64,000 nucleotides of DNA, from the NCBI GenBank assembly GCA_902826695.1, contig CADEFU010000001.1, positions 124,001-188,000 of the forward strand. The letters run 5' to 3'. This stretch comes from an uncultured Alphaproteobacteria bacterium. Lineage in GTDB: Bacteria > Pseudomonadota > Alphaproteobacteria > Micropepsales > Micropepsaceae. The notes under the pieces were generated by a model. It worked only from the letters and a program-made list of their open reading frames with translations, searched no databases and was not told where the DNA came from. The translations under genes and the position numbers were made by a program. The first letter of the stretch is position 1. Each line of letters opens with the position of its first letter. Shown in pieces: positions 1 to 64,000 of this stretch.

Positions 1-178
1 AGGCGGCGACGCAGCCCGCGACGACGTCTTCGACGTCTTTCGGTTCGACGTTTGCACGCTTGACGGCGTGCTCGATCGCGTGGCCCAGCATCGTCATGTT
101 CGATGTGTTGTTAAACCCACCGCGCGCGGCTTTCGCGAGTCCGGTGCGGGCGTAGGATACGATGACGGCTTGGCGCAT
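1..178 (-). CDS. Acetyl-CoA acetyltransferase (thiolase), N-terminal part only
   Basis: The first 59 residues of a thiolase-superfamily enzyme run off the left edge of the window. The visible start MRQAVIVSYARTGLAKA is the usual thiolase N-terminal strand with the (A/S)xRTG motif, followed by a helix and a VEDVVAGC segment, as in degradative acetyl-CoA acyltransferases. The catalytic Cys and His lie outside. The ATG has a GAGG about ten bases upstream. In beta-oxidation such enzymes cleave 3-ketoacyl-CoA; the FadB/FadJ-like enzyme at 9.4-11.5 kb on the same strand would supply that substrate. The gene is divergent from pstS. Confidence 0.85.
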   Translation of the reverse strand, partial: MRQAVIVSYARTGLAKAARGGFNNTSNMTMLGHAIEHAVKRANVEPKDVEDVVAGCVAA

Positions 179-254
179 TTGTTTAGCCTCGATGTTGGAT
201 AGCGGATGCAGCCATTCTGCCACGGCCAAATCGGGCGCGCTTCAAGAAAAGTCC

Positions 255-396
255 GACAAGGCGTCACGCTACGGTCATGTAGGTGGTGTTGGTTCACCGC
301 GTGCCATCGGCGTTTGCGATGGTGCGCCCTGCCTTGTCTGCTTGGAGCGGTGCCCCTACCGCTCCAAGCGCCCAAGGCGCCGCAGGGAACTGGGCG
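255..396. other. Structured non-coding stretch before pstS
   Basis: The 478-base gap between the thiolase gene and pstS (179-656) holds no convincing gene but has strong pairing potential. An outer helix can form between 255-263 and 330-338. Inside it lies a hairpin at 299-309/317-327 (11 pairs, two of them G-U). Next comes a perfect 10-bp stem at 341-350/359-368 with an 8-base loop, then a 6-bp stem at 369-374/391-396. No U-run follows, so this is not a standard terminator. I could not match it to 6S, SRP, RNase P or tmRNA signatures. It may be a small RNA or a pstS leader on either strand. Confidence 0.35.
261..278 (+). promoter_or_regulatory. Weak Pho box candidate
   Basis: Two heptamers, GCGTCAC and CGGTCAT, are separated by four bases and so repeat every 11 bp, as in PhoB sites (consensus CTGTCAT). 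Each matches five or six positions. The site is about 380 bp from the pstS start, which is far for direct control, and it lies within the structured stretch. Low confidence. Confidence 0.25.
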
Positions 397-656
397 GCGT
401 ACGCTCTCTATATGCGCGCCGGGTAGGTGATCTTCTCCCCAGGGAAATTGGCGTCGGAGTGTTGCGCGGCTAGGCCCGACAACGCTTTGATTTGTAACGC
501 GATTTTCTGTGCGCTGTTCCGCCACGGATGGCTGTGGCAAAGGTGCGACGCCAGCATCACAAAAGGTTCACTGGGGCGTGGTTCACGTCACCCGCGATGG
601 CGGACCTCCGGAACGTGACGGTTCGGTCCATCGGCGAAGTCCACAAAGGGGTTCTC

Positions 657-1619
657 ATGCTCAAGAAAACTTTGGTAGCGCTGCTGGCGACGGTGTCGAT
701 CGGCGCGGTTGCCACGGCGAACGACCTGGATCCGCGGTATCCCGCGTATCAGTCGAAGTCCGGCGTGTCCGGCACGGTGAAGTCGATCGGATCGGATACC
801 CTCAACAACCTCATGACGCTCTGGGCCGAAGGCTTCAACAAGGCCTATCCCGGCGTGAAGATCGAAATCGAAGGCAAGGGCTCGTCCACGGCTCCGCCGG
901 CGCTTATCGCCGGTACGGCCGGGTTTGGGCCGATGTCGCGTCCGATGCGTTCGACCGAGTTCGACGCGTTCGAAAAGAAATACGGCTACAAGCCGACGGA
1001 AGTCCGCGTGGCGGTCGATGCGCTTGCGGTGTTCGTCCACAAGGACAACCCGATTAAGTGCCTGTCGCTGGCACAGGTCGACGGCATCTTCTCCTCCTCG
1101 CGGACGCTGGGCGGCGCGAACATCACCAAGTGGGATCAGCTTGGCCTCGGCGGTGAGTATGTCGGCAAGCCGATCTCGCTCTTCGGCCGCAACTCGGCCT
1201 CGGGCACCTATGGCTACTTCAAAGAAGTCGCGATGGGGAACGGCGACTTCAAGGCGACGGTGAAGGAGCAACCGGGCTCGTCGACCGTGGTTCAGGGCGT
1301 CGCTTCCGATAAGTTTGCGATCGGCTATTCGGGCATCGGCTACAAGACCGCCGACGTCCGCGCGGTTGCGATCTCCGGCCGCGACGGGCAGTGCCATGAG
1401 CCCAACCAGAACAATGCCTATCAGGGTAAGTACCCGATCACGCGCTTCCTCTACGTTTACGTGAACAAGAACCCGTCGGCGGCGCTCGATCCGCTGCGCG
1501 GCGAATTCTTGAAATACGTGCTGTCGAAGGAAGGCCAGCAGGTCGTGATCAAGGATGGCTACTATCCGATGCCGTTCGTGTTCGCGAACCAAGATCGTGC
1601 TAAGCTCGGCCTCAACTAA
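657..1619 (+). CDS. pstS: Periplasmic phosphate-binding protein PstS
   Basis: This 320-residue substrate-binding protein of the high-affinity phosphate ABC importer works in the periplasm and hands phosphate to PstC/PstA. I chose the ATG at 657 because it opens a clean signal peptide (MLKKTLVALLATVSIGAVATA); an earlier in-frame extension would bury it. The mature part has the PBP-like fold signature SIGSDTL near the N-terminus, the GKGSST segment, and the SASGTYGYF segment typical of phosphate binding, with IGYSGIGY further on. It is first gene of pstSCAB. A stable hairpin follows its stop. The family is normally induced by phosphate starvation through PhoB, but no strong Pho box is visible in the 478 bp upstream. 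Confidence 0.96.
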   Translation: MLKKTLVALLATVSIGAVATANDLDPRYPAYQSKSGVSGTVKSIGSDTLNNLMTLWAEGFNKAYPGVKIEIEGKGSSTAPPALIAGTAGFGPMSRPMRSTEFDAFEKKYGYKPTEVRVAVDALAVFVHKDNPIKCLSLAQVDGIFSSSRTLGGANITKWDQLGLGGEYVGKPISLFGRNSASGTYGYFKEVAMGNGDFKATVKEQPGSSTVVQGVASDKFAIGYSGIGYKTADVRAVAISGRDGQCHEPNQNNAYQGKYPITRFLYVYVNKNPSAALDPLRGEFLKYVLSKEGQQVVIKDGYYPMPFVFANQDRAKLGLN

Positions 1620-1630
1620 CGTTTGACTAC

Positions 1631-1657
1631 GTGCCGGCGGTTCGAAGCCGCCGGCAC
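1631..1657 (+). other. Intergenic hairpin between pstS and pstC
   Basis: A perfect 10-bp inverted repeat (1631-1640 with 1648-1657, loop of seven bases) begins 11 bases after the pstS stop and has no U-tract. Such elements usually protect the 3' end of a highly expressed upstream message or partly block read-through. That would allow much more PstS than permease, as is common for binding-protein genes. Confidence 0.7.
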
Positions 1658-1740
1658 GGAAATACCTCGCGCGCCGGAACGCGCAAGGCTCGGGGAAATG
1701 CCGGGCGCCAGTCCGGCAAGCATGAATGGCTCGGTGGGCA

Positions 1741-4371
1741 ATGTCGCAAACGAAACAAGCGGCGCCGGAACAGCGGCGTCCCGCATCAGTGATCTATAAG
1801 CGCGACAAGAAGACCAAGGCGTCGGTGCTCTTCACCGACGCTTTTGCGCGTTACGGCATTTCCATCGGCGGCTCGCTGGTCATCATCGCCGTGTTCACGA
1901 TCATGCTGTTTCTCTTGTGGGTCAGCTTCCCGTTGCTCGATGGCGGCAGCGTCAGAGGGACGAAGAGCTATTCGCTTGAAGCGTCCGAGGTGCAGTTCGT
2001 CGAAACCCAGATGGACGAGCAGCAGACGGTCGCTGTGGACGTCAAGCTCAACGGTCAGGTCGAAGCGTTTCACGTGGCGACCGGCGCAAAGCTCCAAGCC
2101 CCAAGCTTCGACCTTGCCGGCGCTACGGCGACGACTTTCGCGAGCACGCTTCGCGGCGATGACGTGCTGTTTGCCTTTGCCGACGGCACTGTGCGAACTG
2201 GGCGCCTTGTGATCAAGCCCGAGGTCGTGACCGCCGCGCAAGTGCCGACAGGCCTTAAGCAACTCGACGCGCGCGACCTGACCGACGGCACAGTGGTCTA
2301 CTCGCGCATTCCCGGTCAATTCCGCACCACCAAGGTTGAACTTTCGTTGGAGCCGGCGGTGCAGATCGCCGACGCGGGCACCGCAATCTTGAAGGCGGAT
2401 TATCGCTCTGGCGGCACGGCGGAGAGGCCGCTCAAGACGTTCGTAACGCTGGATGCGACCGGCAAGCTGAGGCTGAGTCAGGCCTATAGCGAAATGAACA
2501 TGTTGACCGGCGAGGCGACGACACAGGTTACGAATACTGCGATTCCCTTAAGCGTGCCTGCTGAGAGTGTCATTAAACTCCTGCTCAACACGCCAGGCGA
2601 CCGCGTGCTTGTCGCGCTGCGCGACGGGACGATTTACCGCTACAACACGCGCGACTTCGCCAACCCGAAGCTGGCCGAGACGATAGAGACGCTGGAGGCA
2701 GGAACTGAACTCTCCGCGGTCAGCTACCTGAACGGGGAGAACTCGGTCGTCGTCGGCGGCTCGAATGGGTCGATCGCGATTTGGTTCGGCGTCGATCGCA
2801 AATCGAAGGATACGACCGACGGTATTGTCTGGACCAAGGTGCACGCGGATTTCGAACAGCAGGCGGCGGCGGTAACCGACATTCGCGTCAGCCAGCGTAC
2901 GCGCATGTTCACGACGTCGGATGCGACGGGCAACGTCTGGATTCGCCACGGCACAACGGAGCGCACCCTGCTGCGGCTGCCAGGCTCGCCCGACGCGAAG
3001 GGGCTTCAGGCGACGATCTTTGCTCCAAAGGACGACGGTGTTCTTGCCATCGGCAAGAACGGCGCCGTGCGCCTTTGGTCGGTTTACATTCCGCATCCGG
3101 AGACGACGCTGCAGTCGCTGTTCGGGAAGGTTTGGTATGAGGGCTATTCCGAGCCCGACTACGTATGGCAGTCGACTGCTGGTACCGACGCACCGGAGCC
3201 GAAGCTTTCACTGGTGCCGTTGATCTTCGGCACGTTCAAGGCTGCGATCTACTCGCTGATGCTCGCGATACCCATTGCGCTGCTGGCCGCGATCTACACC
3301 TCTGAGTTCGTGCAGCCGCGCACGCGCGCCGTGGTCAAGCCGGTGATGGAGTTGATGGCGACGCTGCCTTCGGTCGTTGTTGGCTTTGTGGCGGCACTGG
3401 TACTTTCACCCATTGTCGAGAATTGGATTGCAGCCGTGATCATAGCGTTTGGCGTTATACCGCTGACGCTCATCACGCTGTCATTCTTCTGGCAACTGCT
3501 GCCACAGCCCGTGGCGAACGTGCTTGACGGAATTCCGAAGCTTCTCGCCTATCTCGCGGCCATCATTCTTTCCGTGTGGGTCAGCAGCAAGGCGGGACCG
3601 CTGATCGAAGCTATGTTCTTTGAGGGCGACTTCAAGCGTTGGACGGGCGGCGAAGGCTCGGGTCAGCCGTTTCTTTTCCTTCTCCTTTTGCCTGCGTCGT
3701 TCTTGTTCGTGATCATCGGCACGCGTCCGTTCTTCAGCGGCAAATATCGGCTGAGTCTGCGCGAGATGTCGAAGGTTGCCGCGGCTTCGCTTGAGCTGCT
3801 CGGGTGGTTCTCCATTCTGACCTTGTCGCTTGGTCTTGCCTGGATGATGTCGGTGGTTCTCAGCGAGTACGGCTATGACGTGCGTGGCGGTGTTGTGGAT
3901 ACCTACGTTCAGCGCAACGCGCTTGTCGTTGCCTTTGCGATAGCTTTTGCGGAAATCCCGATCATCTACACGATCTCGGAGGACGCGTTGAACGCGGTGC
4001 CTCAGTATTTGCGCTCGGGCTCGCTCGCTTGTGGTGCGTCGCGGTGGCAGACGACCAGGTGGATCGTGTTGCCGACAGCTGCGTCAGGCATCTTTTCGGC
4101 GATCATGATCGGTCTCGGGCGGGCTGTCGGCGAGACTATGATCGTCGTCATGGCGACCGGTAATACCCCGATATTGGATACCAATATCTTCAATGGTTTG
4201 CGAACACTGTCGGCCAACATCAACGTAGAACTACCCGAAGCGGTGCGCGACTCGACGCTTTACCGAACGCTGTTCCTTTGCGCGCTCGTGCTGTTTGCGA
4301 TGACGTTCGTCATCAACACGGTGGCCGAACTCGTGCGTCAGCGCTATCGCAAGCGCGCGGCGCAGCTTTAG
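1741..4371 (+). CDS. pstC: Phosphate ABC transporter permease PstC, long form
   Basis: This is the inner-membrane permease subunit of the Pst importer. At about 876 residues it is far longer than E. coli PstC (about 320). One membrane segment lies near residues 43-63. A soluble, presumably periplasmic region of about 400 residues follows, with repeated blade-like strands such as VVVGGSNGSIAIW and VLAIGKNGAVRLWSV that resemble WD40/beta-propeller repeats. From about residue 490 the standard permease core begins. The EAA loop near 747-790 contains EDALNAVPQYLRSGS, GASRW and VLPTAASGI. I prefer the ATG at 1741; an in-frame ATG at 1726 is possible. The long form is known in Proteobacteria, where it pairs with a long PstA, as here. 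Confidence 0.94.
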   Translation: MSQTKQAAPEQRRPASVIYKRDKKTKASVLFTDAFARYGISIGGSLVIIAVFTIMLFLLWVSFPLLDGGSVRGTKSYSLEASEVQFVETQMDEQQTVAVDVKLNGQVEAFHVATGAKLQAPSFDLAGATATTFASTLRGDDVLFAFADGTVRTGRLVIKPEVVTAAQVPTGLKQLDARDLTDGTVVYSRIPGQFRTTKVELSLEPAVQIADAGTAILKADYRSGGTAERPLKTFVTLDATGKLRLSQAYSEMNMLTGEATTQVTNTAIPLSVPAESVIKLLLNTPGDRVLVALRDGTIYRYNTRDFANPKLAETIETLEAGTELSAVSYLNGENSVVVGGSNGSIAIWFGVDRKSKDTTDGIVWTKVHADFEQQAAAVTDIRVSQRTRMFTTSDATGNVWIRHGTTERTLLRLPGSPDAKGLQATIFAPKDDGVLAIGKNGAVRLWSVYIPHPETTLQSLFGKVWYEGYSEPDYVWQSTAGTDAPEPKLSLVPLIFGTFKAAIYSLMLAIPIALLAAIYTSEFVQPRTRAVVKPVMELMATLPSVVVGFVAALVLSPIVENWIAAVIIAFGVIPLTLITLSFFWQLLPQPVANVLDGIPKLLAYLAAIILSVWVSSKAGPLIEAMFFEGDFKRWTGGEGSGQPFLFLLLLPASFLFVIIGTRPFFSGKYRLSLREMSKVAAASLELLGWFSILTLSLGLAWMMSVVLSEYGYDVRGGVVDTYVQRNALVVAFAIAFAEIPIIYTISEDALNAVPQYLRSGSLACGASRWQTTRWIVLPTAASGIFSAIMIGLGRAVGETMIVVMATGNTPILDTNIFNGLRTLSANINVELPEAVRDSTLYRTLFLCALVLFAMTFVINTVAELVRQRYRKRAAQL

Positions 4372-4380
4372 GAGGCGGTC

Positions 4381-6114
4381 ATGACACAAACCACAACCGC
4401 CGCCTCAGGGGCCGCTCCGACCAAACCTGTAGTCATCCGCCGCCAAGCGCGAAGCGACCTTTCTGCGCGGGGCGAGCCGTTCGTTTGGTTGATGGGCGCG
4501 GCTTTGGTCATTGGCCTGACCATGATCCTCGGTTTTCTTGCATTCGTGATCTATGTGGGCGCGTTGACGTTTTGGCCTTCGCCCATAGAAGTCGTCACCC
4601 GTGCGGACGGCAGGGTCGTTGCCGGCGAAGTGTTCCGCGCTGAGCGGTACCGAGTGCCCGAAGAGGTCGTGGCGGCCGCGTCGGACGATGTAAAGGCAAA
4701 GATCGCAACGGATCTCGGATTCGCGGATCGCACGCTGTATCGCGTCGGCAACTACGACATCTTCGGCGAAGACTTTGTTTGGGTATCGGAGTTCGACAAG
4801 AAGTCGGTCGCGTTCCCGCGAGACATTTACATGATCGAACGGGTCGAATGGGGCCCGTTCATCGGACGCATCAAGGAAATCGATCTCGCCGGTACAAAAA
4901 TCGCGGACCCCAGCGGAGCGAAGGTCGCGGCCGCGCATAAGGCGGCTGAGGCGCGGCGCAAGGAAATCGAGCGCATCGACAAGGTGGATATCGCCGGCGT
5001 CAATCATGAGATCGAGGAACTTCGGTTGAAGGTGCGGCGCGGCGAGCTGGACTACGGCGCGGACAGTGCGGAGGCCGCGGCGACCAAGGCCGACGTCGCT
5101 AAGCGCACCGAGGCGCTACAGGTGCGCTATGAAGCGCTTGGGCGGAAGGTTGCCGCGCTCAGGCAGACCGACGAGACATATGTTGCCACGCTTGAGGCGA
5201 TAGATGGGCAGACCAAAACATTGCCTGTCTCGCGGTTCATGCGCCTCTACCGCGCGAACGATCTTTCGAGTGAAGAGAAGTTTTGGATTTATGGATCGCG
5301 CTGGGCGGAGTTCATCACCGGTCCGCCGCGTGAGGCCAATACGGAAGGCGGGGTTTTCCCAGCGCTCGTTGGCACACTGACGATGATGGTACTGCTCAGC
5401 CTCGCCGTTGCACCCTTCGGCGTCGTGACGGCCCTCTATCTGCGCGAGTATGCGAAGCAAGGTCCGTTGGTTTCGTTCATCCGCATCTGTGTCAACAACT
5501 TGGCCGGCGTGCCTTCGATCGTTTACGGCGTCTTTGGCCTTGGGTTCTTCTGCTACATTGTGGGCGGCTCGGTCGATCAGATATTCTTCCCGGAAAAGCT
5601 GCCGACGCCGACGTTCGGCTCGGGCGGCATGCTGTGGGCCTCGCTTACGCTCGCGCTTCTGACCGTGCCCGTCGTCATCGTCGCGACCGAGGAAGCGCTC
5701 GCTGCCGTGCCGAGGACGATGCGCGAAGGCTCACTCGCGTGCGGTGCCTCAAAGTGGCAGACAATCTGGCGGATTGTGCTGCCCCGCGCGGCGCCAGGTA
5801 TTATGACCGGGCTGATACTGGCCATGGCGCGCGGCGCGGGTGAGGTCGCGCCGCTGATGATTGTGGGCGTGGTGAAGCTGGCGCCGGAGCTGCCGGTGGA
5901 CTTCACGTTTCCGTTCGTGCACTTCGAACGCAGTTTCATGCATTTGGGGTTTCACATCTACGATGTGGGCTTCCAGTCGCGGAATTCCGAGGCTGGTCGT
6001 CCGATGGTATTTGTTACGACGCTGCTCTTGATATCGTTGGTGCTGATGCTGAATGCGTTCGCAATCTACGTCCGCAACAGCTTGAAGCGCACGTATCAAA
6101 CGGGGCAATTCTGA
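4381..6114 (+). CDS. pstA: Phosphate ABC transporter permease PstA, long form
   Basis: Second permease subunit of the Pst importer, 577 residues. The N-terminal half holds one membrane segment (about residues 37-62) and a roughly 230-residue soluble region corresponding to DUF3333, with a Lys/Arg/Ala-rich helical part. The C-terminal half is the permease domain with EAA-loop sequence [15 protein letters not shown] and [12 protein letters not shown]. The AGGAGG Shine-Dalgarno at 4370-4375 overlaps the pstC stop, so the two genes are probably translationally coupled. Confidence 0.95.
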
Positions 6115-6130
6115 TGTTTTGGGGGCTTTG

Positions 6131-6937
6131 ATGGCGGATTCTTCATTCGCACCGACTGCGTATCATGTACGGGAGGGCGGTCAGGGCATATCGCTAAAGG
6201 TGGAAAGCTACAGCCTTTGGTACGGCGCTGCGCAGGCGCTTTGGAATGTCGATATGGACGTCCAGAAGGGCCTGTGCACTGCCCTCATTGGACCGTCGGG
6301 TTGCGGTAAGTCGACGTTGTTGCGCAGCATGAACCGCATGAACGACTTGATCGACGGTCTGCGCACGCAAGGACAAATGGTGATCGACGGCGAACCGATC
6401 TATGGTTCCCGCATCGACGTCATCGCGCTCAGAAAACGGATGGGTATGGTTTTCCAAAAGCCGAACCCGTTCCCGATGTCGATCACGGAGAACGTCATTT
6501 ATCCTTTGCGCGTGGACGGCGTCACAGACCGCAAGCTTCTGGCTGAGGCTGCGGAGGCCGCATTGCGCGGCGCCGCGTTGTGGGACGAGGTAAAGAGCCG
6601 TTTGAACGAAAGCGCGCTTGGCCTTTCCGGTGGTCAGCAGCAACGTTTGTGTATTGCGCGCGCGATCGCGGGCAACCCGGAGGTTCTTCTGATGGACGAG
6701 CCCTGTTCCGCGCTCGATCCGATCGCTACGGCCAAAATCGAGGAGCTGATCGACGAACTGAAGGGCCGCTATACGATCATCATCGTGACACACAACATGC
6801 AACAAGCCGCGCGCGTCGCGGACAATACCGCGTTCATGTATCTTGGAAGGCTAATCGAGTACGGCGACACGAAGGCAATGTTCGAGAAGCCCCTCGTGAA
6901 GCGGACTGAGGACTATCTGACTGGGCGGTTCGGCTAA
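6131..6937 (+). CDS. pstB: Phosphate ABC transporter ATP-binding protein PstB
   Basis: Cytoplasmic ATPase of the Pst importer, 268 residues from the ATG at 6131. That start has a GGGGG Shine-Dalgarno at proper distance and is preferred over a TTG at 6119. Walker A is GPSGCGKST, the signature is LSGGQQQR, Walker B is LLMDEP, and the switch His is in VTHNMQQ. The stretch after Walker A ([11 protein letters not shown]) is typical of PstB. No phoU, phoB or phoR follows, which is unusual for a pst operon. Its TAA stop overlaps the stop codon of the opposite-strand gene, leaving no room for a terminator between them. Confidence 0.97.
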
Positions 6938-7215
6938 TTGTCTTTGTCCTTTTTCTTTTTCTTCTCGGGTTTGTCGCCTTCGTGAGCCTTTGCCTTCTCA
7001 GGCTTCTTGTCCTGCCCGTGGTAGTCGGTGACGCCCGTTAGGATCGCGTAACAGGCTAGGCGGACCGTGCGCGGGATCTTCACCGGCTTGCCGCCGCTGC
7101 GCTCGCCCTTCTCGTAGTATTGGACGACGCGACGCTTCAGGCCGAGCGCTTCGGCCGCCTCTTTCTGATTGAAATCGAGGCTCTTACGCCAGCGCTTAAA
7201 GTCGTGCCCCTTCAT
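6934..7215 (-). CDS. Small XRE-type helix-turn-helix regulator with Lys-rich tail
   Basis: A 93-residue DNA-binding protein. Residues 5-40 form a Cro/C1-type HTH: an [17 protein letters not shown] helix pair, then a recognition segment with [10 protein letters not shown]. The last 28 residues are almost entirely Lys, Glu, Asp and Pro, probably disordered. The ATG at 7215 is chosen because AGGGGTGAGC precedes it; an in-frame extension lacks a ribosome site. It converges on pstB with overlapping stops and diverges from a 29-residue peptide gene. A near-perfect 18-bp palindrome inside the promoter of that peptide gene is its likely operator (inference). The target and inducer are unknown. Confidence 0.85.
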
Positions 7216-7281
7216 GCTCACCCCTATTCGAACCGATGCGGTCACTAACACGCGAGCCAAGGCTTCCGCCACCGCTCAGCA

Positions 7282-7299
7282 ACAAAGGCGCACACAGTG
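7282..7299. promoter_or_regulatory. Degenerate second operator copy
   Basis: This 18-bp stretch matches the palindrome at 7317-7334 in 11 of 18 positions, chiefly the central GCGCAC core and the terminal GTG. It lies about 67 bp upstream of the HTH gene start and could mediate autoregulation. The match is weak. Confidence 0.3.
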
Positions 7300-7312
7300 C
7301 GGTTTCACACAC

Positions 7313-7342
7313 TTGTCACAAAGCGCACTTTGTGCATATAGT
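7313..7342 (+). promoter_or_regulatory. Promoter with operator palindrome in its spacer
   Basis: TTGTCA (7313-7318) and TATAGT (7337-7342), 18 bp apart, form a good sigma-70 promoter reading right toward the small gene at 7444. Most of the spacer is the palindrome CACAAAGCGCACTTTGTG (7317-7334; 7-bp arms perfect). This is the classic geometry for a repressor that blocks RNA polymerase. The adjacent divergent XRE regulator is the natural candidate repressor. Confidence 0.6.
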
Positions 7343-7443
7343 TACTAACTGTGGATAGTTCCGCAGCCTTTTGGAGGTTCTTCGCCCAAGCTTTCGAGCG
7401 CCCAGCGCGTCGATGTCACGGCGTCAAATTTGGAGGAGTAGCC

Positions 7444-7533
7444 ATGCGATCCCACTTGTTCGTGCTAGCCCCGCTTTGGCCCCTGTTCACGCTGTGCGTG
7501 CTCGTCGGGGCTGTTTGGATGGCGACATCTTGA
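7444..7533 (+). CDS. 29-residue single-span membrane peptide
   Basis: A very small gene encoding MRSHLFVLAPLWPLFTLCV followed by LVGAVWMATS: a positively charged start and one hydrophobic helix of about 22 residues. Support comes from a strong GGAGGAG Shine-Dalgarno six bases before the ATG, a promoter with operator about 100 bp upstream, and a strong intrinsic terminator 26 bp after the stop. It therefore looks like a complete monocistronic unit. I do not recognise a family. Its role could be a membrane-protein modulator or a toxin-like peptide held off by the divergent HTH protein; neither is shown. Confidence 0.65.
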   Translation: MRSHLFVLAPLWPLFTLCVLVGAVWMATS

Positions 7534-7558
7534 GATAGCGGGGCATTTTTGACCGACC

Positions 7559-7590
7559 AGCGGCGTCCTTTGGGGCGCCGCTTCTTTTTG
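7559..7590 (+). terminator. Intrinsic terminator
   Basis: Perfect 7-bp stem AGCGGCG/CGCCGCT (7559-7565, 7576-7582) with a 10-base loop, followed by TTCTTTTT. It ends the 29-residue peptide transcript and separates it from the porin gene. Confidence 0.85.
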
Positions 7591-7705
7591 GGTGCACCCT
7601 CAAATCCCTTCGCGCAACCGGCGGTGGTCCGCGGCCTGGGGACATGTATGGCTTCGCACGAAACGACTGTCTCTGGTCGGCAACGGGTGCAGCCTGCAAG
7701 CACTG

Positions 7706-7734
7706 CCGTCATGAGACTGTCATTTGAGTGTCAT
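7706..7734 (+). promoter_or_regulatory. Three-repeat Pho box (PhoB site)
   Basis: The heptamers CCGTCAT, CTGTCAT and GTGTCAT follow each other with exact four-base spacers (7706-7712, 7717-7723, 7728-7734), giving the 11-bp period of PhoB-binding direct repeats. The last repeat ends 46 bp before the porin ATG. CATGAA or CATTAA just downstream could serve as the -10 element. This is the clearest Pho box in the window. Confidence 0.88.
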
Positions 7735-7780
7735 CGACGGCCTGCATGAACGCTTCGCATTAACGAGGGGTGCCAAACCA

Positions 7781-9289
7781 ATGAAGACAAAATCTATCTG
7801 CCTGGGAACGGCTGCATTCGTTGCAGCCGCGCTCGTCGCCTCGCCCGCCTATGCCGGCAAGTCCACGAAAGACGACCGGCGCGACCAAGAAATTCAAGAG
7901 CTCAAAGCTCGCCTAGAGAAGCTTGAGCGTGAATCCGAAGACGACAAAATCGCCAATGGGGCGCGGCTCAGCGCGGTCGAGCAAAAGCAGGACGCGGTGC
8001 AGTGGTCGTTCGTCGACCTGCGTCCTACCGTGCGCTCTGGTGACGGGCGGTTCGAGCTCGCTTTCCGCGGCCGGTTCATGTTCGATTTCGCGGCGTTCGA
8101 GCAAGACCCCAGCGACTTTGGCATAGGCTACGGCGCTGCGAACAATTGCGACGCGACAAACGTGCTTTGCGATCAGGGCTCGGGCGCCGTGTTCCGCCGC
8201 GTGCGTTTCGGTGTAGAAGGCAAGTTTTTCCGCGACTTCATCTATGAGATGCGCTTCGACTTCGGCGGTTCGGGTGCGGAAGCTGCCGGCACGGTCAACA
8301 TCATGCGCGTGGGTTACACGGGTATCCCGAACACGCGCATTCACCTCGGCGCCATTCAGCCGATCATCAGCATGTACGACGCAACGTCGTCCGCGGACCT
8401 CACGACGATGGAACGTTCGGCCGTCATAACGACGCTGGTCGGCAACTTCGGCGGCGACAACTCACGGCGCGGTGTTGAGGTCACGTGGCAGAAGGAAAAC
8501 GCGCTCTATCAGGGTGACAATTTCGTGTTGTCCGCCGCTTATACGGGCGAGCGTATCGGTGGCACGCACAGTGGCCTGCCTGCCGCCGGCAACGACGAAG
8601 ACACGCACCTTTTGGGCCGCGCTGTCTGGCGTCTGTGGAGCGACGGGGTGAGCAACGTCCAAGTCGGCGCCAGCGGGTCCATGATCCTGAACAAAGACGA
8701 CAAGGTGATGCGCCTCAACGAACGCCCGGAAATTCGCGTCACGGGCGACCGCTTCATCGACACCGGCAACATCACCGTTGAGAAAGACGGCAATCACGCC
8801 TACGGCTTCGAGTTCGGGGCAAACTTCCAGAACCTCTATGTGGCCGCCGAATGGTATGAGATGAACCTCGACCGCGTGGGCGCCGCAAAGGATCCGAGCT
8901 TCTCGGGCTGGTACGTCGAAGGCGAGTGGATCATCACCGGCGAGAACAAGCGCTATGCGGCAGGTGCGACGAACAACAACGTCGCCGTGTTCCGCGGTCC
9001 GTCGGTCACGTCGCCTTGGTCGATGGGCGGTGCGTTGGGTGCGTGGTCAGTGCACGCGCGCCATAGCGTGCTCGACTTGAACGCATTCGAACTTGATGCA
9101 GTCGCGGGGAACCGTATCCGCGGCGGCGAGCAGACGATCACCAACGTCGGCTTGACCTGGTACCTGAACTCGAACTTCAAGCTGATGGGCGAGTACGCGA
9201 TGGTCGACATCGACCGCCTGAGCGCTGGCGGTACGAGCCTGGATGCGGACTTCGACATCATCCAAACTCGGGCCATGTTTACGTTCTAA
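7781..9289 (+). CDS. Phosphate-selective porin (OprP/OprO family)
   Basis: A 502-residue outer membrane channel, probably a trimeric beta-barrel that lets phosphate or polyphosphate into the periplasm. Residues 1-25 are a signal peptide ending in PAYA. About residues 30-65 form a charged helix (QELKARLEKLERES) as in trimeric porins. The rest alternates short hydrophobic strands and ends in a C-terminal Phe (RAMFTF), the usual barrel-assembly signal. I chose the ATG at 7781 because it opens the signal peptide; an earlier frame extension lacks one. The upstream Pho box predicts strong induction under phosphate limitation, matching its position beside pstSCAB. Confidence 0.9.
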   Translation: MKTKSICLGTAAFVAAALVASPAYAGKSTKDDRRDQEIQELKARLEKLERESEDDKIANGARLSAVEQKQDAVQWSFVDLRPTVRSGDGRFELAFRGRFMFDFAAFEQDPSDFGIGYGAANNCDATNVLCDQGSGAVFRRVRFGVEGKFFRDFIYEMRFDFGGSGAEAAGTVNIMRVGYTGIPNTRIHLGAIQPIISMYDATSSADLTTMERSAVITTLVGNFGGDNSRRGVEVTWQKENALYQGDNFVLSAAYTGERIGGTHSGLPAAGNDEDTHLLGRAVWRLWSDGVSNVQVGASGSMILNKDDKVMRLNERPEIRVTGDRFIDTGNITVEKDGNHAYGFEFGANFQNLYVAAEWYEMNLDRVGAAKDPSFSGWYVEGEWIITGENKRYAAGATNNNVAVFRGPSVTSPWSMGGALGAWSVHARHSVLDLNAFELDAVAGNRIRGGEQTITNVGLTWYLNSNFKLMGEYAMVDIDRLSAGGTSLDADFDIIQTRAMFTF

Positions 9290-9320
9290 GTTCCTCTACC
9301 CAAACCTACGCACCACTGGA

Positions 9321-9352
9321 AAAGGCCCCGCGATTTCGCGGGGCCTTTTTTC
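9321..9352 (+). terminator. Intrinsic terminator of the porin gene
   Basis: A 12-bp perfect stem (9321-9332 with 9337-9348), loop ATTT, ending in a run of T. It begins 31 bp after the porin stop and sits between converging genes; the A-rich left arm lets it act in both directions. Confidence 0.92.
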
Positions 9353-9405
9353 TTGGCGACATTCGTTGGCGCTGGGGACGGGATGCCTAATCGCAGCGGT
9401 TTCGA

Positions 9406-11487
9406 CTACTTCAAGTCTTGGAACCGCTTGCCCTCGGACACGAGTTTCTCAAGCAGCTTTGAGGGTTTGAACTCGGCGCCCATCGTGCCCTCGAACTGCT
9501 TCATCTTGTCCAGGACTTTGCCGAGGCCGATCGTGTCGCCGTAGAACATCGGGCCGCCGCGGTAGACCGGCCAGCCGTAGCCGTTGATCCAGACGATGTC
9601 GATGTCGGAAGCGCGGATAGCTTTGCCTTCTTCCAGGATTTTTGCGCCTTCGTTGATCATCGGGTAGACGCAGCGTTCGAGGATTTCTTCGTCGCCGATC
9701 TTGCGACGGTTGATGCCCTTCTTAGCGGCGAAGTCGAGGATGATCTTCTCGGCAACGGGCGAGGGCTTCGCGTTGCGTTCCGCATCGTAGTCGTAGAAGC
9801 CGCCACCCGTCTTTTGCCCGCGGCGGTCCATTTCGCACAGGATTTCGCGTACCGTCGAGCTGGACGACTTCTCTTTCGACCAGCCGATGTCGAGGCCCGC
9901 CAAATCCGACATCGCGAACGGTCCCATCGGGAAGCCGAAGTCGTAGAGGACGCGGTCGACGTCCCAGGGCATTGCGCCTTCGAGGATCAGTTTCTGCGCC
10001 TCGCGTTGGCGTTGGCTCAGCATGCGATTGCCAACGAAGCCCGGGCAGACGCCGACGAGTGCGGCGATCTTGCCGATCTTGCGGGCGGTCGCCATGGAGG
10101 TAGCGATGACCGGCTTCGACGATTTGGCGCCCCGCACAACCTCGAGCAGGCGCATTACGTTGGCGGGCGAGAAGAAGTGCCAACCGATTACGCTTTCCGG
10201 CCGCTTTGTCGCCGAGGCGATCTCGTCCACGTCGAGGTAGGACGTGTTCGTCGCGAGGATCGCGCCTTGCTTCACGATTTTGTCGAGTTTGCCGAAGACA
10301 TCTTTCTTGATGTCCATGTTCTCGAACACGGCTTCAATGACGAGGTCGCGGTCGGCGAGGTCTTCGAGTGAGAGGGACCCCTTGATCAAGCTCATGCGCT
10401 TTTCGACGTCGGCCATGGTCAGGCGGCCGCGTTTGGCGGTGTTTTCATAGTTCTTGCGAATGGTGGCGAGGCCGCGGTCCAGGGCTTCCTGCTTCGTCTC
10501 GACGATCGTGACGGGAACGCCGACGTTCAGGAAGTTCATCGCAATGCCGCCGCCCATGGTGCCTGCGCCGATGACGCCGACGTTCTGGACGGGGAGGGTT
10601 TCAGTGGTGTCGGGCACATCCGGCACCTTCCAGACAGCGCGTTCCGCGAAGAACACGTAGCGCTGGGCGGCCGACTGGGTGCCGGTCATCAATTTCATGA
10701 ATTCCGTGCGCTCGAACTTCAAGCCCTCGTCGAACGGCAGGTTTACCGCCGCCTCGACGCATTTGATGTTCGCTTCGGGAGCTTCGAAGCCGCGGAATTT
10801 CTTCGCATTCGCCTTGCGGAAGTTCGCGAAAATTTCGAGTTTGCCGCGCGCGGCTTCCATTTTTTCGTTGAGGTCGCGGACGCGTTTCAGCGGGCGCTTT
10901 TCGGCAACGATCTTCTTGGCAAAGGCGATCGCGCCATCGCGAAGTTTGCCTTCATCGACGAGCGTATCGACGAGCCCGACTTCAGCGGCCCATTTTGCCG
11001 AGACGTGTTCGCCGGACGTTACCATCTCAAGCGCTTTCTCGGCGCCCACGATGCGCGGCAGGCGCTGCGTGCCGCCGGCGCCGGGTAGGAGGCCGAGTTT
11101 CACCTCGGGCAGGCCGCACTTCGCCGAAGGAACGGCGACGCGGTAGTGGCAGGTTAGCGCCACCTCAAGGCCGCCGCCGAGCGCGGTGCCGTGGATTGCG
11201 GCGACGACGGGAATTGAGGCGTTTTCGATTGCGTTGAGGGCGTCGAACAGGCTTGGGCCCGTGGGCGCCTTTCCGAACTCGCTGATGTCGGCGCCGGCGA
11301 TGAACGTCTTGCCCTCGCAGATGAGGACCAACGCTTTGACGGACTTGTCCGTGAGCGCCTTGGCGACGCCGTTGACGATGCCTTCGCGCACCGGGCCGGA
11401 GAGGGCGTTCACGGGCGGGGAGTTCAGCGCAAGGACGGCAACTTCGCCGTCGTTTGTGAGGTCAGTTACGGCGTTGATCGCGGTCAT
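9406..11487 (-). CDS. Multifunctional beta-oxidation enzyme: enoyl-CoA hydratase / 3-hydroxyacyl-CoA dehydrogenase
   Basis: A 693-residue cytoplasmic FadB/FadJ-type fusion catalysing hydration of trans-2-enoyl-CoA and NAD-dependent oxidation to 3-ketoacyl-CoA. The N-terminal crotonase domain (about 1-190) has the oxyanion-hole segment [10 protein letters not shown] and both glutamates expected for hydratase activity (in GGGLEVAL and LPEVKLG). The NAD-binding site is [17 protein letters not shown] near residue 300. The dehydrogenase His-Glu pair lies in [17 protein letters not shown]. Two C-terminal 3HCDH domains follow. ATG 11487 has GAGG upstream, so I prefer it to a TTG 18 bases earlier. 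The thiolase at the left edge may act next in the pathway. Confidence 0.93.
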
Positions 11488-11626
11488 GTCGTCCTCGAGG
11501 TTCAAAAGTCGTCGGCGCGCAACCTAGTGCGTTGCGATGGTGCCGTAAATCCGCGTTCGCACGTGCACAGCGAAACGTTGAACCCGTTCGACTGCGGCCT
11601 TACGCTGGTCTGCAACGGAGATTTGC

Positions 11627-12385
11627 ATGCCGGCCGCTACGACAATCAAGGGCGTCAACACGATCGACATGGGTGCGCCGTTCCGCTGGCTTGGCCGGGC
11701 GTGGGGCGATTTGAAGAAGGTGCCGGGGCCTGCGCTCGTGTACGGGCTTGTGCTTGCGGCGGCGGGGATCGCCGTCAGTACGGCTTTCGTCTTCTACAAC
11801 GCAGCGTTTTGGGTACTCGCGCTCACCTGCGGGTTCGTGTTCATCGCGCCGATGCTGGCCATGGGGCTCTATGAGGCCGGACGCTTGCTTGAGAAGGGCG
11901 AGGAGCCGACGCTTGGACAGATGCTGTTTGTGCGCCAAGCGGTGCGGCAGGACGTGGTCTATCTCGGGCTTGCGCTTCTTATGATCTATCTGCTGTGGGG
12001 ACGGATCGCTCAGGTCGTTTACGGGCTTTCGACCTACAGCTTCCATGAGACGGTCGGGGCGTTCGTGAATTTCGCGCTCTTCACCGTGGACGGTTGGACG
12101 ATGCTGGTCTCGGGCACGGCGGTCGGCGGCGTCATCGCGTTCTTCACCTATTGTCTTGTCGTTGTCGCTGCGCCGATGTTGCTCGATACACGCGCGAATG
12201 TTTGGTCGGCGATCGCGACGAGCTTCATGGCGGTAGCGAACAATCCGGGGCCTATGTTGTTGTGGGCTTTCTTGATCGTCTTGCTGTTGCTCGTGTCGGC
12301 GGCGACGGCGTTCTTGGCGCTGATCGTGATCTTCCCGTGGCTTGGGCTTGCAAGCTGGCGTGCGTATCGTGATTTGGTGCCGTGA
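11627..12385 (+). CDS. DUF2189 family multi-pass membrane protein
   Basis: A 252-residue inner membrane protein with about six hydrophobic segments. The N-terminal PFRWLGRAWGDLKK segment and the GLYEAGRLLEKGE motif after the second membrane span are typical of DUF2189 proteins, which occur widely in Proteobacteria, sometimes near cytochrome genes. No biochemical role is established. It converges with the serine hydrolase gene, with only three bases between the stops. Confidence 0.8.
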   Translation: MPAATTIKGVNTIDMGAPFRWLGRAWGDLKKVPGPALVYGLVLAAAGIAVSTAFVFYNAAFWVLALTCGFVFIAPMLAMGLYEAGRLLEKGEEPTLGQMLFVRQAVRQDVVYLGLALLMIYLLWGRIAQVVYGLSTYSFHETVGAFVNFALFTVDGWTMLVSGTAVGGVIAFFTYCLVVVAAPMLLDTRANVWSAIATSFMAVANNPGPMLLWAFLIVLLLLVSAATAFLALIVIFPWLGLASWRAYRDLVP

Positions 12386-12388
12386 TAC

Positions 12389-13498
12389 CTATCCGGGCGG
12401 CAGAGCGTTCAATACCGTGCCTAGATACTCCGGGATCGGGCGTATGTCATCGGTGTAGGCCGCATTTAGCATCACGATTACGGCGTCGCGCGAAGGGATG
12501 ATCGTGATCAACTGGCCGCCAAAGCCGCGCGCGAAAAATGTGTCGGTGGGGATGTGGTCGGTAACGGCTGGCTTGCCCGTCGCGCGGTCGACGGCGTTCA
12601 GCCAAAAGAGTGAGCCGTAGTGGCTGTTTGAGGCCGCTGTTGGGTGGCGGGCATTGTTCACCCAGTCGACGGGGATGAGCTGCCGGCCTTCCCACTGGCC
12701 GCCCCGCAGGTACAGCAAGCCAAATCGCGCGAAGTCGCGCGCGGTCGCGTGGACGTAGGACGAAGCGATCCAGGTGCCGGATGCGTCGAATTCCGGGATT
12801 GCGCTCTTGATGCCTAAGGGGGCGAAGAGTCTGTCTTGCAGGAAGGCGCGATATTGTCGGCCACCGCCGAGGCGATCACGCAGAATGCGCGAGAGGATGT
12901 TCGCGGAACCCGACGAGTAGTACCAGCGCGTGCCTGGCTGGGCGACGGGAAGGGCGGCGGCAGCGGCGCGGCCGACATCACCGCGGCCTTCGCCGAACAG
13001 CATCTGCATAACCTCGGCACTTGGGTCGCCGTAATCTTCTTTGAAGTCGAGGCCGTCGGTCATCTGTGCGAGATGGCGTATCGTGATCGCACGGCGCGGG
13101 TCGTTGGGCTTCTGCCACTCCGGTACCGGGGCACGCGTGTCGGGGTTGATACGGCGCTCTTCGATTGCGAGGCCCAAAGCGGCGTGGAGGAAGCTCTTGG
13201 CCATCGACCAGGATTGCAGGCGCGTGTCGCGCGTGATGCCGGAAGAGTAGCGCTCGGCGATCAGTTGACCCCGGTGGATCACGACGACAGCCCGAAGACG
13301 TTCGAGGGCCGTGGGTTGCTTGCCGATAAAGGCGCGCTCAATTGCAGCCTCGACAGCGGGGAGTTTTGTCTCTGGCCACTCAACGGTCGGGTAGGCGACG
13401 GTTGCCGGCTGCGGTGGGAATGGAACGAGGCTGTCGGCGCTCGCCAGTGGCGCGCATAGGATGGCAGCTGCTAGGGCCGCACTTAGAAAGCGTCGCAT
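12389..13498 (-). CDS. Exported serine hydrolase, class C beta-lactamase-like
   Basis: A 369-residue protein of the beta-lactamase/6-aminohexanoate-dimer hydrolase family. The signal peptide (to about residue 22) ends in LASA. The catalytic SxxK is SMAK in SWSMAKSFLHAALG; the second box is the Tyr-containing YYSSGSANILS; the third box is FARGFGGQL, as in 6-aminohexanoate hydrolase relatives rather than true AmpC. ATG 13498 is chosen because it opens the signal peptide and has AAGGGGAC upstream. Substrate is unknown: an amide or ester. The divergent neighbour encodes a small domain that I recall as often fused to the N-terminus of such hydrolases. Confidence 0.88.
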   Translation of the reverse strand: MRRFLSAALAAAILCAPLASADSLVPFPPQPATVAYPTVEWPETKLPAVEAAIERAFIGKQPTALERLRAVVVIHRGQLIAERYSSGITRDTRLQSWSMAKSFLHAALGLAIEERRINPDTRAPVPEWQKPNDPRRAITIRHLAQMTDGLDFKEDYGDPSAEVMQMLFGEGRGDVGRAAAAALPVAQPGTRWYYSSGSANILSRILRDRLGGGRQYRAFLQDRLFAPLGIKSAIPEFDASGTWIASSYVHATARDFARFGLLYLRGGQWEGRQLIPVDWVNNARHPTAASNSHYGSLFWLNAVDRATGKPAVTDHIPTDTFFARGFGGQLITIIPSRDAVIVMLNAAYTDDIRPIPEYLGTVLNALPPG

Positions 13499-13548
13499 TG
13501 ATTTGTGTCCCCTTCGAGCGACACTATCGGGGGCGAAGGGATTTGGAA

Positions 13549-13851
13549 ATGCTGCGCTTTGTCGTTGGGGTAACTGCCGCGCTGCTGGTTGGTGGTGGCG
13601 GCTACTGGGGGTACCAAACTTCGATAGCGGCCGATGTTGGAGCGGCGGCAATGGCAAAGGTTATTTGCTCGTGCGTCTTTGTCGATGGGCGAACACTCGA
13701 TAGGTGCCGCAGAGACGAGCCCCCAGGGTTTGAGTCGATCGCAGTCAGTGTCGATACGGTGAGCCGCGTTGCGACGGGGGTGGTGCTTGGCGGAATGGTC
13801 TCGCGGCGTGCAAGGTACAGCGACGACTTTGGTTGTACGCTGGAGCCGTAA
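13549..13851 (+). CDS. Small exported Cys-rich protein, stand-alone serine-hydrolase-associated domain
   Basis: A 100-residue protein with an N-terminal hydrophobic anchor or signal (about residues 3-25), then MAKVICSCVFVDGRT, a central SVDTVSR strand, and RARYSDDFGCTLEP at the end. From memory, the pattern CSxVFVxGR...VSVD...A.Y...GCTL forms the N-terminal part of many alphaproteobacterial class C-like serine hydrolases. Here it is separate, 50 bp from and divergent to a hydrolase that lacks it. Four cysteines suggest a disulfide-containing periplasmic domain. ATG 13549 has GAAGGG eight bases upstream. Function unknown. Confidence 0.65.
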   Translation: MLRFVVGVTAALLVGGGGYWGYQTSIAADVGAAAMAKVICSCVFVDGRTLDRCRRDEPPGFESIAVSVDTVSRVATGVVLGGMVSRRARYSDDFGCTLEP

Positions 13852-13870
13852 GCTCCACCGGTAAGTATGG

Positions 13871-14152
13871 TTATGCCGCCAGGTCTAGGGCGAAGCATTG
13901 CGTTTCGCCCGTTGCGGTGTCGGTGACACAGACTTTGATAGTGCTGGCATCAACCGCGCAGGTTTCAGCGAAGGCGAGGGCTGCCTGCAGAAAGTCTGTT
14001 GCGTCTATGCTCTCGCGAACCGGGGTATCGTCGTCCGTCAACCGAGCCACGAACCGACGGGCGCGCGTCGAGTTGCTTAGGCCCGCGATCGGGCGCGCCG
14101 GTTCATAAGCCGTTTGCGGGCGCAGGTTTGAGCGGCGGGCGAGAGACGGCAT
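13871..14152 (-). CDS. Hypothetical protein, 93 residues
   Basis: A small, mostly soluble protein. The middle (RRFVARLTDDDTPVRESIDATDF) and an amphipathic alternating C-terminal half (VCVTDTATGETQCFALD) suggest an alpha/beta fold. The family is not recognised. The ATG at 14152 has GAAGG about nine bases upstream. It diverges from the gene at 14202, leaving a 49-bp shared promoter region. Confidence 0.55.
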   Translation of the reverse strand: MPSLARRSNLRPQTAYEPARPIAGLSNSTRARRFVARLTDDDTPVRESIDATDFLQAALAFAETCAVDASTIKVCVTDTATGETQCFALDLAA

Positions 14153-14201
14153 TGCGGGCGACCTTCAAGTTGGGCAGCCTTCGAGCCCTGGAGGGGAACC
14201 G

Positions 14202-14708
14202 ATGGCCAGCAAACGAATCACTTCACGCACCAAAGTTTATATGACCCGGATCGGGGTTAGGGACTGGTTGGTCGCGACAGCGAGTCAAAAAGCCGCTCTC
14301 AAAGCGTGGGACGTCCACAGGAACCTTTTCTCCACAGGCGAGGCGCGCGAAACGAACGACTCTGAGCACATCGCCCTGGCGATGAAGACACCAGGGATTC
14401 CTGTTCCGGTGCCAGGACGGGTGCTCGTTCCCGAGGAAAGGCAAAAGACGTCGAACGTTGTGCGGCTTGCGACGGCGCGTCCGACGCCAGTCGTACAGAA
14501 GGCGAAATCGCGGGATACGTCGAAGCTCGATGCCGCTCAGGAAGAGTTGCGCGCGTTCGAACGCGATGCTGTGCGCGAGCGGGCGGAGATCGAAAAGCGC
14601 AAACGTTTGATTCAAACGGAGTTGGAGGCTTTCGACGCGGCGGCCGAGCGCAAGCGCATCTTGCTCGCTAAGCGCATCAAGCGGGAGCATGACGCGCTGA
14701 GCGACTAA
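14202..14708 (+). CDS. Hypothetical coiled-coil protein
   Basis: A 168-residue basic protein with a good GGAGGGG ribosome site. Residues 1-60 are globular-looking (VYMTRIGVRDWLVATASQKA), a Pro/Val-rich linker follows, and about 105-165 form a highly charged continuous helix (ERDAVRERAEIEKRKRL) likely to be coiled coil. No known domain seen; the role is unknown. Confidence 0.7.
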   Translation: MASKRITSRTKVYMTRIGVRDWLVATASQKAALKAWDVHRNLFSTGEARETNDSEHIALAMKTPGIPVPVPGRVLVPEERQKTSNVVRLATARPTPVVQKAKSRDTSKLDAAQEELRAFERDAVRERAEIEKRKRLIQTELEAFDAAAERKRILLAKRIKREHDALSD

Positions 14709-14874
14709 ACCCGCAATTCACGGCGCTGCGTGCGAAATCGCTGGATTTCGGTCTCACTACTGACGCGAGAGTCAACAAACTGTTAGGTTGTAGCCGCGAG
14801 ATTCGGGCTGAACTATTTTGACGCGGGGCCCTCGAAGGAGCGGTACGCTGTATGCGGTGCTCCCAAGGACGCTG

Positions 14875-15654
14875 ATGGTTGAAGATTTCCTGCTGTTTTT
14901 TGTCGTCGGTGCGATTGCTCAATTCGTCGACGGGGCTGTTGGCATGGCCTATGGCGTGACGGCTTCGTCGTTTCTTTTGGCGGCTGGCGTGCCGCCGGCG
15001 CATACGTCGGCCAGCACGCATATCGCTAAGTTCTTTACGACGGCGGCGTCGGGATACGCGCACACAAAGCTTGGCAACGTCGATTGGAGCTTGTTTTGGC
15101 GGCTCGCAATCGGTGGGGCGCTCGGCGGGGTTTTGGGGGCTTACGTGCTCACCGCGGTTCCGGCCGACGTCATCAAACCCTTCATCATCTTTTATCTCGC
15201 ATGCATGGGCATCTTCATTTTGTGGCGGATGCTCAAGACGGTTCCTAGTCTGAAGATATCATTCTTGAACGTGGCGCCAGTCGGGCTTGTCGGTGGTTTT
15301 TTGGACGCGATCGGCGGTGGTGGATGGGGGCCGATCTCGACAACGACGCTTATCGGACGCGGGGGCGAGCCGAGATTCGTCATCGGCTCGGTGAATGCGT
15401 CGGAGTTCTTCGTGACACTTGCCATCGGCAGCGCGTTGATATGGGCGTTCGCGACCGGACACTGGAAAGAAGGTGCCGAGATCATCAATCACTGGCCGGC
15501 GATCGCCGGCCTCATTGTCGGCGGGCTGATCACGGCGCCGATAGCCGGGCGGTTTGTTAGTGTATTGCCGCGGACCGTGTTGGGCGTCGCTGTTGGTGTC
15601 GTGGTGCTGTCGCTGTCGGCGTATCAGGCGGCGGCACTCGCGAAGTTGCTTTAG
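14875..15654 (+). CDS. TauE/SafE family membrane permease
   Basis: A 259-residue inner membrane protein with about eight helices in two homologous halves. The first half carries AIAQFVDGAVGMAYGVTAS and the second VGLVGGFLDAIGGGGWGP, the paired glycine-rich motifs of the TauE/SafE (DUF81) family. Members export sulfite, sulfoacetate or other organic anions; the substrate cannot be read here. The start at 14875 has AAGGA six bases upstream; a longer TTG-initiated form from 14818 is possible but adds a non-hydrophobic leader. Confidence 0.88.
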   Translation: MVEDFLLFFVVGAIAQFVDGAVGMAYGVTASSFLLAAGVPPAHTSASTHIAKFFTTAASGYAHTKLGNVDWSLFWRLAIGGALGGVLGAYVLTAVPADVIKPFIIFYLACMGIFILWRMLKTVPSLKISFLNVAPVGLVGGFLDAIGGGGWGPISTTTLIGRGGEPRFVIGSVNASEFFVTLAIGSALIWAFATGHWKEGAEIINHWPAIAGLIVGGLITAPIAGRFVSVLPRTVLGVAVGVVVLSLSAYQAAALAKLL

Positions 15655-15663
15655 GGCCCCCGT

Positions 15664-15897
15664 CTAGAGATGCACGTAGGTCAGCGCTTGCGCCTGCAGG
15701 CGGATAGCGTCGCTTTCGCCGTTACGTGCAAGGCGGACCATTTGGCGGGCGAGGGCGGCGCGGGTGTAGTCGGTCACCGCGTGGCGGCCATGACGGGATT
15801 CGAGTTCGCCGACTGTCGTTTCGAACGCTTCACGGATGGTGCGTAGGATCGCGGGCGGCAGTGCGTTGTAGGACGTGATGTTGGATTGAATTTGCAT
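15664..15897 (-). CDS. Hypothetical protein, 77 residues
   Basis: A short, mainly helical protein: an N-terminal polar stretch, then AILRTIREAFETTVGELESR and RAALARQMVRLARNGESDA helices. The ATG at 15897 has GGGGAGAA upstream, about nine bases away. It converges with the TauE/SafE gene nine bases from its stop. The family is not recognised. Confidence 0.6.
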   Translation of the reverse strand: MQIQSNITSYNALPPAILRTIREAFETTVGELESRHGRHAVTDYTRAALARQMVRLARNGESDAIRLQAQALTYVHL

Positions 15898-16059
15898 CGC
15901 GTTGGTTCTCCCCACGGTTTTTCTTGGGCCTCTGATGGGCCGTTTGGTGAGGGCTAACCTAGATGGAATTGGTTTAGGCCGGGTTTAGGCTCGGGAGAGA
16001 CGAGCTTCACGAGGCCGGCCCGAGGGCGATTTTTGGCGGTTTGCCACCGATACTGAGGG

Positions 16060-16134
16060 TGGTGCCGGATGTGTGAATTGAACACACGACCTACCGCTTA
16101 CAAGGCGGTTGCTCTACCCCTGAGCTAATCCGGC
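16060..16134 (-). tRNA. tRNA-Thr (anticodon TGT)
   Basis: On the minus strand the cloverleaf is complete: acceptor GCCGGAT/ATCCGGC, D-arm GCTC...GAGC, anticodon stem ACCGC/GCGGT with loop CTTGTAA (anticodon TGT), and T-arm GTGTG/CACAC around TTCAATT. The 3' CCA is encoded (16060-16062). Confidence 0.97.
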
Positions 16135-16209
16135 GTCCGGTGAGGCAGGGTTGGTAGCGCAAGGGCGCGCGTTAGGCAATGTCGGGAGCGTGACTTGAGC
16201 GCGCGGGGG

Positions 16210-16224
16210 ACCTTGGCCCAAGGT
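16210..16224. promoter_or_regulatory. 15-bp palindrome before the ABC permease gene
   Basis: ACCTTGG and CCAAGGT are separated by a single base, a perfect 7-bp inverted repeat ending six bases before the ATG at 16231. It also includes the AAGG that would serve as ribosome-binding site. It could be an operator or a small hairpin limiting translation; no regulator is adjacent. Confidence 0.4.
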
Positions 16225-16230
16225 TAGCCC

Positions 16231-17433
16231 ATGTTTTTCAATTGCATCCTCATGGCGCTACGCGAGCTCCGGGCGAATTTGCTTCGCACGGGGCTGACGA
16301 CGCTTGGGATCATCATCGGGGTCGCGGCCGTCGTCATTGTGGTGACGATCACGTCGGGCGTCTCGTCGCAGCTCCTCAACGACATTTCCTCGCGCGGGCA
16401 CAATTCTCTGCGTCTCGACGCGAAGATGAGCCGCACGGGGCCGACGGCGCGGGCGACGCCGTTCAAGATCGACGATGCGGACGCGATCGCCCGCGAAGTG
16501 CCGATGCTCGAGGCGGTGGCGCCGATGGCGAGCGCCTATCTGCTGTTCACCGCCGGCGACCGGAACTACGAAACGGAGATCGTCGGCTCGACGTTGCCCT
16601 ACCTCAAGATCCGGCAGTGGGAGATCGGGCGCGGCCGGGCGTTCAGCGAGGCGGAGGCGCGGCGCGGGGCGCCGCTTTGCGTGCTCGGCGACACGGTGCG
16701 CGAGCAGTTGTTCGGACAGCAGAATCCGGTCGGTGCGACCGTGCGGTCTGGCTCGTTCACCTGCGAGGTCGTAGGCGTATTCGCGAAGCGCGAAAGTTCG
16801 GCGCTCACGAACGACATCAACGACCTCATCTTCATGCCGATCTTGGGGCTACAGCGGCGTTTGCAGGGAAACGACAACGTGCGGCGGGTGTGGGCTAGCG
16901 TGGCGAACACCGAAGCGCTCGATCCGGCGAAGGAAGCGATTGCCAAGGTGATGCGCGAACGGCGCGGTCTGAAAGAAGGCGAGAAAGACGACTTCGAGGT
17001 TACCGACGTGCGCGAACTCGTGGAGACTGTGTCCTCAACGATGCGGCTGATGTCGATGGGCATCTCTGGGGTGGCTGCGATCAGTCTGATCGTGGGCGGG
17101 ATCGGGATCATGAATGTGATGCTGGTGGCGGTGACGGAGCGTACGCGCGAGATCGGCATTCGCCTGGCGATCGGGGCGCAGGCGCGGGACGTCGCGATGC
17201 AGTTCTTGGTTGAGTCCTCAGTGCTGTCGATTGCCGGCGGCTTGGTCGGTGCGTTGATTGGGATAGGGGCCTCGTACATGATTTGCGGGGCAATCGGGGT
17301 ACCGTTCGTGCTGGGGGGCGACGTAATCGCAATGGCGTTTGGGGTGCCTGCCGCGATTGGCATTATCTTTGGGTTCTTCCCGGCGTTGCGCGCGGCCAGG
17401 CTCGACCCGATCGAGGCCCTGCGCTTTGAATGA
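16231..17433 (+). CDS. MacB-like ABC transporter permease without its own ATPase
   Basis: A 400-residue inner membrane protein with the MacB topology. One N-terminal helix (about 16-40, with RTGLTTLGIIIGVAAVV), a large periplasmic domain (about 45-270), then three C-terminal helices of the FtsX domain with the EIGIRLAIGAQARDV motif. MacB-type proteins act as mechanotransmitters driven by a cytoplasmic ATPase, here neither fused nor adjacent: the upstream neighbour is a tRNA gene. Downstream, 87 bp away, lie an RND adaptor and pump. Either the ATPase is encoded elsewhere or the RND adaptor is shared (inference). Confidence 0.88.
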   Translation: MFFNCILMALRELRANLLRTGLTTLGIIIGVAAVVIVVTITSGVSSQLLNDISSRGHNSLRLDAKMSRTGPTARATPFKIDDADAIAREVPMLEAVAPMASAYLLFTAGDRNYETEIVGSTLPYLKIRQWEIGRGRAFSEAEARRGAPLCVLGDTVREQLFGQQNPVGATVRSGSFTCEVVGVFAKRESSALTNDINDLIFMPILGLQRRLQGNDNVRRVWASVANTEALDPAKEAIAKVMRERRGLKEGEKDDFEVTDVRELVETVSSTMRLMSMGISGVAAISLIVGGIGIMNVMLVAVTERTREIGIRLAIGAQARDVAMQFLVESSVLSIAGGLVGALIGIGASYMICGAIGVPFVLGGDVIAMAFGVPAAIGIIFGFFPALRAARLDPIEALRFE

Positions 17434-17520
17434 CGCGATGGTGAACGGCCGCAGCGGCGCATTAGGGTAAGCGCCGCTTTCCGCGGTGGCGGTTCGAGCC
17501 TGGCGGCCTATATTGGTCCG

Positions 17521-18645
17521 ATGGGTTCGACCAGCAGGTTCATCATTGCCGGCGTGGTGGCGGTCGCGGCGCTTGCGGCCGCCTATTTCCTATGGGGCCG
17601 CGGCGATGGCGAGCGCGGCGGACGCGAGCGCGGCGGCGGGCCGGTGCTTGTAACCCTGGGTGCGGTGGAGACCCGCGCGTTTGCCGACGTGATCGAAGCG
17701 GTCGGCACGGCGAATGCGAATGAGAGCATCGATATCACGGCAAAGTCCGCGGACACGATCGGCAAGCTCAACTTCACGGACGGGCAGCGGGTCGAGAAGG
17801 GCTTCGTCATCGCCGAGATGACCAGCCGCGAGCAAGCAGCCGATCTTGGCGCAGCGCGGGCATCGCTCGTAGAGGCCGAGAAAGCCCACACGCGGATCAG
17901 CGATCTTGCGCGTAAGGGATTTGCGACACGCGCACAGCTCGAGGGAGCGCTCGCGACGCGGGATGCAGCGGCGGCGCGGGTGCGGTCGCTCGACTCGCGC
18001 GTGAGCGACCGGTTGATGCGCGCGCCGTTTGGCGGTGTGCTGGGCCTCAGGCGCGTGAGTATGGGCAGTTTGGTTCGGCCGGGCGACGTGATCACGACGC
18101 TCGACGATATCTCGCTTATCAAGCTCGACTTCACGGTGCCGGAAGCCTTCATCAGCAGCTTGCAGATGGGATCGCGGGTGAAGGTCACGGTTGCCGCCTA
18201 TCCCGAGCGCTCGTTCGAGGGCAAGGTTGCGGGCATCGACACGCGGGTCGATCCGGTGTCGCGGGCGGTCGCGGTTCGCGCAGAGATCGCGAACGAAGAC
18301 GGCGTGCTGAAACCCGGCATGCTGATGACGGTAAATCTCATCACCAATCAGCGCAACATCCTGGCCGTTCCCGAAGAGGCGATCGTACCGATCGAAAGCA
18401 AGCAGTACGTCTATCTCGTGACACCTGAGAAAAAGGCCGAGCGGCGCGAGATCAAGATCGGCGCGCGGCAGCCCGGTTTCGCCGAGGTCCTTTCGGGATT
18501 GAAAGAGGGCGAGAAGGTCGTCGTCGAGGGCACGCTGAAGCTCAGGCCCGATGGGGACGTGAAGTTCGCAGAAGACGACGCGAAGGCGGAGGGCGAGAAG
18601 CCGAAGCGCAAGCGGGAGCGCGGCAACGGGGGGCCGCGGTCGTGA
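17521..18645 (+). CDS. RND efflux periplasmic adaptor (membrane fusion protein)
   Basis: A 374-residue HlyD/MexE-like adaptor linking an inner-membrane pump to an outer-membrane channel. An N-terminal hydrophobic anchor (about 7-26) is followed by a first lipoyl half-motif (GQRVEKGFVIAEM), a helical hairpin (about 100-160), the second lipoyl half (LMRAPFGGVLGLRRVSMG), a beta-barrel domain and a membrane-proximal domain. The C-terminus is a charged Lys/Glu/Arg tail. Its TGA overlaps the GTG start of the pump gene, indicating translational coupling. Confidence 0.94.
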   Translation: MGSTSRFIIAGVVAVAALAAAYFLWGRGDGERGGRERGGGPVLVTLGAVETRAFADVIEAVGTANANESIDITAKSADTIGKLNFTDGQRVEKGFVIAEMTSREQAADLGAARASLVEAEKAHTRISDLARKGFATRAQLEGALATRDAAAARVRSLDSRVSDRLMRAPFGGVLGLRRVSMGSLVRPGDVITTLDDISLIKLDFTVPEAFISSLQMGSRVKVTVAAYPERSFEGKVAGIDTRVDPVSRAVAVRAEIANEDGVLKPGMLMTVNLITNQRNILAVPEEAIVPIESKQYVYLVTPEKKAERREIKIGARQPGFAEVLSGLKEGEKVVVEGTLKLRPDGDVKFAEDDAKAEGEKPKRKRERGNGGPRS

Positions 18646-21600
18646 ACCTCTACGAACTCTGCATCAAGCGGCCGGTGTTCGCGATCGTCATCAGCCTTTT
18701 GATCGTGGCGTTCGGCGTGCTCTCGTTCGAGCGGCTGCCGCTGCGCGAGTTGCCGGACATCGATCCGCCGGTCGTATCCGTGCAGGCGAGCTATCCGGGT
18801 GCGTCGTCTTCGGTGGTGGAAACGCGCGTCACGCAGCTGCTCGAAAACGCTGTCGCGGGGATCGAGGGGATCGACACGATTTCCTCGTCGAGCCGCGACG
18901 GCTCGGCATCGGTCACTATCACGTTCCGTCTGACGCGCGATATCGAGGCGGCGGCGAACGACGTGCGCAACGCGGTCGCACGGACGCTCGGCAACCTGCC
19001 TGAGGAGGTCGATCCACCGGAGGTTCAGAAGGCGGAAGCCGACGGCTCCCCGATCATGTTCTTGAACATGACGTCGACCGCCATGAGCCGCATGGAACTG
19101 ACCGACTACGCCGAACGCTACATCGTCGACCGGTTGTCGACCGTGGATGGGGTTTCGCGGGTCGGCGCGTTCGGCGAGCAGCGGGCGCTTCGCATTTGGC
19201 TCGATCGGGTGGCGCTCGCCGCGCGGGGGCTGACGGTCGCGGACGTCGAAACGGCGCTGCGGGCGGAGAACATCGAGCTTCCGGCGGGGCGTCTTGAGTC
19301 AACTTCGCGGAACCTTGCGATCCGCGTGGAGCGCGGCTACGAGACGGCGCAGGACTTCCGCAACCTCGTCATCAAGCGCGGCGGGGACGAACACTTGGTG
19401 CGGCTCGGCGAAGTGGCGCGCGTCGAAATCGGACCGCGCGAACGGCGCAACGCGTTCCGGGGTAACGGGCAGAACCAGGTCGGCATCGCGATCTTCAAAC
19501 AATCTACGTCGAACCAGCTTGCCGTCGCACGCGGCGTGCGTGCGGAAGTCGCTGCGATCAAGGCCAATCTGCCGGCGCATATCCAGTTTGTCGTTGCGGT
19601 CGACTACTCGGTCTTTATCGAGGAGTCGGTGCATGAGGTTTACATCACGATCGTGATCACCGGCGTATTGGTGTTGCTCGTGATCTTCCTGTTCCTGGGC
19701 AATCTCAGGGCCGCGATCGTACCGGCGGTGACGGTGCCGGTGTGCTTGCTCGGGGCGATGATCCTGCTCGCGGCTTTCGGTGCGTCGATCAATCTGCTCA
19801 CGCTGCTCGCGCTGGTGCTCGCGATCGGGCTTGTGGTCGACGACGCGATCGTCGTGCTCGAAAACGTGCAGCGGCGGGTGGATTTGGGCGAGCCTGCGAA
19901 GATCGCGGCCGTGCGCGGCACGAGGCAGGTGGCCTTTGCCGTCATTGCGACGACCGCCGTGCTGCTCGCGGTGTTTGCGCCGATCGTGTTTCTGGAGGGC
20001 ACCGTCGGGCGCCTGTTCTCGGAGCTAGGGATCGCGCTTGGTGCGGCGGTCGCGATCTCGGCTCTGGTGGCGTTGACGCTCTCGCCGATGATGTGCTCGC
20101 AACTGTTGGTGCCGGTCGGGCGCGAGGGCGCGCTGTCGCGTTCGATCCATGGTGCGACGGAGTGGCTTGGCAGCCTCTATCGCCGCTCGCTGCGCGTGAG
20201 CCTGGCCCATCCGTGGATGGTGTTGTTGACATTCGCCGGCGTGCTCGGGCTGGCGGCGCTGTTGTTCCGCGCGGTGCCGGGCGAGATTGCGCCGACGGAA
20301 GATCGCGGCATCTTCGATATCAGCGTGTCGCTGCCGGAAGGTACGGGATACGACGCGGCCTACAAACAGATGATCGAGATCGAGAAAGCGCTGCTGCCGC
20401 TCGTGAAAGGGGGGACGGCGACGCGTTTGATCATTCGCGTGCCCGGCAGCTTTGGGGCTTCGTCGGACTTCAACGGCGGGCGCGGGATCGTGGTGCTGGG
20501 TCCGTGGGGCACAAGGCCGCCGCAAGCGGACGTGATCGAGCAGGTATCTAAGACGCTGCGCCGGTTCGCAAACGTGCGGGCCAACGCGGTTGCGCGGTCG
20601 AGCTTTGGGCGTGGTGGCGGCGGCAACAATCCGGTGCAGTTCGTGATTGGCGGATCGAGCTTTACCGAGCTTGTGCAATGGCGCGACAAGATCATGGCTC
20701 GCGCCGAGCAGAATCCGGGGCTGATCAACGTAGATTCCGACTACAAGGAAACGAAGCCGCAGCTCAACGTGCGAATCGATCCGACGCGTGCGGCCGATCT
20801 CGGCGTTTCGGTCGCGACCGTCGGGCGCACGCTTGAGACGATGTTGGGCACGCGGCGGATCGGCACGTTCGTCGATCGCGGCGAGGAATACGACATCGTC
20901 GTCGAGGGGCTTGAGGCGAACCGGCGGCAGCCCAGCGATCTTGCGAACATCCTCGTGCGCTCGCAGCGAACAGGGTCGCTGATTCCGCTTTCGAATTTGG
21001 TGACGTCGAACGAAGGCGCGGCGGCGACGAACCTGAACCGCTTCAACCGCCTGCGTTCGATCACGATTTCGGCGGGGCTCGCGCCGGGGACTTCGCTGGG
21101 GCAGGCGCTCGACTTCCTGGAGGAGACTGCGCGCGACGTGCTGCCCACGACGGCGCAGATCGACTATCGCGGGCAGTCGCTTGAGTACAAGGAGTCGCGC
21201 TCGACGCTGGCGTTCACGTTTGGCTTGGCGCTGCTCATCGTGTTCCTGGTGCTGGCGGCGCAGTTCGAGAGCTTTATCCATCCGTTCGTCATCATTATGA
21301 CCGTGCCGCTGGCGGTTGCCGGCGCGTTGTTCGGCTTGTGGGCGGTCGGGGCGACGCTCAACATCTATTCGCAGATCGGTATCGTGATGCTGGTGGGGCT
21401 TGCCGCCAAGAACGGTATTCTGATCGTCGAATTCGCCAATCAGCTGCGTGACGAGGGGTTGACGATCCGCGATGCGTTGATCGAAGCGTCGATCACGCGC
21501 TTCCGGCCGATTTTGATGACGTCGCTCTCGACCGCGATCGGCGCATTGCCGCTGATCCTCTACGAGGGTGCGGGCGCGCAGAGCCGGCTTGCGATCGGTA

Positions 21601-21797
21601 TCGTCGTCTTTGCGGGTGTGATTTTCTCAACCGCACTTACGCTCTATGTCGTACCGGTGTTCTACGACCTGCTCGCCCGGTTTACGCGTTCGCCGGGCGC
21701 GATCGCGGCCGAGATTGCCGCGTGGGAGCGTGCGAACCCTGGCGTCACTGCTGGGGAGGGTCACGGGCAGAAGGCGCCGGGCCCTGCGGGGGAGTGA
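18642..21797 (+). CDS. RND family multidrug efflux permease (HAE1 type)
   Basis: A 1,051-residue proton-driven inner-membrane pump, the size of AcrB/MexF relatives. Twelve membrane helices in two halves flank two large periplasmic loops. The helix-4 segment LAIGLVVDDAIVVLENV contains the paired aspartates needed for proton relay. The GTG start at 18642 overlaps the adaptor stop. No TolC-like channel or TetR regulator lies alongside, so the outer-membrane component must be elsewhere. Substrates are unknown. Confidence 0.96.
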   Translation: MNLYELCIKRPVFAIVISLLIVAFGVLSFERLPLRELPDIDPPVVSVQASYPGASSSVVETRVTQLLENAVAGIEGIDTISSSSRDGSASVTITFRLTRDIEAAANDVRNAVARTLGNLPEEVDPPEVQKAEADGSPIMFLNMTSTAMSRMELTDYAERYIVDRLSTVDGVSRVGAFGEQRALRIWLDRVALAARGLTVADVETALRAENIELPAGRLESTSRNLAIRVERGYETAQDFRNLVIKRGGDEHLVRLGEVARVEIGPRERRNAFRGNGQNQVGIAIFKQSTSNQLAVARGVRAEVAAIKANLPAHIQFVVAVDYSVFIEESVHEVYITIVITGVLVLLVIFLFLGNLRAAIVPAVTVPVCLLGAMILLAAFGASINLLTLLALVLAIGLVVDDAIVVLENVQRRVDLGEPAKIAAVRGTRQVAFAVIATTAVLLAVFAPIVFLEGTVGRLFSELGIALGAAVAISALVALTLSPMMCSQLLVPVGREGALSRSIHGATEWLGSLYRRSLRVSLAHPWMVLLTFAGVLGLAALLFRAVPGEIAPTEDRGIFDISVSLPEGTGYDAAYKQMIEIEKALLPLVKGGTATRLIIRVPGSFGASSDFNGGRGIVVLGPWGTRPPQADVIEQVSKTLRRFANVRANAVARSSFGRGGGGNNPVQFVIGGSSFTELVQWRDKIMARAEQNPGLINVDSDYKETKPQLNVRIDPTRAADLGVSVATVGRTLETMLGTRRIGTFVDRGEEYDIVVEGLEANRRQPSDLANILVRSQRTGSLIPLSNLVTSNEGAAATNLNRFNRLRSITISAGLAPGTSLGQALDFLEETARDVLPTTAQIDYRGQSLEYKESRSTLAFTFGLALLIVFLVLAAQFESFIHPFVIIMTVPLAVAGALFGLWAVGATLNIYSQIGIVMLVGLAAKNGILIVEFANQLRDEGLTIRDALIEASITRFRPILMTSLSTAIGALPLILYEGAGAQSRLAIGIVVFAGVIFSTALTLYVVPVFYDLLARFTRSPGAIAAEIAAWERANPGVTAGEGHGQKAPGPAGE

Positions 21798-21799
21798 CC

Positions 21800-22483
21800 C
21801 TAGGTTCCGGTCATCGGGAGATCTGCCGCCGGGACGGTCGGCGGCGTGCGGTGGATGAAGGTTAGTTTGTCGGGGCCGACTACGCCGCCGGAGACGATCA
21901 TGGCCATGGCTTGATCGGCCGTCATGTCCAAGGGAATTACCTTATCCGACGGCACGATTTCGAGATAACCCGATGTTGGGTTCGGGGCGGTCGGCACGAA
22001 GACTGCGGTAAGTTCGCGGCCGGTCGTGGCTTCGGTGAAGGTGCGCATCGCAAAGCCGATGGCGCGCATGTCGGCGTGCGGGAAGTCGATCAGAACGACG
22101 CGCTGGACGTTCTCCGACTTGGGTTGGAGGGCCGTGATGACCTTCTTTGTGGACGAGTAGATCATGTGCACGAAGGGCACCCGCTCGAGGAGCAGCTCGA
22201 ACGTCGTGAGCAACTGTTGGCCGATGACACGGGTCGCTAGCGAGCCGACGAGGTAGATGACGAAGAGCGCGAAGGCGGTCGCCACGACGTAGAGGAAGAG
22301 CGGGCTCATCAGCACATTTGCCAGCGGGTCGGGCAGTAGGGGGGTGACTTGGCCGGTGACCCATGTCGCCCACGGCGACCCTATGTAGGAGAGTGCGTCG
22401 AGGATCAGCTTCAGCACGAACCACACCGCCGCCAGCGGCAGGAGGGTCAGGATGCCCGCGATCAGGTTCTGTTGGATGTTCAA
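21800..22483 (-). CDS. DUF502 family membrane protein
   Basis: About 227 residues. Two hydrophobic segments (about 8-30 and 58-85) are followed by a soluble domain. The VPFVHMIYSSTKKVITAL segment after the second helix and ELTAVFVPTAPNPTSGYLEIVP are hallmark DUF502 sequence. No function is established. I favour the TTG start at 22483, which has GGAG upstream and opens directly before the first helix; a GTG at 22555 would add 24 residues. It converges with the RND pump gene, two bases apart. A paralogue sits at 34.7 kb. Confidence 0.82.
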   Translation of the reverse strand: MNIQQNLIAGILTLLPLAAVWFVLKLILDALSYIGSPWATWVTGQVTPLLPDPLANVLMSPLFLYVVATAFALFVIYLVGSLATRVIGQQLLTTFELLLERVPFVHMIYSSTKKVITALQPKSENVQRVVLIDFPHADMRAIGFAMRTFTEATTGRELTAVFVPTAPNPTSGYLEIVPSDKVIPLDMTADQAMAMIVSGGVVGPDKLTFIHRTPPTVPAADLPMTGT

Positions 22484-22653
22484 CGAGGGCTCTCCGGGCA
22501 AATCGCCCTCCTGGCAGAGTAGCTGGTGAGTCGGGTTGAAAACAACAAACGGCACAATCCCCAGGGATGTGGGCGCGCGCGTAGGGGGCCTTCCTTGCGG
22601 CGAAGCGGATCGTGTACATTGCGGGCCGGAATTGATTGCGCTTTAGGATTGTC

Positions 22654-23733
22654 ATGACATTGCGAGAAGCATCGATGGCGGCTTTTGCAGCCATCGCTTT
22701 GGTTTTGATGCAGGCGGGCGCAGCTCTCGCCCAACCTGCTGACCTGTGGACCGTGACCAACGTCGTCGTCGATGCGACGGGAGCCAGCCCTTCGGCGGCG
22801 AAGGAAGCGGCATTGGCGCAAGGCCGTCAGAAAGCCTGGACCGAGGTATTCAGACGCGTGACGCCGTCTACCGAGTGGCCACGGCAACCGACACTCACGG
22901 ACCAGCAGCTTGAGCCGATGGTCAAGAGTTTTGACATTTCGGGCGAGAAACACTCAAGCACGCGCTATCTCGCAAACGTGACCTACGTGTTCAACGCGGG
23001 GTCGGTGCGGTCCGCGTTGCGTGCGTCGGGGACGCAGTTCAGCGAGTCGAAGGCAAAGCCCGTGTTGGTCGTCGCGCTGACGGGGTCTGCTTGGCAACCG
23101 GAGTCGGCGTGGGGCAAAGCGTGGGCGGCGCAGTCACGGCGTGGGCGGCTGGTGCCGGTGGTCGTGCCGAATGGCGATGCGCAGGATAGGGCCGCGCTGG
23201 CCACGGTGTCTGGAGCTGCGGATTGGGCCATCGTAAAGCCGCTTGCCGATCGGTACGGGGCGAGCTCGGTGCTGGTTGCGACGGCGAATAAGGGCGCTAC
23301 CGGTATGGGTGTCAGCACGACGCTGATCAAGCCGGACGGCAAGACGCCGCGCAATGGTTCCTATCCGTCGAAGGCGGGCGAGGACGAGTTGGTGTTGGCG
23401 TCGCGGGCGGCCGGCACGATCGCGGACAGCCTGCAGGAAGACTGGAAGCGCACCACGTCGGTCGACTATGGGCAGCAGGCGTCGCTCAATGTGTACGTAC
23501 CGTTCAACTCGCTTGCGGAGTGGGTCAGCTTGAAACGCAATCTCGGCAGCACAAAGCTCATCCAAGTGCTCGCGGTTGAAGAGATCAACATGCGCAGCGC
23601 GAGGCTGCGCCTCGACTATGCGGGGAAGGTCGATCAGCTGCAGACCGCGTTGGCGCAGTCCAACCTCGCTTTGACCTCGGACTCTCAAGGGAACTGGACG
23701 CTGAGCCGCAATGCCGGAGCAACAACTCCCTAA
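22654..23733 (+). CDS. DUF2066 exported protein
   Basis: A 359-residue protein with an N-terminal signal peptide (to about residue 26, ending ALA before QPADLW). The DUF2066 pattern is visible early: conversion of a VVVDATGASPSAAKEAAL segment into a long helix with GRQKAWTEVFRRVTP, then YLANVTYVFN. Members are periplasmic or membrane-attached proteins of unknown role. ATG 22654 has AGGA about six bases upstream. The 3' end overlaps the next gene by 23 bp, so the pair is probably one operon, leading toward hdaA. Confidence 0.82.
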   Translation: MTLREASMAAFAAIALVLMQAGAALAQPADLWTVTNVVVDATGASPSAAKEAALAQGRQKAWTEVFRRVTPSTEWPRQPTLTDQQLEPMVKSFDISGEKHSSTRYLANVTYVFNAGSVRSALRASGTQFSESKAKPVLVVALTGSAWQPESAWGKAWAAQSRRGRLVPVVVPNGDAQDRAALATVSGAADWAIVKPLADRYGASSVLVATANKGATGMGVSTTLIKPDGKTPRNGSYPSKAGEDELVLASRAAGTIADSLQEDWKRTTSVDYGQQASLNVYVPFNSLAEWVSLKRNLGSTKLIQVLAVEEINMRSARLRLDYAGKVDQLQTALAQSNLALTSDSQGNWTLSRNAGATTP

Positions 23734-24322
23734 GGGCCAGTGGTTCCTTAAGCCTTCGCGCTATGGCCTGACGCCGGCGAATGGCGTGACGGCCGTACGC
23801 TTGGTGCTGGTGCCATTCATTGCCATCGCCTTACTCGACGGGCGCTACGATCACGCGTTTTGGATGACGGTGATTGCGGGCGCGTCGGATGCGGTCGATG
23901 GCTATATCGCGCGCGCGTTCGGGCACAAGTCGCGGCTTGGGGCCTATTTGGACCCGGCGGCAGATAAGATTTTGATCCTAACGGTATTCGGTATTTTGAC
24001 GCTTCAGCAGCATTTGCCGTTGTGGCTGCTGGGCCTTGTCATGGCGCGGGATCTCGCGATCGTGGCGACGGTTGCGGTCTTTACGCGGATGAAGAAGGCG
24101 AGCCTTCGCATGCAGCCGTTGTTCGTGAGCAAGCTCACGACGTTTGCGCAGATAGGGTTGGTGATCGCGACGCTTGCAGACTTGGCGTTTGGGCTGGGGC
24201 TTGGCGACCTGCGCGTTGGGCTGCTGTGGGCGGTGGTCGTCTTCACTGTGGCATCGTGGGTTGCCTATTTCTTCGAAGGACTGCGCGCGCTCAAGGCAGT
24301 TGAGGTTGCGCCAAACGCGTGA
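23711..24322 (+). CDS. CDP-alcohol phosphatidyltransferase family protein
   Basis: A 203-residue inner membrane enzyme with the CDP-alcohol phosphotransferase motif D-x2-DG-x2-AR-x8-G-x3-D-x3-D, visible as SDAVDGYIARAF...GAYLDPAADK around residues 57-85. Family members transfer a phosphatidyl group from CDP-diacylglycerol to an alcohol such as glycerol-3-phosphate, as in PgsA. Five or six membrane helices. The acceptor cannot be deduced. It overlaps the DUF2066 gene, and hdaA starts 77 bp downstream. Confidence 0.87.
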   Translation: MPEQQLPKGQWFLKPSRYGLTPANGVTAVRLVLVPFIAIALLDGRYDHAFWMTVIAGASDAVDGYIARAFGHKSRLGAYLDPAADKILILTVFGILTLQQHLPLWLLGLVMARDLAIVATVAVFTRMKKASLRMQPLFVSKLTTFAQIGLVIATLADLAFGLGLGDLRVGLLWAVVVFTVASWVAYFFEGLRALKAVEVAPNA

Positions 24323-24399
24323 AAAAGAAGGGTTGCTGCTTTGATGTCGCGGTGGGGGCGGCTTGTGGCAGCCTCATGCGACCGCCTAATTTCTAAGCC

Positions 24400-25101
24400 A
24401 TGTCGCAATCGTCGCAGATCCCGCTTGCGTTTGAGGCGAAGCGTAGCTTCGCGCGGGACGATTTTATTCCAGGACTGACGAACGAGGGCGCGCTTGCGCT
24501 CGTCGATAGTTGGCCCCAATGGGCTTCACGCGTTGCTGCGGTGTGGGGGCCGCAAGGAAGCGGCAAGACGCATCTCGCGCAGATTTGGCGAGCGCAGGCG
24601 AATGCAACTGAAATCGCTGTTCGCGAGTTGACGCGCGATCTTGTGTTGGGGTTTGCGCCGGGTGGCGCTTTCTTGCTCGACGATGCGGATCAGGCGGATG
24701 GCGGTGAGTCGCTGTTTCATCTAATCAACTTCGTCAATCAGACCTCGGGCTGGCTGCTGATGACCGGCGGTGACGCGCCTCAGCGGTGGCCGACACGCGT
24801 GCCCGATCTTCACTCCCGGTTAACCGCTGTGCCAGGGGTGGCGTTGGAGGCGCCCGATGAGGCTTTGTTGGCGCGGGTCTTGTTGAAGCTTTTCGCGGAC
24901 CGTCAACTTAAGCTTCCCGAAGCCTTAATCGGCTATCTTGTGCCTCGGCTGCGGCGCTCGTTTGTCGAGGCGGAACGCATCGTCGTTCTGATCGACACCC
25001 TGGCGTTGCAACAAAAACGTAATATTTCCGTCGAAATTGGAGCGCAGGCGTTGCGCCAGTTGGAGGCGGAGCGCGAGACGTCGTCGGCTGACAACGGCTA
25101 G
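24400..25101 (+). CDS. hdaA: DnaA-related replication regulator HdaA
   Basis: A 233-residue AAA+ protein related to DnaA but lacking its DNA-binding domain. Homologues bind the sliding clamp and stimulate ATP hydrolysis on DnaA, preventing re-initiation of replication. The N-terminus carries a clamp-binding motif (QIPLAF). The P-loop is GPQGSGKTHLAQ and Walker B is AFLLDDAD. An Arg-finger-like RVPDLHSRL follows. The position just before ppk1-ppx matches other alphaproteobacteria. Confidence 0.88.
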   Translation: MSQSSQIPLAFEAKRSFARDDFIPGLTNEGALALVDSWPQWASRVAAVWGPQGSGKTHLAQIWRAQANATEIAVRELTRDLVLGFAPGGAFLLDDADQADGGESLFHLINFVNQTSGWLLMTGGDAPQRWPTRVPDLHSRLTAVPGVALEAPDEALLARVLLKLFADRQLKLPEALIGYLVPRLRRSFVEAERIVVLIDTLALQQKRNISVEIGAQALRQLEAERETSSADNG

Positions 25102-25160
25102 CGGGTTGGTCTAGGGTCGCGGCCGCTTGTTGGGGCAAGTGCGCCGGTTGGGGTAGATGA

Positions 25161-27383
25161 ATGGATAACACGACTTCAAAGCGCGACGCGTCCGTATCGC
25201 AGGCTACGCCGTCGAAGCGCGACATGCGCGTGCCGGCGGCCCCCAAGATCGATCCGAAGTCACCGGAGCGGCTGATCAATCGCGAACTCTCGTGGCTTGC
25301 GTTCAACACGCGCGTATTGGAAGAGGCGAAGAACGAGCGGCACCCGTTGTTAGAGCGGCTACGGTTTCTCTCGATCTCGGCTGCGAACTTGGACGAGTTC
25401 TACATGGTGCGCGTTGCCGGCCTTCGGGGCATGGTGAACGCGGATGTGGGGACGCTTTCCGACGATGGCCTCAGGCCGCAGCAGCAGCTGGATGCAATCA
25501 ACGCGAAAGCTTCGGACCTGATGGCGGAGCAGCAGCAGGTTTGGTTGTTGCTGAGCGCACAGCTGCGGAAAGTCGGGATAGCGGTCATAGAACCCAAGGA
25601 GTTGTCCGACGCCGACAAGCAGTGGCTCGATCAGAAGTTCATGGCGGACGTCTATCCGGTGCTGACGCCGCTGGCGATCGATCCGGCGCATCCGTTTCCG
25701 TTTATCCCGAACATGGGGTTGGCGCTTGCCTTGTCGCTCCGGCGTCAGGATGGGCGCACGATGGAAGCGTTGATCCCGATCCCGGGGCAGATCGCGCGAT
25801 TCATCCGGCTGCCGCAGCAAGCGAACGGTGGCGTCGCGACGGCACGGTTCATCCCGCTTGAGAAAGTGATCAGCGTGTTCATGGACCGGTTGTTTCCGGG
25901 CTATGAGGTCGCGGGCAGCGGTTGTTTCCGCGTATTGCGCGACAGCGATATCGAAGTTGCCGAAGAAGCCGAAGATCTGGTGCGCTGGTTCGAAGGCGCT
26001 TTGAAGCGGCGCCGGCGCGGCAGCGTCATCCGACTCAAGTTCGAGTCATCGATGTCCGACGACCTGCGCTCATTCATCACCGGCGAGATGGAACTTAAAG
26101 GGCGCGAGCCGGTCAACGTCGAGGGGATTTTGGGCTTGGCTGATACGAGCCAGCTGATCATCGAAGACCGGCCGGATTTGTCGTTCAAGCCGTACACGCC
26201 ACGGTTTCCGGAACGCATTCGCGAGTCAAACGGAGACGCATTCGCTGCGATCCGCGCGAAAGACTTGATCGTCCATCATCCGTTCGAGTCGTTCGACGTG
26301 GTTGTACAGTTCTTGCGACAAGCTGCGGCCGATCCGGATGTGTTGTCGATCAAGCAGACGCTCTACCGGACGGGGAACGATTCCCCCGTCGTGAAGGCGT
26401 TGATCGAGGCGGCGGAAGTCGGCAAATCGGTTACAGCGATCGTCGAGTTGAAGGCGCGCTTCGACGAGGCGGCGAACATTCGCTGGGCGCGCGACTTGGA
26501 GCGTGCGGGCGTTCAGGTCGTCTTCGGGTTTTTGCAGCTGAAGACCCACGCAAAGCTTTCGCTTGTTGTGCGGCGTGAAGGCGGCGCTCTGCGCACATAC
26601 ACCCATTTCGGCACCGGTAACTATCACGCCACAACGGCGAAAATTTATACTGACCTCTCGCTGTTCACGGCGGATCAGGCGCTCGGTAAAGATGCGGGGC
26701 GGGTCTTCAATTTCATCACCGGGTATGCGGAGCCTTCCCACTTACAGAAGCTCGCGGTGTCGCCGCTTAACCTGCGCGCAACGTTGATTGAGCATATCGA
26801 GCGCGAGATCGCGCATGTGAAGGCGGGGCGCCCTGGACACATCTGGGCGAAGCTGAATGCGCTTGTGGACTCGAAGGTAATCGACGAGCTCTATCGTGCG
26901 AGCCAGGCGGGTGTGAAGATCGAGTTGGTGGTACGTGGCATTTGTTGCTTGCGACCGGGGGTGTCGGGCCTGTCTGAGAACATTAAAGTCAAGAGCATTA
27001 TTGGCCGGTTCTTGGAACACGCGCGCGTGGTTTGTGTTGGCAACGGTCACGGGTTGCCGAGCCCCAACGCCAAAGTGTACATCTCCTCCGCAGATTGGAT
27101 GCCGCGCAATCTGGACCGCCGGGTTGAAGTTCTGGTGCCAATCGAAAATCCGACGGTGCACGAGCAGGTGATGGACCAAATTATGGGCGCGAACTTACGC
27201 GACGTTGCGCAGAGCTGGTATTTGCAGGGCGACGGGTCCTACACGCGTGCGCCCGGGTTCGACGCGGCGGACGCGTTCAGTGCGCACGAGTATTTCATGA
27301 CGAACCCAAGCTTGTCGGGGCGCGGCAAAGCGCTCCAGAAGGACAAGGCGAAGACGGCACTGCGCCGTCCGAAGGGTCAATGA
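25161..27383 (+). CDS. ppk1: Polyphosphate kinase 1
   Basis: A 740-residue enzyme reversibly polymerising the gamma-phosphate of ATP into polyphosphate. The start of the N-domain is [22 protein letters not shown]. The segment [17 protein letters not shown] contains the autophosphorylated His (E. coli His435 equivalent), and FLEHARV contains the second conserved His. [16 protein letters not shown] is the diagnostic C-terminal block. Full length. The ppx gene starts three bases after the stop, so synthesis and breakdown of polyphosphate are encoded together. Confidence 0.98.
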
Positions 27384-27386
27384 TTC

Positions 27387-28853
27387 ATGGCGGGCGGGCC
27401 TGTCGCCGTCGTCGATATCGGATCGAACTCCGTACGCCTCGTCATTTACGATCGGCTGTGCCGGAGTCCGGCGACGCTTTTCAACGAAAAATCGCTGTGC
27501 GCGATCGGGCGACACATGGTTTCGAGCGGGCGGCTCGACGATGAAGGCAGCGAGGCGGCCATTGCGGCCCTGAAGCGGTTTCGCGAGATCACGAGCGGGC
27601 TTGGGATTACGCGTGTGGATGCGGTCGCGACGGCTGCGGTGCGCGATGCGAAGAACGGGAACGAGTTCGTGGTGCGGGCGCGCGAAGCGTTGGGCTCGCA
27701 GATCAGGATTTTGACGGGCGAGGAAGAGGCGAAGCACGCGACGGAAGGCGTTCTGGCGGCCATTCCAGATGCGGATGGGGCTGTCGGCGACCTTGGTGGC
27801 GGCAGTTTGGAGCTCGCGTTCGTTTCGAACGGTAAGCAAGCGGACGGCGTAACGTTGCCGTTTGGGCCGCTTCGCCTGATGGATGCGTCCGACGAGAAGA
27901 TCGACAAGGCGCGCGACATCGTCGATCAAGGGCTTGAGAAAGTTCCTGGAATCGAAAAGCTGAAGGGCAAGGCGCTTTACGCGGTTGGCGGCGTGTGGCG
28001 GAACATCGCGCGCATTCACATGCAGGATGCGGGGCATCCGATCAGGGTGCTGCACCACTATGAGATCTCGCGCGAGAAGGCGGTGAGCTTCACCCAGCTC
28101 CTATCGGGGCTGTCGCGCAAATCGCTGGAAGCGACGGCCGGGGCGACCAAGCGGCGTGCGGAAGCAATTCCCTATGGCGCCGTCGTTATGGAGCGGTTGC
28201 TCAAGGCGGCTAAGCTCGATCGCGTGGTGATTTCCGCGTTCGGGTTGCGCGAGGGCGTGCTGTTCGCGAAACTCGCTGCAGAGGAGCGTGCAAGGGATCC
28301 GCTGATTGCCGCGTGCGAAGATATGGCCCAACGCTTCGGGCGCGATATCGCGTTGGGGCGTGTGCTCGACAAGTGGACGGCCCCGTTGTTTCCGGGATTC
28401 GACAAAGGACTCGATAGGCTGCGGCGGGCGGCGTGTTTCATTGCCGACGCGGGTTGGCGAGGGCATCCCGATCATCGCAGCGAGCAATCGTTCATCGAGG
28501 TGCTCAATGCCCCCTTCATCGGGATCGATCATGCTGGCCGTGCACTGCTTGCGCTTGCGATGTTTCATCGTTACGGCGGCGGCGACGAGCAGGTGGTGCG
28601 ACGCGTGGAGCGATATGTCGGCGACGACACGGCGCAGCAAGCGAAGAAGATCGGCCTCGCACTCAGGGCGGCGATGGTCATGGCGGGGCCGGCACCTGAG
28701 CTGCTCGCCGAAACGTCGGCGAAGCTGACGCCGAATTCGTTGGTGGTGAGTATCCCGAGGGCGCGTCAGGCGTTGGTTGCGGAAGCGATGACGAAACGGC
28801 TCGACGCGCTTGCGAGGGCGCTCGACCGGACGACGCGCATCGAGTTGAAGTAG
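27387..28853 (+). CDS. ppx: Exopolyphosphatase (Ppx/GppA family)
   Basis: A 488-residue enzyme of the ASKHA ATPase fold that removes terminal phosphate from polyphosphate, and in some members converts pppGpp. The phosphate-binding loops are AVVDIGSNSVRLVIYD at the N-terminus and GDLGGGSLELAFV near residue 135. The C-terminal part after about residue 300 is helical and related to HD-type domains. It is tightly coupled to ppk1. Substrate preference cannot be decided from sequence alone. Confidence 0.95.
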   Translation: MAGGPVAVVDIGSNSVRLVIYDRLCRSPATLFNEKSLCAIGRHMVSSGRLDDEGSEAAIAALKRFREITSGLGITRVDAVATAAVRDAKNGNEFVVRAREALGSQIRILTGEEEAKHATEGVLAAIPDADGAVGDLGGGSLELAFVSNGKQADGVTLPFGPLRLMDASDEKIDKARDIVDQGLEKVPGIEKLKGKALYAVGGVWRNIARIHMQDAGHPIRVLHHYEISREKAVSFTQLLSGLSRKSLEATAGATKRRAEAIPYGAVVMERLLKAAKLDRVVISAFGLREGVLFAKLAAEERARDPLIAACEDMAQRFGRDIALGRVLDKWTAPLFPGFDKGLDRLRRAACFIADAGWRGHPDHRSEQSFIEVLNAPFIGIDHAGRALLALAMFHRYGGGDEQVVRRVERYVGDDTAQQAKKIGLALRAAMVMAGPAPELLAETSAKLTPNSLVVSIPRARQALVAEAMTKRLDALARALDRTTRIELK

Positions 28854-28860
28854 GGCGCGC

Positions 28861-29484
28861 ATGGCCGGTGGGTACGACATCGACAAGATAGTGGGCGCCC
28901 ATCCCATCTCTCTGCCCGCTGGCGCCGTGGTGTTCCGGCCGAACGACGATTGCCCTGGTTTCGTGGTCGTGAAGCGCGGTCAGATCAAAGTGTCGCTGAC
29001 GTCGGAGCGTGGGCGCGAGATCGTACTTTATCGCGTGCGACCGGGCGACGTTTGTCTGCAGACCTTTTCGTGTCTGTCCCGGAAGACACCTTATGCCGCC
29101 GAAGGGCGCGTGGAAGAGGCGCTTACGGGCGTCGTCCTGCCGCCGGCGCTCTTCGACCGATTGATGGCAGAAGTGCCGGCGTTTCGCGCCGAGGTTTTTG
29201 GGGCGGTTGCCCGGCGCTTTTCCGAGTTTCAGTATATGGTCGAGACGCTTGCGTTCACCGGATTGGAGGCGCGCCTGGCGGCGGCGTTGTTGAAGCTCGC
29301 GGGCGGGCGGAACCAGATCGAAGCCACGCACGAGGCGATCGCAATCGAAATTGGCACGGCACGCGAGGTCATCAGCCGTCAGCTCCACCAGCTCGCTGAG
29401 CGGGGCCTCGTCGAGACGAGCCGTGGGCGGGTGAAAATCTTGGAGATCGAGGCGTTGGCGCGGCTGGCCCAACCGGCAGTGTGA
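28861..29484 (+). CDS. Crp/Fnr family transcription regulator
   Basis: A 207-residue regulator with an N-terminal cyclic-nucleotide-binding-like beta-roll (about 10-120), a dimerisation helix (about 120-140), and a winged HTH (IAIEIGTAREVISRQLHQLAERGLVE, about 160-190). Two cysteines in the beta-roll (in DDCPGF and DVCLQTFSC) hint at redox or thiol sensing; there is no Fnr-type N-terminal Cys cluster. It starts seven bases after ppx. A TGTGA-N5-TCACA palindrome overlapping its stop lies before the DUF2892 gene, its probable target. Confidence 0.9.
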   Translation: MAGGYDIDKIVGAHPISLPAGAVVFRPNDDCPGFVVVKRGQIKVSLTSERGREIVLYRVRPGDVCLQTFSCLSRKTPYAAEGRVEEALTGVVLPPALFDRLMAEVPAFRAEVFGAVARRFSEFQYMVETLAFTGLEARLAAALLKLAGGRNQIEATHEAIAIEIGTAREVISRQLHQLAERGLVETSRGRVKILEIEALARLAQPAV

Positions 29485-29494
29485 CTTGGTCACA
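29480..29494. promoter_or_regulatory. Crp/Fnr-type operator palindrome
   Basis: TGTGACTTGGTCACA is a perfect six-base inverted repeat around three bases, overlapping the stop of the Crp/Fnr gene and 57 bp upstream of the DUF2892 ATG. It resembles a CRP site but has a five-base instead of six-base centre. Confidence 0.6.
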
Positions 29495-29551
29495 GACGGC
29501 TGCCTATGGGTGCGCGAGACTGACTCCTGCGTTTTGAAGAGGAGTTAGCCA

Positions 29552-29746
29552 ATGCGCACAAATGAAGGAAACGTGGATCGTGTACTGCGCGTCGTCGTTG
29601 GCGCTGGCGTGTTATCGCTTGCATTCATCGGCCCGCAGACGTCGTGGGGCTATCTGGGCGTGATCCCATTGCTGACGGGGTTGGTGGGTTACTGCCCCGT
29701 GTACGCGCTGTTCGGCATCAGCACGTGCCCTGCGAAGAAGGTCTGA
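29552..29746 (+). CDS. DUF2892 (YgaP-like) small membrane protein
   Basis: A 64-residue protein with a short N-terminus (NEGNVDRVLRVVVG), two hydrophobic helices (about 14-30 and 33-50), and a C-terminal CPVYALFGISTCP with two Cys, the standard DUF2892 layout. Homologues are often stand-alone or fused to rhodanese domains and linked to sulfur or redox stress. GAGGAG precedes the ATG by about eight bases. Its promoter region carries a Crp/Fnr-like palindrome. Confidence 0.88.
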   Translation: MRTNEGNVDRVLRVVVGAGVLSLAFIGPQTSWGYLGVIPLLTGLVGYCPVYALFGISTCPAKKV

Positions 29747-29749
29747 GGC

Positions 29750-30904
29750 TTAGTTCTCTACCGCGACGACGGTGGCCTTGCGGTCGCGGATCGTCAGCGC
29801 GATGCGGCCGTGTTTGAGTTCGAGTGCCGCATCGCCGAAGATTTCGCGGCGCCAGCCTTGGAGGGCCGGGACGTCGGCTTTGTCGTCGGCAGCGATTTGG
29901 TCGAGGTCGCTTGAGGATGCGATCAGCTTTTGAGCTACGCCGTGGGCTTCGCATTGGATCTTGAGCAGGACGCGGAGCATGTCGCCGAGGACGGGCGGGA
30001 CTGCGGGTGGCGGGCCGCGGTCGATGTCGGGGACGGCAGAGGCTGGGAGGGCTAAGCCCGCTTTCACCGCTTCGACCAGATGGTTGGCGGCCTTTGAGTT
30101 CGCGAAGCCTTTCGGGATACCGCGCAGCGAGTCGAGGTCTTCCGTCGTTTGCGGCGCTTGGGCCGCGATTTCGAAGAGAGCCTCGTCTTTCATCACACGG
30201 CTGCGGGGGACGTCACGTTCCTGGGCGAGACGTTCGCGCCAGGCGGCGATCTCCATCAACACGGCTGTGAAGCGGCGGTTGCCACCGCGCATCTTGAGGC
30301 GGCGCCAGGCTTCTTCGGGTTTCAGCTGATACGTGTCGGGGGAACGCAGGACATCAAGCTCTTCCTCGAGCCAGTGCGAGCGGCCGGATTTGTCGAGTTG
30401 GCGCTTCAACGACTCGTAGACTCGGCACAGGTGCGTCACGTCCGAGAGCGCGTAGTTCAGTTGCTTGTCGCTCAAGGGGCGGCGTGACCAGTCGGTGAAA
30501 CGGGAAGACTTGTCGATTTGGGCATGGGCGAGTTCGCGCACCAGCGTCTCGTACGCGGCTGAGTCACCGAAGCCGCACACCATGCCGGCGACCTGCGTGT
30601 CGAACAGGGGGGCGGGGATCAGGTCGGCCTGATGGTAGAAGATTTCAACGTCTTGGCGGGCCGCATGGAAGACCTTGATGACGCTTGGCACTCTCATCAG
30701 GGCGTAGAGCGGCTTTAGGTCGATGCCGGGGGCGAGCGGGTCAACGACAACGGCAAATTCGGGGGTCGCGGCCTGGAGCAGGCAGAGCTTTGGCCAATAG
30801 GTCGAGTCGCGCATGAACTCCGTGTCGATTGCGACATACGGCGCCTCGGCGAAGCGGGCGCAAGCCTCGCTCAGGGCGTCGTTCGACGTGATGACCGTGA
30901 CCAA
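29750..30904 (-). CDS. rnd: Ribonuclease D
   Basis: A 384-residue 3'-5' exoribonuclease that trims tRNA and other stable RNA precursors. The DEDDy catalytic set is visible: [27 protein letters not shown], and [17 protein letters not shown]-type helical domains occupy roughly residues 205-380. I chose the TTG at 30904 because AAGGG lies nine bases upstream and the protein then begins [12 protein letters not shown]. coli rnd also uses UUG. Divergent from aspS, 86 bp apart. Its stop is three bases from that of the DUF2892 gene. Confidence 0.93.
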
Positions 30905-30990
30905 ATCTCGTGCCCTTGACAGGTGGCGCGGGGCGACCCCACAAGGGGCGCCCTTTAAGCCCTGTTTCGCCAGAAGATCAAGGAATTCCC

Positions 30991-32820
30991 ATGCACCGCT
31001 ATCGCACGCACACCTGCGGCGAATTGCGCTCGACCCATGTCGGCGCCAAAGCACGCATCTCAGGCTGGGTTCACCGGCGCCGCGACCATGGCGGGCTCGT
31101 GTTCATCGACCTGCGCGACAACTACGGGCTGACGCAGTGCGTGGTGGAGCCGGACAGCCCCGCGTTCAAGGCTGTGGATGCGTTACGCTCGGAGTTCGTG
31201 GCGACGTTTACGGGGCGTGTCGTGGCGCGACCGGGTGAGACGGTCAACAAGGATCTTGCGACCGGCGAGATCGAGTTGCGCATTGATGAGGTCGATCTGC
31301 AGTCGACGGCGGGTGAACTGCCGCTGCCGGTGTTTGGCGATCAAGAGTATCCGGAAGAGGTGCGTTTAAAGTACCGCTTCCTCGACTTGCGGCGCGACCG
31401 GCTGCACAAGAACATCCTGTTGCGGTCGAACGTGATCACGAGTTTGCGCCGGCGGATGGTGGCGCAAGGGTTCACGGAGTTTCAGACCCCGATCTTGACC
31501 GCGTCGTCGCCGGAAGGCGCGCGCGACTTCCTCGTGCCGTCGCGTCTGCATCCGGGCAAGTTCTACGCGCTGCCGCAGGCGCCGCAGCAGTTCAAGCAGC
31601 TGATCATGGTCGCGGGTTTCGATCGCTACTTCCAGATCGCGCCCTGCTTCCGCGACGAGGACGCGCGCGCGGACCGTTCGCCGGGCGAGTTCTATCAGCT
31701 CGACTTGGAAATGAGTTTCGTCACGCAGGAAGACGTGTTCGCGGCGGTGGAGCCCGTGCTGCGCGGTACGTTCGAAGAGTTCGCGAACGGGCGGACGATC
31801 AATCCGGGACCGTTCCCGCGCATTCCGTACGCGGAGTCGATGCTGAAGTACGGGTCTGACAAACCCGATCTCAGGAACCCGATCGTGATCGCCGATGTTA
31901 GCGCGGAGTTCGCGGACCCGAGCGTCGAGTTCAAGGCGTTCAAGACGGTGGTGGCATCGGGCGGCGTCGTGCGCGCGATTCCTGCGCCGGGCGCCGGATC
32001 GCAGCCGCGTTCGTTCTTCGACAGGCTGAACGACTGGGCGCGCAGCGAAATGAAGGCGCCTGGCCTCGGCTACGTCACGTTTGAGAACGATAGCGGAAAG
32101 CTCACCGGCAAAGGGCCAATCGCGAAATTTATTCCGGAACCGGTTCTGGCGCGGATTGCTCAGAAGACGGGCGCGAAGGCGGGCGATGCGGTGTTCTTCT
32201 CTGCCGGCAAGGCGGATGGCGCGGCGAAGCTGGCCGGTGCTGCGCGCACGCGGATCGGCAACGAGCTTCAGCTCAAGGCTTCGCCTTACTACGACTTCCA
32301 TTTCTGCTGGGTTGTCGACTTCCCGATGTACGAATGGAACGAGGAAGAGAAGAAGATCGACTTCAGCCACAATCCGTTCTCGATGCCGAACTTCGAACAC
32401 GACGCGTTCTTGAAGCTCGACAACAAAGACGAGAAGACGATCCTGGGTATCACGGCGTTCCAGTACGACATCGTTTGCAACGGCATCGAGCTGTCGTCGG
32501 GTGCGATCCGCAACCACAAGCCCGAGATCATGATCAAGGCGTTCGACATCGCGGGCTATCCGGAGAGCGTTGTTGAGCAAAAGTTCGGCGGCATGCTGAA
32601 CGCGTTCCGCTATGGCGCGCCGCCGCACGGCGGTACGGCGCCTGGCGTAGACCGTATCGTGATGCTGATCGCGGGCGAGGAAAACCTGCGCGAAGTCACG
32701 ATGTTCCCGATGAACCAAAAGGCCGAAGATCTGATGATGGGCGCTCCAAGCGAACCGCTGCCGAAGCAGTTGCGCGAGGCGAATATTCGCGTGGTCTTGC
32801 CGGAGGCGGCGAAGGGGTAG
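30991..32820 (+). CDS. aspS: Aspartyl-tRNA synthetase, probably non-discriminating
   Basis: A 609-residue bacterial-type class II synthetase. The N-terminal anticodon-binding OB fold starts near residue 17. Motif 2 is [19 protein letters not shown], a GAD insertion domain covers about 300-430, and motif 3 is [14 protein letters not shown]. In the anticodon-binding domain RRRDHGG has His where Pseudomonas aeruginosa AspRS has His31, a residue linked to charging both tRNA-Asp and tRNA-Asn; this would require GatCAB for Asn-tRNA. AAGGA lies six bases before the ATG. Confidence 0.97.
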
Positions 32821-32886
32821 GGCCACTCGCGATACCGTGAGTGTTGCCCCAATGGCGCGGGCCAAGGCCGCGCGCTATCTTAGGGG

Positions 32887-33687
32887 ATGGCTTCTAAAGC
32901 GCCGAATTGGATCGTCAGGGCACCGGGCCCGGTAGAGCGTATTGAAGCCTGCTTTTCGGGGCGTGCGTTCGCGCCGCATCGGCATGATACCTACGCGATC
33001 GGCATCACGCTTTCCGGGGTGCAGAGCTTCCGCTATCGCGGCGCGGTGCGCCATTCGTTGCCGGGGCAGATATTGGTTCTTCATCCCGACGAAGTGCACG
33101 ACGGCTATGCCGGTGACGATGGGGCGTTCCGTTATCGAACCGCCTATCTAACGCCGCGCGATTTTCAAAGAGTGCTTGGCGGGCGCGCGCTGCCCTTTGT
33201 GAAGGGGGGCATTTCAGAAGATCCCCGGCTTCGTGCGCCGGTCAGCGCGTTGCTTGAAGACTATGCCGATGCCCTGTCGCCGCTCGGGTGGGACGATGCG
33301 CTGTACGATTTGGTGACGGCGCTTGAAGACGTTTGCGGCGGATCGCGCGTGCTTGGGCAGACCAACCGGAACGCCGCGTCAACAGCGCGCGACTACATTG
33401 ACGCACGGCTTGAGCGTGACGTCACGCTTGGCGATCTGGAACGCGCAACGGGGCAAGACCGCTGGCAACTGTCGCGCGACTTTCGAGCTCTGTTCGGGAC
33501 AAGCCCGTACCGCTACTTGGTGCTGCGCCGTTTGGATCGGGCGCGAGGCCTGATGGCAAATGGCACATCTGCCAGCGAGGCGGCCTATGCCTGCGGGTTT
33601 GCGGATCAGAGCCATTTCGGACGCCATTTCAAGCGGGCGTTCGGGCTATCGCCGCAAGTGTGGGGTCGGGCCGCACGATCATTCTAG
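32887..33687 (+). CDS. AraC family transcription regulator
   Basis: A 266-residue regulator with an N-terminal cupin-like AraC ligand domain (PHRHDTYAIGITLSGVQSFRYRG, about 30-55, and HPDEVHDGYAGDDGAF) and a C-terminal double HTH (about 165-262). The second HTH contains SEAAYACGFADQSHFGRHFKRAFG, the family signature. The cupin type suggests small-molecule sensing. The target is unknown; the CPBP protease gene starts 33 bp downstream on the same strand. Confidence 0.92.
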   Translation: MASKAPNWIVRAPGPVERIEACFSGRAFAPHRHDTYAIGITLSGVQSFRYRGAVRHSLPGQILVLHPDEVHDGYAGDDGAFRYRTAYLTPRDFQRVLGGRALPFVKGGISEDPRLRAPVSALLEDYADALSPLGWDDALYDLVTALEDVCGGSRVLGQTNRNAASTARDYIDARLERDVTLGDLERATGQDRWQLSRDFRALFGTSPYRYLVLRRLDRARGLMANGTSASEAAYACGFADQSHFGRHFKRAFGLSPQVWGRAARSF

Positions 33688-33720
33688 ACCGGCAGCACGC
33701 GGCAGCCTCAACTGGCGGCC

Positions 33721-34623
33721 ATGAAACATCTCGACATATTCGCCACCGAACCAGGCCGTGGATGGGTGCCGTGGGCGCTTCTCATGCCCGTGCTGGGCCT
33801 GGCTTTCGTTATAGGGCCATCGCTCGCTGCCTCATTGCCGCTGCAGCAATGGGGGCTTTTGGATGGGCAGGAAATGCCAGTCGGCCGGCTTGGCATGATC
33901 GCGATGCTGTTGCTGCCGTTTGGCGCCATGGGCCTCTTCGTCGTGGGTTGGGCTTACCTGATCGAACGCCGGCCGCTTGATGCGATCGGTCTCGTGGACG
34001 CCGCCGCCGGACGCACGTTTGCTTCAGGTTTGTTGATTGGTGCGCTCACGTCGGGCAGCGTCGTTGCGGCGATTTGGGCGTCGGGTGGGTTTGAGGTCGT
34101 TGCGATTGCGCCCGCCTTCGCCTCTGCGGATGCGCTCATCTACATCGCCGTATTGCTCGCGTGCTTCGTCGTGCAGGCCAGCGCGGAGGAGATCCTGTTC
34201 CGCGGCTGGATGTTGTCTGCGCTTGCCCGGCGGATCCATGTGCTCGGCGCAATCGCAATCGTGTCGGCGGTGTTTACACTGCTGCATATGGCGGGCGAGA
34301 CGAGTTTGGTCACGATCGTCAACACGGTTTTGTTTTCGGCGTTCGCGTGTTGTTGGGCGTTGAAGACCCGCAACATTTGGGGCGTCATGGGGTGGCACGC
34401 GGGATGGAATTGGCTGCTTGCCGTCGGCTTCGAGTCGCGTGTGACGGGTCTTGATATGCAAGTGCCGGCATTGCTCGTGCGTCTGTTGCCGTTCGGCCCG
34501 GATGATCTGACCGGCGGAGCAGAAGGTCCCGAGGGCAGTGTGTTCTGCACCCTTCTCTTTGCCGGCGCGATCTCGGTGCTAATCGCACGTGGTGCGTTAT
34601 CAAACCGAGCGGCCCCAGAGTAA
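33721..34623 (+). CDS. CPBP family intramembrane metalloprotease
   Basis: A 300-residue membrane protein with about eight helices. The Abi/CPBP motifs are present: ASAEEILFRGWML (paired glutamates plus Arg), the TLLHMAGE segment with His, and WGVMGWHAGWNW with the second His. These residues coordinate zinc in the Rce1-like family. Roles range from peptide processing to self-immunity; no bacteriocin genes are nearby. Same strand as the AraC gene, possibly cotranscribed. Confidence 0.88.
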   Translation: MKHLDIFATEPGRGWVPWALLMPVLGLAFVIGPSLAASLPLQQWGLLDGQEMPVGRLGMIAMLLLPFGAMGLFVVGWAYLIERRPLDAIGLVDAAAGRTFASGLLIGALTSGSVVAAIWASGGFEVVAIAPAFASADALIYIAVLLACFVVQASAEEILFRGWMLSALARRIHVLGAIAIVSAVFTLLHMAGETSLVTIVNTVLFSAFACCWALKTRNIWGVMGWHAGWNWLLAVGFESRVTGLDMQVPALLVRLLPFGPDDLTGGAEGPEGSVFCTLLFAGAISVLIARGALSNRAAPE

Positions 34624-34685
34624 GACGCCCTCCCTCCGAGACAAATGCTATCCTTCCCACGCGGAGATTCTGCGCGGAGGAACGA

Positions 34686-35312
34686 ATGGCACGGATTGGA
34701 CACATCTTCTTGGCCGGTGTGTTGCTGCTATTGCCGCTTGCGGTGACGGTGGCCGTCCTTGCGTGGATCGCATCGCTGCTCGTGACATATGTTGGGCCCA
34801 ACAGTTGGTTCGGGCGTTTGCTCGTGTCGGTGGGACTTAGCGTCAACGATGATGTGGTGGCACCCTATGCGCTTGGGCTGTTGCTTGTCTTTGGTGTGAT
34901 CTTCCTACTTGGAATTCTGGCCGAGCATGGGGTCGGGGCTTGGTTGGGCTCGGCGTTTGATGGGCTGATCCGTCGGATTCCAGTCGTCTCGAATATCTAT
35001 GATCTGTCGTCGCGGTTTACGTCGATGGTGAACCCGAAGGGCGCAGGCGATGTGAAGAGCATGAGCCCGGTGTGGTGTTTCTTCGGTGGCGACAAGGGGG
35101 CTGCCGTTCTGGCGCTGCTGGCGTCGACGAAGCCGGTGATCATCGGCAAAGAGGAATACATGGGCATCCTTGTGCCCTCGGCGCCGGTTCCGGTGGGTGG
35201 CGCGTTGATCTATGTGCCGGCTTCGTGGATCAAACCGGCAGAGGGCGGCGTCGAGAACTTGATGAACGTCTACGTGTCGATGGGCGTGACGCCCCCGAAG
35301 GATGTGACGTAG
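34686..35312 (+). CDS. DUF502 family membrane protein, second copy
   Basis: A 208-residue protein with two N-terminal membrane helices (about 5-30 and 60-82) followed by RRIPVVSNIYDLSSRFTSM and YMGILVPSAPVPVGGALIYVPA, matching the same DUF502 landmarks as the protein at 21.8-22.5 kb. It is a diverged paralogue rather than a recent duplicate. GGAGGAACGA precedes the ATG. Function unknown. Confidence 0.85.
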   Translation: MARIGHIFLAGVLLLLPLAVTVAVLAWIASLLVTYVGPNSWFGRLLVSVGLSVNDDVVAPYALGLLLVFGVIFLLGILAEHGVGAWLGSAFDGLIRRIPVVSNIYDLSSRFTSMVNPKGAGDVKSMSPVWCFFGGDKGAAVLALLASTKPVIIGKEEYMGILVPSAPVPVGGALIYVPASWIKPAEGGVENLMNVYVSMGVTPPKDVT

Positions 35313-35369
35313 GCGGAACGCTCACGGCCGCGTGACGTTCGATGTCGTTGCGCGCGGTCGGTAGATTGC

Positions 35370-36272
35370 CTACGGCGTTTCGCTGACTGCGGCGACGGTG
35401 TCCCACTTGCCATAGAGGACCGCCACGACGACGCCGGCGGTGTCGTTGATGGCATCGGCGAGTTCTGCGCGGATCGTGCCTTCGCGGATGCGATTGGTCC
35501 AAAGCTCCGGATCGCCGTTCAGTTGCCGGAACCAATATTGGAGAGCTTTCGTGGCGTTTGCCTGGTCGGCGAGGGCGAAGTCTACGATCAGCGGCTCGCG
35601 CGGCTCGAAGTACATGGGATCTTGCGAGGGCCAGGTGATGAGCAGAGGGCCGCTCAAGTGGGCGATGTCTGCTTTGGTGGCGATTGAGCGGGCGAGGCTA
35701 TGGTCGTACCAGGCGATCAGGTTGTCGCAATTGCGATAGCGGAATGCGGACTCGACTTGCCAACGTTCGACAACGGTTGAGACGGGCCAGTAAGTCATCA
35801 GTACTTTGGATGAGGCCGCTGCGTCGGGCGCCATGTAGTCGAGTGAAGCCAGCATGAGCTGGCAGAAGCGGCGCTGAACGGCGCGGTCGTCATCGGTGAT
35901 CGCGGACCTCGGCATCAGCACGAATCCGAAGGCCTTGGTCGTGTCGATTTGCATTTGGCCGCGCTGGAAGTAGCTCACGACCTTTTGCATGCCCGCGGTG
36001 CTGCTGCCGGTGGCGAACCCGGTCATTAGGCCGCCGCCCGTCGGTGGGGGAGAGGATGGTGCGGGAGACGTTCGCGGCGCCGGCGCGGCCGGTATTGGGG
36101 GACACGAAGGGTCTTGGTTGCCCGGGTGACAGTTCGCGGGCGTGGGTGCTGTCGGGATTATCGGCGAGGCGGGCGGGCGGTCTGCCGGGATCATTTGCGC
36201 GAACGCAAGTGGCGCCAGGGCCGCGATCAGAAGCGGCGACAACGCGCGCAGCAGGGTGTGGAGCTTCTGCAT
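35370..36272 (-). CDS. Secreted protein of unknown function with Pro-rich N-terminal region
   Basis: A 300-residue protein with a signal peptide (about 1-26, ending AFA). Residues about 28-80 are Pro/Ala/Ser-rich and probably an extended linker. A compact domain follows (from about 95) containing TTKAFGFVLMPRS and later CDNLIAWYDHSLA and GPLLITWPSQDP. I do not recognise the family. The start at 36272 has AAAGGA upstream and opens the signal peptide. It diverges from the DUF2817 gene. Confidence 0.7.
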   Translation of the reverse strand: MQKLHTLLRALSPLLIAALAPLAFAQMIPADRPPASPIIPTAPTPANCHPGNQDPSCPPIPAAPAPRTSPAPSSPPPTGGGLMTGFATGSSTAGMQKVVSYFQRGQMQIDTTKAFGFVLMPRSAITDDDRAVQRRFCQLMLASLDYMAPDAAASSKVLMTYWPVSTVVERWQVESAFRYRNCDNLIAWYDHSLARSIATKADIAHLSGPLLITWPSQDPMYFEPREPLIVDFALADQANATKALQYWFRQLNGDPELWTNRIREGTIRAELADAINDTAGVVVAVLYGKWDTVAAVSETP

Positions 36273-36404
36273 CTGCCGGTCCTTTGAGAGAATCAGTTGC
36301 TGAAAAAAGGATGGGGGAGGGGATGGCCCAGCGCAACGGTTCTTAAGCTTTTGACTTTGCTGCACAACCGGGTTCATTTGCCGATATTCAATGAGGTGCA
36401 GGTC

Positions 36405-37490
36405 ATGAATTCTGCGGAGAGTTTCAGCGCGTCATACAGCGAAGCGCGGGCAAAGTTTGTCGCGGCGGTAACCTCTGCTGGTGGACAGCAGGAGCGGATT
36501 GCGCACCCTGAACGCGGGCCGGACGGCGGCGATCTTACGACCGATGTTGCCTGGTTCGGGCCGCGCGACGCGGACCGGGTGCTTGTTCTGATTTCGGGTA
36601 CGCATGGCGTGGAAGGCTACTGCGGGTCGGGCGCGCAGGTCGATTGGCTGAAACGGGGCGAGCAAACGCGGCTTGCGAAAGGAACGGCCGCGATGCTGAT
36701 ACACGCGATCAATCCTTATGGGTTCGCGTGGAACCGGCGGGTGACGCATGAGAACGTCGATCTCAATCGCAACTGGATCGACTTCACGAAGCCACTGCCA
36801 AAGAACCCGGCTTACGCAGAGCTCAGCGATGCAATTTGTCCGGACGCCTGGACCGCGGACGCGCAACAGCTGTCGGCCGTGACGCTGATGGGCTATGCGC
36901 AGAAGAATGGAATGCCGGCGCTACAGCAAGCGGTTAGCGGGGGACAGTACACGCACCCTAAAGGCATCTTCTACGGTGGCAACGGTCCGACTTGGTCGCG
37001 CCGCACGCAGAGCGATATTTTCCGCGCGAGGCTCGCGGGTGCTAGCAAGATTGCGATCATCGACTATCACACCGGGCTCGGACCGTGGGGATTTGGCGAG
37101 CAGATCGTGCCGGTGCCGCGGGACAGCGAAGCCTTTAAACGCGCTATGCGCTGGTATGGTTCGTCGGTCACGTCGCCTTCGGGGGGAACGTCGAGTTCGG
37201 CCGACATTTCGGGTGACGGCTTGAGCGCTGCGGCTGCGCTGCTTGCACATGCCGAAGTCACGTCGATGGCGCTTGAGATTGGCACGGTCGAGATGATGCA
37301 AGTCTTATTGGCGTTGCGAGCGGATGCTTGGTTGCACGCGCACGGCGATGTTCGATCGCCACAGGGGCAAGCAATCAAGAAGCAGATGCGCGATGCTTTC
37401 TTTGGCGACTCCGACGACTGGAAGGGGATGGTGGCCGGACAATCACTGCTGGCGACGCGCCAGGCGTTGACGGGGCTGCAGCGGCCTTAA
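36405..37490 (+). CDS. DUF2817 / M14-like peptidase
   Basis: A 361-residue protein resembling zinc carboxypeptidases of the DUF2817 family. Zinc-site landmarks are present: ISGTHGVEGYCGSGAQ (His and Glu), ENVDLNRNW, IDYHTGLGPWGFGE (second His), and a C-terminal MALEIGTVEM with the likely catalytic Glu. No signal peptide is visible from the chosen ATG at 36405, which has GAGGTG nearby. Substrates of the family are poorly known. Confidence 0.85.
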   Translation: MNSAESFSASYSEARAKFVAAVTSAGGQQERIAHPERGPDGGDLTTDVAWFGPRDADRVLVLISGTHGVEGYCGSGAQVDWLKRGEQTRLAKGTAAMLIHAINPYGFAWNRRVTHENVDLNRNWIDFTKPLPKNPAYAELSDAICPDAWTADAQQLSAVTLMGYAQKNGMPALQQAVSGGQYTHPKGIFYGGNGPTWSRRTQSDIFRARLAGASKIAIIDYHTGLGPWGFGEQIVPVPRDSEAFKRAMRWYGSSVTSPSGGTSSSADISGDGLSAAAALLAHAEVTSMALEIGTVEMMQVLLALRADAWLHAHGDVRSPQGQAIKKQMRDAFFGDSDDWKGMVAGQSLLATRQALTGLQRP

Positions 37491-37640
37491 CGAGCGCTGT
37501 GATGCGGGTACAACGCGTCGGCTTTGTTTCACTGCGACGGGTGCGCTGAGGCGCGCGGCTCGTGCAGTTAACGGATCGTGAACGCTTTCATGGCGAACTT
37601 TCGTTTCGTGCCGTACAGTTCGGCTTCGAGCGAGGGTGCG

Positions 37641-38039
37641 ATGCTCAAGTATGTTTCGCCGGCGTTTGTATTGGCGTTGTTGGCTCATGCGGTATTGGCG
37701 GGGCCCGCGGGCGTGACAGTGCGCCTGCAAACGCCTGAGGCTTTTGCCTCGGCTTGCAAGCTTTCGCCGGGGTTTCAGTCGGCGGGTTTGTGGCAACAAG
37801 AAGAGCGTGACGACGACAGCTATGTTCGTAACGTCATTGCCGATGCGCGCGAAATGCCAGGCGTGCGCGCTGCCGTGGCGCGGTTTAAAGCCGAACTTCA
37901 AGATCGCGCACTCGCGGAGGCGATCGCCAAGCAGCCGTTTGTGTCCGGCCGCCTGACACTTGCGGGGTGCGCCTCTTATGCGGCCTATGATGGATCGGAA
38001 GGCAGCGAAGGTCTTTTTCCTTCGCTGCGTATCCAGTGA
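37641..38039 (+). CDS. Small exported protein, unknown
   Basis: A 132-residue protein with an N-terminal signal peptide (LKYVSPAFVLALLAHAVLA). The mature part has two Cys (SACKLSP and AGCASY), suggesting a disulfide, and a helical middle (VRAAVARFKAELQDRALAEA). The ATG at 37641 with GAGGG upstream opens the signal; an earlier in-frame ATG at 37578 lacks one. Its stop is adjacent to the stop of the opposite-strand gene at 38040. The family is not recognised. Confidence 0.6.
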   Translation: MLKYVSPAFVLALLAHAVLAGPAGVTVRLQTPEAFASACKLSPGFQSAGLWQQEERDDDSYVRNVIADAREMPGVRAAVARFKAELQDRALAEAIAKQPFVSGRLTLAGCASYAAYDGSEGSEGLFPSLRIQ

Positions 38040-38591
38040 TCAGGCTTTCGCCGGCGTGACGAAATAAGACAGCACCAAACCCGCGATTAGGAATGAACCG
38101 AACGTGTAGCCCGCGCTGATCAGTGCGTGGGTCCACGGCCAGTGCCACCAAATCGGCTGCCCCATATGAGCCGTGAACGCGGCGATGACGCCGATGAACG
38201 CCACGATCTTCAAGCGATCGGCATAGGCGGGCGCAACCGGCAGCACCATTTGGAGCAGGAGCGCAAGCAGGATCGCGGTGCCGAGCATGTGTAGGAAGCC
38301 GAACGCCATCGTTTGGCTCATCGGTGCGGTGCCGCCGCTTCTGTAGTTGATCATCGCGACGGGGCCAGCGCTCATGCGGTTCTGCCACTCTTCGGGCGAG
38401 CCGTGTTTCGGCTCCGGCACGAAGTAGACGCCGTCCGCGGGCAGGTTCGCTTTGAGCGTGTCGGCGATCGCGGTCTCGTTTTCGCCGGTCATGTGCGAGA
38501 ACGGATCGATGATGCCCGAGCCCCAATAGATGAAACCCCACACAAACATAGCGATGGCAGCCAGCGCCGCGCCAAGGGCGAGTTTGATCAT
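38040..38591 (-). CDS. Hypothetical four-helix membrane protein
   Basis: A 183-residue protein with a strong AGGAGGAAAC ribosome site. A first helix (about 4-26) is followed by a soluble, probably periplasmic stretch of about 60 residues with DGVYFVPEPKHGSPEEW. Three more helices follow (about 93-115, 122-142, 150-175) with AHMGQPIWWHWPW between the last two. The His/Trp-rich loop could bind metal or haem, but this is speculation. The family is not recognised. Confidence 0.72.
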   Translation of the reverse strand: MIKLALGAALAAIAMFVWGFIYWGSGIIDPFSHMTGENETAIADTLKANLPADGVYFVPEPKHGSPEEWQNRMSAGPVAMINYRSGGTAPMSQTMAFGFLHMLGTAILLALLLQMVLPVAPAYADRLKIVAFIGVIAAFTAHMGQPIWWHWPWTHALISAGYTFGSFLIAGLVLSYFVTPAKA

Positions 38592-38706
38592 GTGTTTCCT
38601 CCTGTCGTTGGGGCATTGCGCGCTCTCAGACTCGGGATACTAGCGCAGTTCGACGGCGCACGGTCATGGTGCTATATGCGGGCTTAGCAAATGGGATCGC
38701 GAGCGA

Positions 38707-39882
38707 ATGGACATCTTCATCACTGGCGCGGCGCGCACGCCGATGGGCGGGTTTCAAGGCGAACTTTCGGGGTTGACGGGACCGCAGCTTGGCGCGGCTG
38801 CCATACGGGCCGCGGTCGCGCGTGCGGGTGTGAAGGCCGAGGACGTGGCAGAGGCCTATATGGGATGCGTACTTCCCGCCGGTGTGGGACAGGCGCCGGC
38901 GCGGCAGGCGTCGATTCATGGCGGGCTGCCGAACACGGTGCCTTGCACGACTGTGAACAAAGTTTGCGGGTCAGGGATGAAGGCGTTGATGCTTGCCGCA
39001 GATCAGCTGCGCGACGGCGACGCGGGCGTCATGGTTGCTGGCGGCATGGAGTCAATGTCGAACGCTCCCTACTTGTTGCCAAAGGCGCGCGGCGGGTTTC
39101 GTCTCGGGCATGGCGAGGTCAAAGACCACATGTTCCTCGACGGGCTCGAGGATGCGTATGAAGGGCGACTGATGGGAACCTACGCCGAGGATGCGGCGCG
39201 GCACTATCAGTTCACGCGGGCGGAGCAAGACGCGTACGCGATCGAGTCGCTGGCGCGATCGCAGCGTGCACAGAAGGACGGCTGCTTCGAGAAAGAGATT
39301 GTGGCTGTTGCCGTGCGGGGCAAGGGCGGCGACGTTGCAGTGTCGATTGATGAGCAACCGCGCAAGGCGGATGCTGCAAAGATCCCGACGCTAAAGCCGG
39401 CTTTTGCGAAGGACGGCACGGTGACGGCTGCGAACTCTTCGTCCATTTCGGATGGAGCTGCCGCGTTGGTGCTGGCGCGTGGTGATGTCGTGTCGTCGCG
39501 CGGGCTGAAGCCGATTGCGCGAATCGTGGCTCAGGCAAGCAATGCGGCGGAGCCTCGTTGGTTCACGACGGCGCCCGTGAAGGCGATCGAGCGCGTGCTT
39601 GAGCGCGCGCGCTGGAAGAAGGGCGACGTCGATCTGTACGAGGTCAATGAGGCGTTCGCGGTGGTGGCGATGATTGCGCTGCGCGATCTGTCGCTTGCGC
39701 ATGACGTTGTGAATGTTAACGGTGGGGCGTGTGCGCTGGGCCATCCGATTGGCGCTTCCGGCGCGCGCATCGTGGTGACGCTGATCAACGCGCTGGAGCG
39801 GCGCGGGCTCAAGCGGGGTGTGGCATCGCTGTGTATCGGCGGTGGTGAGGCGACGGCGTTGGCGGTGGAGCTCGTGAGTTAG
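38707..39882 (+). CDS. Acetyl-CoA acetyltransferase (thiolase)
   Basis: A complete 391-residue thiolase. The nucleophilic Cys is in TVNKVCGSGMKA (near residue 89), followed by GGMESMSNAPYL; the C-terminal active-site blocks are NVNGGACALGHPIGASGAR (His) and LCIGGGEATA (Cys). Length and sequence match biosynthetic-type acetoacetyl-CoA thiolases (PhaA/AtoB), which join or split two acetyl-CoA. No phaB or phaC lies beside it. It is distinct from the truncated thiolase at the left edge. Confidence 0.95.
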   Translation: MDIFITGAARTPMGGFQGELSGLTGPQLGAAAIRAAVARAGVKAEDVAEAYMGCVLPAGVGQAPARQASIHGGLPNTVPCTTVNKVCGSGMKALMLAADQLRDGDAGVMVAGGMESMSNAPYLLPKARGGFRLGHGEVKDHMFLDGLEDAYEGRLMGTYAEDAARHYQFTRAEQDAYAIESLARSQRAQKDGCFEKEIVAVAVRGKGGDVAVSIDEQPRKADAAKIPTLKPAFAKDGTVTAANSSSISDGAAALVLARGDVVSSRGLKPIARIVAQASNAAEPRWFTTAPVKAIERVLERARWKKGDVDLYEVNEAFAVVAMIALRDLSLAHDVVNVNGGACALGHPIGASGARIVVTLINALERRGLKRGVASLCIGGGEATALAVELVS

Positions 39883-40090
39883 TGGGTCTGACCGATGCGG
39901 GGCGCCAGTAAATCCACTTGCCTGTGAGCGAATCTCAACGAATGAAGAAGAGAAGTTGCGCTCAACGCCGGACTCACCCGTTCTTTGGTGTTGGCGTACA
40001 TCTGCGCTGTCTAGCCTGCTTCCATAACGATTCGACGTACAAGCCAAAAGGCAAGCGTCGGCAAACAAACAAAAACAGTGGGGTCGGCCT

Positions 40091-40762
40091 ATGAATAAAC
40101 AAGCACTCTTTGCATCCGTGTTTGCGCTCGGCGTTCTGGCCGTGCCGGCGAACGCTGATTTCGGCGGTCTCTATATCGGTGGCCATGCTGGCGGCGCGTG
40201 GGGTGATGTCGATACGACAACTGTTAGCGACGGAACCGCTTATTGGGACCCTGCGCCGGGTGGCACGACGGCTAGCGAAGTCGATGGTGTCCTTGGCGGT
40301 GCGCAAATCGGCTACGATTTCAGCTTCTCAGGCTGGCTCGTTGGCGTTGAACTGGCTGGGTCGTTCGGCGAAATCGATCAAACGACCCTGTTGGGTACCG
40401 ATGATGTTTACACGGTCGGGGCGAACTGGCTCGCCAATGCGTCCGCCCGTCTTGGCTGGCTATGGAACGGCCGCACGTTGTTCTATGCGAAGGGCGGTTA
40501 TGCGGTGGCCGAAATTGAAACGACCGCACTCGATACCGTTGGGCCAAATACAGGCGCGTTCGCGACGAGCGAGAGGCACAGTGGGTGGCTTGCCGGTGCC
40601 GGCATCGAGCACATGATCTCAAACGACGTGTCGTTCGGAATCGAATACAATTACATGGATTTGGGCGAGCAGGATCACCGGCCGCCGCTCATCGTCAACG
40701 ATGTCGAGGTTACGCTGCACACGGTGACTGCCCGTTTGAACTGGCATTTTTGGACGCCCTAA
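40091..40762 (+). CDS. Outer membrane beta-barrel protein (Omp25/RopB-like)
   Basis: A 223-residue protein with a signal peptide ending in PANA (about residue 22). FGGLYIGGHAGGAWG is the typical first strand of the alphaproteobacterial porin/Opa-like family. The strands IGYDFSFSGWLVGVEL, ASARLGWLWNGRTLFYAKGG and FGIEYNYMDLG complete a probable eight-stranded barrel. The C-terminus ends ARLNWHFWTP. Roles in this family are structural or adhesive. Followed by a strong terminator. Confidence 0.88.
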   Translation: MNKQALFASVFALGVLAVPANADFGGLYIGGHAGGAWGDVDTTTVSDGTAYWDPAPGGTTASEVDGVLGGAQIGYDFSFSGWLVGVELAGSFGEIDQTTLLGTDDVYTVGANWLANASARLGWLWNGRTLFYAKGGYAVAEIETTALDTVGPNTGAFATSERHSGWLAGAGIEHMISNDVSFGIEYNYMDLGEQDHRPPLIVNDVEVTLHTVTARLNWHFWTP

Positions 40763-40785
40763 AGAGCGGCCAGAAGCGAAACTTC

Positions 40786-40816
40786 AAACCCCCGTCCGCA
40801 AGGTCGGGGGTTTTTT
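40786..40816 (+). terminator. Intrinsic terminator of the outer membrane protein gene
   Basis: Perfect 9-bp stem AAACCCCCG/CGGGGGTTT (40786-40794, 40805-40813) with a 10-base loop and six T. It lies two bases from the stop of the opposite gene and may serve both strands. Confidence 0.92.
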
Positions 40817-40817
40817 G

Positions 40818-41861
40818 CTATGCGCGGGCGTTGCTGCGGCGGCGGCGCAAGCCGCGCGTGGCGGCGAGCGCGAGTAGCCCCACGATCCAGGCGCCGAAGC
40901 CGGTGATGGAAGCTGCCATCCAGTCGATTACCTTGGACGACGTCTTGAACGAGCGGAGCGCGGTCTTACCGGTCAGCTCCATGATGCCACGCGAACGGAT
41001 GCCGAAGCGCTTTGTCATGTCGGCGACGTCGTCGAGATTTTCCCCAGTCTTGACGTATTTGAGGAGACGGATGGTCTCGGCCGGGCCAACGGTGCTGTTG
41101 ATGTCGCCGATGCGGCCCAACACCGGCACTAGTTTGGCGGCTCGCACGTTGCGGCCGTAGTCGGAGAAGACACGCTGCGTCTTGGTCAAGTCCGTGAGGT
41201 CGGTCGAGCGCAGGGTCTGGCGAAGCAGCGGCATGTTTACGGCCTCGCTGGTCATGCGCGTTAGTCCCTCAGCGAATTCCTTGGTTAGCTTGCCGGAGCG
41301 CCTGGCCGCCTTCATGAGCGAGATGCCAGCTTTGACGACGACGCCTCCGCCGCCGGTGGCTATTGTTGCGGCGGTCGCGCCGAGGCCCACGACGGAGAGG
41401 CCTAGGACGAGCTCGCTGTACTCTTGGCCAGCGAGCAATTTTGAGCCTTCGGCGGCAATGTCGCGCACGTCGCCGACGACGGTGAGATCTGACGAAACTG
41501 CGCCTGCGATGCCTGCGTTCGAGTTGCCTTGGCCGGTCGCGAAGCCCTCGCTGAACTCCCACGCGTTGCGGACGACAGTTGCCGAAAGGGTGTGCGCCTC
41601 GTCGAGTTTGGTCAGCGTCTCCTTCGGAATCTCGTAGTTCATGAATTTCGCGATTTCGAAGTAGAGATCCGCGTCCTCGATGTCGTCGCGCTCCAATGCG
41701 CCGATGATCTTCTGATTGATGAGGCTGGGCGATGCCGCGGCGGCGAGGTCGGCCTTGACGGCCTTCTCAATCGGGATCGAGAAGCCGATGCCGGTGAAAT
41801 AGGCGAGGGCTACGGCTGCTGCCGTTAGAAATAGCAATACCAACGCCAGGCGCGACAGCAT
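40818..41861 (-). CDS. Hypothetical membrane protein, 347 residues
   Basis: One N-terminal membrane helix (about 3-22) and one C-terminal helix (about 318-338) flank a large Ala/Gly-rich region, with a possible third hydrophobic stretch near 150-175 (VLGLSVVGLGATAATIATGGGGVVV). The C-terminus RGLRRRRSNARA is strongly basic, so it should face the cytoplasm. SD GAGGGG precedes the ATG at 41861. No domain is recognised. Confidence 0.72.
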   Translation of the reverse strand: MLSRLALVLLFLTAAAVALAYFTGIGFSIPIEKAVKADLAAAASPSLINQKIIGALERDDIEDADLYFEIAKFMNYEIPKETLTKLDEAHTLSATVVRNAWEFSEGFATGQGNSNAGIAGAVSSDLTVVGDVRDIAAEGSKLLAGQEYSELVLGLSVVGLGATAATIATGGGGVVVKAGISLMKAARRSGKLTKEFAEGLTRMTSEAVNMPLLRQTLRSTDLTDLTKTQRVFSDYGRNVRAAKLVPVLGRIGDINSTVGPAETIRLLKYVKTGENLDDVADMTKRFGIRSRGIMELTGKTALRSFKTSSKVIDWMAASITGFGAWIVGLLALAATRGLRRRRSNARA

Positions 41862-41994
41862 GCGGCCCCTCAAGTTTCCCAAACTTCCCCGCACGGATTA
41901 TTGCAGGAAGTAGGGTCTTGGGACAGGCGGCAAAAAGGGGAGCAGAGCTTGCACTCCGCCCCCCTCTTTCGCGGAATTCCCCCCGAAATTCCGC

Positions 41995-43044
41995 TTATTC
42001 GAGATCGATCGTCGCGCGCCGGTTCTGTGGCTCTTTGGTGTTGTCGCCTGTTTGGATCGAGAGCTGGCCCTCGCCTACGCCGGTGGCCGAGATTGAGCCC
42101 GCCGGAATGCCTTTGCCGACGAGGTTCGTCTTCGCGGCGGTGGCACGGCATTCGGACAGACGTTGGTTTGCGCGCTGCGAGCCAACAGTGTCCGTGTGAC
42201 CGACGATTTTGACCGTGACCGAGCCGATTGTGCGGGCGGCGCCGGCGGCTTCGCTCAGCACAGTGTCGGCGTCGGCCGATATGTTGCACTTGTTGAAGCC
42301 GAAGTAGATTACGTACTGGCGCGCGACCGGCGGCGGCGCCGCGGGCGGGGCAGAGGTGATGACGGCCGGTTCTTCTTCTTGGTGCGAGCCGAAGCGCAGG
42401 CCCAACGTTACCAGATGCTGCTGCAGGATGTCGGTGTCGAGATGCGCGACGTTCGGTGCTACGAGCGACTGCTCGAACTCGAATCCGGGCACATAGAGGT
42501 AGCGGTAGTTCAGAACAAGATCGAGCCAGCTCGACACGCGGTACGACATCCCGACGATGCCCTGGAAGGCAATGGAGACGTTGTCGGCGGCGAGCATCGG
42601 GTTCGTCAGCGTGTTCGAGTCGATGCGGCCATAGTCGGCGCCCACGCCTGCGCCGACCGAGAGCGTGAACGGTCCGGACGACGGCAGGTCGTACATGAAG
42701 TTGATCATCGCCGTGTATTGGCTGAGATCGCCGGTCTGCGGCGTCACGATGGCGCCGGTGGTCATCGCTTCCAGGCTGTTCACCCGGTAGCCGCCTTCGA
42801 CTTCCATACGCCAGCCGTTGTCGTAGGCGTAGCCGAGGCTGGCGAGGCCAGCCCAGCCGCGTTCAAGCGTCAGGTTCGATCCGGCCGGCAGGCCCGGTGG
42901 GATGTATTGGTCGATGCCGAAATCGTGTGCGTAGGTTCCCCCGCCTTCGAAGACGCCGTACCAACCTTTGAGGCGCGCGGCGTTTGCCGGCGCAGCAAGA
43001 GCGACGAGCGCCGCGGCCCCCAGAAGGGCTGCTCCATACCTCAT
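41995..43044 (-). CDS. Outer membrane beta-barrel protein with OmpA peptidoglycan-binding domain
   Basis: A 349-residue protein. The signal peptide (about 1-22) ends ANA. A barrel of about 200 residues begins LKGWYGVFEGGGTYAHDF and ends VTLGLRFG. A Pro/Ala linker (about 220-240) leads into an OmpA-like domain (about 245-349) with the usual IVGHTDTVGS and NQRLSECRATA motifs that grip diaminopimelate in peptidoglycan. It should tether the outer membrane to the wall. GGGGATC precedes the ATG at 43044. Confidence 0.92.
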   Translation of the reverse strand: MRYGAALLGAAALVALAAPANAARLKGWYGVFEGGGTYAHDFGIDQYIPPGLPAGSNLTLERGWAGLASLGYAYDNGWRMEVEGGYRVNSLEAMTTGAIVTPQTGDLSQYTAMINFMYDLPSSGPFTLSVGAGVGADYGRIDSNTLTNPMLAADNVSIAFQGIVGMSYRVSSWLDLVLNYRYLYVPGFEFEQSLVAPNVAHLDTDILQQHLVTLGLRFGSHQEEEPAVITSAPPAAPPPVARQYVIYFGFNKCNISADADTVLSEAAGAARTIGSVTVKIVGHTDTVGSQRANQRLSECRATAAKTNLVGKGIPAGSISATGVGEGQLSIQTGDNTKEPQNRRATIDLE

Positions 43045-43331
43045 GATGATCCCCAACCCCAATTCGGCGACTCTGAAGGCGTTTCCCCGCGCCTTCAGAG
43101 TGCCGTTCGATCCCAACCCAGGGTGCGTTCCCAATGACACCCCATCGCGAGGCGAAGACTGGCACAACTGCGGCAGATGGGAACTACGCGAGTTATTGTT
43201 GGTATATGCGGGCCGACAACTGCTGCGCGTGGGTTGGAACTGGTTTATGCGATGTGAGCGGAAAAGTTGCGCTTTCTGTCTTCACCACCGCACGTGAGTA
43301 AGGTTCATGGGCTTTGTGGTTCGCGCCGTGA

Positions 43332-43378
43332 GACCTACTGAAAGCAGTAGGTCCTGCGAGACTTGTCCGTGTTCGGAC
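43332..43378. other. Paired hairpins in a 453-bp gap
   Basis: The gap 43045-43497 has no credible gene. It contains a perfect 9-bp stem GACCTACTG/CAGTAGGTC with an AAAG tetraloop (43332-43353), and 11 bases later a 5-bp stem GTCCG/CGGAC with a four-base loop (43365-43378). No U-run follows. They could belong to a small RNA or to the 5' leader of the gamma-carbonic anhydrase gene. Confidence 0.45.
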
Positions 43379-43497
43379 TATCGTAAACGCGGTCGAGTGG
43401 GCATTTCATGGCGTATGGGGGACATCGTAGCGGGCATGCAACACATGGGCGGCATTCTTCCTGGTAACTGTCGCTGTGTTTTCAAATCGAGGATCGC

Positions 43498-44025
43498 ATG
43501 ACGGTTTACGCACTTGGCGACTTGCGGCCGGAGCTTCCGGCAAAGGGCGACTATTGGATTGCACCCAATGCGATGGTGATGGGGCGGGTGCGGCTGCTCA
43601 AAGACGCCAGCGTTTGGTTTGGTGCGACCGCCCGGGGCGACACGGAGTGGATCACGATCGGCGAAGGGTCGAACGTTCAAGACGGGTCTGTCTTGCATAC
43701 CGATCCAGGGGTGCCGCTTACCATCGGCCGGGGCGTCACGATCGGCCACTTGGTGATGCTGCACGGATGCGAGATCGGTGACGGGTCGCTTGTCGGGATA
43801 GGCTCAATCATCCTGAACCGCACGAAGATCGGGAAAAACTGCCTCATTGGTGCGAACACGCTGCTGACCGAGGGCAAGGAGATCCCGGACAACTCGGTCG
43901 TGATGGGAGCGCCCGGCAGGGTCGTGCGGCAGGTGGACGATGGCGTGCGTGCGATGCTGCAGATGTCGGCCGCGCACTACGTCGAAAACTGGAAGCGGTT
44001 CGCACGCGAGTTAACCGAACTCTAA
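43498..44025 (+). CDS. Gamma-carbonic anhydrase family protein
   Basis: A 175-residue left-handed beta-helix protein with hexapeptide repeats. The metal-ligand pattern is present: a first His in [13 protein letters not shown] and two more in [15 protein letters not shown]. The conserved GTRVxIG-like turns and the C-terminal helix ([14 protein letters not shown]) fit the YrdA/PaaY type. Whether it has real carbonic anhydrase activity is uncertain in this family. No obvious Shine-Dalgarno precedes the ATG. Confidence 0.9.
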
Positions 44026-44202
44026 CCACGATCCGGCGTTTAGAGATTATTCAACATAAGGCGCGGTCGCGAAACGCTTGAGACCCAAGCGAAATTGCGG
44101 CTTTTGCGTTGGCATGGCGTTCGCAACACCTCGAAGCAAGAGGGCCCATCGGCTGTTTCCAAACGGGACAGCGGGCTTTGAACGAGGAAGGTTTCCCGAG
44201 CC

Positions 44203-44775
44203 ATGCGTCACCCCCATACGCAAAGCCTGCTCGATCACTGGCGTGCTGCTCGCGGTGAAGCGCTTGCGCCCGCCAAGGCCAGCATCGAACCGCGCGCGAT
44301 CAAAGCTCACCTTGCGTTCTCGTTCCTTCTGAAGCGCGATGCGGGGGGCAAGTTCTCGTTTGTGCTCGCCGGCACCGGCATGTGCGATCTGTTCGGCGAG
44401 GAACTGCGCGGCAAGAGCTTCGCGCATTTGTGGGCGGAACCGTCACGCAACGCCGCCTCGACGTCGCTGAACCGCGTCATGAACCTGGCGGTGCCGACCG
44501 TTGCCCTGTGCGTCGCGGAGACTGAAGATCAGCGTCCGATGCCGGGCGAGGTGATGCTGCTCCCGTATGCGGATGAGCGCGGCGAGACGACCTATATTCT
44601 CGGCCATTTCCAGCCGCTGGAGCCTTTGAGCCGGTTGGCAGGCCGTAAGCTCGTGCGGATGCGCATGACGGCGAACGCGATTTTGACCGGCGACCAAGCG
44701 AGTCCAAGTGCGGTCGCTTTCTCCGAAGACAAGCGCAAGACGGCGAAACATCTGAAAGTCGTCAGCTCGCGCTAA
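44203..44775 (+). CDS. PAS-fold protein (PAS_5/DUF1457, MopJ-like)
   Basis: A 190-residue cytoplasmic protein. An N-terminal LLDHWRAARG segment leads into a PAS_5 domain (about 10-150) with the family pattern FSFVLAGTGMCDLFGEELRGKSFAHLW. The tail (about 160-190) is basic and probably disordered. The relative MopJ in Caulobacter localises to the pole and links to cell-cycle and second-messenger signalling; whether this copy does the same is unknown. Bidirectional terminator downstream. Confidence 0.85.
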   Translation: MRHPHTQSLLDHWRAARGEALAPAKASIEPRAIKAHLAFSFLLKRDAGGKFSFVLAGTGMCDLFGEELRGKSFAHLWAEPSRNAASTSLNRVMNLAVPTVALCVAETEDQRPMPGEVMLLPYADERGETTYILGHFQPLEPLSRLAGRKLVRMRMTANAILTGDQASPSAVAFSEDKRKTAKHLKVVSSR

Positions 44776-44824
44776 CCCATTCAGTGCCTCACCTTCGACT
44801 TCCACCACCTGTGTGAAACTAAAA

Positions 44825-44851
44825 AGGGCGCCGAAAGGCGCCCTATTTTTT
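44825..44851. terminator. Bidirectional terminator
   Basis: Perfect 8-bp stem AGGGCGCC/GGCGCCCT (44825-44832, 44837-44844) with a GAAA tetraloop. TATTTTTT follows on the plus strand, and an A-run precedes it, giving a T-run on the minus strand. It separates the PAS gene and the converging gene at 44870. Confidence 0.92.
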
Positions 44852-44869
44852 CGCAACTGCTGCCGCCGC

Positions 44870-45190
44870 TTATTCGGGGCGGGGCGAATTCTCGGGATCG
44901 TAGCCACTGAAGCCGGCGCTCGGATTGTCATCCAAGCTGTTCAGCCGGTCGCGGAAGTTCGCGTAATTATGGCGCTCGACCTCATACTGCTCTTCGTACT
45001 TTTCAACTTGGCGCCAATATTCCTCGAACGCAGCTACGTCGGCCGCGTCGCGACGGTCGCAACGATCCTTGTCGTAGCCCTGTTCCTGGCACCAGATGTC
45101 AAAGTACAGACTGCGGGCGCTCGCCGGGGTGGCCATCATCAGACCTGCCGAAAGCGCAGCAATTCCAGCTAGTAAGACCCCACTCCGCAT
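44870..45190 (-). CDS. Small exported protein, unknown
   Basis: A 106-residue protein with a signal peptide (about 1-25, ending SARS). The mature part has a paired-Cys motif (WCQEQGYDKDRCDRRD) and a Glu/Tyr/Arg-rich helix, FEEYWRQVEKYEEQYEVER, that may be coiled coil. AAGGAG precedes the ATG at 45190. The family is not recognised. Confidence 0.65.
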   Translation of the reverse strand: MRSGVLLAGIAALSAGLMMATPASARSLYFDIWCQEQGYDKDRCDRRDAADVAAFEEYWRQVEKYEEQYEVERHNYANFRDRLNSLDDNPSAGFSGYDPENSPRPE

Positions 45191-45270
45191 GTTGCGGCTC
45201 CTTCTGGTTCTTAACGTCACGATAGACGCCAAGTCATGCACTGCATAGGCCAGCCCTGGCCAATTTTGCC

Positions 45271-46932
45271 TTAACGGGCAGCGGCAAACCGGTCGGATTT
45301 GTCTTCCGCGACCCGCCTGTGTTCCTGCGGCAACGGTGGCACCCCGAGAATCAGGTCTGACGCCTTTTCAGCGATCATAATCGTGGGGGCGTTGGTGTTG
45401 CCACCGACGAGGGTTGGCATGACAGAGGCGTCTGCAACTCTGAGCCCCTGAACCCCCCGGACTTTTAGTTGCGCATCGACCACAGCAGCCGGGTCATTGC
45501 CCATCTTTGCGGTACCCACCGGATGATAAATCGTGATTCCGGTTCTGCGGATGAACGCGTCAATGTCGGCGTCACTGATGGCTTTCGCACCTGGCGACAG
45601 CTCTTCACCGCGGTAAGCATCGAAGGCTGGCTGCGCAACAATCTTGCGAGCAATCTTCACTGCTTCGCGAAGGGTTCGCAGGTCGTTTTCGGCGGCGAGC
45701 GAATTCGGCTGTATCAGCGGCGGGTCGGCGGGGTTTGTCGACCTGAGCGCGATGTGGCCGCGGCTCTCGGGCCGCAGCGCGCACATATGCAGTCCGAACG
45801 CGTGCATTTTCAGTTGGTTGCGTCCGTGGTTACTGAACGGCGCGTTGATCAGATGCAGCTGAAGATCAGGGACTTCGAGGCCGTCACGGCTCTTGAGGAA
45901 GGCGCCCGCTTCGAGCCCTTGGCTTCTGCCGTCGCCCGTGCCGAACAGGAGGTACTGTATGCCGACGCTGAGCGTGCGCATCGGGTTTTGCACTTGGGCG
46001 TAGGCCGTTACAGGCTGCGTGCAGGCGTATTGGATGTTGATGTCGAGGTGGTCTTGTAGGTTTTGTCCCACGCCGGGGCTGTGGTGAACCACGGGAATCC
46101 CGAAGCGGCGTAGGTAGTCAGCGTCACCGATGCCGGACAGCATCAGCACTTGCGGGGTACCAATCGCGCCGCACGCCAGGATGACTTCCTTTCGCGCGCG
46201 CAACTGTTTGGTTTCGCCGTTCTGGATGAGTTCGATCCCGACAGCTCGGTCTTTCTCGAACAGAATGCGGGTGATCAGCGCGTCGGTTTCGACCTTTAGG
46301 TTTGGCCGCGTCATTGCCGGTTCGAGATAGGCGGTCGACGTATTCCAGCGGCGGCCATTTTTGATGGTTTGCTGGTAGATGCCGAAACCTTCTTGCTGCT
46401 CGCCGTTGAAATCTTTGGTGACCGGGTAGCCCGCTTGTTTGCCGGCCTCCACAAGTACGTTGAACATCGGCGATTTCAGCGGCGGATTGCAGACGTAGAG
46501 CGGGCCGTCGCTGCCTCTAAAATCGTCGCCGCCGCTCTCGTTCGTCTCGGAACGTTTGAAGTAGGGCAGAACGTCTGCAAACGACCAGCCTTCCAGACCG
46601 AGTTGGCGCCAATGGTCGTAGTCGCGTGCGTGACCGCGGATGTAGATCATGCCGTTGATCGAGGACGAGCCGCCAAGACCCTTGCCGCGGGGCCAGAAGT
46701 CCTTGCGGTTGCCGAGGGCCGCGGTGCCTTCGGTCTCAAATCCCCAGTTGTACTTGCCGCGTTGTTTGATGAGCTGGCCGACACCGGCCGGCATGCGAAT
46801 CAGGATGCTGTTGTCCTTGGGGCCAGCCTCAATCAGCGCCACCGCATTGGCGGAATCGGCCGACAAGCGGTTGGCGAGGACGCATCCGGCACTGCCGGCA
46901 CCTGCAATTATGTAGTCGAACTCTTGGGTCAT
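45271..46932 (-). CDS. GMC family FAD-dependent oxidoreductase (choline/alcohol dehydrogenase-like)
   Basis: A 553-residue flavoenzyme. The FAD-binding beta-alpha-beta motif is DYIIAGAGSAGCVLANRLS at the N-terminus, followed by the GMC signature GKGLGGSSSINGMIYIRG. The active-site His lies in ITIYHPVGTAKMG, with the partner Asn in GGNTNAPTIMIAE. Family members oxidise choline or medium-chain alcohols. No betB or betI is adjacent, so a general alcohol dehydrogenase (AlkJ-like) role is equally possible. Confidence 0.93.
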   Translation of the reverse strand: MTQEFDYIIAGAGSAGCVLANRLSADSANAVALIEAGPKDNSILIRMPAGVGQLIKQRGKYNWGFETEGTAALGNRKDFWPRGKGLGGSSSINGMIYIRGHARDYDHWRQLGLEGWSFADVLPYFKRSETNESGGDDFRGSDGPLYVCNPPLKSPMFNVLVEAGKQAGYPVTKDFNGEQQEGFGIYQQTIKNGRRWNTSTAYLEPAMTRPNLKVETDALITRILFEKDRAVGIELIQNGETKQLRARKEVILACGAIGTPQVLMLSGIGDADYLRRFGIPVVHHSPGVGQNLQDHLDINIQYACTQPVTAYAQVQNPMRTLSVGIQYLLFGTGDGRSQGLEAGAFLKSRDGLEVPDLQLHLINAPFSNHGRNQLKMHAFGLHMCALRPESRGHIALRSTNPADPPLIQPNSLAAENDLRTLREAVKIARKIVAQPAFDAYRGEELSPGAKAISDADIDAFIRRTGITIYHPVGTAKMGNDPAAVVDAQLKVRGVQGLRVADASVMPTLVGGNTNAPTIMIAEKASDLILGVPPLPQEHRRVAEDKSDRFAAAR

Positions 46933-47100
46933 GGGTCTCGATTTCGCGGGATTTTAGTTTGCTGTTTACGAGACCCTCTACGCTTTTCCAACAAGCGCCG
47001 CCTCGCAACAGTACATTAACCAACTTCGGTCTAATCTTCAGCAATTCTCGCCGAACCTGCATTCCTTGGAATGGCGAGCGGCTTTAGGGCAACCGGACCA

Positions 47101-47700
47101 ATGACAGAACAACAAGGCCAAGAGCGGCGCCGCCACAATCGTTCGCCTATGAAGCTAAACGTACGATTCTTGCTGCACGATGGCAGCGAGCACAGCGGCG
47201 TCGTGACCAACGTCTCCGTCGGGGGGATGTGCGTGAAGACGAGCGCCAGGCCGGCGGCGGGTTCGATCATCATTGCCTACGTTCAGGATTTGGGACGGCT
47301 TGAGGGTCTGGTTTCGCGCAGCGAGCGCGATGGTTTCGCAGTCCGCTTGACGTTGTCGGCGTTGCGCCGCGACAAGCTCCAGGAAAAGCTCGGCCAGGGC
47401 TATAAGCAGCCCGGTATTGAGGGTCGGCAGCACGAGCGCGAGTCGCTTGCCGGTGTAACGCGTGTGCAGCGTGCGGACGGGCGTGAGATCAATGCTCGGG
47501 TGATCGACCTGTCGCTTGGCGGCGTGTCGTTGGCTGCGACCGAGTGGCCGCCGCTCGGTGAGCAGGTGATGGTCGGGAAGATGCGCGGCCGGGTTGTGCG
47601 CCACCACCCTCAGGGCTTTGCGATCGAATTCAGTGAGATTCCGCCCTCGCGCGGTAGCCTGGCCGAACAGCTGGTTACGTCGGAGCGGAGTGCGGCCTGA
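47101..47700 (+). CDS. Protein with two tandem PilZ domains
   Basis: A 199-residue cytoplasmic protein with two PilZ modules, which bind cyclic di-GMP. Module 1 (about 8-95) has the arginine motif ERRRHNR and NVSVGGM. Module 2 (about 105-185) has RQHERES and DLSLGGV. Both keep the RxxxR and (D/N)xSxxG elements needed for binding. An in-frame ATG at 47071 would add ten residues; neither start has a strong ribosome site. The output target is unknown. Confidence 0.88.
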   Translation: MTEQQGQERRRHNRSPMKLNVRFLLHDGSEHSGVVTNVSVGGMCVKTSARPAAGSIIIAYVQDLGRLEGLVSRSERDGFAVRLTLSALRRDKLQEKLGQGYKQPGIEGRQHERESLAGVTRVQRADGREINARVIDLSLGGVSLAATEWPPLGEQVMVGKMRGRVVRHHPQGFAIEFSEIPPSRGSLAEQLVTSERSAA

Positions 47701-47869
47701 CTGTACTGACGGGCTGCCGTAAGCGGCCGGCCGTTCACGAATCCGTGGTGGCCGCCGTCACGTTCATTTTGCATTCAGCCAGGAAATTCGATGTTCCCGT
47801 CCGGCGTTAGCGCGGATGGCAAGCCATGTGTGTGCTTGCTCCTAAGCGCGACGGTGGAGAATGGGAACA

Positions 47870-48385
47870 ATGAGAAAGACCTTGGTCGCCGTTGTGGCTT
47901 CGGCTGCAATGTTGGTGGGAGCTACGGCAACGCCGGCGCTTGCCAATCATGATGCGCCTTATGGTGGTCAGTACTATGGCAACGGTGGTGGCTATCCGCC
48001 GCCCCCGCCGCCGCCGGGCTACGGTCCTGGATACGGTGGTCCGCAATACGGCGGTCCCCAGTATGGAGGCCCGGGATATGGTGGTCCCGGCTATGGTCCG
48101 CAATACGGGTATGGTCCCGGGCCGCGCCACCGCCGCTGCAAGGGCGATCGTGCGGCCGGCGCTCTGATCGGTGGCATTCTCGGTGGGATCATCGGCAACA
48201 ATGCAGGCCGCGGTCATGATCGAGGGGCTGCGACTGTCGGTGGCGCCATCATCGGCGGCGTCGCGGGTAGCGCGCTTGCCGGATCGGGTTGCCGTCATCA
48301 CCGCCGACATCACCGCGACCGGTACTATGATGATCGTTACGATCGCGGCTACGGCGACGACCGCTACTACGACGATCGGTATTGA
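47870..48385 (+). CDS. Exported Gly/Tyr/Pro-rich protein with glycine-zipper domain
   Basis: A 171-residue protein with a signal peptide (about 1-24, ending ALA). Low-complexity repeats of PGYGG/PQYGG follow (about 35-85). A glycine-zipper segment (about 92-135) contains GALIGGILGGIIGNNAGRG and GGAIIGGVAGSALAG, as in 17-kDa surface-antigen family proteins. The tail is Tyr/Asp/Arg-rich (DRYYDDRYDRGYGDD). Probably an envelope protein. An ATG at 47861 would add three residues. Confidence 0.8.
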   Translation: MRKTLVAVVASAAMLVGATATPALANHDAPYGGQYYGNGGGYPPPPPPPGYGPGYGGPQYGGPQYGGPGYGGPGYGPQYGYGPGPRHRRCKGDRAAGALIGGILGGIIGNNAGRGHDRGAATVGGAIIGGVAGSALAGSGCRHHRRHHRDRYYDDRYDRGYGDDRYYDDRY

Positions 48386-48397
48386 GATTTAGACGGC

Positions 48398-48439
48398 AAC
48401 GCCCCTCATCGCGTATGCGATGAGGGGCGTTTTGCTTTT
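48398..48439. terminator. Strong bidirectional terminator
   Basis: A perfect 15-bp stem (48398-48412 with 48417-48431), loop GTAT, then TTGCTTTT on the plus strand. It ends the glycine-zipper gene and abuts the stop of the opposite crotonase gene. Confidence 0.92.
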
Positions 48440-49224
48440 CAGCGTCCCTTCCATTGCGGCGGGCGCTTTTGGGCAAAGGCCATAGGGCCTTCGATCAGAT
48501 CCTCGCTGCGGAACATGCTGCGGATCGCGTCGTACTTGCTTTGGTTTTCGATCGCGGCTTGCAGCGTGGGTTCCGTGAGGCCGCGGTAGACCGCTTCCTT
48601 CGAGGCCCGGATCGACATTGGCGAGCATTCGAGAATTTGTGCTGCGAGCTTCTTGGCTGCAGCGAGTTCTTCTCCCGAGGGCGCAATTTCGTTGACGAAA
48701 CCGAGGTCTTTGCCTTCCTGCGCGGTGACACGGCGGGCGGTCAGGATCATGCCGAGCGCTTTCTTGAGGCCGATCTCGCGCGGCAAGCGATGCAAGCCGC
48801 CAGCGAGAGCGGCAAGACCTACGCGGGGTTCGGGAAGCGCGAACACTGCGGTGTCCGCCGCGACGATCAGGTCGCAAGCGAGTGCGATCTCGAATCCGCC
48901 ACCCATCGCCAGACCGTTGACGGCAGCGATCACAGGTTTGTTCAGGTCGAAGCGGGACGTTAGGCCGGCGAAGCCGGTTGGGGGGACAGTGATCGGATTT
49001 CCGGCTGCCTGGTACTTAAGGTCGTTGCCAGCGCTGAACGCTTTGTGGCCCGCGCCAGTTATGATGGCGACCCATTGTTCGGAATCTTGCGCGAAGGCGT
49101 CGAAGATCTTCGCCAACTCGAAATTGGCTGGGGGATGGATGGCGTTCATCACGTCGGGACGGTTCATAGTCACGATTGTGAGGTGGCCTTCGCGTTCGAC
49201 TTTGCAGAATTCGTAGCTGCTCAT
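48439..49224 (-). CDS. Enoyl-CoA hydratase/isomerase family protein (crotonase)
   Basis: A 261-residue crotonase-fold enzyme. The CoA/oxyanion-hole segments are AFSAGNDLKYQ and NGLAMGGGFEIALACDLIVA. The active-site helix has ALPEPRVGLAALAGGLHRLP, so a Glu is kept at the second hydratase position (PEPRVG). Similar proteins are annotated as carnitinyl-CoA dehydratase (CaiD)-like; the substrate is uncertain. AAGGAC precedes the ATG at 49224. Confidence 0.9.
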   Translation of the reverse strand: MSSYEFCKVEREGHLTIVTMNRPDVMNAIHPPANFELAKIFDAFAQDSEQWVAIITGAGHKAFSAGNDLKYQAAGNPITVPPTGFAGLTSRFDLNKPVIAAVNGLAMGGGFEIALACDLIVAADTAVFALPEPRVGLAALAGGLHRLPREIGLKKALGMILTARRVTAQEGKDLGFVNEIAPSGEELAAAKKLAAQILECSPMSIRASKEAVYRGLTEPTLQAAIENQSKYDAIRSMFRSEDLIEGPMAFAQKRPPQWKGR

Positions 49225-49316
49225 GGCGTGTCCTTGTCTCAATTCGGGAATGGCACAGTTCCTGCGTAACGGTTTGTTAACCTGCCGGCAATCGCGGCAC
49301 AAATCGGATTACAGCC

Positions 49317-49859
49317 ATGTCTCTTGCGACCTTTACGAACGAAGCCTTGAGCGCCGAATGGCGGATCAATGTGAGCGGTCAGGTGTACGGTCCTTATACC
49401 GGGCACCAACTGAAAGCGTTTGTCGATGAGGGTCGCGTAGCACCACACTCGATCGTCCAGGCGGGGGAGCGGGGTCCTTGGATCACCGCGATCGACGATC
49501 CCGTGCTTGGGCAGTTCTTTGTCAAACCGCTGTTCGAAAAGCCGCTGCAGTCGGAGGACACGGGCGCAGGACCTCAGTTTGCGAACATCATCATCATCGC
49601 CGACCTGAAGTCGTTCGGGACGGGGTTGTTCGAGCCGACGCTGATGAAGCTTGGGGACGCGCTCCGGTTGAACTCGCAGACGTGGCTTTTGCGCACCGAA
49701 CGGACGGCGGGCACGATTCGCAACGAACTGGTGCCTCATTTGGGCAAAACTGACAGCCTGTTCGTCGTCGATGCAAGCCGAGGTGGGCGCAGCACATGGT
49801 TCAATCTGGGTCCGGAGACGGATGCCAAGATCCGTAAGGTCTGGCGCCGGGCGGGCTAA
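49317..49859 (+). CDS. GYF_2 (DUF4339) domain fused to a SinR/Cas2-like domain
   Basis: A 180-residue protein with an unusual pairing. Residues 14-62 are a GYF_2/DUF4339 domain (WRINVSGQVYGPYTGHQLKA ... APHSIVQAGERGPWI), a small protein-interaction fold. Residues 88-177 resemble the SinR family, which shares the Cas2/VapD ferredoxin-like fold: a first strand IIIIADLKS, TWLLRTERTAGTIRNEL, and DSLFVVDASRGGRSTWFNL. SinR-type proteins are small stand-alone domains of unclear biochemistry. No cas genes lie nearby. A terminator follows at 49910. Confidence 0.75.
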   Translation: MSLATFTNEALSAEWRINVSGQVYGPYTGHQLKAFVDEGRVAPHSIVQAGERGPWITAIDDPVLGQFFVKPLFEKPLQSEDTGAGPQFANIIIIADLKSFGTGLFEPTLMKLGDALRLNSQTWLLRTERTAGTIRNELVPHLGKTDSLFVVDASRGGRSTWFNLGPETDAKIRKVWRRAG

Positions 49860-49909
49860 GCGCCTTGCACGATCTTCAGGTGACAGGCGGAAGGCTCTGC
49901 CGGTAGGTT

Positions 49910-49940
49910 GGCTCCATCGCTATTCGATGGAGCCTCTTTT
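49910..49940 (+). terminator. Terminator-like hairpin overlapping the next ribosome-binding site
   Basis: A perfect 10-bp stem (49910-49919 with 49925-49934), five-base loop, followed by TCTTTT. By itself it is a good terminator for the GYF_2 gene, which ends 50 bases upstream. Its 3' arm contains the GGAG Shine-Dalgarno (49929-49932) of the acyl-CoA dehydrogenase gene whose ATG is at 49941. Confidence 0.85.
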
Positions 49941-51134
49941 ATGGACCTCAGGGAAACCGACTCTGAACGCGCCTTTCGCGACGAAGTGCGGGCGTTCATC
50001 GCCTCCAATCTGCCGAAGGATTTGAAGGAGAAGTCTGAAGTGGGTCAGCGGCTGACCGTCGAGGACGGGCAGCGTTGGCATAAGATCTTGGCGTCGAAGG
50101 GTTGGGGCGCGCCGGGCTGGCCGAAGGAGCACGGCGGTTGCGCGTGGGACCACTCGCGCCAGTACATCTGGGAAGAAGAAATGGCGATGGGCGGGTGTCC
50201 GCCGCTGTCGCCGTTTGCCGTGAAGATGGTCGGCCCCGTGATCATGGCGTTCGGCACGGCGGAGCAGAAGGCGCGGTTCCTGCCGCCGGCGGTGAGCGGC
50301 GAACATCTGTGGTGTCAGGGCTATTCGGAACCGAACGCGGGATCGGACTTGGCGACACTGCGCACCATGGCGGTGCAGCACGGCGACAAATACGTCGTCA
50401 ATGGGATGAAGATCTGGAACTCCTATGGTCATAAGGCCGATTGGATGTTTGCGCTCGTGCGCACGTCTACCGCGGGCAAGACGCAGGAGGGAATTACCGT
50501 CCTTCTCATCGACATGAAGACGAAGGGGGTTTCGCACCGGCCGATCATCACGATCGATGGGGCGCATATTCTGAACGAGATCAGGTTCGAGAATGTAGAA
50601 GTTCCGGTCGCAAACAGGATCGGCGAAGAGAACAAGGGCTGGACGTACGCGAAGTATCTGCTGGGTAACGAGCGTGCGTTGATTGCGCAGATCGCGCAGT
50701 CCACAAAACTTGTGAGGCGGATTAAAGAAGTTGGCGCGAAGGAGTTGTCGAACGGGCAGGGCGTCATCGAGGAGGCCGATTTTCGTTCGAAGCTTGCTGC
50801 GATTGAGGTTGAGCTTGAGGCATTGCGCGTAACGAACCAGCGTGTGCTTTTCGAGGCGCGCACGGGGACGGCTGGAAACGGCGGGGCGATCCTAAAGTCG
50901 AAGGGCACGTTCATCAGTCAGGCGTTGAGCGAGTTGATGCTCGAAGCTGTCGGCTACTATTCCTCGCCGTGGGTGTTGGAGCAGTTCGATCCCGGCTGGA
51001 ACGAGAAGCCGATCGGGCCGTCTCACGCGAAGAACGCGATGCCGCTCTATGCGCGCCAACGTGCAAACACGATCGAGGGCGGCACTGAAGAGATTCAGAA
51101 GAATGTCATCGCCAAGCAGGTGTTGGGTCTTTAG
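49941..51134 (+). CDS. Acyl-CoA dehydrogenase
   Basis: A 397-residue flavoprotein that desaturates acyl-CoA to trans-2-enoyl-CoA, passing electrons to ETF. N-terminal helices begin DLRETDSERAFRDEVRAFI. The FAD/substrate segment is CQGYSEPNAGSDLATLRT. The C-terminal ANTIEGGTEEIQKNVIAKQ places a Glu where the catalytic base of medium-chain enzymes lies. The product is substrate for hydratases such as those at 48.4 and 9.4 kb. Followed after three bases by the isomerase gene. Its ribosome site sits in the preceding hairpin. Confidence 0.95.
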   Translation: MDLRETDSERAFRDEVRAFIASNLPKDLKEKSEVGQRLTVEDGQRWHKILASKGWGAPGWPKEHGGCAWDHSRQYIWEEEMAMGGCPPLSPFAVKMVGPVIMAFGTAEQKARFLPPAVSGEHLWCQGYSEPNAGSDLATLRTMAVQHGDKYVVNGMKIWNSYGHKADWMFALVRTSTAGKTQEGITVLLIDMKTKGVSHRPIITIDGAHILNEIRFENVEVPVANRIGEENKGWTYAKYLLGNERALIAQIAQSTKLVRRIKEVGAKELSNGQGVIEEADFRSKLAAIEVELEALRVTNQRVLFEARTGTAGNGGAILKSKGTFISQALSELMLEAVGYYSSPWVLEQFDPGWNEKPIGPSHAKNAMPLYARQRANTIEGGTEEIQKNVIAKQVLGL

Positions 51135-51137
51135 CGG

Positions 51138-51746
51138 ATGACACGACGGCTCGAATTCTACTTCGATTGCTCTTCGCCGTGGACGTATCTGGCGTTCACG
51201 CGCATTCACGACGTGATCAAGCGTACGCGGGCTGAGGTGGTGTGGAAGCCGATCTTGGTCGGCGGTGTGTTCAACGAAGTGAACAAGGAGGTCTACGAGC
51301 GGCGCGCAAATCCCGACCCGCGCAAGTCGAAGTACTATGCGAAGGATCTTGAGGACTGGGCGCGGTTTGCGGGGATTGAGATCGGGCGGCCAGCGGTGTT
51401 CCCGGTGAACTCCGTGAAGGCGATGCGTGGAGCCTTGATCGCGCTCGATGACGGGAAGCTCGTGCCGTATGCGACGGCTGTGTTCCAGGCGTATTGGGGT
51501 GACTTGGAAGACATCAGTCAGGGCGACGTGCTGAAGCCGATTGCGGCGAAGTTCGGTTACGATGGCGACGAGTTCTTGCAGCGCCTCGATGATCCGGCGT
51601 TGAAGGCGCGGTTGCGAGCGAATACCGAGGAGTTGATCGCGCGCGGCGGGTTTGGGTCGCCCACAATGGTTGTGAACGGCGACGACATGTATTTCGGAAA
51701 CGATCGTCTGCCGTTGGTCGAGGCTGCGCTGTTGCGCGGGCGTTGA
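51138..51746 (+). CDS. DsbA-family 2-hydroxychromene-2-carboxylate isomerase-like protein
   Basis: A 202-residue thioredoxin-fold protein of the HCCA isomerase/GST kappa type. The N-terminal FYFDCSSPWTYLAFTRI holds the active-site Ser region; the middle helical insertion has KYYAKDLEDWARFAGIEI; GGFGSPTMVVNGDDMYFGNDR is the cis-Pro/C-terminal block. In naphthalene pathways it isomerises a hydroxychromene with glutathione; here no ring-cleavage genes are near, so a general glutathione-dependent role is likelier. Confidence 0.9.
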   Translation: MTRRLEFYFDCSSPWTYLAFTRIHDVIKRTRAEVVWKPILVGGVFNEVNKEVYERRANPDPRKSKYYAKDLEDWARFAGIEIGRPAVFPVNSVKAMRGALIALDDGKLVPYATAVFQAYWGDLEDISQGDVLKPIAAKFGYDGDEFLQRLDDPALKARLRANTEELIARGGFGSPTMVVNGDDMYFGNDRLPLVEAALLRGR

Positions 51747-52444
51747 TGCTGGGACCACGCTCGCCCATGGACGAGGCGAATGAGCCTATCTTGCGCGCCC
51801 CCGGGATCGTCGTCGGCCTCATCGTTGTCTTCATCATCGTGCATGTCGCTTCCCAGTTTTTGACCGAGACGCAGTACGAGTACTTGATCGGTAACTTTGC
51901 GCTGATACCGGCTTTGGTTGCTGCGGGTGGCGGTGACACGCTTGCGGGTACGCTGCATGTGGGTTCGCAGTTCATCACCTATGCGTTCTTGCATGGCGAT
52001 TTCACGCATCTGCTTTTCAACTCAGTTTGGTTCCTGATCTTTGCGACTGCGGTCGCGCGGCGGATCGGGCCTGCGCGGTTCTTGTTGTTTTCGTTCCTGA
52101 CTGCGATCGGTGCGGGACTGACGCATGTGTCACTGCACTGGGGCGAGCCGATGCCCGTCGTGGGCGCGTCGGGGGCGATATCCGGGCTGATGGGTGCTGC
52201 GTTCCGATTTATCTTCGTGAACCCGAACGAGTTGGTTTGGCCGCCGGCGCGGCTGCCGTTGTTTAGCCGGCCTGTGCTTTCGATCTCGCTTCTGTGGGTT
52301 GTGCTGAACGTGGTTGTTGGAGTGACTGGGTACTCGCCGCAGGGGTTTGGGCAAGCGATAGCTTGGGAAGCGCACCTGGGCGGTTATTTTACCGGGCTCT
52401 TGATCTTCCCACTTTTCGATCGGCGGCGGAGTTGGATCAGCTAG
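51746..52444 (+). CDS. Rhomboid family intramembrane serine protease
   Basis: A 232-residue, six-helix membrane protein. Rhomboid landmarks: FLHGDFTHLLFNSVW (HxxxHLxxN loop), VVGASGAISGLMGAAF (catalytic Ser in GASG), and AWEAHLGGYFTGLL (catalytic His). It should cleave single-span proteins in the membrane. The ATG at 51746 overlaps the isomerase stop; a later ATG at 51767 is possible. Confidence 0.92.
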   Translation: MLGPRSPMDEANEPILRAPGIVVGLIVVFIIVHVASQFLTETQYEYLIGNFALIPALVAAGGGDTLAGTLHVGSQFITYAFLHGDFTHLLFNSVWFLIFATAVARRIGPARFLLFSFLTAIGAGLTHVSLHWGEPMPVVGASGAISGLMGAAFRFIFVNPNELVWPPARLPLFSRPVLSISLLWVVLNVVVGVTGYSPQGFGQAIAWEAHLGGYFTGLLIFPLFDRRRSWIS

Positions 52445-52505
52445 GCCTTGATCCAGCGCAATGGCACGCCCATCTAAGCGGGTAGTGTGTTCAACGGAGG
52501 CTGCC

Positions 52506-52820
52506 ATGACCCAGTCCGATGCGTCCTACAATGCCCCGAATGATCCGCCGCGCCCGGTTGAAGGTGTTGCGAAGGAGTTCCCTTGGCAACGGCTGCTGTT
52601 GTCGGTGCTGTTTGCGGTGCTGGGATGGATGGCGTTTTGGTTCACGATCGCGCTTGCGGCGATCTTGTGGGTTTTGATCGCGATCAGCCGCGAGCCGCAA
52701 CCGGACTTCCAGCGCTTCGTCGCGGCCTGCGCGCGCTATGTGGGCCAATGCCTCTCGTATGTCGCGATGCAGCGCGAAGAGGCACCGTTCCCGCTTGGGC
52801 CGTGGCCGAGCGCCGAATAG
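52506..52820 (+). CDS. DUF4389 family membrane protein
   Basis: A 104-residue protein with GGAGG before the ATG. A central hydrophobic hairpin (about 32-60) has WQRLLLSVLFAVLGWMAFWF, then EPQPDFQRFVAACARYVGQ and VAMQREEAPFPLGPWP, the standard DUF4389 C-terminal layout. Function unknown. Its stop is two bases from the stop of the opposite gene. Confidence 0.85.
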   Translation: MTQSDASYNAPNDPPRPVEGVAKEFPWQRLLLSVLFAVLGWMAFWFTIALAAILWVLIAISREPQPDFQRFVAACARYVGQCLSYVAMQREEAPFPLGPWPSAE

Positions 52821-52821
52821 G

Positions 52822-53370
52822 TTAGAGAACCCCTTCCACATAGATTACCGCGCCGCCTTTGCGGCGGATGGCCTTGATGGCGGCGCGGCCTTGGGCGTCC
52901 ACGGCAATGTCGGCCGCAAGGTCGCCGCCTTGGGCTTCGACTTCGATCGTGCGACCGGTACCCTCGGGGACGAAATAGCTTTCGATGCCGTAGTCCACGC
53001 GCAGTTGAGCGGCGGTGCCGGAATCGTTCGCCGATTGGACAGTGCCCTTTAGCGCTACGCCGCCCTGGGCGGCGATTGGGCGGTGGCCGACAGCGGTGGC
53101 CGTCCATTCGCCGTTTGCCTGTGCGAGGGTGACGTAGATCGTGTCGCCGCTCATGAACTTGTCTTCGCCCTCGAGCTTCGACGTGTCGAGGCTGGAGATC
53201 GCGTAACTCAAAATCACGTAATCGCCGCGGAACATGTCGCGCGGGTCCACAGGCACGATCTTAAGGGTGACGACGCGCGAGGCGTTGAGCATCGCCTGGC
53301 GGTCGCCGATCATCCAGAATAGGGCCAGCGTTTGAACGATGGCGACGATGAGGATGCGAAGCGTGCTCAT
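52822..53370 (-). CDS. GDYXXLXY domain exported/membrane protein
   Basis: A 182-residue protein with an N-terminal membrane helix (about 5-22). VDPRDMFRGDYVILSYAIS contains the defining GDYxxLxY motif. The remainder is beta-rich, ending AVIYVEGVL. Such proteins usually sit beside DUF2157/DUF4401 membrane proteins, as here: the DUF2157 gene ends one base before this start, so the two are probably cotranscribed and may form a complex. SD AAGGAGG lies inside the upstream gene. Confidence 0.85.
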   Translation of the reverse strand: MSTLRILIVAIVQTLALFWMIGDRQAMLNASRVVTLKIVPVDPRDMFRGDYVILSYAISSLDTSKLEGEDKFMSGDTIYVTLAQANGEWTATAVGHRPIAAQGGVALKGTVQSANDSGTAAQLRVDYGIESYFVPEGTGRTIEVEAQGGDLAADIAVDAQGRAAIKAIRRKGGAVIYVEGVL

Positions 53371-53371
53371 C

Positions 53372-54667
53372 TCAAGCCTCCTTCGTTGCGGGTTGCGCTG
53401 CGCTGCTGATCAAGCGGCGCCGCATTGCTTCGAGGAACAGGCTCATCAGGATCAGCAATATGCCGCCGACGGTGAAGAAGATCGACTGATCCATGAGGCC
53501 GCTAAACAGGTCGAAGTAGGCGTAGAGGAACCAGATACCAAAGGCCACGATCGACAGGTTCACGACGAATTGGTCGCCGAGGCGCACGCCGCGCTGGAGG
53601 CTCCAGATGATGATGACCAGCGTGAACACCAAATAGATGATGTCGTAGCGGTCTCCGTCGGTTCTGGCCAAGAAGACGTAGACCATCGTTGTTATGCAGG
53701 CGAAAAGCGTGCCGGCGATGTCGGCGGGGGTGAAGATCTTGCGGGCCAGGCCCATGGCGACCGCGCCCACAGAGGCGACGGTCGCAATCGCGGCGAACGC
53801 AAACCAGGTAGAGGATGCGCTTTGGCCGCCATTGTCGGGGGCTTGCAGAAAGCCGTAGGCGGCGAGGAACACGAAGAACGCGTAGTGGCCGACCGACAAG
53901 GCAAGGCCGTTGGGGTCGCGGTCCAGTATCTGCGTCACCGACCACAGGACAAGCGGCAGGAAGATGTAAACCGTCAACACCTCTGCGTCGCCCCAACCGA
54001 GCAGTCGCTGCAGGCCGCCGTAATTGATGACGAGCCAAAAGAGCAAGGCGAGCGCGGATAGGTGCACGCCAGGGCGCCAGTTCAGGTACCAAGCGAGGGC
54101 GGCGCAAAGGGCCCAGTAGATCAAAAATGGGGCGTGCAGCAGGTTGTCGAAGTATTGCGTCTCTTGCCACGTCCACAAGCCGCCGAGACCGAGCGCGAGC
54201 GCGAGTGCTGCTCGTGAGGGGACTAGTGCTGCGGTCACGAGGGCGCCCGCGCCCCACATGAGCGTGCCGTCGGGGTAGTGGGCGGCGAGGTTGTAGGTCT
54301 GTGCAATGAACCAGATGTTCACGCCGAATAGAATCGCGCCCAGAAGAACGAAGGCTTGACCGATCGCGCCGCGGCCGCTGTTCAAGAACCAGATTGCGAC
54401 GCCGTAGGCCGCCCACATACCGCCGAAGAGGACGATCAAGCGTTCAAGCTTGGCCATGGCCGCCCAATTTGCGGCGACGAAGGACATCGCTCCAGCGCCA
54501 ATCAGGATCACGCCGAAGATGGCCAGAATGACGTCGAGGGTGCGGACTTGGGAGCCGGCGCCGACGCTGGCCAGGATGGCTTCCCTGTTGTCGGCGTCAA
54601 CGAGACCCTTCGCGATCCAGGTGTCGAGGTCGCGTCTGAGCTGGCGCAGGTAGAAAGGCGGGCGCAT
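53372..54667 (-). CDS. DUF2157 multi-pass membrane protein
   Basis: A 431-residue protein. A soluble N-terminal DUF2157 segment (DLDTWIAKGLVDADNREAIL) precedes about twelve hydrophobic helices that fill residues 40-420. Repeated Trp/Gly-rich spans (LGGLWTWQETQYFD) are typical. Function is unknown. The first gene of a two-gene unit with the GDYXXLXY protein. AGAGG precedes the ATG at 54667. Confidence 0.85.
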   Translation of the reverse strand: MRPPFYLRQLRRDLDTWIAKGLVDADNREAILASVGAGSQVRTLDVILAIFGVILIGAGAMSFVAANWAAMAKLERLIVLFGGMWAAYGVAIWFLNSGRGAIGQAFVLLGAILFGVNIWFIAQTYNLAAHYPDGTLMWGAGALVTAALVPSRAALALALGLGGLWTWQETQYFDNLLHAPFLIYWALCAALAWYLNWRPGVHLSALALLFWLVINYGGLQRLLGWGDAEVLTVYIFLPLVLWSVTQILDRDPNGLALSVGHYAFFVFLAAYGFLQAPDNGGQSASSTWFAFAAIATVASVGAVAMGLARKIFTPADIAGTLFACITTMVYVFLARTDGDRYDIIYLVFTLVIIIWSLQRGVRLGDQFVVNLSIVAFGIWFLYAYFDLFSGLMDQSIFFTVGGILLILMSLFLEAMRRRLISSAAQPATKEA

Positions 54668-54704
54668 CGGTGTCCTCTTCTTGTCTCTTAAATTTCGAGG
54701 GCAA

Positions 54705-56024
54705 CTATGCCGGAATTGTGACGCGTCGCAAAACTGCGGCGAAGAAGCCGTCAGTTCCATGTTTCGCTGGGGAGAGGCGGAGCACAGCTTCGGGCAAGTC
54801 GCGGATGATCGTGCGCGCGTCGACGGGTTCGAAGTCTTTTCGAGCGTTCAAGAACGCGGCGACTCGATCGTCGTTTTCGCGCCGAAGCAGCGAGCAGGTT
54901 GCGTAGATCAAGTGGCCGCCCGGCTTTACGAAGTTTGCGGCGCGCGTGACGATCGTATCTTGAAGTTTGGTGAGCTCGTCCAGTTTTGCGGACTGCGTAG
55001 ACCACCTGGCGTCGGGGTTCCTTCGCCAGGAGCCAGTGCCGGAGCAGGGAGCGTCAACGAGGACGCGGTCGAAGCGGGCATAGTGGCGCTTCATCCACTT
55101 GTCGTCTGCAGCAGGCAAGAGCTTGCGTTCGGCGTTTTCTGCGGCGGCACGTTTGGCGCGGAGTTTTGCGCGAGCGAGGCGGACCTCGCTGATGTCGCAA
55201 GCGACGAGGTGGCCTTTGTTCTGCATGCAGGCGGCCAGCGCCAGTGTCTTGCCGCCGGTGCCGGAACAGAAGTCCATCACTTGCATGCCGGGTTTGGCGT
55301 CGCAGAGGAGCGCCGCGACTTGTGAGGCTTCGTCTTGGAATTCGACGAGGCCTTCTTTGAAGGCGTTGCTGGCCGAGACGTTGGTGCCCGGGTCGCAGCG
55401 CAAGCCCCAAGGGCTTAGTGAGGTTGCTCTTGCGACGATATCCTCAGCGCGCAAGATCTTGCGGGCTTCGGCAACGGTCGTCTTTAGGAGGTTTACGCGA
55501 AGGTCTACCGGCGCCGGTTCGAGGGCCGCTTGCATTTCGCGTTCAAAGTCGGGGCCGAACGCTTCGCGCAACGGTCCTTCGAACGACGGCGGGCACTCGA
55601 GGGCCGTCGCCTGCGGCATTTTCGGGTCGTTCAATTTTCGGCGCGCCAGTGATTGCGCGAGTACTTGGTCGTTGTCGCTCAGGCGTAGCCCCTTTGCTTC
55701 GCCGCCGGTCTCGAGCGCGGTGTAGGCGAGGAGCAAGTGGTGCGGGCTTATGCGGCAGCGTTCCGCCTTTAGGTGCCATTCTAGCCGCGCTCGGCGCCGG
55801 TTCAGTTCGGTCAGCGAGGTTACGACTTTGCGGCGGCTGGCCGCATCGAGGTCGCGGGTGGTCTTGAGCGCGCGGCTGAGGGCATTGTCGAGGGACGCAC
55901 CCTCTTCCTGCGCCAAAAGGGCTGACAACAGCGCCTGCGACACGGGAGCGGTAAGCGTGGGCTTGCTCGCCGTAGGGGATTTCTGAGGTTTTGCGGCTTT
56001 CTTGGCCGGGTGACGCGTTTGCAA
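54705..56024 (-). CDS. RsmB-type rRNA cytosine-5 methyltransferase
   Basis: A 439-residue RNA methyltransferase of the RsmB/NOP family. A basic N-terminal tail (about 1-25) leads into helical and NusB-like regions, then the SAM-binding domain: VMDFCSGTGGKTLALAA (motif I), DRVLVDAPCSGTGSWRRNPD (motif IV with Cys), and LIYATCSLLRRENDD (motif VI with the catalytic Cys). Homologues methylate C967 or nearby positions of 16S rRNA; the exact target is not decidable. Divergent from btaA. Confidence 0.93.
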   Translation of the reverse strand: MQTRHPAKKAAKPQKSPTASKPTLTAPVSQALLSALLAQEEGASLDNALSRALKTTRDLDAASRRKVVTSLTELNRRRARLEWHLKAERCRISPHHLLLAYTALETGGEAKGLRLSDNDQVLAQSLARRKLNDPKMPQATALECPPSFEGPLREAFGPDFEREMQAALEPAPVDLRVNLLKTTVAEARKILRAEDIVARATSLSPWGLRCDPGTNVSASNAFKEGLVEFQDEASQVAALLCDAKPGMQVMDFCSGTGGKTLALAACMQNKGHLVACDISEVRLARAKLRAKRAAAENAERKLLPAADDKWMKRHYARFDRVLVDAPCSGTGSWRRNPDARWSTQSAKLDELTKLQDTIVTRAANFVKPGGHLIYATCSLLRRENDDRVAAFLNARKDFEPVDARTIIRDLPEAVLRLSPAKHGTDGFFAAVLRRVTIPA

Positions 56025-56055
56025 GGTTAGTGGTCCCGCATTAAATAGCCGCTTC

Positions 56056-56100
56056 GCGCTCCCATGGCCTGCTTCGCGGGCCTTGAGGGAGCGCTTTTTT
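56056..56100 (+). terminator. Terminator-like hairpin in front of btaA
   Basis: Outer 8-bp stem GCGCTCCC/GGGAGCGC (56056-56063, 56087-56094), inner 7-bp stem GGCCTGC/GCGGGCC (56066-56072, 56076-56082, one G-U), then six T (56095-56100). The upstream gene runs the other way, so no plus-strand gene needs termination here; btaA starts 25 bases later. A leader attenuator is the likeliest reading, or the end of an unseen small RNA. Confidence 0.6.
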
Positions 56101-56125
56101 CAATCCGGACATACAGCGCGCGCCC

Positions 56126-57340
56126 ATGGGTAACAAACTTCTGAAAGAAGCCGCGGTCAATCACAGCGTGACCACAAAGCGCGGCGTCTTGGAGCGGCTG
56201 TTTACGCTCATGTTTCAAGGCTTTGTCTATAACCAAATTTGGGAGGATCCGGACGTCGATATGGCGGCGCTTCGGATTCAACCGACCAGCCGCATCATCA
56301 CGATAGCGTCGGGCGGCTGCAACGTCGTCAACTATCTGGCGGCGAATCCGGCAAAGGTGATCGCGGTCGATTTGAATCCGAATCATATTGCGCTCACCCG
56401 GCTGAAGCTGGCGGCCCTTTCTCATTTGCCGACCTATGAGGATTTCTTTCAGTTCTTCGGCTATGCGAACACGAAGGGGAACCGGGAGAATTACGACAAC
56501 TTCCTGGTAGAGCGGTTGGATCAGACCTCGCGGAACTATTGGGAGCAGTGGATTCCGCTGCGCGGACGCCGGATCAACATGTTTGCCCGCAACCTTTACC
56601 GCTACGGGTTGCTCGGGCGGTTCCTCGGCATTTTGCAAACCGTAGCGCGGCTGCATGGCAAGCAGCTGAAAGAGATGCTCACCGCGCGGACGCCGGAGGA
56701 GCAACGGGCGATCTTCAATAGGACGATCGCGCCGCTGTTCGACTCAAAGCTCGTGAAGGCGTTGTCGAAGATGCCGGTGTCGTTCTACGCGCTGGGCATT
56801 CCGCCGGCGCAGTACGACGAACTGAACAAGGCCTCCGGCGGCGACCCGGCAGGGCTCATCCGGCGGCGGATCGAGAAGCTCGCGTGCGATTTTCCGATCA
56901 CCGAGAACTACTTCGCGTGGCAGGCGTTCGGACGCCGCTACGATACGGAAGATCGCGGTGCGGTTCCGGCGTATTTGCAGGAGCAGACTTATAAGATTGT
57001 CCGCGAGCGTACGGACCGGGTTGAGACTCACCTTGCTTCGATGACCGACTACCTCGCTGGTCTGCAGCCCGCGAGCCTTGATCGTTACGTGCTGCTCGAT
57101 GCGCAAGATTGGATGAACGAGGAGCAGATCACAGCGCTCTGGCGGCAGATCACCCGGACCGCGGCGCCCGGTGCCCGCGTCATATTCCGCACGGCGGGGC
57201 CGGATTCGCCGCTCGAGCGCAAGCTGCCTGCCGATCTCATCGGCCGTTGGAACTACGAGGCGGAAGAAGCGCTGGCTTTCCACGACAAAGACCGCTCGTC
57301 GATTTATGGCGGGTTCCACATCTACAGCTTGAAGCCCTAA
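56126..57340 (+). CDS. btaA: BtaA, SAM:diacylglycerol 3-amino-3-carboxypropyltransferase
   Basis: A 404-residue DUF3419-family enzyme making the first step of betaine-lipid (DGTS) synthesis: transfer of the aminocarboxypropyl group from SAM to diacylglycerol. LFTLMFQGFVYNQIWEDPDVDM is the diagnostic N-terminal block, ITIASGGCNVVNYLA the SAM-binding loop, and the C-terminal half holds VLLDAQDWMNEEQ and RVIFRTAGPDSPLE. btaB follows after three bases. No clear Shine-Dalgarno is seen. In other bacteria these genes are induced by phosphate starvation; no Pho box is evident here. Confidence 0.92.
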   Translation: MGNKLLKEAAVNHSVTTKRGVLERLFTLMFQGFVYNQIWEDPDVDMAALRIQPTSRIITIASGGCNVVNYLAANPAKVIAVDLNPNHIALTRLKLAALSHLPTYEDFFQFFGYANTKGNRENYDNFLVERLDQTSRNYWEQWIPLRGRRINMFARNLYRYGLLGRFLGILQTVARLHGKQLKEMLTARTPEEQRAIFNRTIAPLFDSKLVKALSKMPVSFYALGIPPAQYDELNKASGGDPAGLIRRRIEKLACDFPITENYFAWQAFGRRYDTEDRGAVPAYLQEQTYKIVRERTDRVETHLASMTDYLAGLQPASLDRYVLLDAQDWMNEEQITALWRQITRTAAPGARVIFRTAGPDSPLERKLPADLIGRWNYEAEEALAFHDKDRSSIYGGFHIYSLKP

Positions 57341-57343
57341 GCG

Positions 57344-57991
57344 ATGACCTCAGACGCACGGGTTGCGATGGACAACATGTACCGCCATCAGCGGTACATC
57401 TACGACCTGACCCGCAAATACTATCTGTTCGGCCGCGATAAGCTGATCAAAGAGCTGCCTGTTGGGGCGACCGACCACATTTGCGAGGTTGGGTGCGGTA
57501 CGGCGCGCAATCTGGTGCTGCTTGCGCAAAAGAACCGCCAAGCTACGTTTTACGGGATCGATGCGTCGTCGGAGATGTTGAAGACGGCGGCGGAGTCGGC
57601 GGCGAGTGCGGGGCTTTCGAGCCGGATCAAACTTGCGACCGCGTTGTCCACGGACTTTACGCCGGCGCTGCTTGGGCATTCGCGGCCGTTCGACCGGCTG
57701 ATCTATTCTTATTCGCTCTCCATGATGGACGATTGGCGCGAAGCGCTTGAGCACGGCTTCAAGCAGATGAAGCCGGGCGGCACGATCCACGTCGTGGATT
57801 TCGGGAACCAGGAGGGGTTGCCTTCGTGGTTCAAGAAGATGCTGGGCAGTTGGCTCGACCAGTTCCATGTGCGCTTCCGGCCGGAAGTGCGGGAGTGGTT
57901 CGAGGCGCAGCAGCGCGCGGGCAGGGGGAAGATGACCTATCAGCCGGTTATGCGCGGGTATGCGTACCGGCTCGATTTTCAGACCGTGTAA
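57344..57991 (+). CDS. btaB: BtaB, SAM-dependent diacylglycerylhomoserine N-methyltransferase
   Basis: A 215-residue class I methyltransferase that adds three methyl groups to the BtaA product, giving the phosphorus-free betaine lipid DGTS. The N-terminal MDNMYRHQRYIYDLTRKYYL is the BtaB signature; HICEVGCGTARNLVLLA is motif I; FDRLIYSYSLSMMDDWREAL and GGTIHVVDFGNQ follow. Cotranscribed with btaA. Betaine lipid can replace phospholipid and so spare phosphate. Confidence 0.93.
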   Translation: MTSDARVAMDNMYRHQRYIYDLTRKYYLFGRDKLIKELPVGATDHICEVGCGTARNLVLLAQKNRQATFYGIDASSEMLKTAAESAASAGLSSRIKLATALSTDFTPALLGHSRPFDRLIYSYSLSMMDDWREALEHGFKQMKPGGTIHVVDFGNQEGLPSWFKKMLGSWLDQFHVRFRPEVREWFEAQQRAGRGKMTYQPVMRGYAYRLDFQTV

Positions 57992-58020
57992 CCGCCACTT
58001 TTCCGAAGACGAAAAATCGT

Positions 58021-58093
58021 ATCCGTTAGATGCGTTAGATCGGCGGATTTGCGCGACTTCATCCGTTAGATATCCGTTAGATATCCGTTAGAT
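58021..58093. repeat. 11-bp direct repeats ATCCGTTAGAT
   Basis: Four exact copies of ATCCGTTAGAT lie at 58021-58031, 58061-58071, 58072-58082 and 58083-58093. The last three abut head to tail with a strict 11-bp period. A partial copy (GCGTTAGAT) follows the first. They fall in the 346-bp gap between btaB and the GFA gene and are markedly AT-richer than the surroundings. No gene overlaps them. An array of regulator-binding sites on one helix face is plausible. Confidence 0.9.
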
Positions 58094-58128
58094 TGGTCGT
58101 ATCATCCGTATGGATGCGCGATGCTGTG

Positions 58129-58164
58129 CGCGTAAGCGTGCACGCAACGGTGCACGCTACGCGC
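58129..58164. repeat. Long inverted repeat (hairpin)
   Basis: AGCGTGCAC and GTGCACGCT (58135-58143, 58150-58158) form a perfect 9-bp inverted repeat with a six-base loop. With one bulged base the pairing extends outward through GCGCGTA and TACGCGC to about 15-16 pairs. No T-run follows. It lies 36 bp after the 11-bp repeat array and may be a terminator-like or regulatory element. Confidence 0.65.
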
Positions 58165-58337
58165 GACGCTCCGGCGCCGGACGTTCTCCCACAATATGCA
58201 ATTTTCAAGTCGCAGCCGCTCGCCGTTGCCGACGAGGGAAATAGGCGCGTTTCGCGCTTGCGCGGGGCGCCGCGAAGATTTAGAACAAATACAGAACAGT
58301 CGTGCGAAAAGCAAGCATTCCAAGTGAGGAGACTCCC

Positions 58338-58742
58338 ATGACCCTGACAGGCCGTTGCCACTGCGGCGCCATCGTATTCGAGGCTGAGGGCCCACCAATC
58401 TCACATGCGCTTTGTCACTGCGGCGATTGCCGGCGTTCAGCCGGCGCGCCGATGGTCGGCTGGGCGATGTATCCGGAAGCGGCCGTGAAGGTCGTGCGCG
58501 GGACGCCGAAGGTCTACGCGTCGTCGGAGCATGGGCGGCGCCACTTCTGCGGCGACTGCGGAACGGGGCTGCTCTATACCAACGCGCAGAACCTGCCCGG
58601 CATCATCGACACGCAGAGTGCGACATTCGACGATCCGAACGCCGTGCCGCCGCAAGTGCATATTCAGGTGGCGGAGCGACTCGCGTGGATGGAGCGCGCG
58701 CACGAGCTGCCGGCGTTCGAGCGGTATCCGGCGGGACCATGA
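58338..58742 (+). CDS. GFA family zinc protein
   Basis: A 134-residue protein of the glutathione-dependent formaldehyde-activating enzyme (Gfa/CENP-V) fold. Zinc ligands: GRCHCGAI at the N-terminus, LCHCGDCRRSAGAP, and HFCGDCGTGLLY. The founding enzyme promotes adduct formation between glutathione and formaldehyde; most family members have unknown substrates. GAGGAG precedes the ATG by about seven bases. The repeat-rich region lies just upstream. Confidence 0.9.
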   Translation: MTLTGRCHCGAIVFEAEGPPISHALCHCGDCRRSAGAPMVGWAMYPEAAVKVVRGTPKVYASSEHGRRHFCGDCGTGLLYTNAQNLPGIIDTQSATFDDPNAVPPQVHIQVAERLAWMERAHELPAFERYPAGP

Positions 58743-58849
58743 GGTTGAGGGTGAGATGCGGCTGCGCTTGGTGTGCGATCGTGCGCGCCTTACGATGTTC
58801 GTGATTCTCGAACGAGTTGACACGAACGAGGCTCGCGCGGCTCAGCGTC

Positions 58850-59581
58850 ATGAACGACTTCCCTCTAAGCCCTGAACTCCACCGTCACGCCGGATCGGCG
58901 CGAGTGGCCGGGGCACCGTTGATCGTCGGAGTTGCTGGCAGTGTCGCGGTAGGCAAGAGCACGTTTGCATCGGGGTTGGCCGGTGCGATCGCGGCTTGGC
59001 CGGAGGAGACGAGCGTCATGGCTTCCGCGACCGACGGGTTTCTCTTTCCCAATTCGGTGCTGGAGCAGCGCGGTCTTAGTCTGCGCAAGGGTTATCCGGA
59101 GACTTTCGATGTTGCGGCCATGCAGGCGGCGTTTGAGGGTGTGAAGGCGGGGCGGCGCATGGCACTGCCGCGGTATTCGCACGCTACGTACGATGTCGAC
59201 TACAGCGATCCGCTGATCGTTGAGCGGCCGCATGTGCTCATTCTTGACGGGTTGCACCTGGCGCAGGTCGAGCGCCCGGGCGAGGCGCGGCTGATCGACG
59301 TGCTCATCTATCTTGATGCGCCGGAAGACGTTCTCGAAGCATGGTTCACGGCGCGACTGCTTCCGTTGATGCGGACGGGGCGCGACGATCCGGCTTCATT
59401 CTACCATCGCTTTCGCGCATTGGACGATGCGCAGTGCGCTGCCTTCGCCAAGAGCGTTTGGGAAAACATCAACCTGCCCAATCTGCGCGAGCACATTGTG
59501 AAGGACCGTGAGGCTGCGGACTATGTCGTCACCAAGGCGCGCGATCATTCCATTGCGCATATCGAGCGGCGCGCGCGGTAG
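58850..59581 (+). CDS. CoaA-like P-loop kinase, short form
   Basis: A 243-residue kinase most similar to type I pantothenate kinase: IVGVAGSVAVGKSTFASGLA (P-loop), TDGFLFPNSVLEQRGL, KGYPETFDV, YSHATYDVDYSD, VLILDGLHLAQ, and ENINLPNLREHIVKDREAADYVVTKARDHSI. E. coli CoaA is about 316 residues with some 90 residues before the P-loop; here there are only about 30. It could be a true but shortened pantothenate kinase or a paralogue with another substrate. No strong ribosome site is seen. Confidence 0.8.
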   Translation: MNDFPLSPELHRHAGSARVAGAPLIVGVAGSVAVGKSTFASGLAGAIAAWPEETSVMASATDGFLFPNSVLEQRGLSLRKGYPETFDVAAMQAAFEGVKAGRRMALPRYSHATYDVDYSDPLIVERPHVLILDGLHLAQVERPGEARLIDVLIYLDAPEDVLEAWFTARLLPLMRTGRDDPASFYHRFRALDDAQCAAFAKSVWENINLPNLREHIVKDREAADYVVTKARDHSIAHIERRAR

Positions 59582-59720
59582 CCGAAATGAGGTGGCGCGA
59601 GGGCTTGCGGCCGGTGGTCTGCACCACGCAGCGTTTCTGGGCATGCGTGCGTTCGCGTTGCGGGTGAATCGACGTGCGAACCCGCTAGCGCTAGGCTGGA
59701 GATCTCTTGGAGGAAGCCAC

Positions 59721-60296
59721 ATGAAACTCGCTTCGATCATCGTCGTCCCGTTGGCGCTTTTGCTTGCGGCGTGCGAGCAGCAGAAGACGCCGCAACAACA
59801 ACAGCAATCGGCACCGCCAAAGGTGCAAAGCGGTACGGCGTACTCGTACGCCAATTTGCCTTCGATGCCGAAAGCTGCCGATGGCGCGGATGGGTCCGGT
59901 TGTCTTGCCGACACGGGGCCGCTGCCGGATGGGATTTGGTACGGCACTGTCGTCGCGTGGACGGCGACGAGCCTCGACCTCGATCCGGCGTGCTGGTTCA
60001 CCGGGGCGGAAGCGGCGAAGGAGGCAACGAAGCGCGGTGAAGAGTCGCCGCCGCCGAACGACTTCCTCGTCGCGAATGACAGTAAGGTGGTGCGCAAGAT
60101 TCCGGTCGCGCCGAATACGCCTGCGCTGCGCGTCACGCATGACAAGGACGGCGGTATCGAAAATCAGAAGACGACCTATGCCGATATGACTGCCAATTCG
60201 GGCACCTACATCCAGTGTCCTGGCGACGGCTGTTCGGTCTGGGTGGCCGTCAACGGCGGCGTCGTGACGGAAGTGAGTATGCAATACTTGCCGTAG
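59721..60296 (+). CDS. Lipoprotein of unknown function
   Basis: A 191-residue protein with a type II signal peptide: lipobox LLAAC, lipidated Cys at residue 18. A Gln/Pro-rich linker follows, then a domain with CLADTGPLPDGIWYGTVV and CPGDGCSVWVAVNGG near the end. GGAGGAAG precedes the ATG. Not recognised as a known family. Confidence 0.75.
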   Translation: MKLASIIVVPLALLLAACEQQKTPQQQQQSAPPKVQSGTAYSYANLPSMPKAADGADGSGCLADTGPLPDGIWYGTVVAWTATSLDLDPACWFTGAEAAKEATKRGEESPPPNDFLVANDSKVVRKIPVAPNTPALRVTHDKDGGIENQKTTYADMTANSGTYIQCPGDGCSVWVAVNGGVVTEVSMQYLP

Positions 60297-60464
60297 CGGC
60301 GTTCCGCCCCAGGCTTAAGAAGGCTTGTCTGCCGACCGGCAGCGTTCTTGACGGGTACTATTCGGTGCGAGCGCTCCGGCAGAGCGCCTGCGTTCACGGA
60401 ATATTCGTTACTCTCGACCGATGTTCGGCAGCTTCGTCGCGATTCAGTTTGTGTCCGCCATCCC

Positions 60465-61685
60465 ATGAAAATTCTGATCGTTCATAACTACTACCAGCAG
60501 CGCGGCGGCGAGGATGCCGTCGTGGAGGCGGAGAGCAAACTTCTTAGCGAGCGCGGGCATCAAGTCGAACTTTTCACCGCGCACAACGACGACATCAACA
60601 CGTGGTGGAAGAAGATTTGGGTGGGCTTGACGACGGTTTACAATCCGTTCGCACGGGCGCGGCTGTTTGCGAAGCTTCGGGCGTTCAAGCCGGACGTCGT
60701 GCATGTGCACAATTTCTTCCCGCAGCTTTCGCCCTCGATCTTTCATGCATGCCATGCGGCGGGTGTGCCGGTCGTGATGACGATGCACAATTTTCGGATT
60801 CTTTGCCCGACCGCGTTTCTGTTCCACGACGATAAGCTGCGCGAACAGAGTCTGAGACGGTCGGCATTTTGGACCGTCCGGCACCGGACATATCACGACT
60901 CGTGGATGCAGACGGCGATCATTGCGGCGATGGTCGACTTTCACAAGTGGTGGGGGACCTGGCAGCGAGACGTGGACCGATTTATCGCGCTCACCGAATT
61001 TGCGAAGGCGAAGTTTATCGAAGGCGGCATTCCGGCAGAGCGGATCGTGGTCAAGGGCAACGCACTTGGCGGCGAGATTGCAGCGCCGGGGCCGGGGCTG
61101 CGGCGCGGCGGGCTCTATGTCGGGCGGCTCAGCCCCGAGAAGGGGATCGGCAATCTGCTCGAGGCATGGAAGGGGTTCGACTACCCGCTTCGCATCGTGG
61201 GTGACGGGCCGATGCGCGCGGAATGCGAGGCGGCACAGCGCGAGAACGCGAACATCGTCTATCTGGGACGCAAGAGTTCGAACGAGGTCTACGAGGAGAT
61301 GCGGCGGGCGGCGTTTCTCGTCATGCCGTCGGTTTGGTACGAGATGTTTCCAATGACTTTGCTCGAAGCGTTCGCGAACGAGTTGCCGATCGTGGCAAGC
61401 CGGCTCGGCGCGCTTGAAAGTTTGTTGGATGAGGGCGTGACCGGACTCTATTTCAACCCGACCTGTCCGAAGGATCTGCGCGCGACCGTGGAGCGGGCCA
61501 TTGCCGATCCGGCGCGGCTTGAGGTCCTGGGCGCGCACGGGCGGGTGCTTTATGAGAATCTGTACTCGGCGGAAGTGAACTACCTCAAGCTCTTGCGGAC
61601 CTATACGGTCGTGATCGAATCCAATTCGCGCGGCGCTTTTGCGCCGCCGGACGACATGACCACGATCGGATTCGGCGCGGCTTAA
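60465..61685 (+). CDS. Glycosyltransferase family 4
   Basis: A 406-residue GT-B enzyme. The N-domain has MKILIVHNYYQQRGGEDAVV (acceptor-side Gly-rich loop) and VVHVHNFFPQLSP. The C-domain has GLYVGRLSPEKGIGNLLEAW and the EX7E-like nucleotide-sugar block WYEMFPMTLLEAFANELPIV. Such enzymes build capsule, LPS or exopolysaccharide; no other polysaccharide genes are seen nearby. Cytoplasmic or membrane-associated. No clear Shine-Dalgarno. Confidence 0.9.
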   Translation: MKILIVHNYYQQRGGEDAVVEAESKLLSERGHQVELFTAHNDDINTWWKKIWVGLTTVYNPFARARLFAKLRAFKPDVVHVHNFFPQLSPSIFHACHAAGVPVVMTMHNFRILCPTAFLFHDDKLREQSLRRSAFWTVRHRTYHDSWMQTAIIAAMVDFHKWWGTWQRDVDRFIALTEFAKAKFIEGGIPAERIVVKGNALGGEIAAPGPGLRRGGLYVGRLSPEKGIGNLLEAWKGFDYPLRIVGDGPMRAECEAAQRENANIVYLGRKSSNEVYEEMRRAAFLVMPSVWYEMFPMTLLEAFANELPIVASRLGALESLLDEGVTGLYFNPTCPKDLRATVERAIADPARLEVLGAHGRVLYENLYSAEVNYLKLLRTYTVVIESNSRGAFAPPDDMTTIGFGAA

Positions 61686-61737
61686 GGCGGTTAATCCCGT
61701 TCTTGCACCGCGCCATGCAGTCGGGTAGACGTTGCGG

Positions 61738-61766
61738 CCCGCGCGGCGCCTTTCGCGCGGGTCTTC
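61738..61766 (+). terminator. Probable terminator
   Basis: An 8-bp GC-only stem CCCGCGCG/CGCGCGGG (61738-61745, 61754-61761) with an eight-base loop and TCTTC after it. It follows the glycosyltransferase gene and precedes tRNA-Ser by 12 bases. The short T-run makes it weaker than the others. Confidence 0.5.
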
Positions 61767-61778
61767 ATGTGGTTTTGA

Positions 61779-61872
61779 GGAGCTGTGGCCGAGAGGCTGA
61801 AGGCGGCGGTTTGCTAAACCGTTATACAGTTGAAAAGCTGTATCGAGGGTTCGAATCCCTCCGGCTCCGCCA
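61779..61872 (+). tRNA. tRNA-Ser (anticodon GCT)
   Basis: A class II tRNA: acceptor GGAGCTG/CGGCTCC, anticodon stem CGGT/ACCG around TTGCTAA (anticodon GCT), a long variable arm (ATACAGTTGAAAAGCTGTAT), T-arm GAGGG/CCCTC around TTCGAAT, and encoded CCA at 61870-61872. Confidence 0.97.
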
Positions 61873-61900
61873 CCTTTCGCGCTTCCGACCGTCGCGCTCC

Positions 61901-62440
61901 TTATGGATCCATCTGCGAGATCTTCGACCCTTCGATCGCCAGGCCTGCCATGAGGCCGGTTTGGTTGAAGGTGAAGGCGTAGACGTCTTCGTTCAGCGTT
62001 GTCGTCGTCAGGTTTTTGGCCGCGCCTGCGTCTACCAGCACGATCGTTGGGCCAACGCCGAGTTCCCAGCCGTCGGACTTGTCGAGGTATTCAAGCGCGC
62101 GGTCGGACATCAGGAACAACGCGTAGCCGTATGATTGGACGCCGGCTTGCAAACCCCAAGAGCCTGAGAGCGAGTTGTAGTGTTGGCTCGATTGATCGGG
62201 CTGGAACAGGACACCTTCGCCGTAGGAACCGCCGAAGACGAAGCCGGCGCGAACGATGTTCGGGAATACGAGGATCGCTTTGGCGTTGCGCGCGATCTCT
62301 TGGGCGACGGGTTGGCTCGCATAGAGTTTTTGCAGTGCGTATTCGCCGTCCGCGGTCAACTCGGACGAGTGTGCAGCGGCGGGGCCGGCGGCGATGAGCG
62401 ACAATGCTATCGCCGCGGCGGCGAGATGACGGGTGAGCAT
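61901..62440 (-). CDS. SYLF domain (YSC84/Ysc84-like) exported protein
   Basis: A 179-residue protein with a signal peptide (about 1-24). The SYLF domain covers residues 35-178: ILVFPNIVRAGFVFGGSYGEG is the diagnostic block, followed by GSWGLQAGVQSYGYALFLMS and LMAGLAIEGSKISQ. Eukaryotic members bind phosphoinositides; bacterial ones are exported with unknown role, probably lipid binding in the periplasm. AGGAG lies about ten bases before the ATG at 62440. Confidence 0.88.
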   Translation of the reverse strand: MLTRHLAAAAIALSLIAAGPAAAHSSELTADGEYALQKLYASQPVAQEIARNAKAILVFPNIVRAGFVFGGSYGEGVLFQPDQSSQHYNSLSGSWGLQAGVQSYGYALFLMSDRALEYLDKSDGWELGVGPTIVLVDAGAAKNLTTTTLNEDVYAFTFNQTGLMAGLAIEGSKISQMDP

Positions 62441-62591
62441 GAACGAAACTCCTGACAAGGGGAGGAATTGGCGCCAGTCCTAGTGGAACGATGCGGCGCC
62501 AGCCATCGCAATCTCGCGCTCGTGTGCGCGGCGTCGCTGGAAAAACAACCTGGCGGACGAGCGGCGGCTTTGCTTCACGCAGAGCGCGCGG

Positions 62592-63503
62592 CTACCTGGA
62601 ATATTGCGAGAAGATTTCGGCGAATACGGGCGGCTTTTGCGGCTTGGGAATCGGCATCTGTTGATCGGGGCCAACCCATTCCCAGTGCCACGGTTCGAAC
62701 ACGTAGTTCACGAAACCGTACTTCGCGGCGTTCTTTACCAGCCAGCGGTATGTCGGCGTGCGCGTTTGGAAAAGGCGGTTTTCGTCGTCGGACGAGACGG
62801 GCGATTGGCCTGGTGCTGCGCCGACATAAAGGTCGACTGCCGTGCCTGTGCGGTGAGCGGAGCAGCGCGCCTTGGCGATGCCGTTGCAGTTGCGGGTCGC
62901 GCAGGCGGCGGCGTCGTACTCCGGCGAGCGAAAGGCAGAAACGATCGTCAGCATCTGTTTGTCGCGCGCGATGCGCGGGTCGGCGGCGCGGGCGGCGGCG
63001 ACCATGCGGCGCAGGTTGGCGAGCGCGTCGCGGTGCAGTTGTGTTTGCTTACCTTGCCAGCCTTCGCGAGGGCCGATGTCGACGAGGTCGTCCTCGCTCG
63101 CGGCCTCGGGGCAGCCTTCCGTGAAGGCGGCAATGAAGGGGCGGGACCTTTGCCATGTCACTTTCATCGCGGTCAGCGTCGCCGGATCGACGGCGCCGGT
63201 CGCGGGTAGGCGGTTGCGCGACTGCCAACGGCTGAGGTTTGCGGCAAAGCGCCTAGTGTCTGGCGCGCATGCGGTGCCGATCGTTTCACCGACTTGCGGG
63301 GCGTAGATCTGCCAACCGGTTTCTTTGCGGCCAAAAGGGGTGAGTTCGGCTGTTTCGATCGTCTTGGCGTTTTGCGCGGCGACGATGTCGTAGCGCGCTT
63401 GGGCGTCGCAAGGTTTGGGGAGTGAGATCGATGTTAGGTGCGGCGTGGCAAACCAGCTAATGAGCAGACTTCCGCTCGCGAGCGTAACAAAGAACGTTTC
63501 CAC
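62592..63503 (-). CDS. VanY-type D-alanyl-D-alanine carboxypeptidase (M15) with peptidoglycan-binding domain
   Basis: A 303-residue protein. A short N-terminal hydrophobic segment (about 3-20) suggests export. A PG_binding_1-like region (FAANLSRWQSRNRLPATGAV, about 90-115) is followed by the VanY catalytic domain with ARCSAHRTGTAVDLY (zinc His and Asp) and VFEPWHWEWVG (second His with Glu). It should trim peptide stems of peptidoglycan. The GTG at 63503 has GGAG nine bases upstream and is preferred to the TTG at 63512. Confidence 0.9.
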   Translation of the reverse strand: METFFVTLASGSLLISWFATPHLTSISLPKPCDAQARYDIVAAQNAKTIETAELTPFGRKETGWQIYAPQVGETIGTACAPDTRRFAANLSRWQSRNRLPATGAVDPATLTAMKVTWQRSRPFIAAFTEGCPEAASEDDLVDIGPREGWQGKQTQLHRDALANLRRMVAAARAADPRIARDKQMLTIVSAFRSPEYDAAACATRNCNGIAKARCSAHRTGTAVDLYVGAAPGQSPVSSDDENRLFQTRTPTYRWLVKNAAKYGFVNYVFEPWHWEWVGPDQQMPIPKPQKPPVFAEIFSQYSR

Positions 63504-63611
63504 TGAGCTCAACTCCGCGACCCGTGCGATTGCGTCACCATAATGCCGACGCTTTCTTCGTCGGCGTGAACTCTTCGCAATGTCGGGGGAAAATTGGTGG
63601 CGGTGTAGCTG

Positions 63612-63660
63612 GCTAAACCGACGCGTGGTTGAACGTTTGTATCGTGGGTTGCAACGAGAG
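63612..63660 (+). pseudogene. Possible degenerate tRNA-Ser fragment
   Basis: This stretch aligns without gaps to the tRNA-Ser at 61779: GCTAAACCG is identical, GTTGAA recurs at the right offset, and TGTATCG-GGGTT-AA matches the variable/T-arm part. In all about 29 of 47 bases agree. The acceptor stem is lost, so it cannot be a working tRNA. It may be a decayed copy or chance similarity. Confidence 0.35.
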
Positions 63661-63703
63661 CGGCGGCCTTGTGGATTAAGCCGCCGCTTTGGTCAGGCGG
63701 CTG

Positions 63704-64000
63704 TTACCAGAACTTCCACCATGGCTTCTTCGTGGCTGGGGCAGCGGCCTTCTTGTTTTGCTTGACTGCCGTCTTCGGCGCGGGCTTGCCCTTGGCGTCT
63801 TTCTTCGGTGCAACTTTTGCCGGCGCTTCCGGTTTCGTGGGGACGGTGAACTGTTCTGGCAGGTAACCCACAATAGCGGCGGTGCCGGTTAGTTCGGGGA
63901 ACTGGACCTTCGAAAAGTCCTTGCCCATTTCGGTGTCCACGCTGGCGAGCAGGTTGCGCCATTGCTTCACGTCATCGCCATCGAGTGTGGAGATGAGTTG
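63704..64000 (-). CDS. Partial gene, C-terminal 98 residues, unknown
   Basis: An open frame entering from the right edge and ending in TAA at 63704. The visible part starts QLISTLDGDDVKQWRNLLAS, passes a SKVQFPELTGTAAIVGYLP segment, then a Lys/Ala/Pro-rich low-complexity tail, and ends KKPWWKFW. The basic tail with aromatic end suggests a membrane-proximal or secreted anchor. Its start lies beyond the window. A GC-rich hairpin at about 63659-63688 follows the stop. The family is not recognised. Confidence 0.65.
   Translation of the reverse strand, partial: QLISTLDGDDVKQWRNLLASVDTEMGKDFSKVQFPELTGTAAIVGYLPEQFTVPTKPEAPAKVAPKKDAKGKPAPKTAVKQNKKAAAPATKKPWWKFW

Follow-up and report, generated by a model that had tools for sequence, protein, structure and literature searches.

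The parC site of plasmid R1, which is bound by ParR, and the Pho boxes consist, like the arrays described here, of several sets of 11-bp direct repeats with one unit per helical turn. The repeat units described here differ from both in sequence. In contrast to R1 parC, the copies are scattered over the chromosome, and a reading of their neighbours finds no partition genes beside them. The BOX elements of streptococci are modular intergenic repeats in which one module varies in number, as is the case here, but the BOX modules are longer; the two families are set apart by description only. This also holds for the STAR elements of staphylococci, whose sequence is, to our knowledge, unrelated to that of the elements here. 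The hosts of STAR and BOX are distant Firmicutes, whereas the present elements are alphaproteobacterial. STAR elements are interspersed intergenic direct repeats, with several to many copies per genome (PMC3532100). Their loci expand and contract while their sequences stay locus-specific, which resembles the present case; STAR loci are reported there to differ between species, whereas many sites here are common to species; and the abstract mentions neither a dyad core between unit sets nor a LexA-type promoter, both of which are features of the family here. REP sequences and BIMEs with their RAYT proteins are likewise species-specific, dispersed, intergenic and protein-binding and may be mobilised in trans (PMC2817692), and RAYT-like genes exist in the genus of this bacterium as well. 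However, REPs are palindromes of alternating orientation present in more than 100 copies, whereas direct repeats surround a small dyad core about 20 times per genome here. The LexA consensus of Caulobacter is GTTC(N7)GTTC (PMC12907096). As in the SOS boxes of Alphaproteobacteria, a GTTC(N7)GTTC box overlaps a predicted promoter here, and the same box precedes lexA, but many such promoters face non-coding repeat arrays. Searches of the literature outside subscription journals found no published description of the element, and the family appears to be undescribed.

The window, the whole stretch of 64,000 nucleotides that was analysed, carries a short repeat between the stop codon of btaB and a GFA-family gene. 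Exact copies of ATCCGTTAGAT start at 58021, 58061, 58072 and 58083; the last three abut, and Tandem Repeats Finder reports 3.0 copies at 100% for 58061-58093. A copy with one mismatch, ATGCGTTAGAT, lies at 58030, offset by 9 bp from the 58021 copy, and a degenerate copy, ATCCGTATGGAT, lies at 58104. These positions confirm four perfect copies, three of them abutting, with an imperfect copy in addition, as the earlier note described; the distance of about 245 bp that it gave to the next gene agrees with the 244 bp measured to the ATG of the GFA-family gene at 58338. The 11-bp period that it proposed holds for the units at 58061-58093 but not throughout, since the unit-to-unit spacings are 9, 31, 11 and 11 bp, and the window array is thus not one continuous 11-bp run. 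The G+C content of the repeat stretch is 45% by direct count. The repeat is one module of a larger dispersed composite intergenic element, which has the following features in the window:

58007..58314, minus strand (the direction of the predicted transcript): whole composite element, delimited by the sequence model and flank comparisons, its right limit being set by the predicted promoter
58007..58020, plus strand: left end, a degenerate GATGCAAAATCGA, from the alignment of 14 genome copies
58021..58040, plus strand: left unit pair ATCCGTTAG / ATGCGTTAGAT, 9 bp apart, read from the sequence
58041..58056, no strand: dyad core CGGCGGA-TT-TGCGCGA, from the family motif YSGCNNA-NN-TNNGCSR and column counts
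58061..58093, plus strand: right array of three perfect 11-bp units (four in most family members)
58104..58115, plus strand: degenerate distal unit ATCCGTATGGAT, out of register by one base, read from the sequence
58135..58158, no strand: GTGCAC-rich inverted repeat AGCGTGCAC / GTGCACGCT
58197..58240, no strand: predicted hairpin module ATTTTCAAGTCGCAGCCG-CTCGCCG-TTGC-CGACGAG-GGAA with one stem mismatch; the motif is nearly confined to elements, and the stems vary yet stay complementary
58283..58297, minus strand: predicted LexA-type box GAACAAATACAGAAC, overlapping the -10 region of a promoter that reads leftward
58309..58314, minus strand: TTGCTT, candidate -35 hexamer of this promoter, weak and missed by a generic promoter scan

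GTGCACG-type sequence is also found to the right of several other element copies. The 11-mer ATCCGTTAGAT has 23 exact copies in the 4.3-Mb genome, compared with 1 for a reversed control, and nearly all of them sit in short arrays. With a sequence-only model built from 14 genome copies, 18 elements are detected over their full length in this genome, at approximate E values between 5e-29 and 2e-23. Each element begins with a GATGCAAAATCGA-type left end and a pair of units 9 bp apart; a 20-bp spacer that contains the 16-bp dyad core comes next, and then units every 11 bp. All units are direct repeats in a single orientation. The right-hand units, usually four, decay distally. The left units match the 11-bp consensus at 10.3 and 9.1 of 11 positions and the right units at 9.9, 9.9, 8.3 and 7.1, and matches beyond the fourth right unit are close to chance. 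Exactly four right units are present in 13 of the 17 measured elements (range 3 to 7; three in the window copy). A scan for spacing only, blind to unit sequence, yields 144 positions scoring at least 28 in about 0.26 Mb and 0 after shuffling, with positions around one element counted repeatedly and the scanned DNA chosen around elements.

If the array were a neutral tandem repeat, gaining and losing units by replication slippage, this would explain why right-hand units number from 3 to 7, why distal units decay and why units are alike within an element. However, the same composite architecture recurs in relatives and at 18 unlinked loci of this genome, the left pair shares the type of the right array although the core sets it apart, and the association with the hairpin and the LexA box is strong. 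Because the model finds 18 full elements and the spacing scan separates so clearly from its shuffled control, neutral slippage is contradicted, and we consider it very improbable. A neutral repeat of varying copy number, which had been put forward in the earlier note, is disfavoured by the genome-wide recurrence of the arrays, their presence in relatives and the prevalence of four right units. That note had named absence from close relatives and from the rest of the genome as the sign of such a repeat; arrays are present in both, although the btaB site itself is empty in the readable relatives. A CRISPR array was also rejected, since the right units abut every 11 bp and have no spacers.

The dyad core has GC in 122 of 122 half-sites of 61 elements, a count obtained with an anchoring procedure that favours GC. 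The two halves of a core agree within an element no better than after permutation. Because they share a motif without covarying, the core favours a protein-dimer site and argues against an RNA stem; a hairpin in the core was rejected on the same ground. A structured RNA over the array was rejected too, because no covarying pairs are found over it and the folding z is near 0. The element at the leuB-like gene of L113 (0-831) ends 3 bases before the start codon, which leaves no space for a usual ribosome-binding site downstream of the element.

To the right of the array, an optional predicted hairpin module is built of TCAAGTYGCAGCCG and a stem, then usually GGAA. TCAAGTYGCAGCCG occurs ten times in the genome, and nine of these copies lie about 195-275 bp to the right of an array start; the sole copy of the hairpin motif in this genome that has no detected array alongside is at G000:C13:314-327. 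The 24 hairpins compared, which come from four species, have 22 different stems, and every stem is complementary with at most one mismatch. Beyond the hairpin, a GAACN7GAAC box is often present in a sigma-70-like promoter that points at the array. The strict GAACN7GAAC sequence has 35 copies in the genome against 6 of a reversed control, and 9 of them lie within about 360 bp to the right of an array. Of 54 elements from four species, 27 have a LexA-type box with the side and strand that the arrangement predicts, compared with about 0.3 expected. It overlaps a leftward promoter, often predicted as CTTGACTT with 16-17 bp to TATTTTTG, and two such boxes lie upstream of lexA in the same genome. 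The predicted promoter of the window (box at 58283-58297) is directed to the array and away from the GFA gene, and its GTTC(N7)GTTC operator appears to lie over the promoter, as in the LexA regulon. The element family is strongly associated with predicted LexA promoters and the hairpin. The box is recognisable in only about half of the elements and in none of the sampled elements of two relatives (G001 and G003); SOS control is therefore dispensable for the array.

A promoter that faces the array, and a hairpin whose pairing is kept despite different stems, would also be expected of a family of SOS-induced non-coding RNA genes. The repeats would then act as RNA, for example as a sponge presenting AACGGAU every 11 nt, and the hairpin would be the structured 5' part. 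However, the stretch that contains the array folds with about the same energy as shuffled sequence (mean z -0.34), no terminator is found near the window copy, and unit sequence is free to vary between elements. The dyad core and the 11-bp helical spacing are what is expected of a double-stranded DNA site. Nor does the element match Rfam, which identifies only two tRNAs in the window, the best local match being rpfG with 25.5 bits against a threshold of 75.9. We regard this RNA-level explanation as unlikely.

The elements are flanked by unrelated housekeeping genes (trpE, ndk, xseA, leuB, clpB and others; genes are ORF-based calls named from a reading of their sequences), which are often oriented away. 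Behind a left gene that reads towards it, an element usually begins 1-40 bp past the stop codon, and some elements lie between convergent genes. A search of the genome and relatives for arrays upstream of genes, as the earlier note had suggested, finds the 18 elements here and a family in the genus but no coherent downstream gene set. A Pho-box-like regulon with a PhoB-type array was ruled out, because the neighbours are unrelated housekeeping genes. The suggestion of a binding array for a regulator survives in part: the fixed architecture, the helical spacing, the 18 loci and the dyad core are in its favour. However, the elements are not plain sets of regulator sites in front of the genes of a regulon, because their neighbours are unrelated, several of them lie just past stop codons, and the repeats make up a single module within a composite element. 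Local GC skew is positive around 13 of the 18 elements, which is not significant and is confounded by gene strand; replication polarity was rejected as an explanation.

Many elements occupy orthologous places in two or three species. At the xseA locus, the unit type has changed between species although the flanking promoter is conserved. At L102, the flanking genes are 37 bp apart in a relative (G002) and 259 bp apart in this genome (G000); G002 thus has one clean empty site there, with a junction too diverged between species for a target-site duplication to be called. None of the eight relatives whose sequence downstream of btaB was read has an element at that site. Relatives mostly have a tRNA-Ser gene within about 70-170 bp after btaB, whereas in the window this tRNA gene is at 61779. 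The intervening stretch of about 3.7 kb (57992-61779) comprises the element, the GFA gene, a kinase-like gene and a glycosyltransferase.

The main rival to a protein-binding platform is that the elements are non-autonomous and mobile, or remnants of such elements, in which the core and the arm-like units would be recognition sites for a transposase or site-specific recombinase encoded elsewhere. Copies would spread and be exchanged between sites, the element resembling an att site with arm-type sites or a transposase-bound repeat. Dispersal among unrelated genes, presence or absence at orthologous places such as L102 and the btaB site, and differences in unit type between orthologous sites are consistent with this explanation, as are three places in G002 at which an array has a Y1 (PF01797) transposase gene no more than about 0.9 kb away. 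However, the window element, L100, L102 and L107 share no terminal inverted repeats, which a MITE or classical non-autonomous transposon would be expected to have; the right end is not defined; and many sites are common to different species. The two arms of an element agree in type, which indicates that the halves are not freely shuffled. Moreover, none of the 3 Y1 genes of this genome is near an array. In G002, 3 of 6 are (L318, L319, and L320 with the array of L287, all RAYT-like); at two of these the arrays lie only to one side of the gene. Upstream of one array-linked Y1 gene of G002 there is a palindrome of its own. These positions do not fit the cognate RAYT gene flanked by its own repeats that characterises REP/BIME systems, and the units are direct repeats in one orientation rather than palindromes in alternating orientation. 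A RAYT-like transposase was rejected as the acting protein, because proximity is confined to G002 and at least one gene has its own palindrome. The mobile-element explanation is possible, but we hold it to be somewhat less likely than the platform. Some Y1 transposase genes have GAACN7GAAC just upstream (L321 ~4190, L322 ~2190, L328 ~1781, L336 ~1852) and may be LexA-controlled themselves. A phage or plasmid origin was rejected after a search of both collections gave no match; 11 viral contigs have other 11-bp CGTTAG repeats, none of them, by inspection, with the element architecture.

Units are alike within an element and unlike between elements and between orthologous sites. The types found across species and elements are CGTTAG, CGTTTG, CGTTAT/CGTTCG, CGTCTG, CGTGGC, CGTAGC, CGTAAC, CGTTAC/CGTTGC and CGCTAC. 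Within an element, the left pair matches the right array far better than when elements of one genome are permuted (0 of 2000 permutations in both G002 and G007). Unit type is therefore coherent within each element. Several types occur side by side in one genome, so a single binding protein would need to tolerate them. Some sites orthologous to elements of this genome carry a different short array with TGTCYCA / GAGACA motifs (L278 ~720-900 and the start of L292 in G007; L281 ~810-920 in G002); at L281 it is followed by the same hairpin module and a LexA-type box. A rather improbable proposal is that the elements form a new class of genome-wide nucleoprotein element, in which each copy would carry an internally matched address around a dimer core, these addresses would turn over at fixed chromosomal sites, and recognition or exchange between copies would be SOS-regulated. 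The address would be the variable bases of CG(T/C)NNN common to the units of a copy, and DNA damage would control transcription through the addresses; we rate this part, too, as improbable.

The model matches 28 sites in G001, 26 in G007, 18 in G002, 10 in G005, 7 in G009 and 6 in G003, and G010 has two weak matches. Scores are modest for G001, G003, G009 and G010, but alignment reveals the same arrangement in G001 and G003. No match is found in 85 genomes from other genera of the family. The architecture pattern that ignores unit sequence shows a clear enrichment in the genus only (22 vs 0, 20 vs 1, 17 vs 1 and 12 vs 0), and same-family genomes outside it give mostly control-level counts. The relatives, several of them fragmented assemblies, include the records JABFRX01, JAGOBA01 and JAEUML01, all uncultured Alphaproteobacteria. 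The elements thus form a genus-specific family with fixed geometry, restricted among the genomes searched to one uncultured alphaproteobacterial genus. The arrays of G001 (L158-L169) have CGCTAC units and then TCACACAGTGTGTATGCACA-like sequence, and no GAACN7GAAC is found near them. Tandem pairs or triples of elements, about 90-120 bp apart and differing in unit type, are common (for example L141, L144, L146, L147 and L148 in G007, and L120 and L123 in G002).

The likeliest explanation, which we put forward tentatively and at somewhat less than an even chance, is that the array is a platform for a putative multimeric DNA-binding protein, placed in an SOS-inducible transcription unit. The protein would dock on double-stranded DNA, with a dimer on the core and one protomer per helical turn stacked along the direct units. 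At elements that have the LexA-type promoter, leftward transcription through the platform would be turned on by DNA damage. The transcript would express a hairpin-bearing RNA, and its synthesis may clear or remodel the bound complex. Our best guess is that the platform acts as a local roadblock or organiser at gene boundaries, to be released in the SOS response. Points counted for such a platform are the 18 elements of one architecture, the spacing scan, the 13 of 17 elements with four right units, the distal decay, the core without covariation, the lack of supported RNA pairing, the LexA boxes at 27 of 54 elements and before lexA, the -35 element at 16-17 bp in many of these, and retention at orthologous places. 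Against it are counted the boxless half of the elements, the several unit types per genome and the sites that are empty in relatives. If this explanation holds, the family would be a compact system that unites a repeat array with a dimer core and a DNA-damage promoter about 20 times per genome. The naturally varied units would then be a ready-made variant series for finding the binding protein, and the elements would provide a test of how dispersed bacterial repeats are kept uniform inside each copy even as they come to differ from copy to copy and from species to species.
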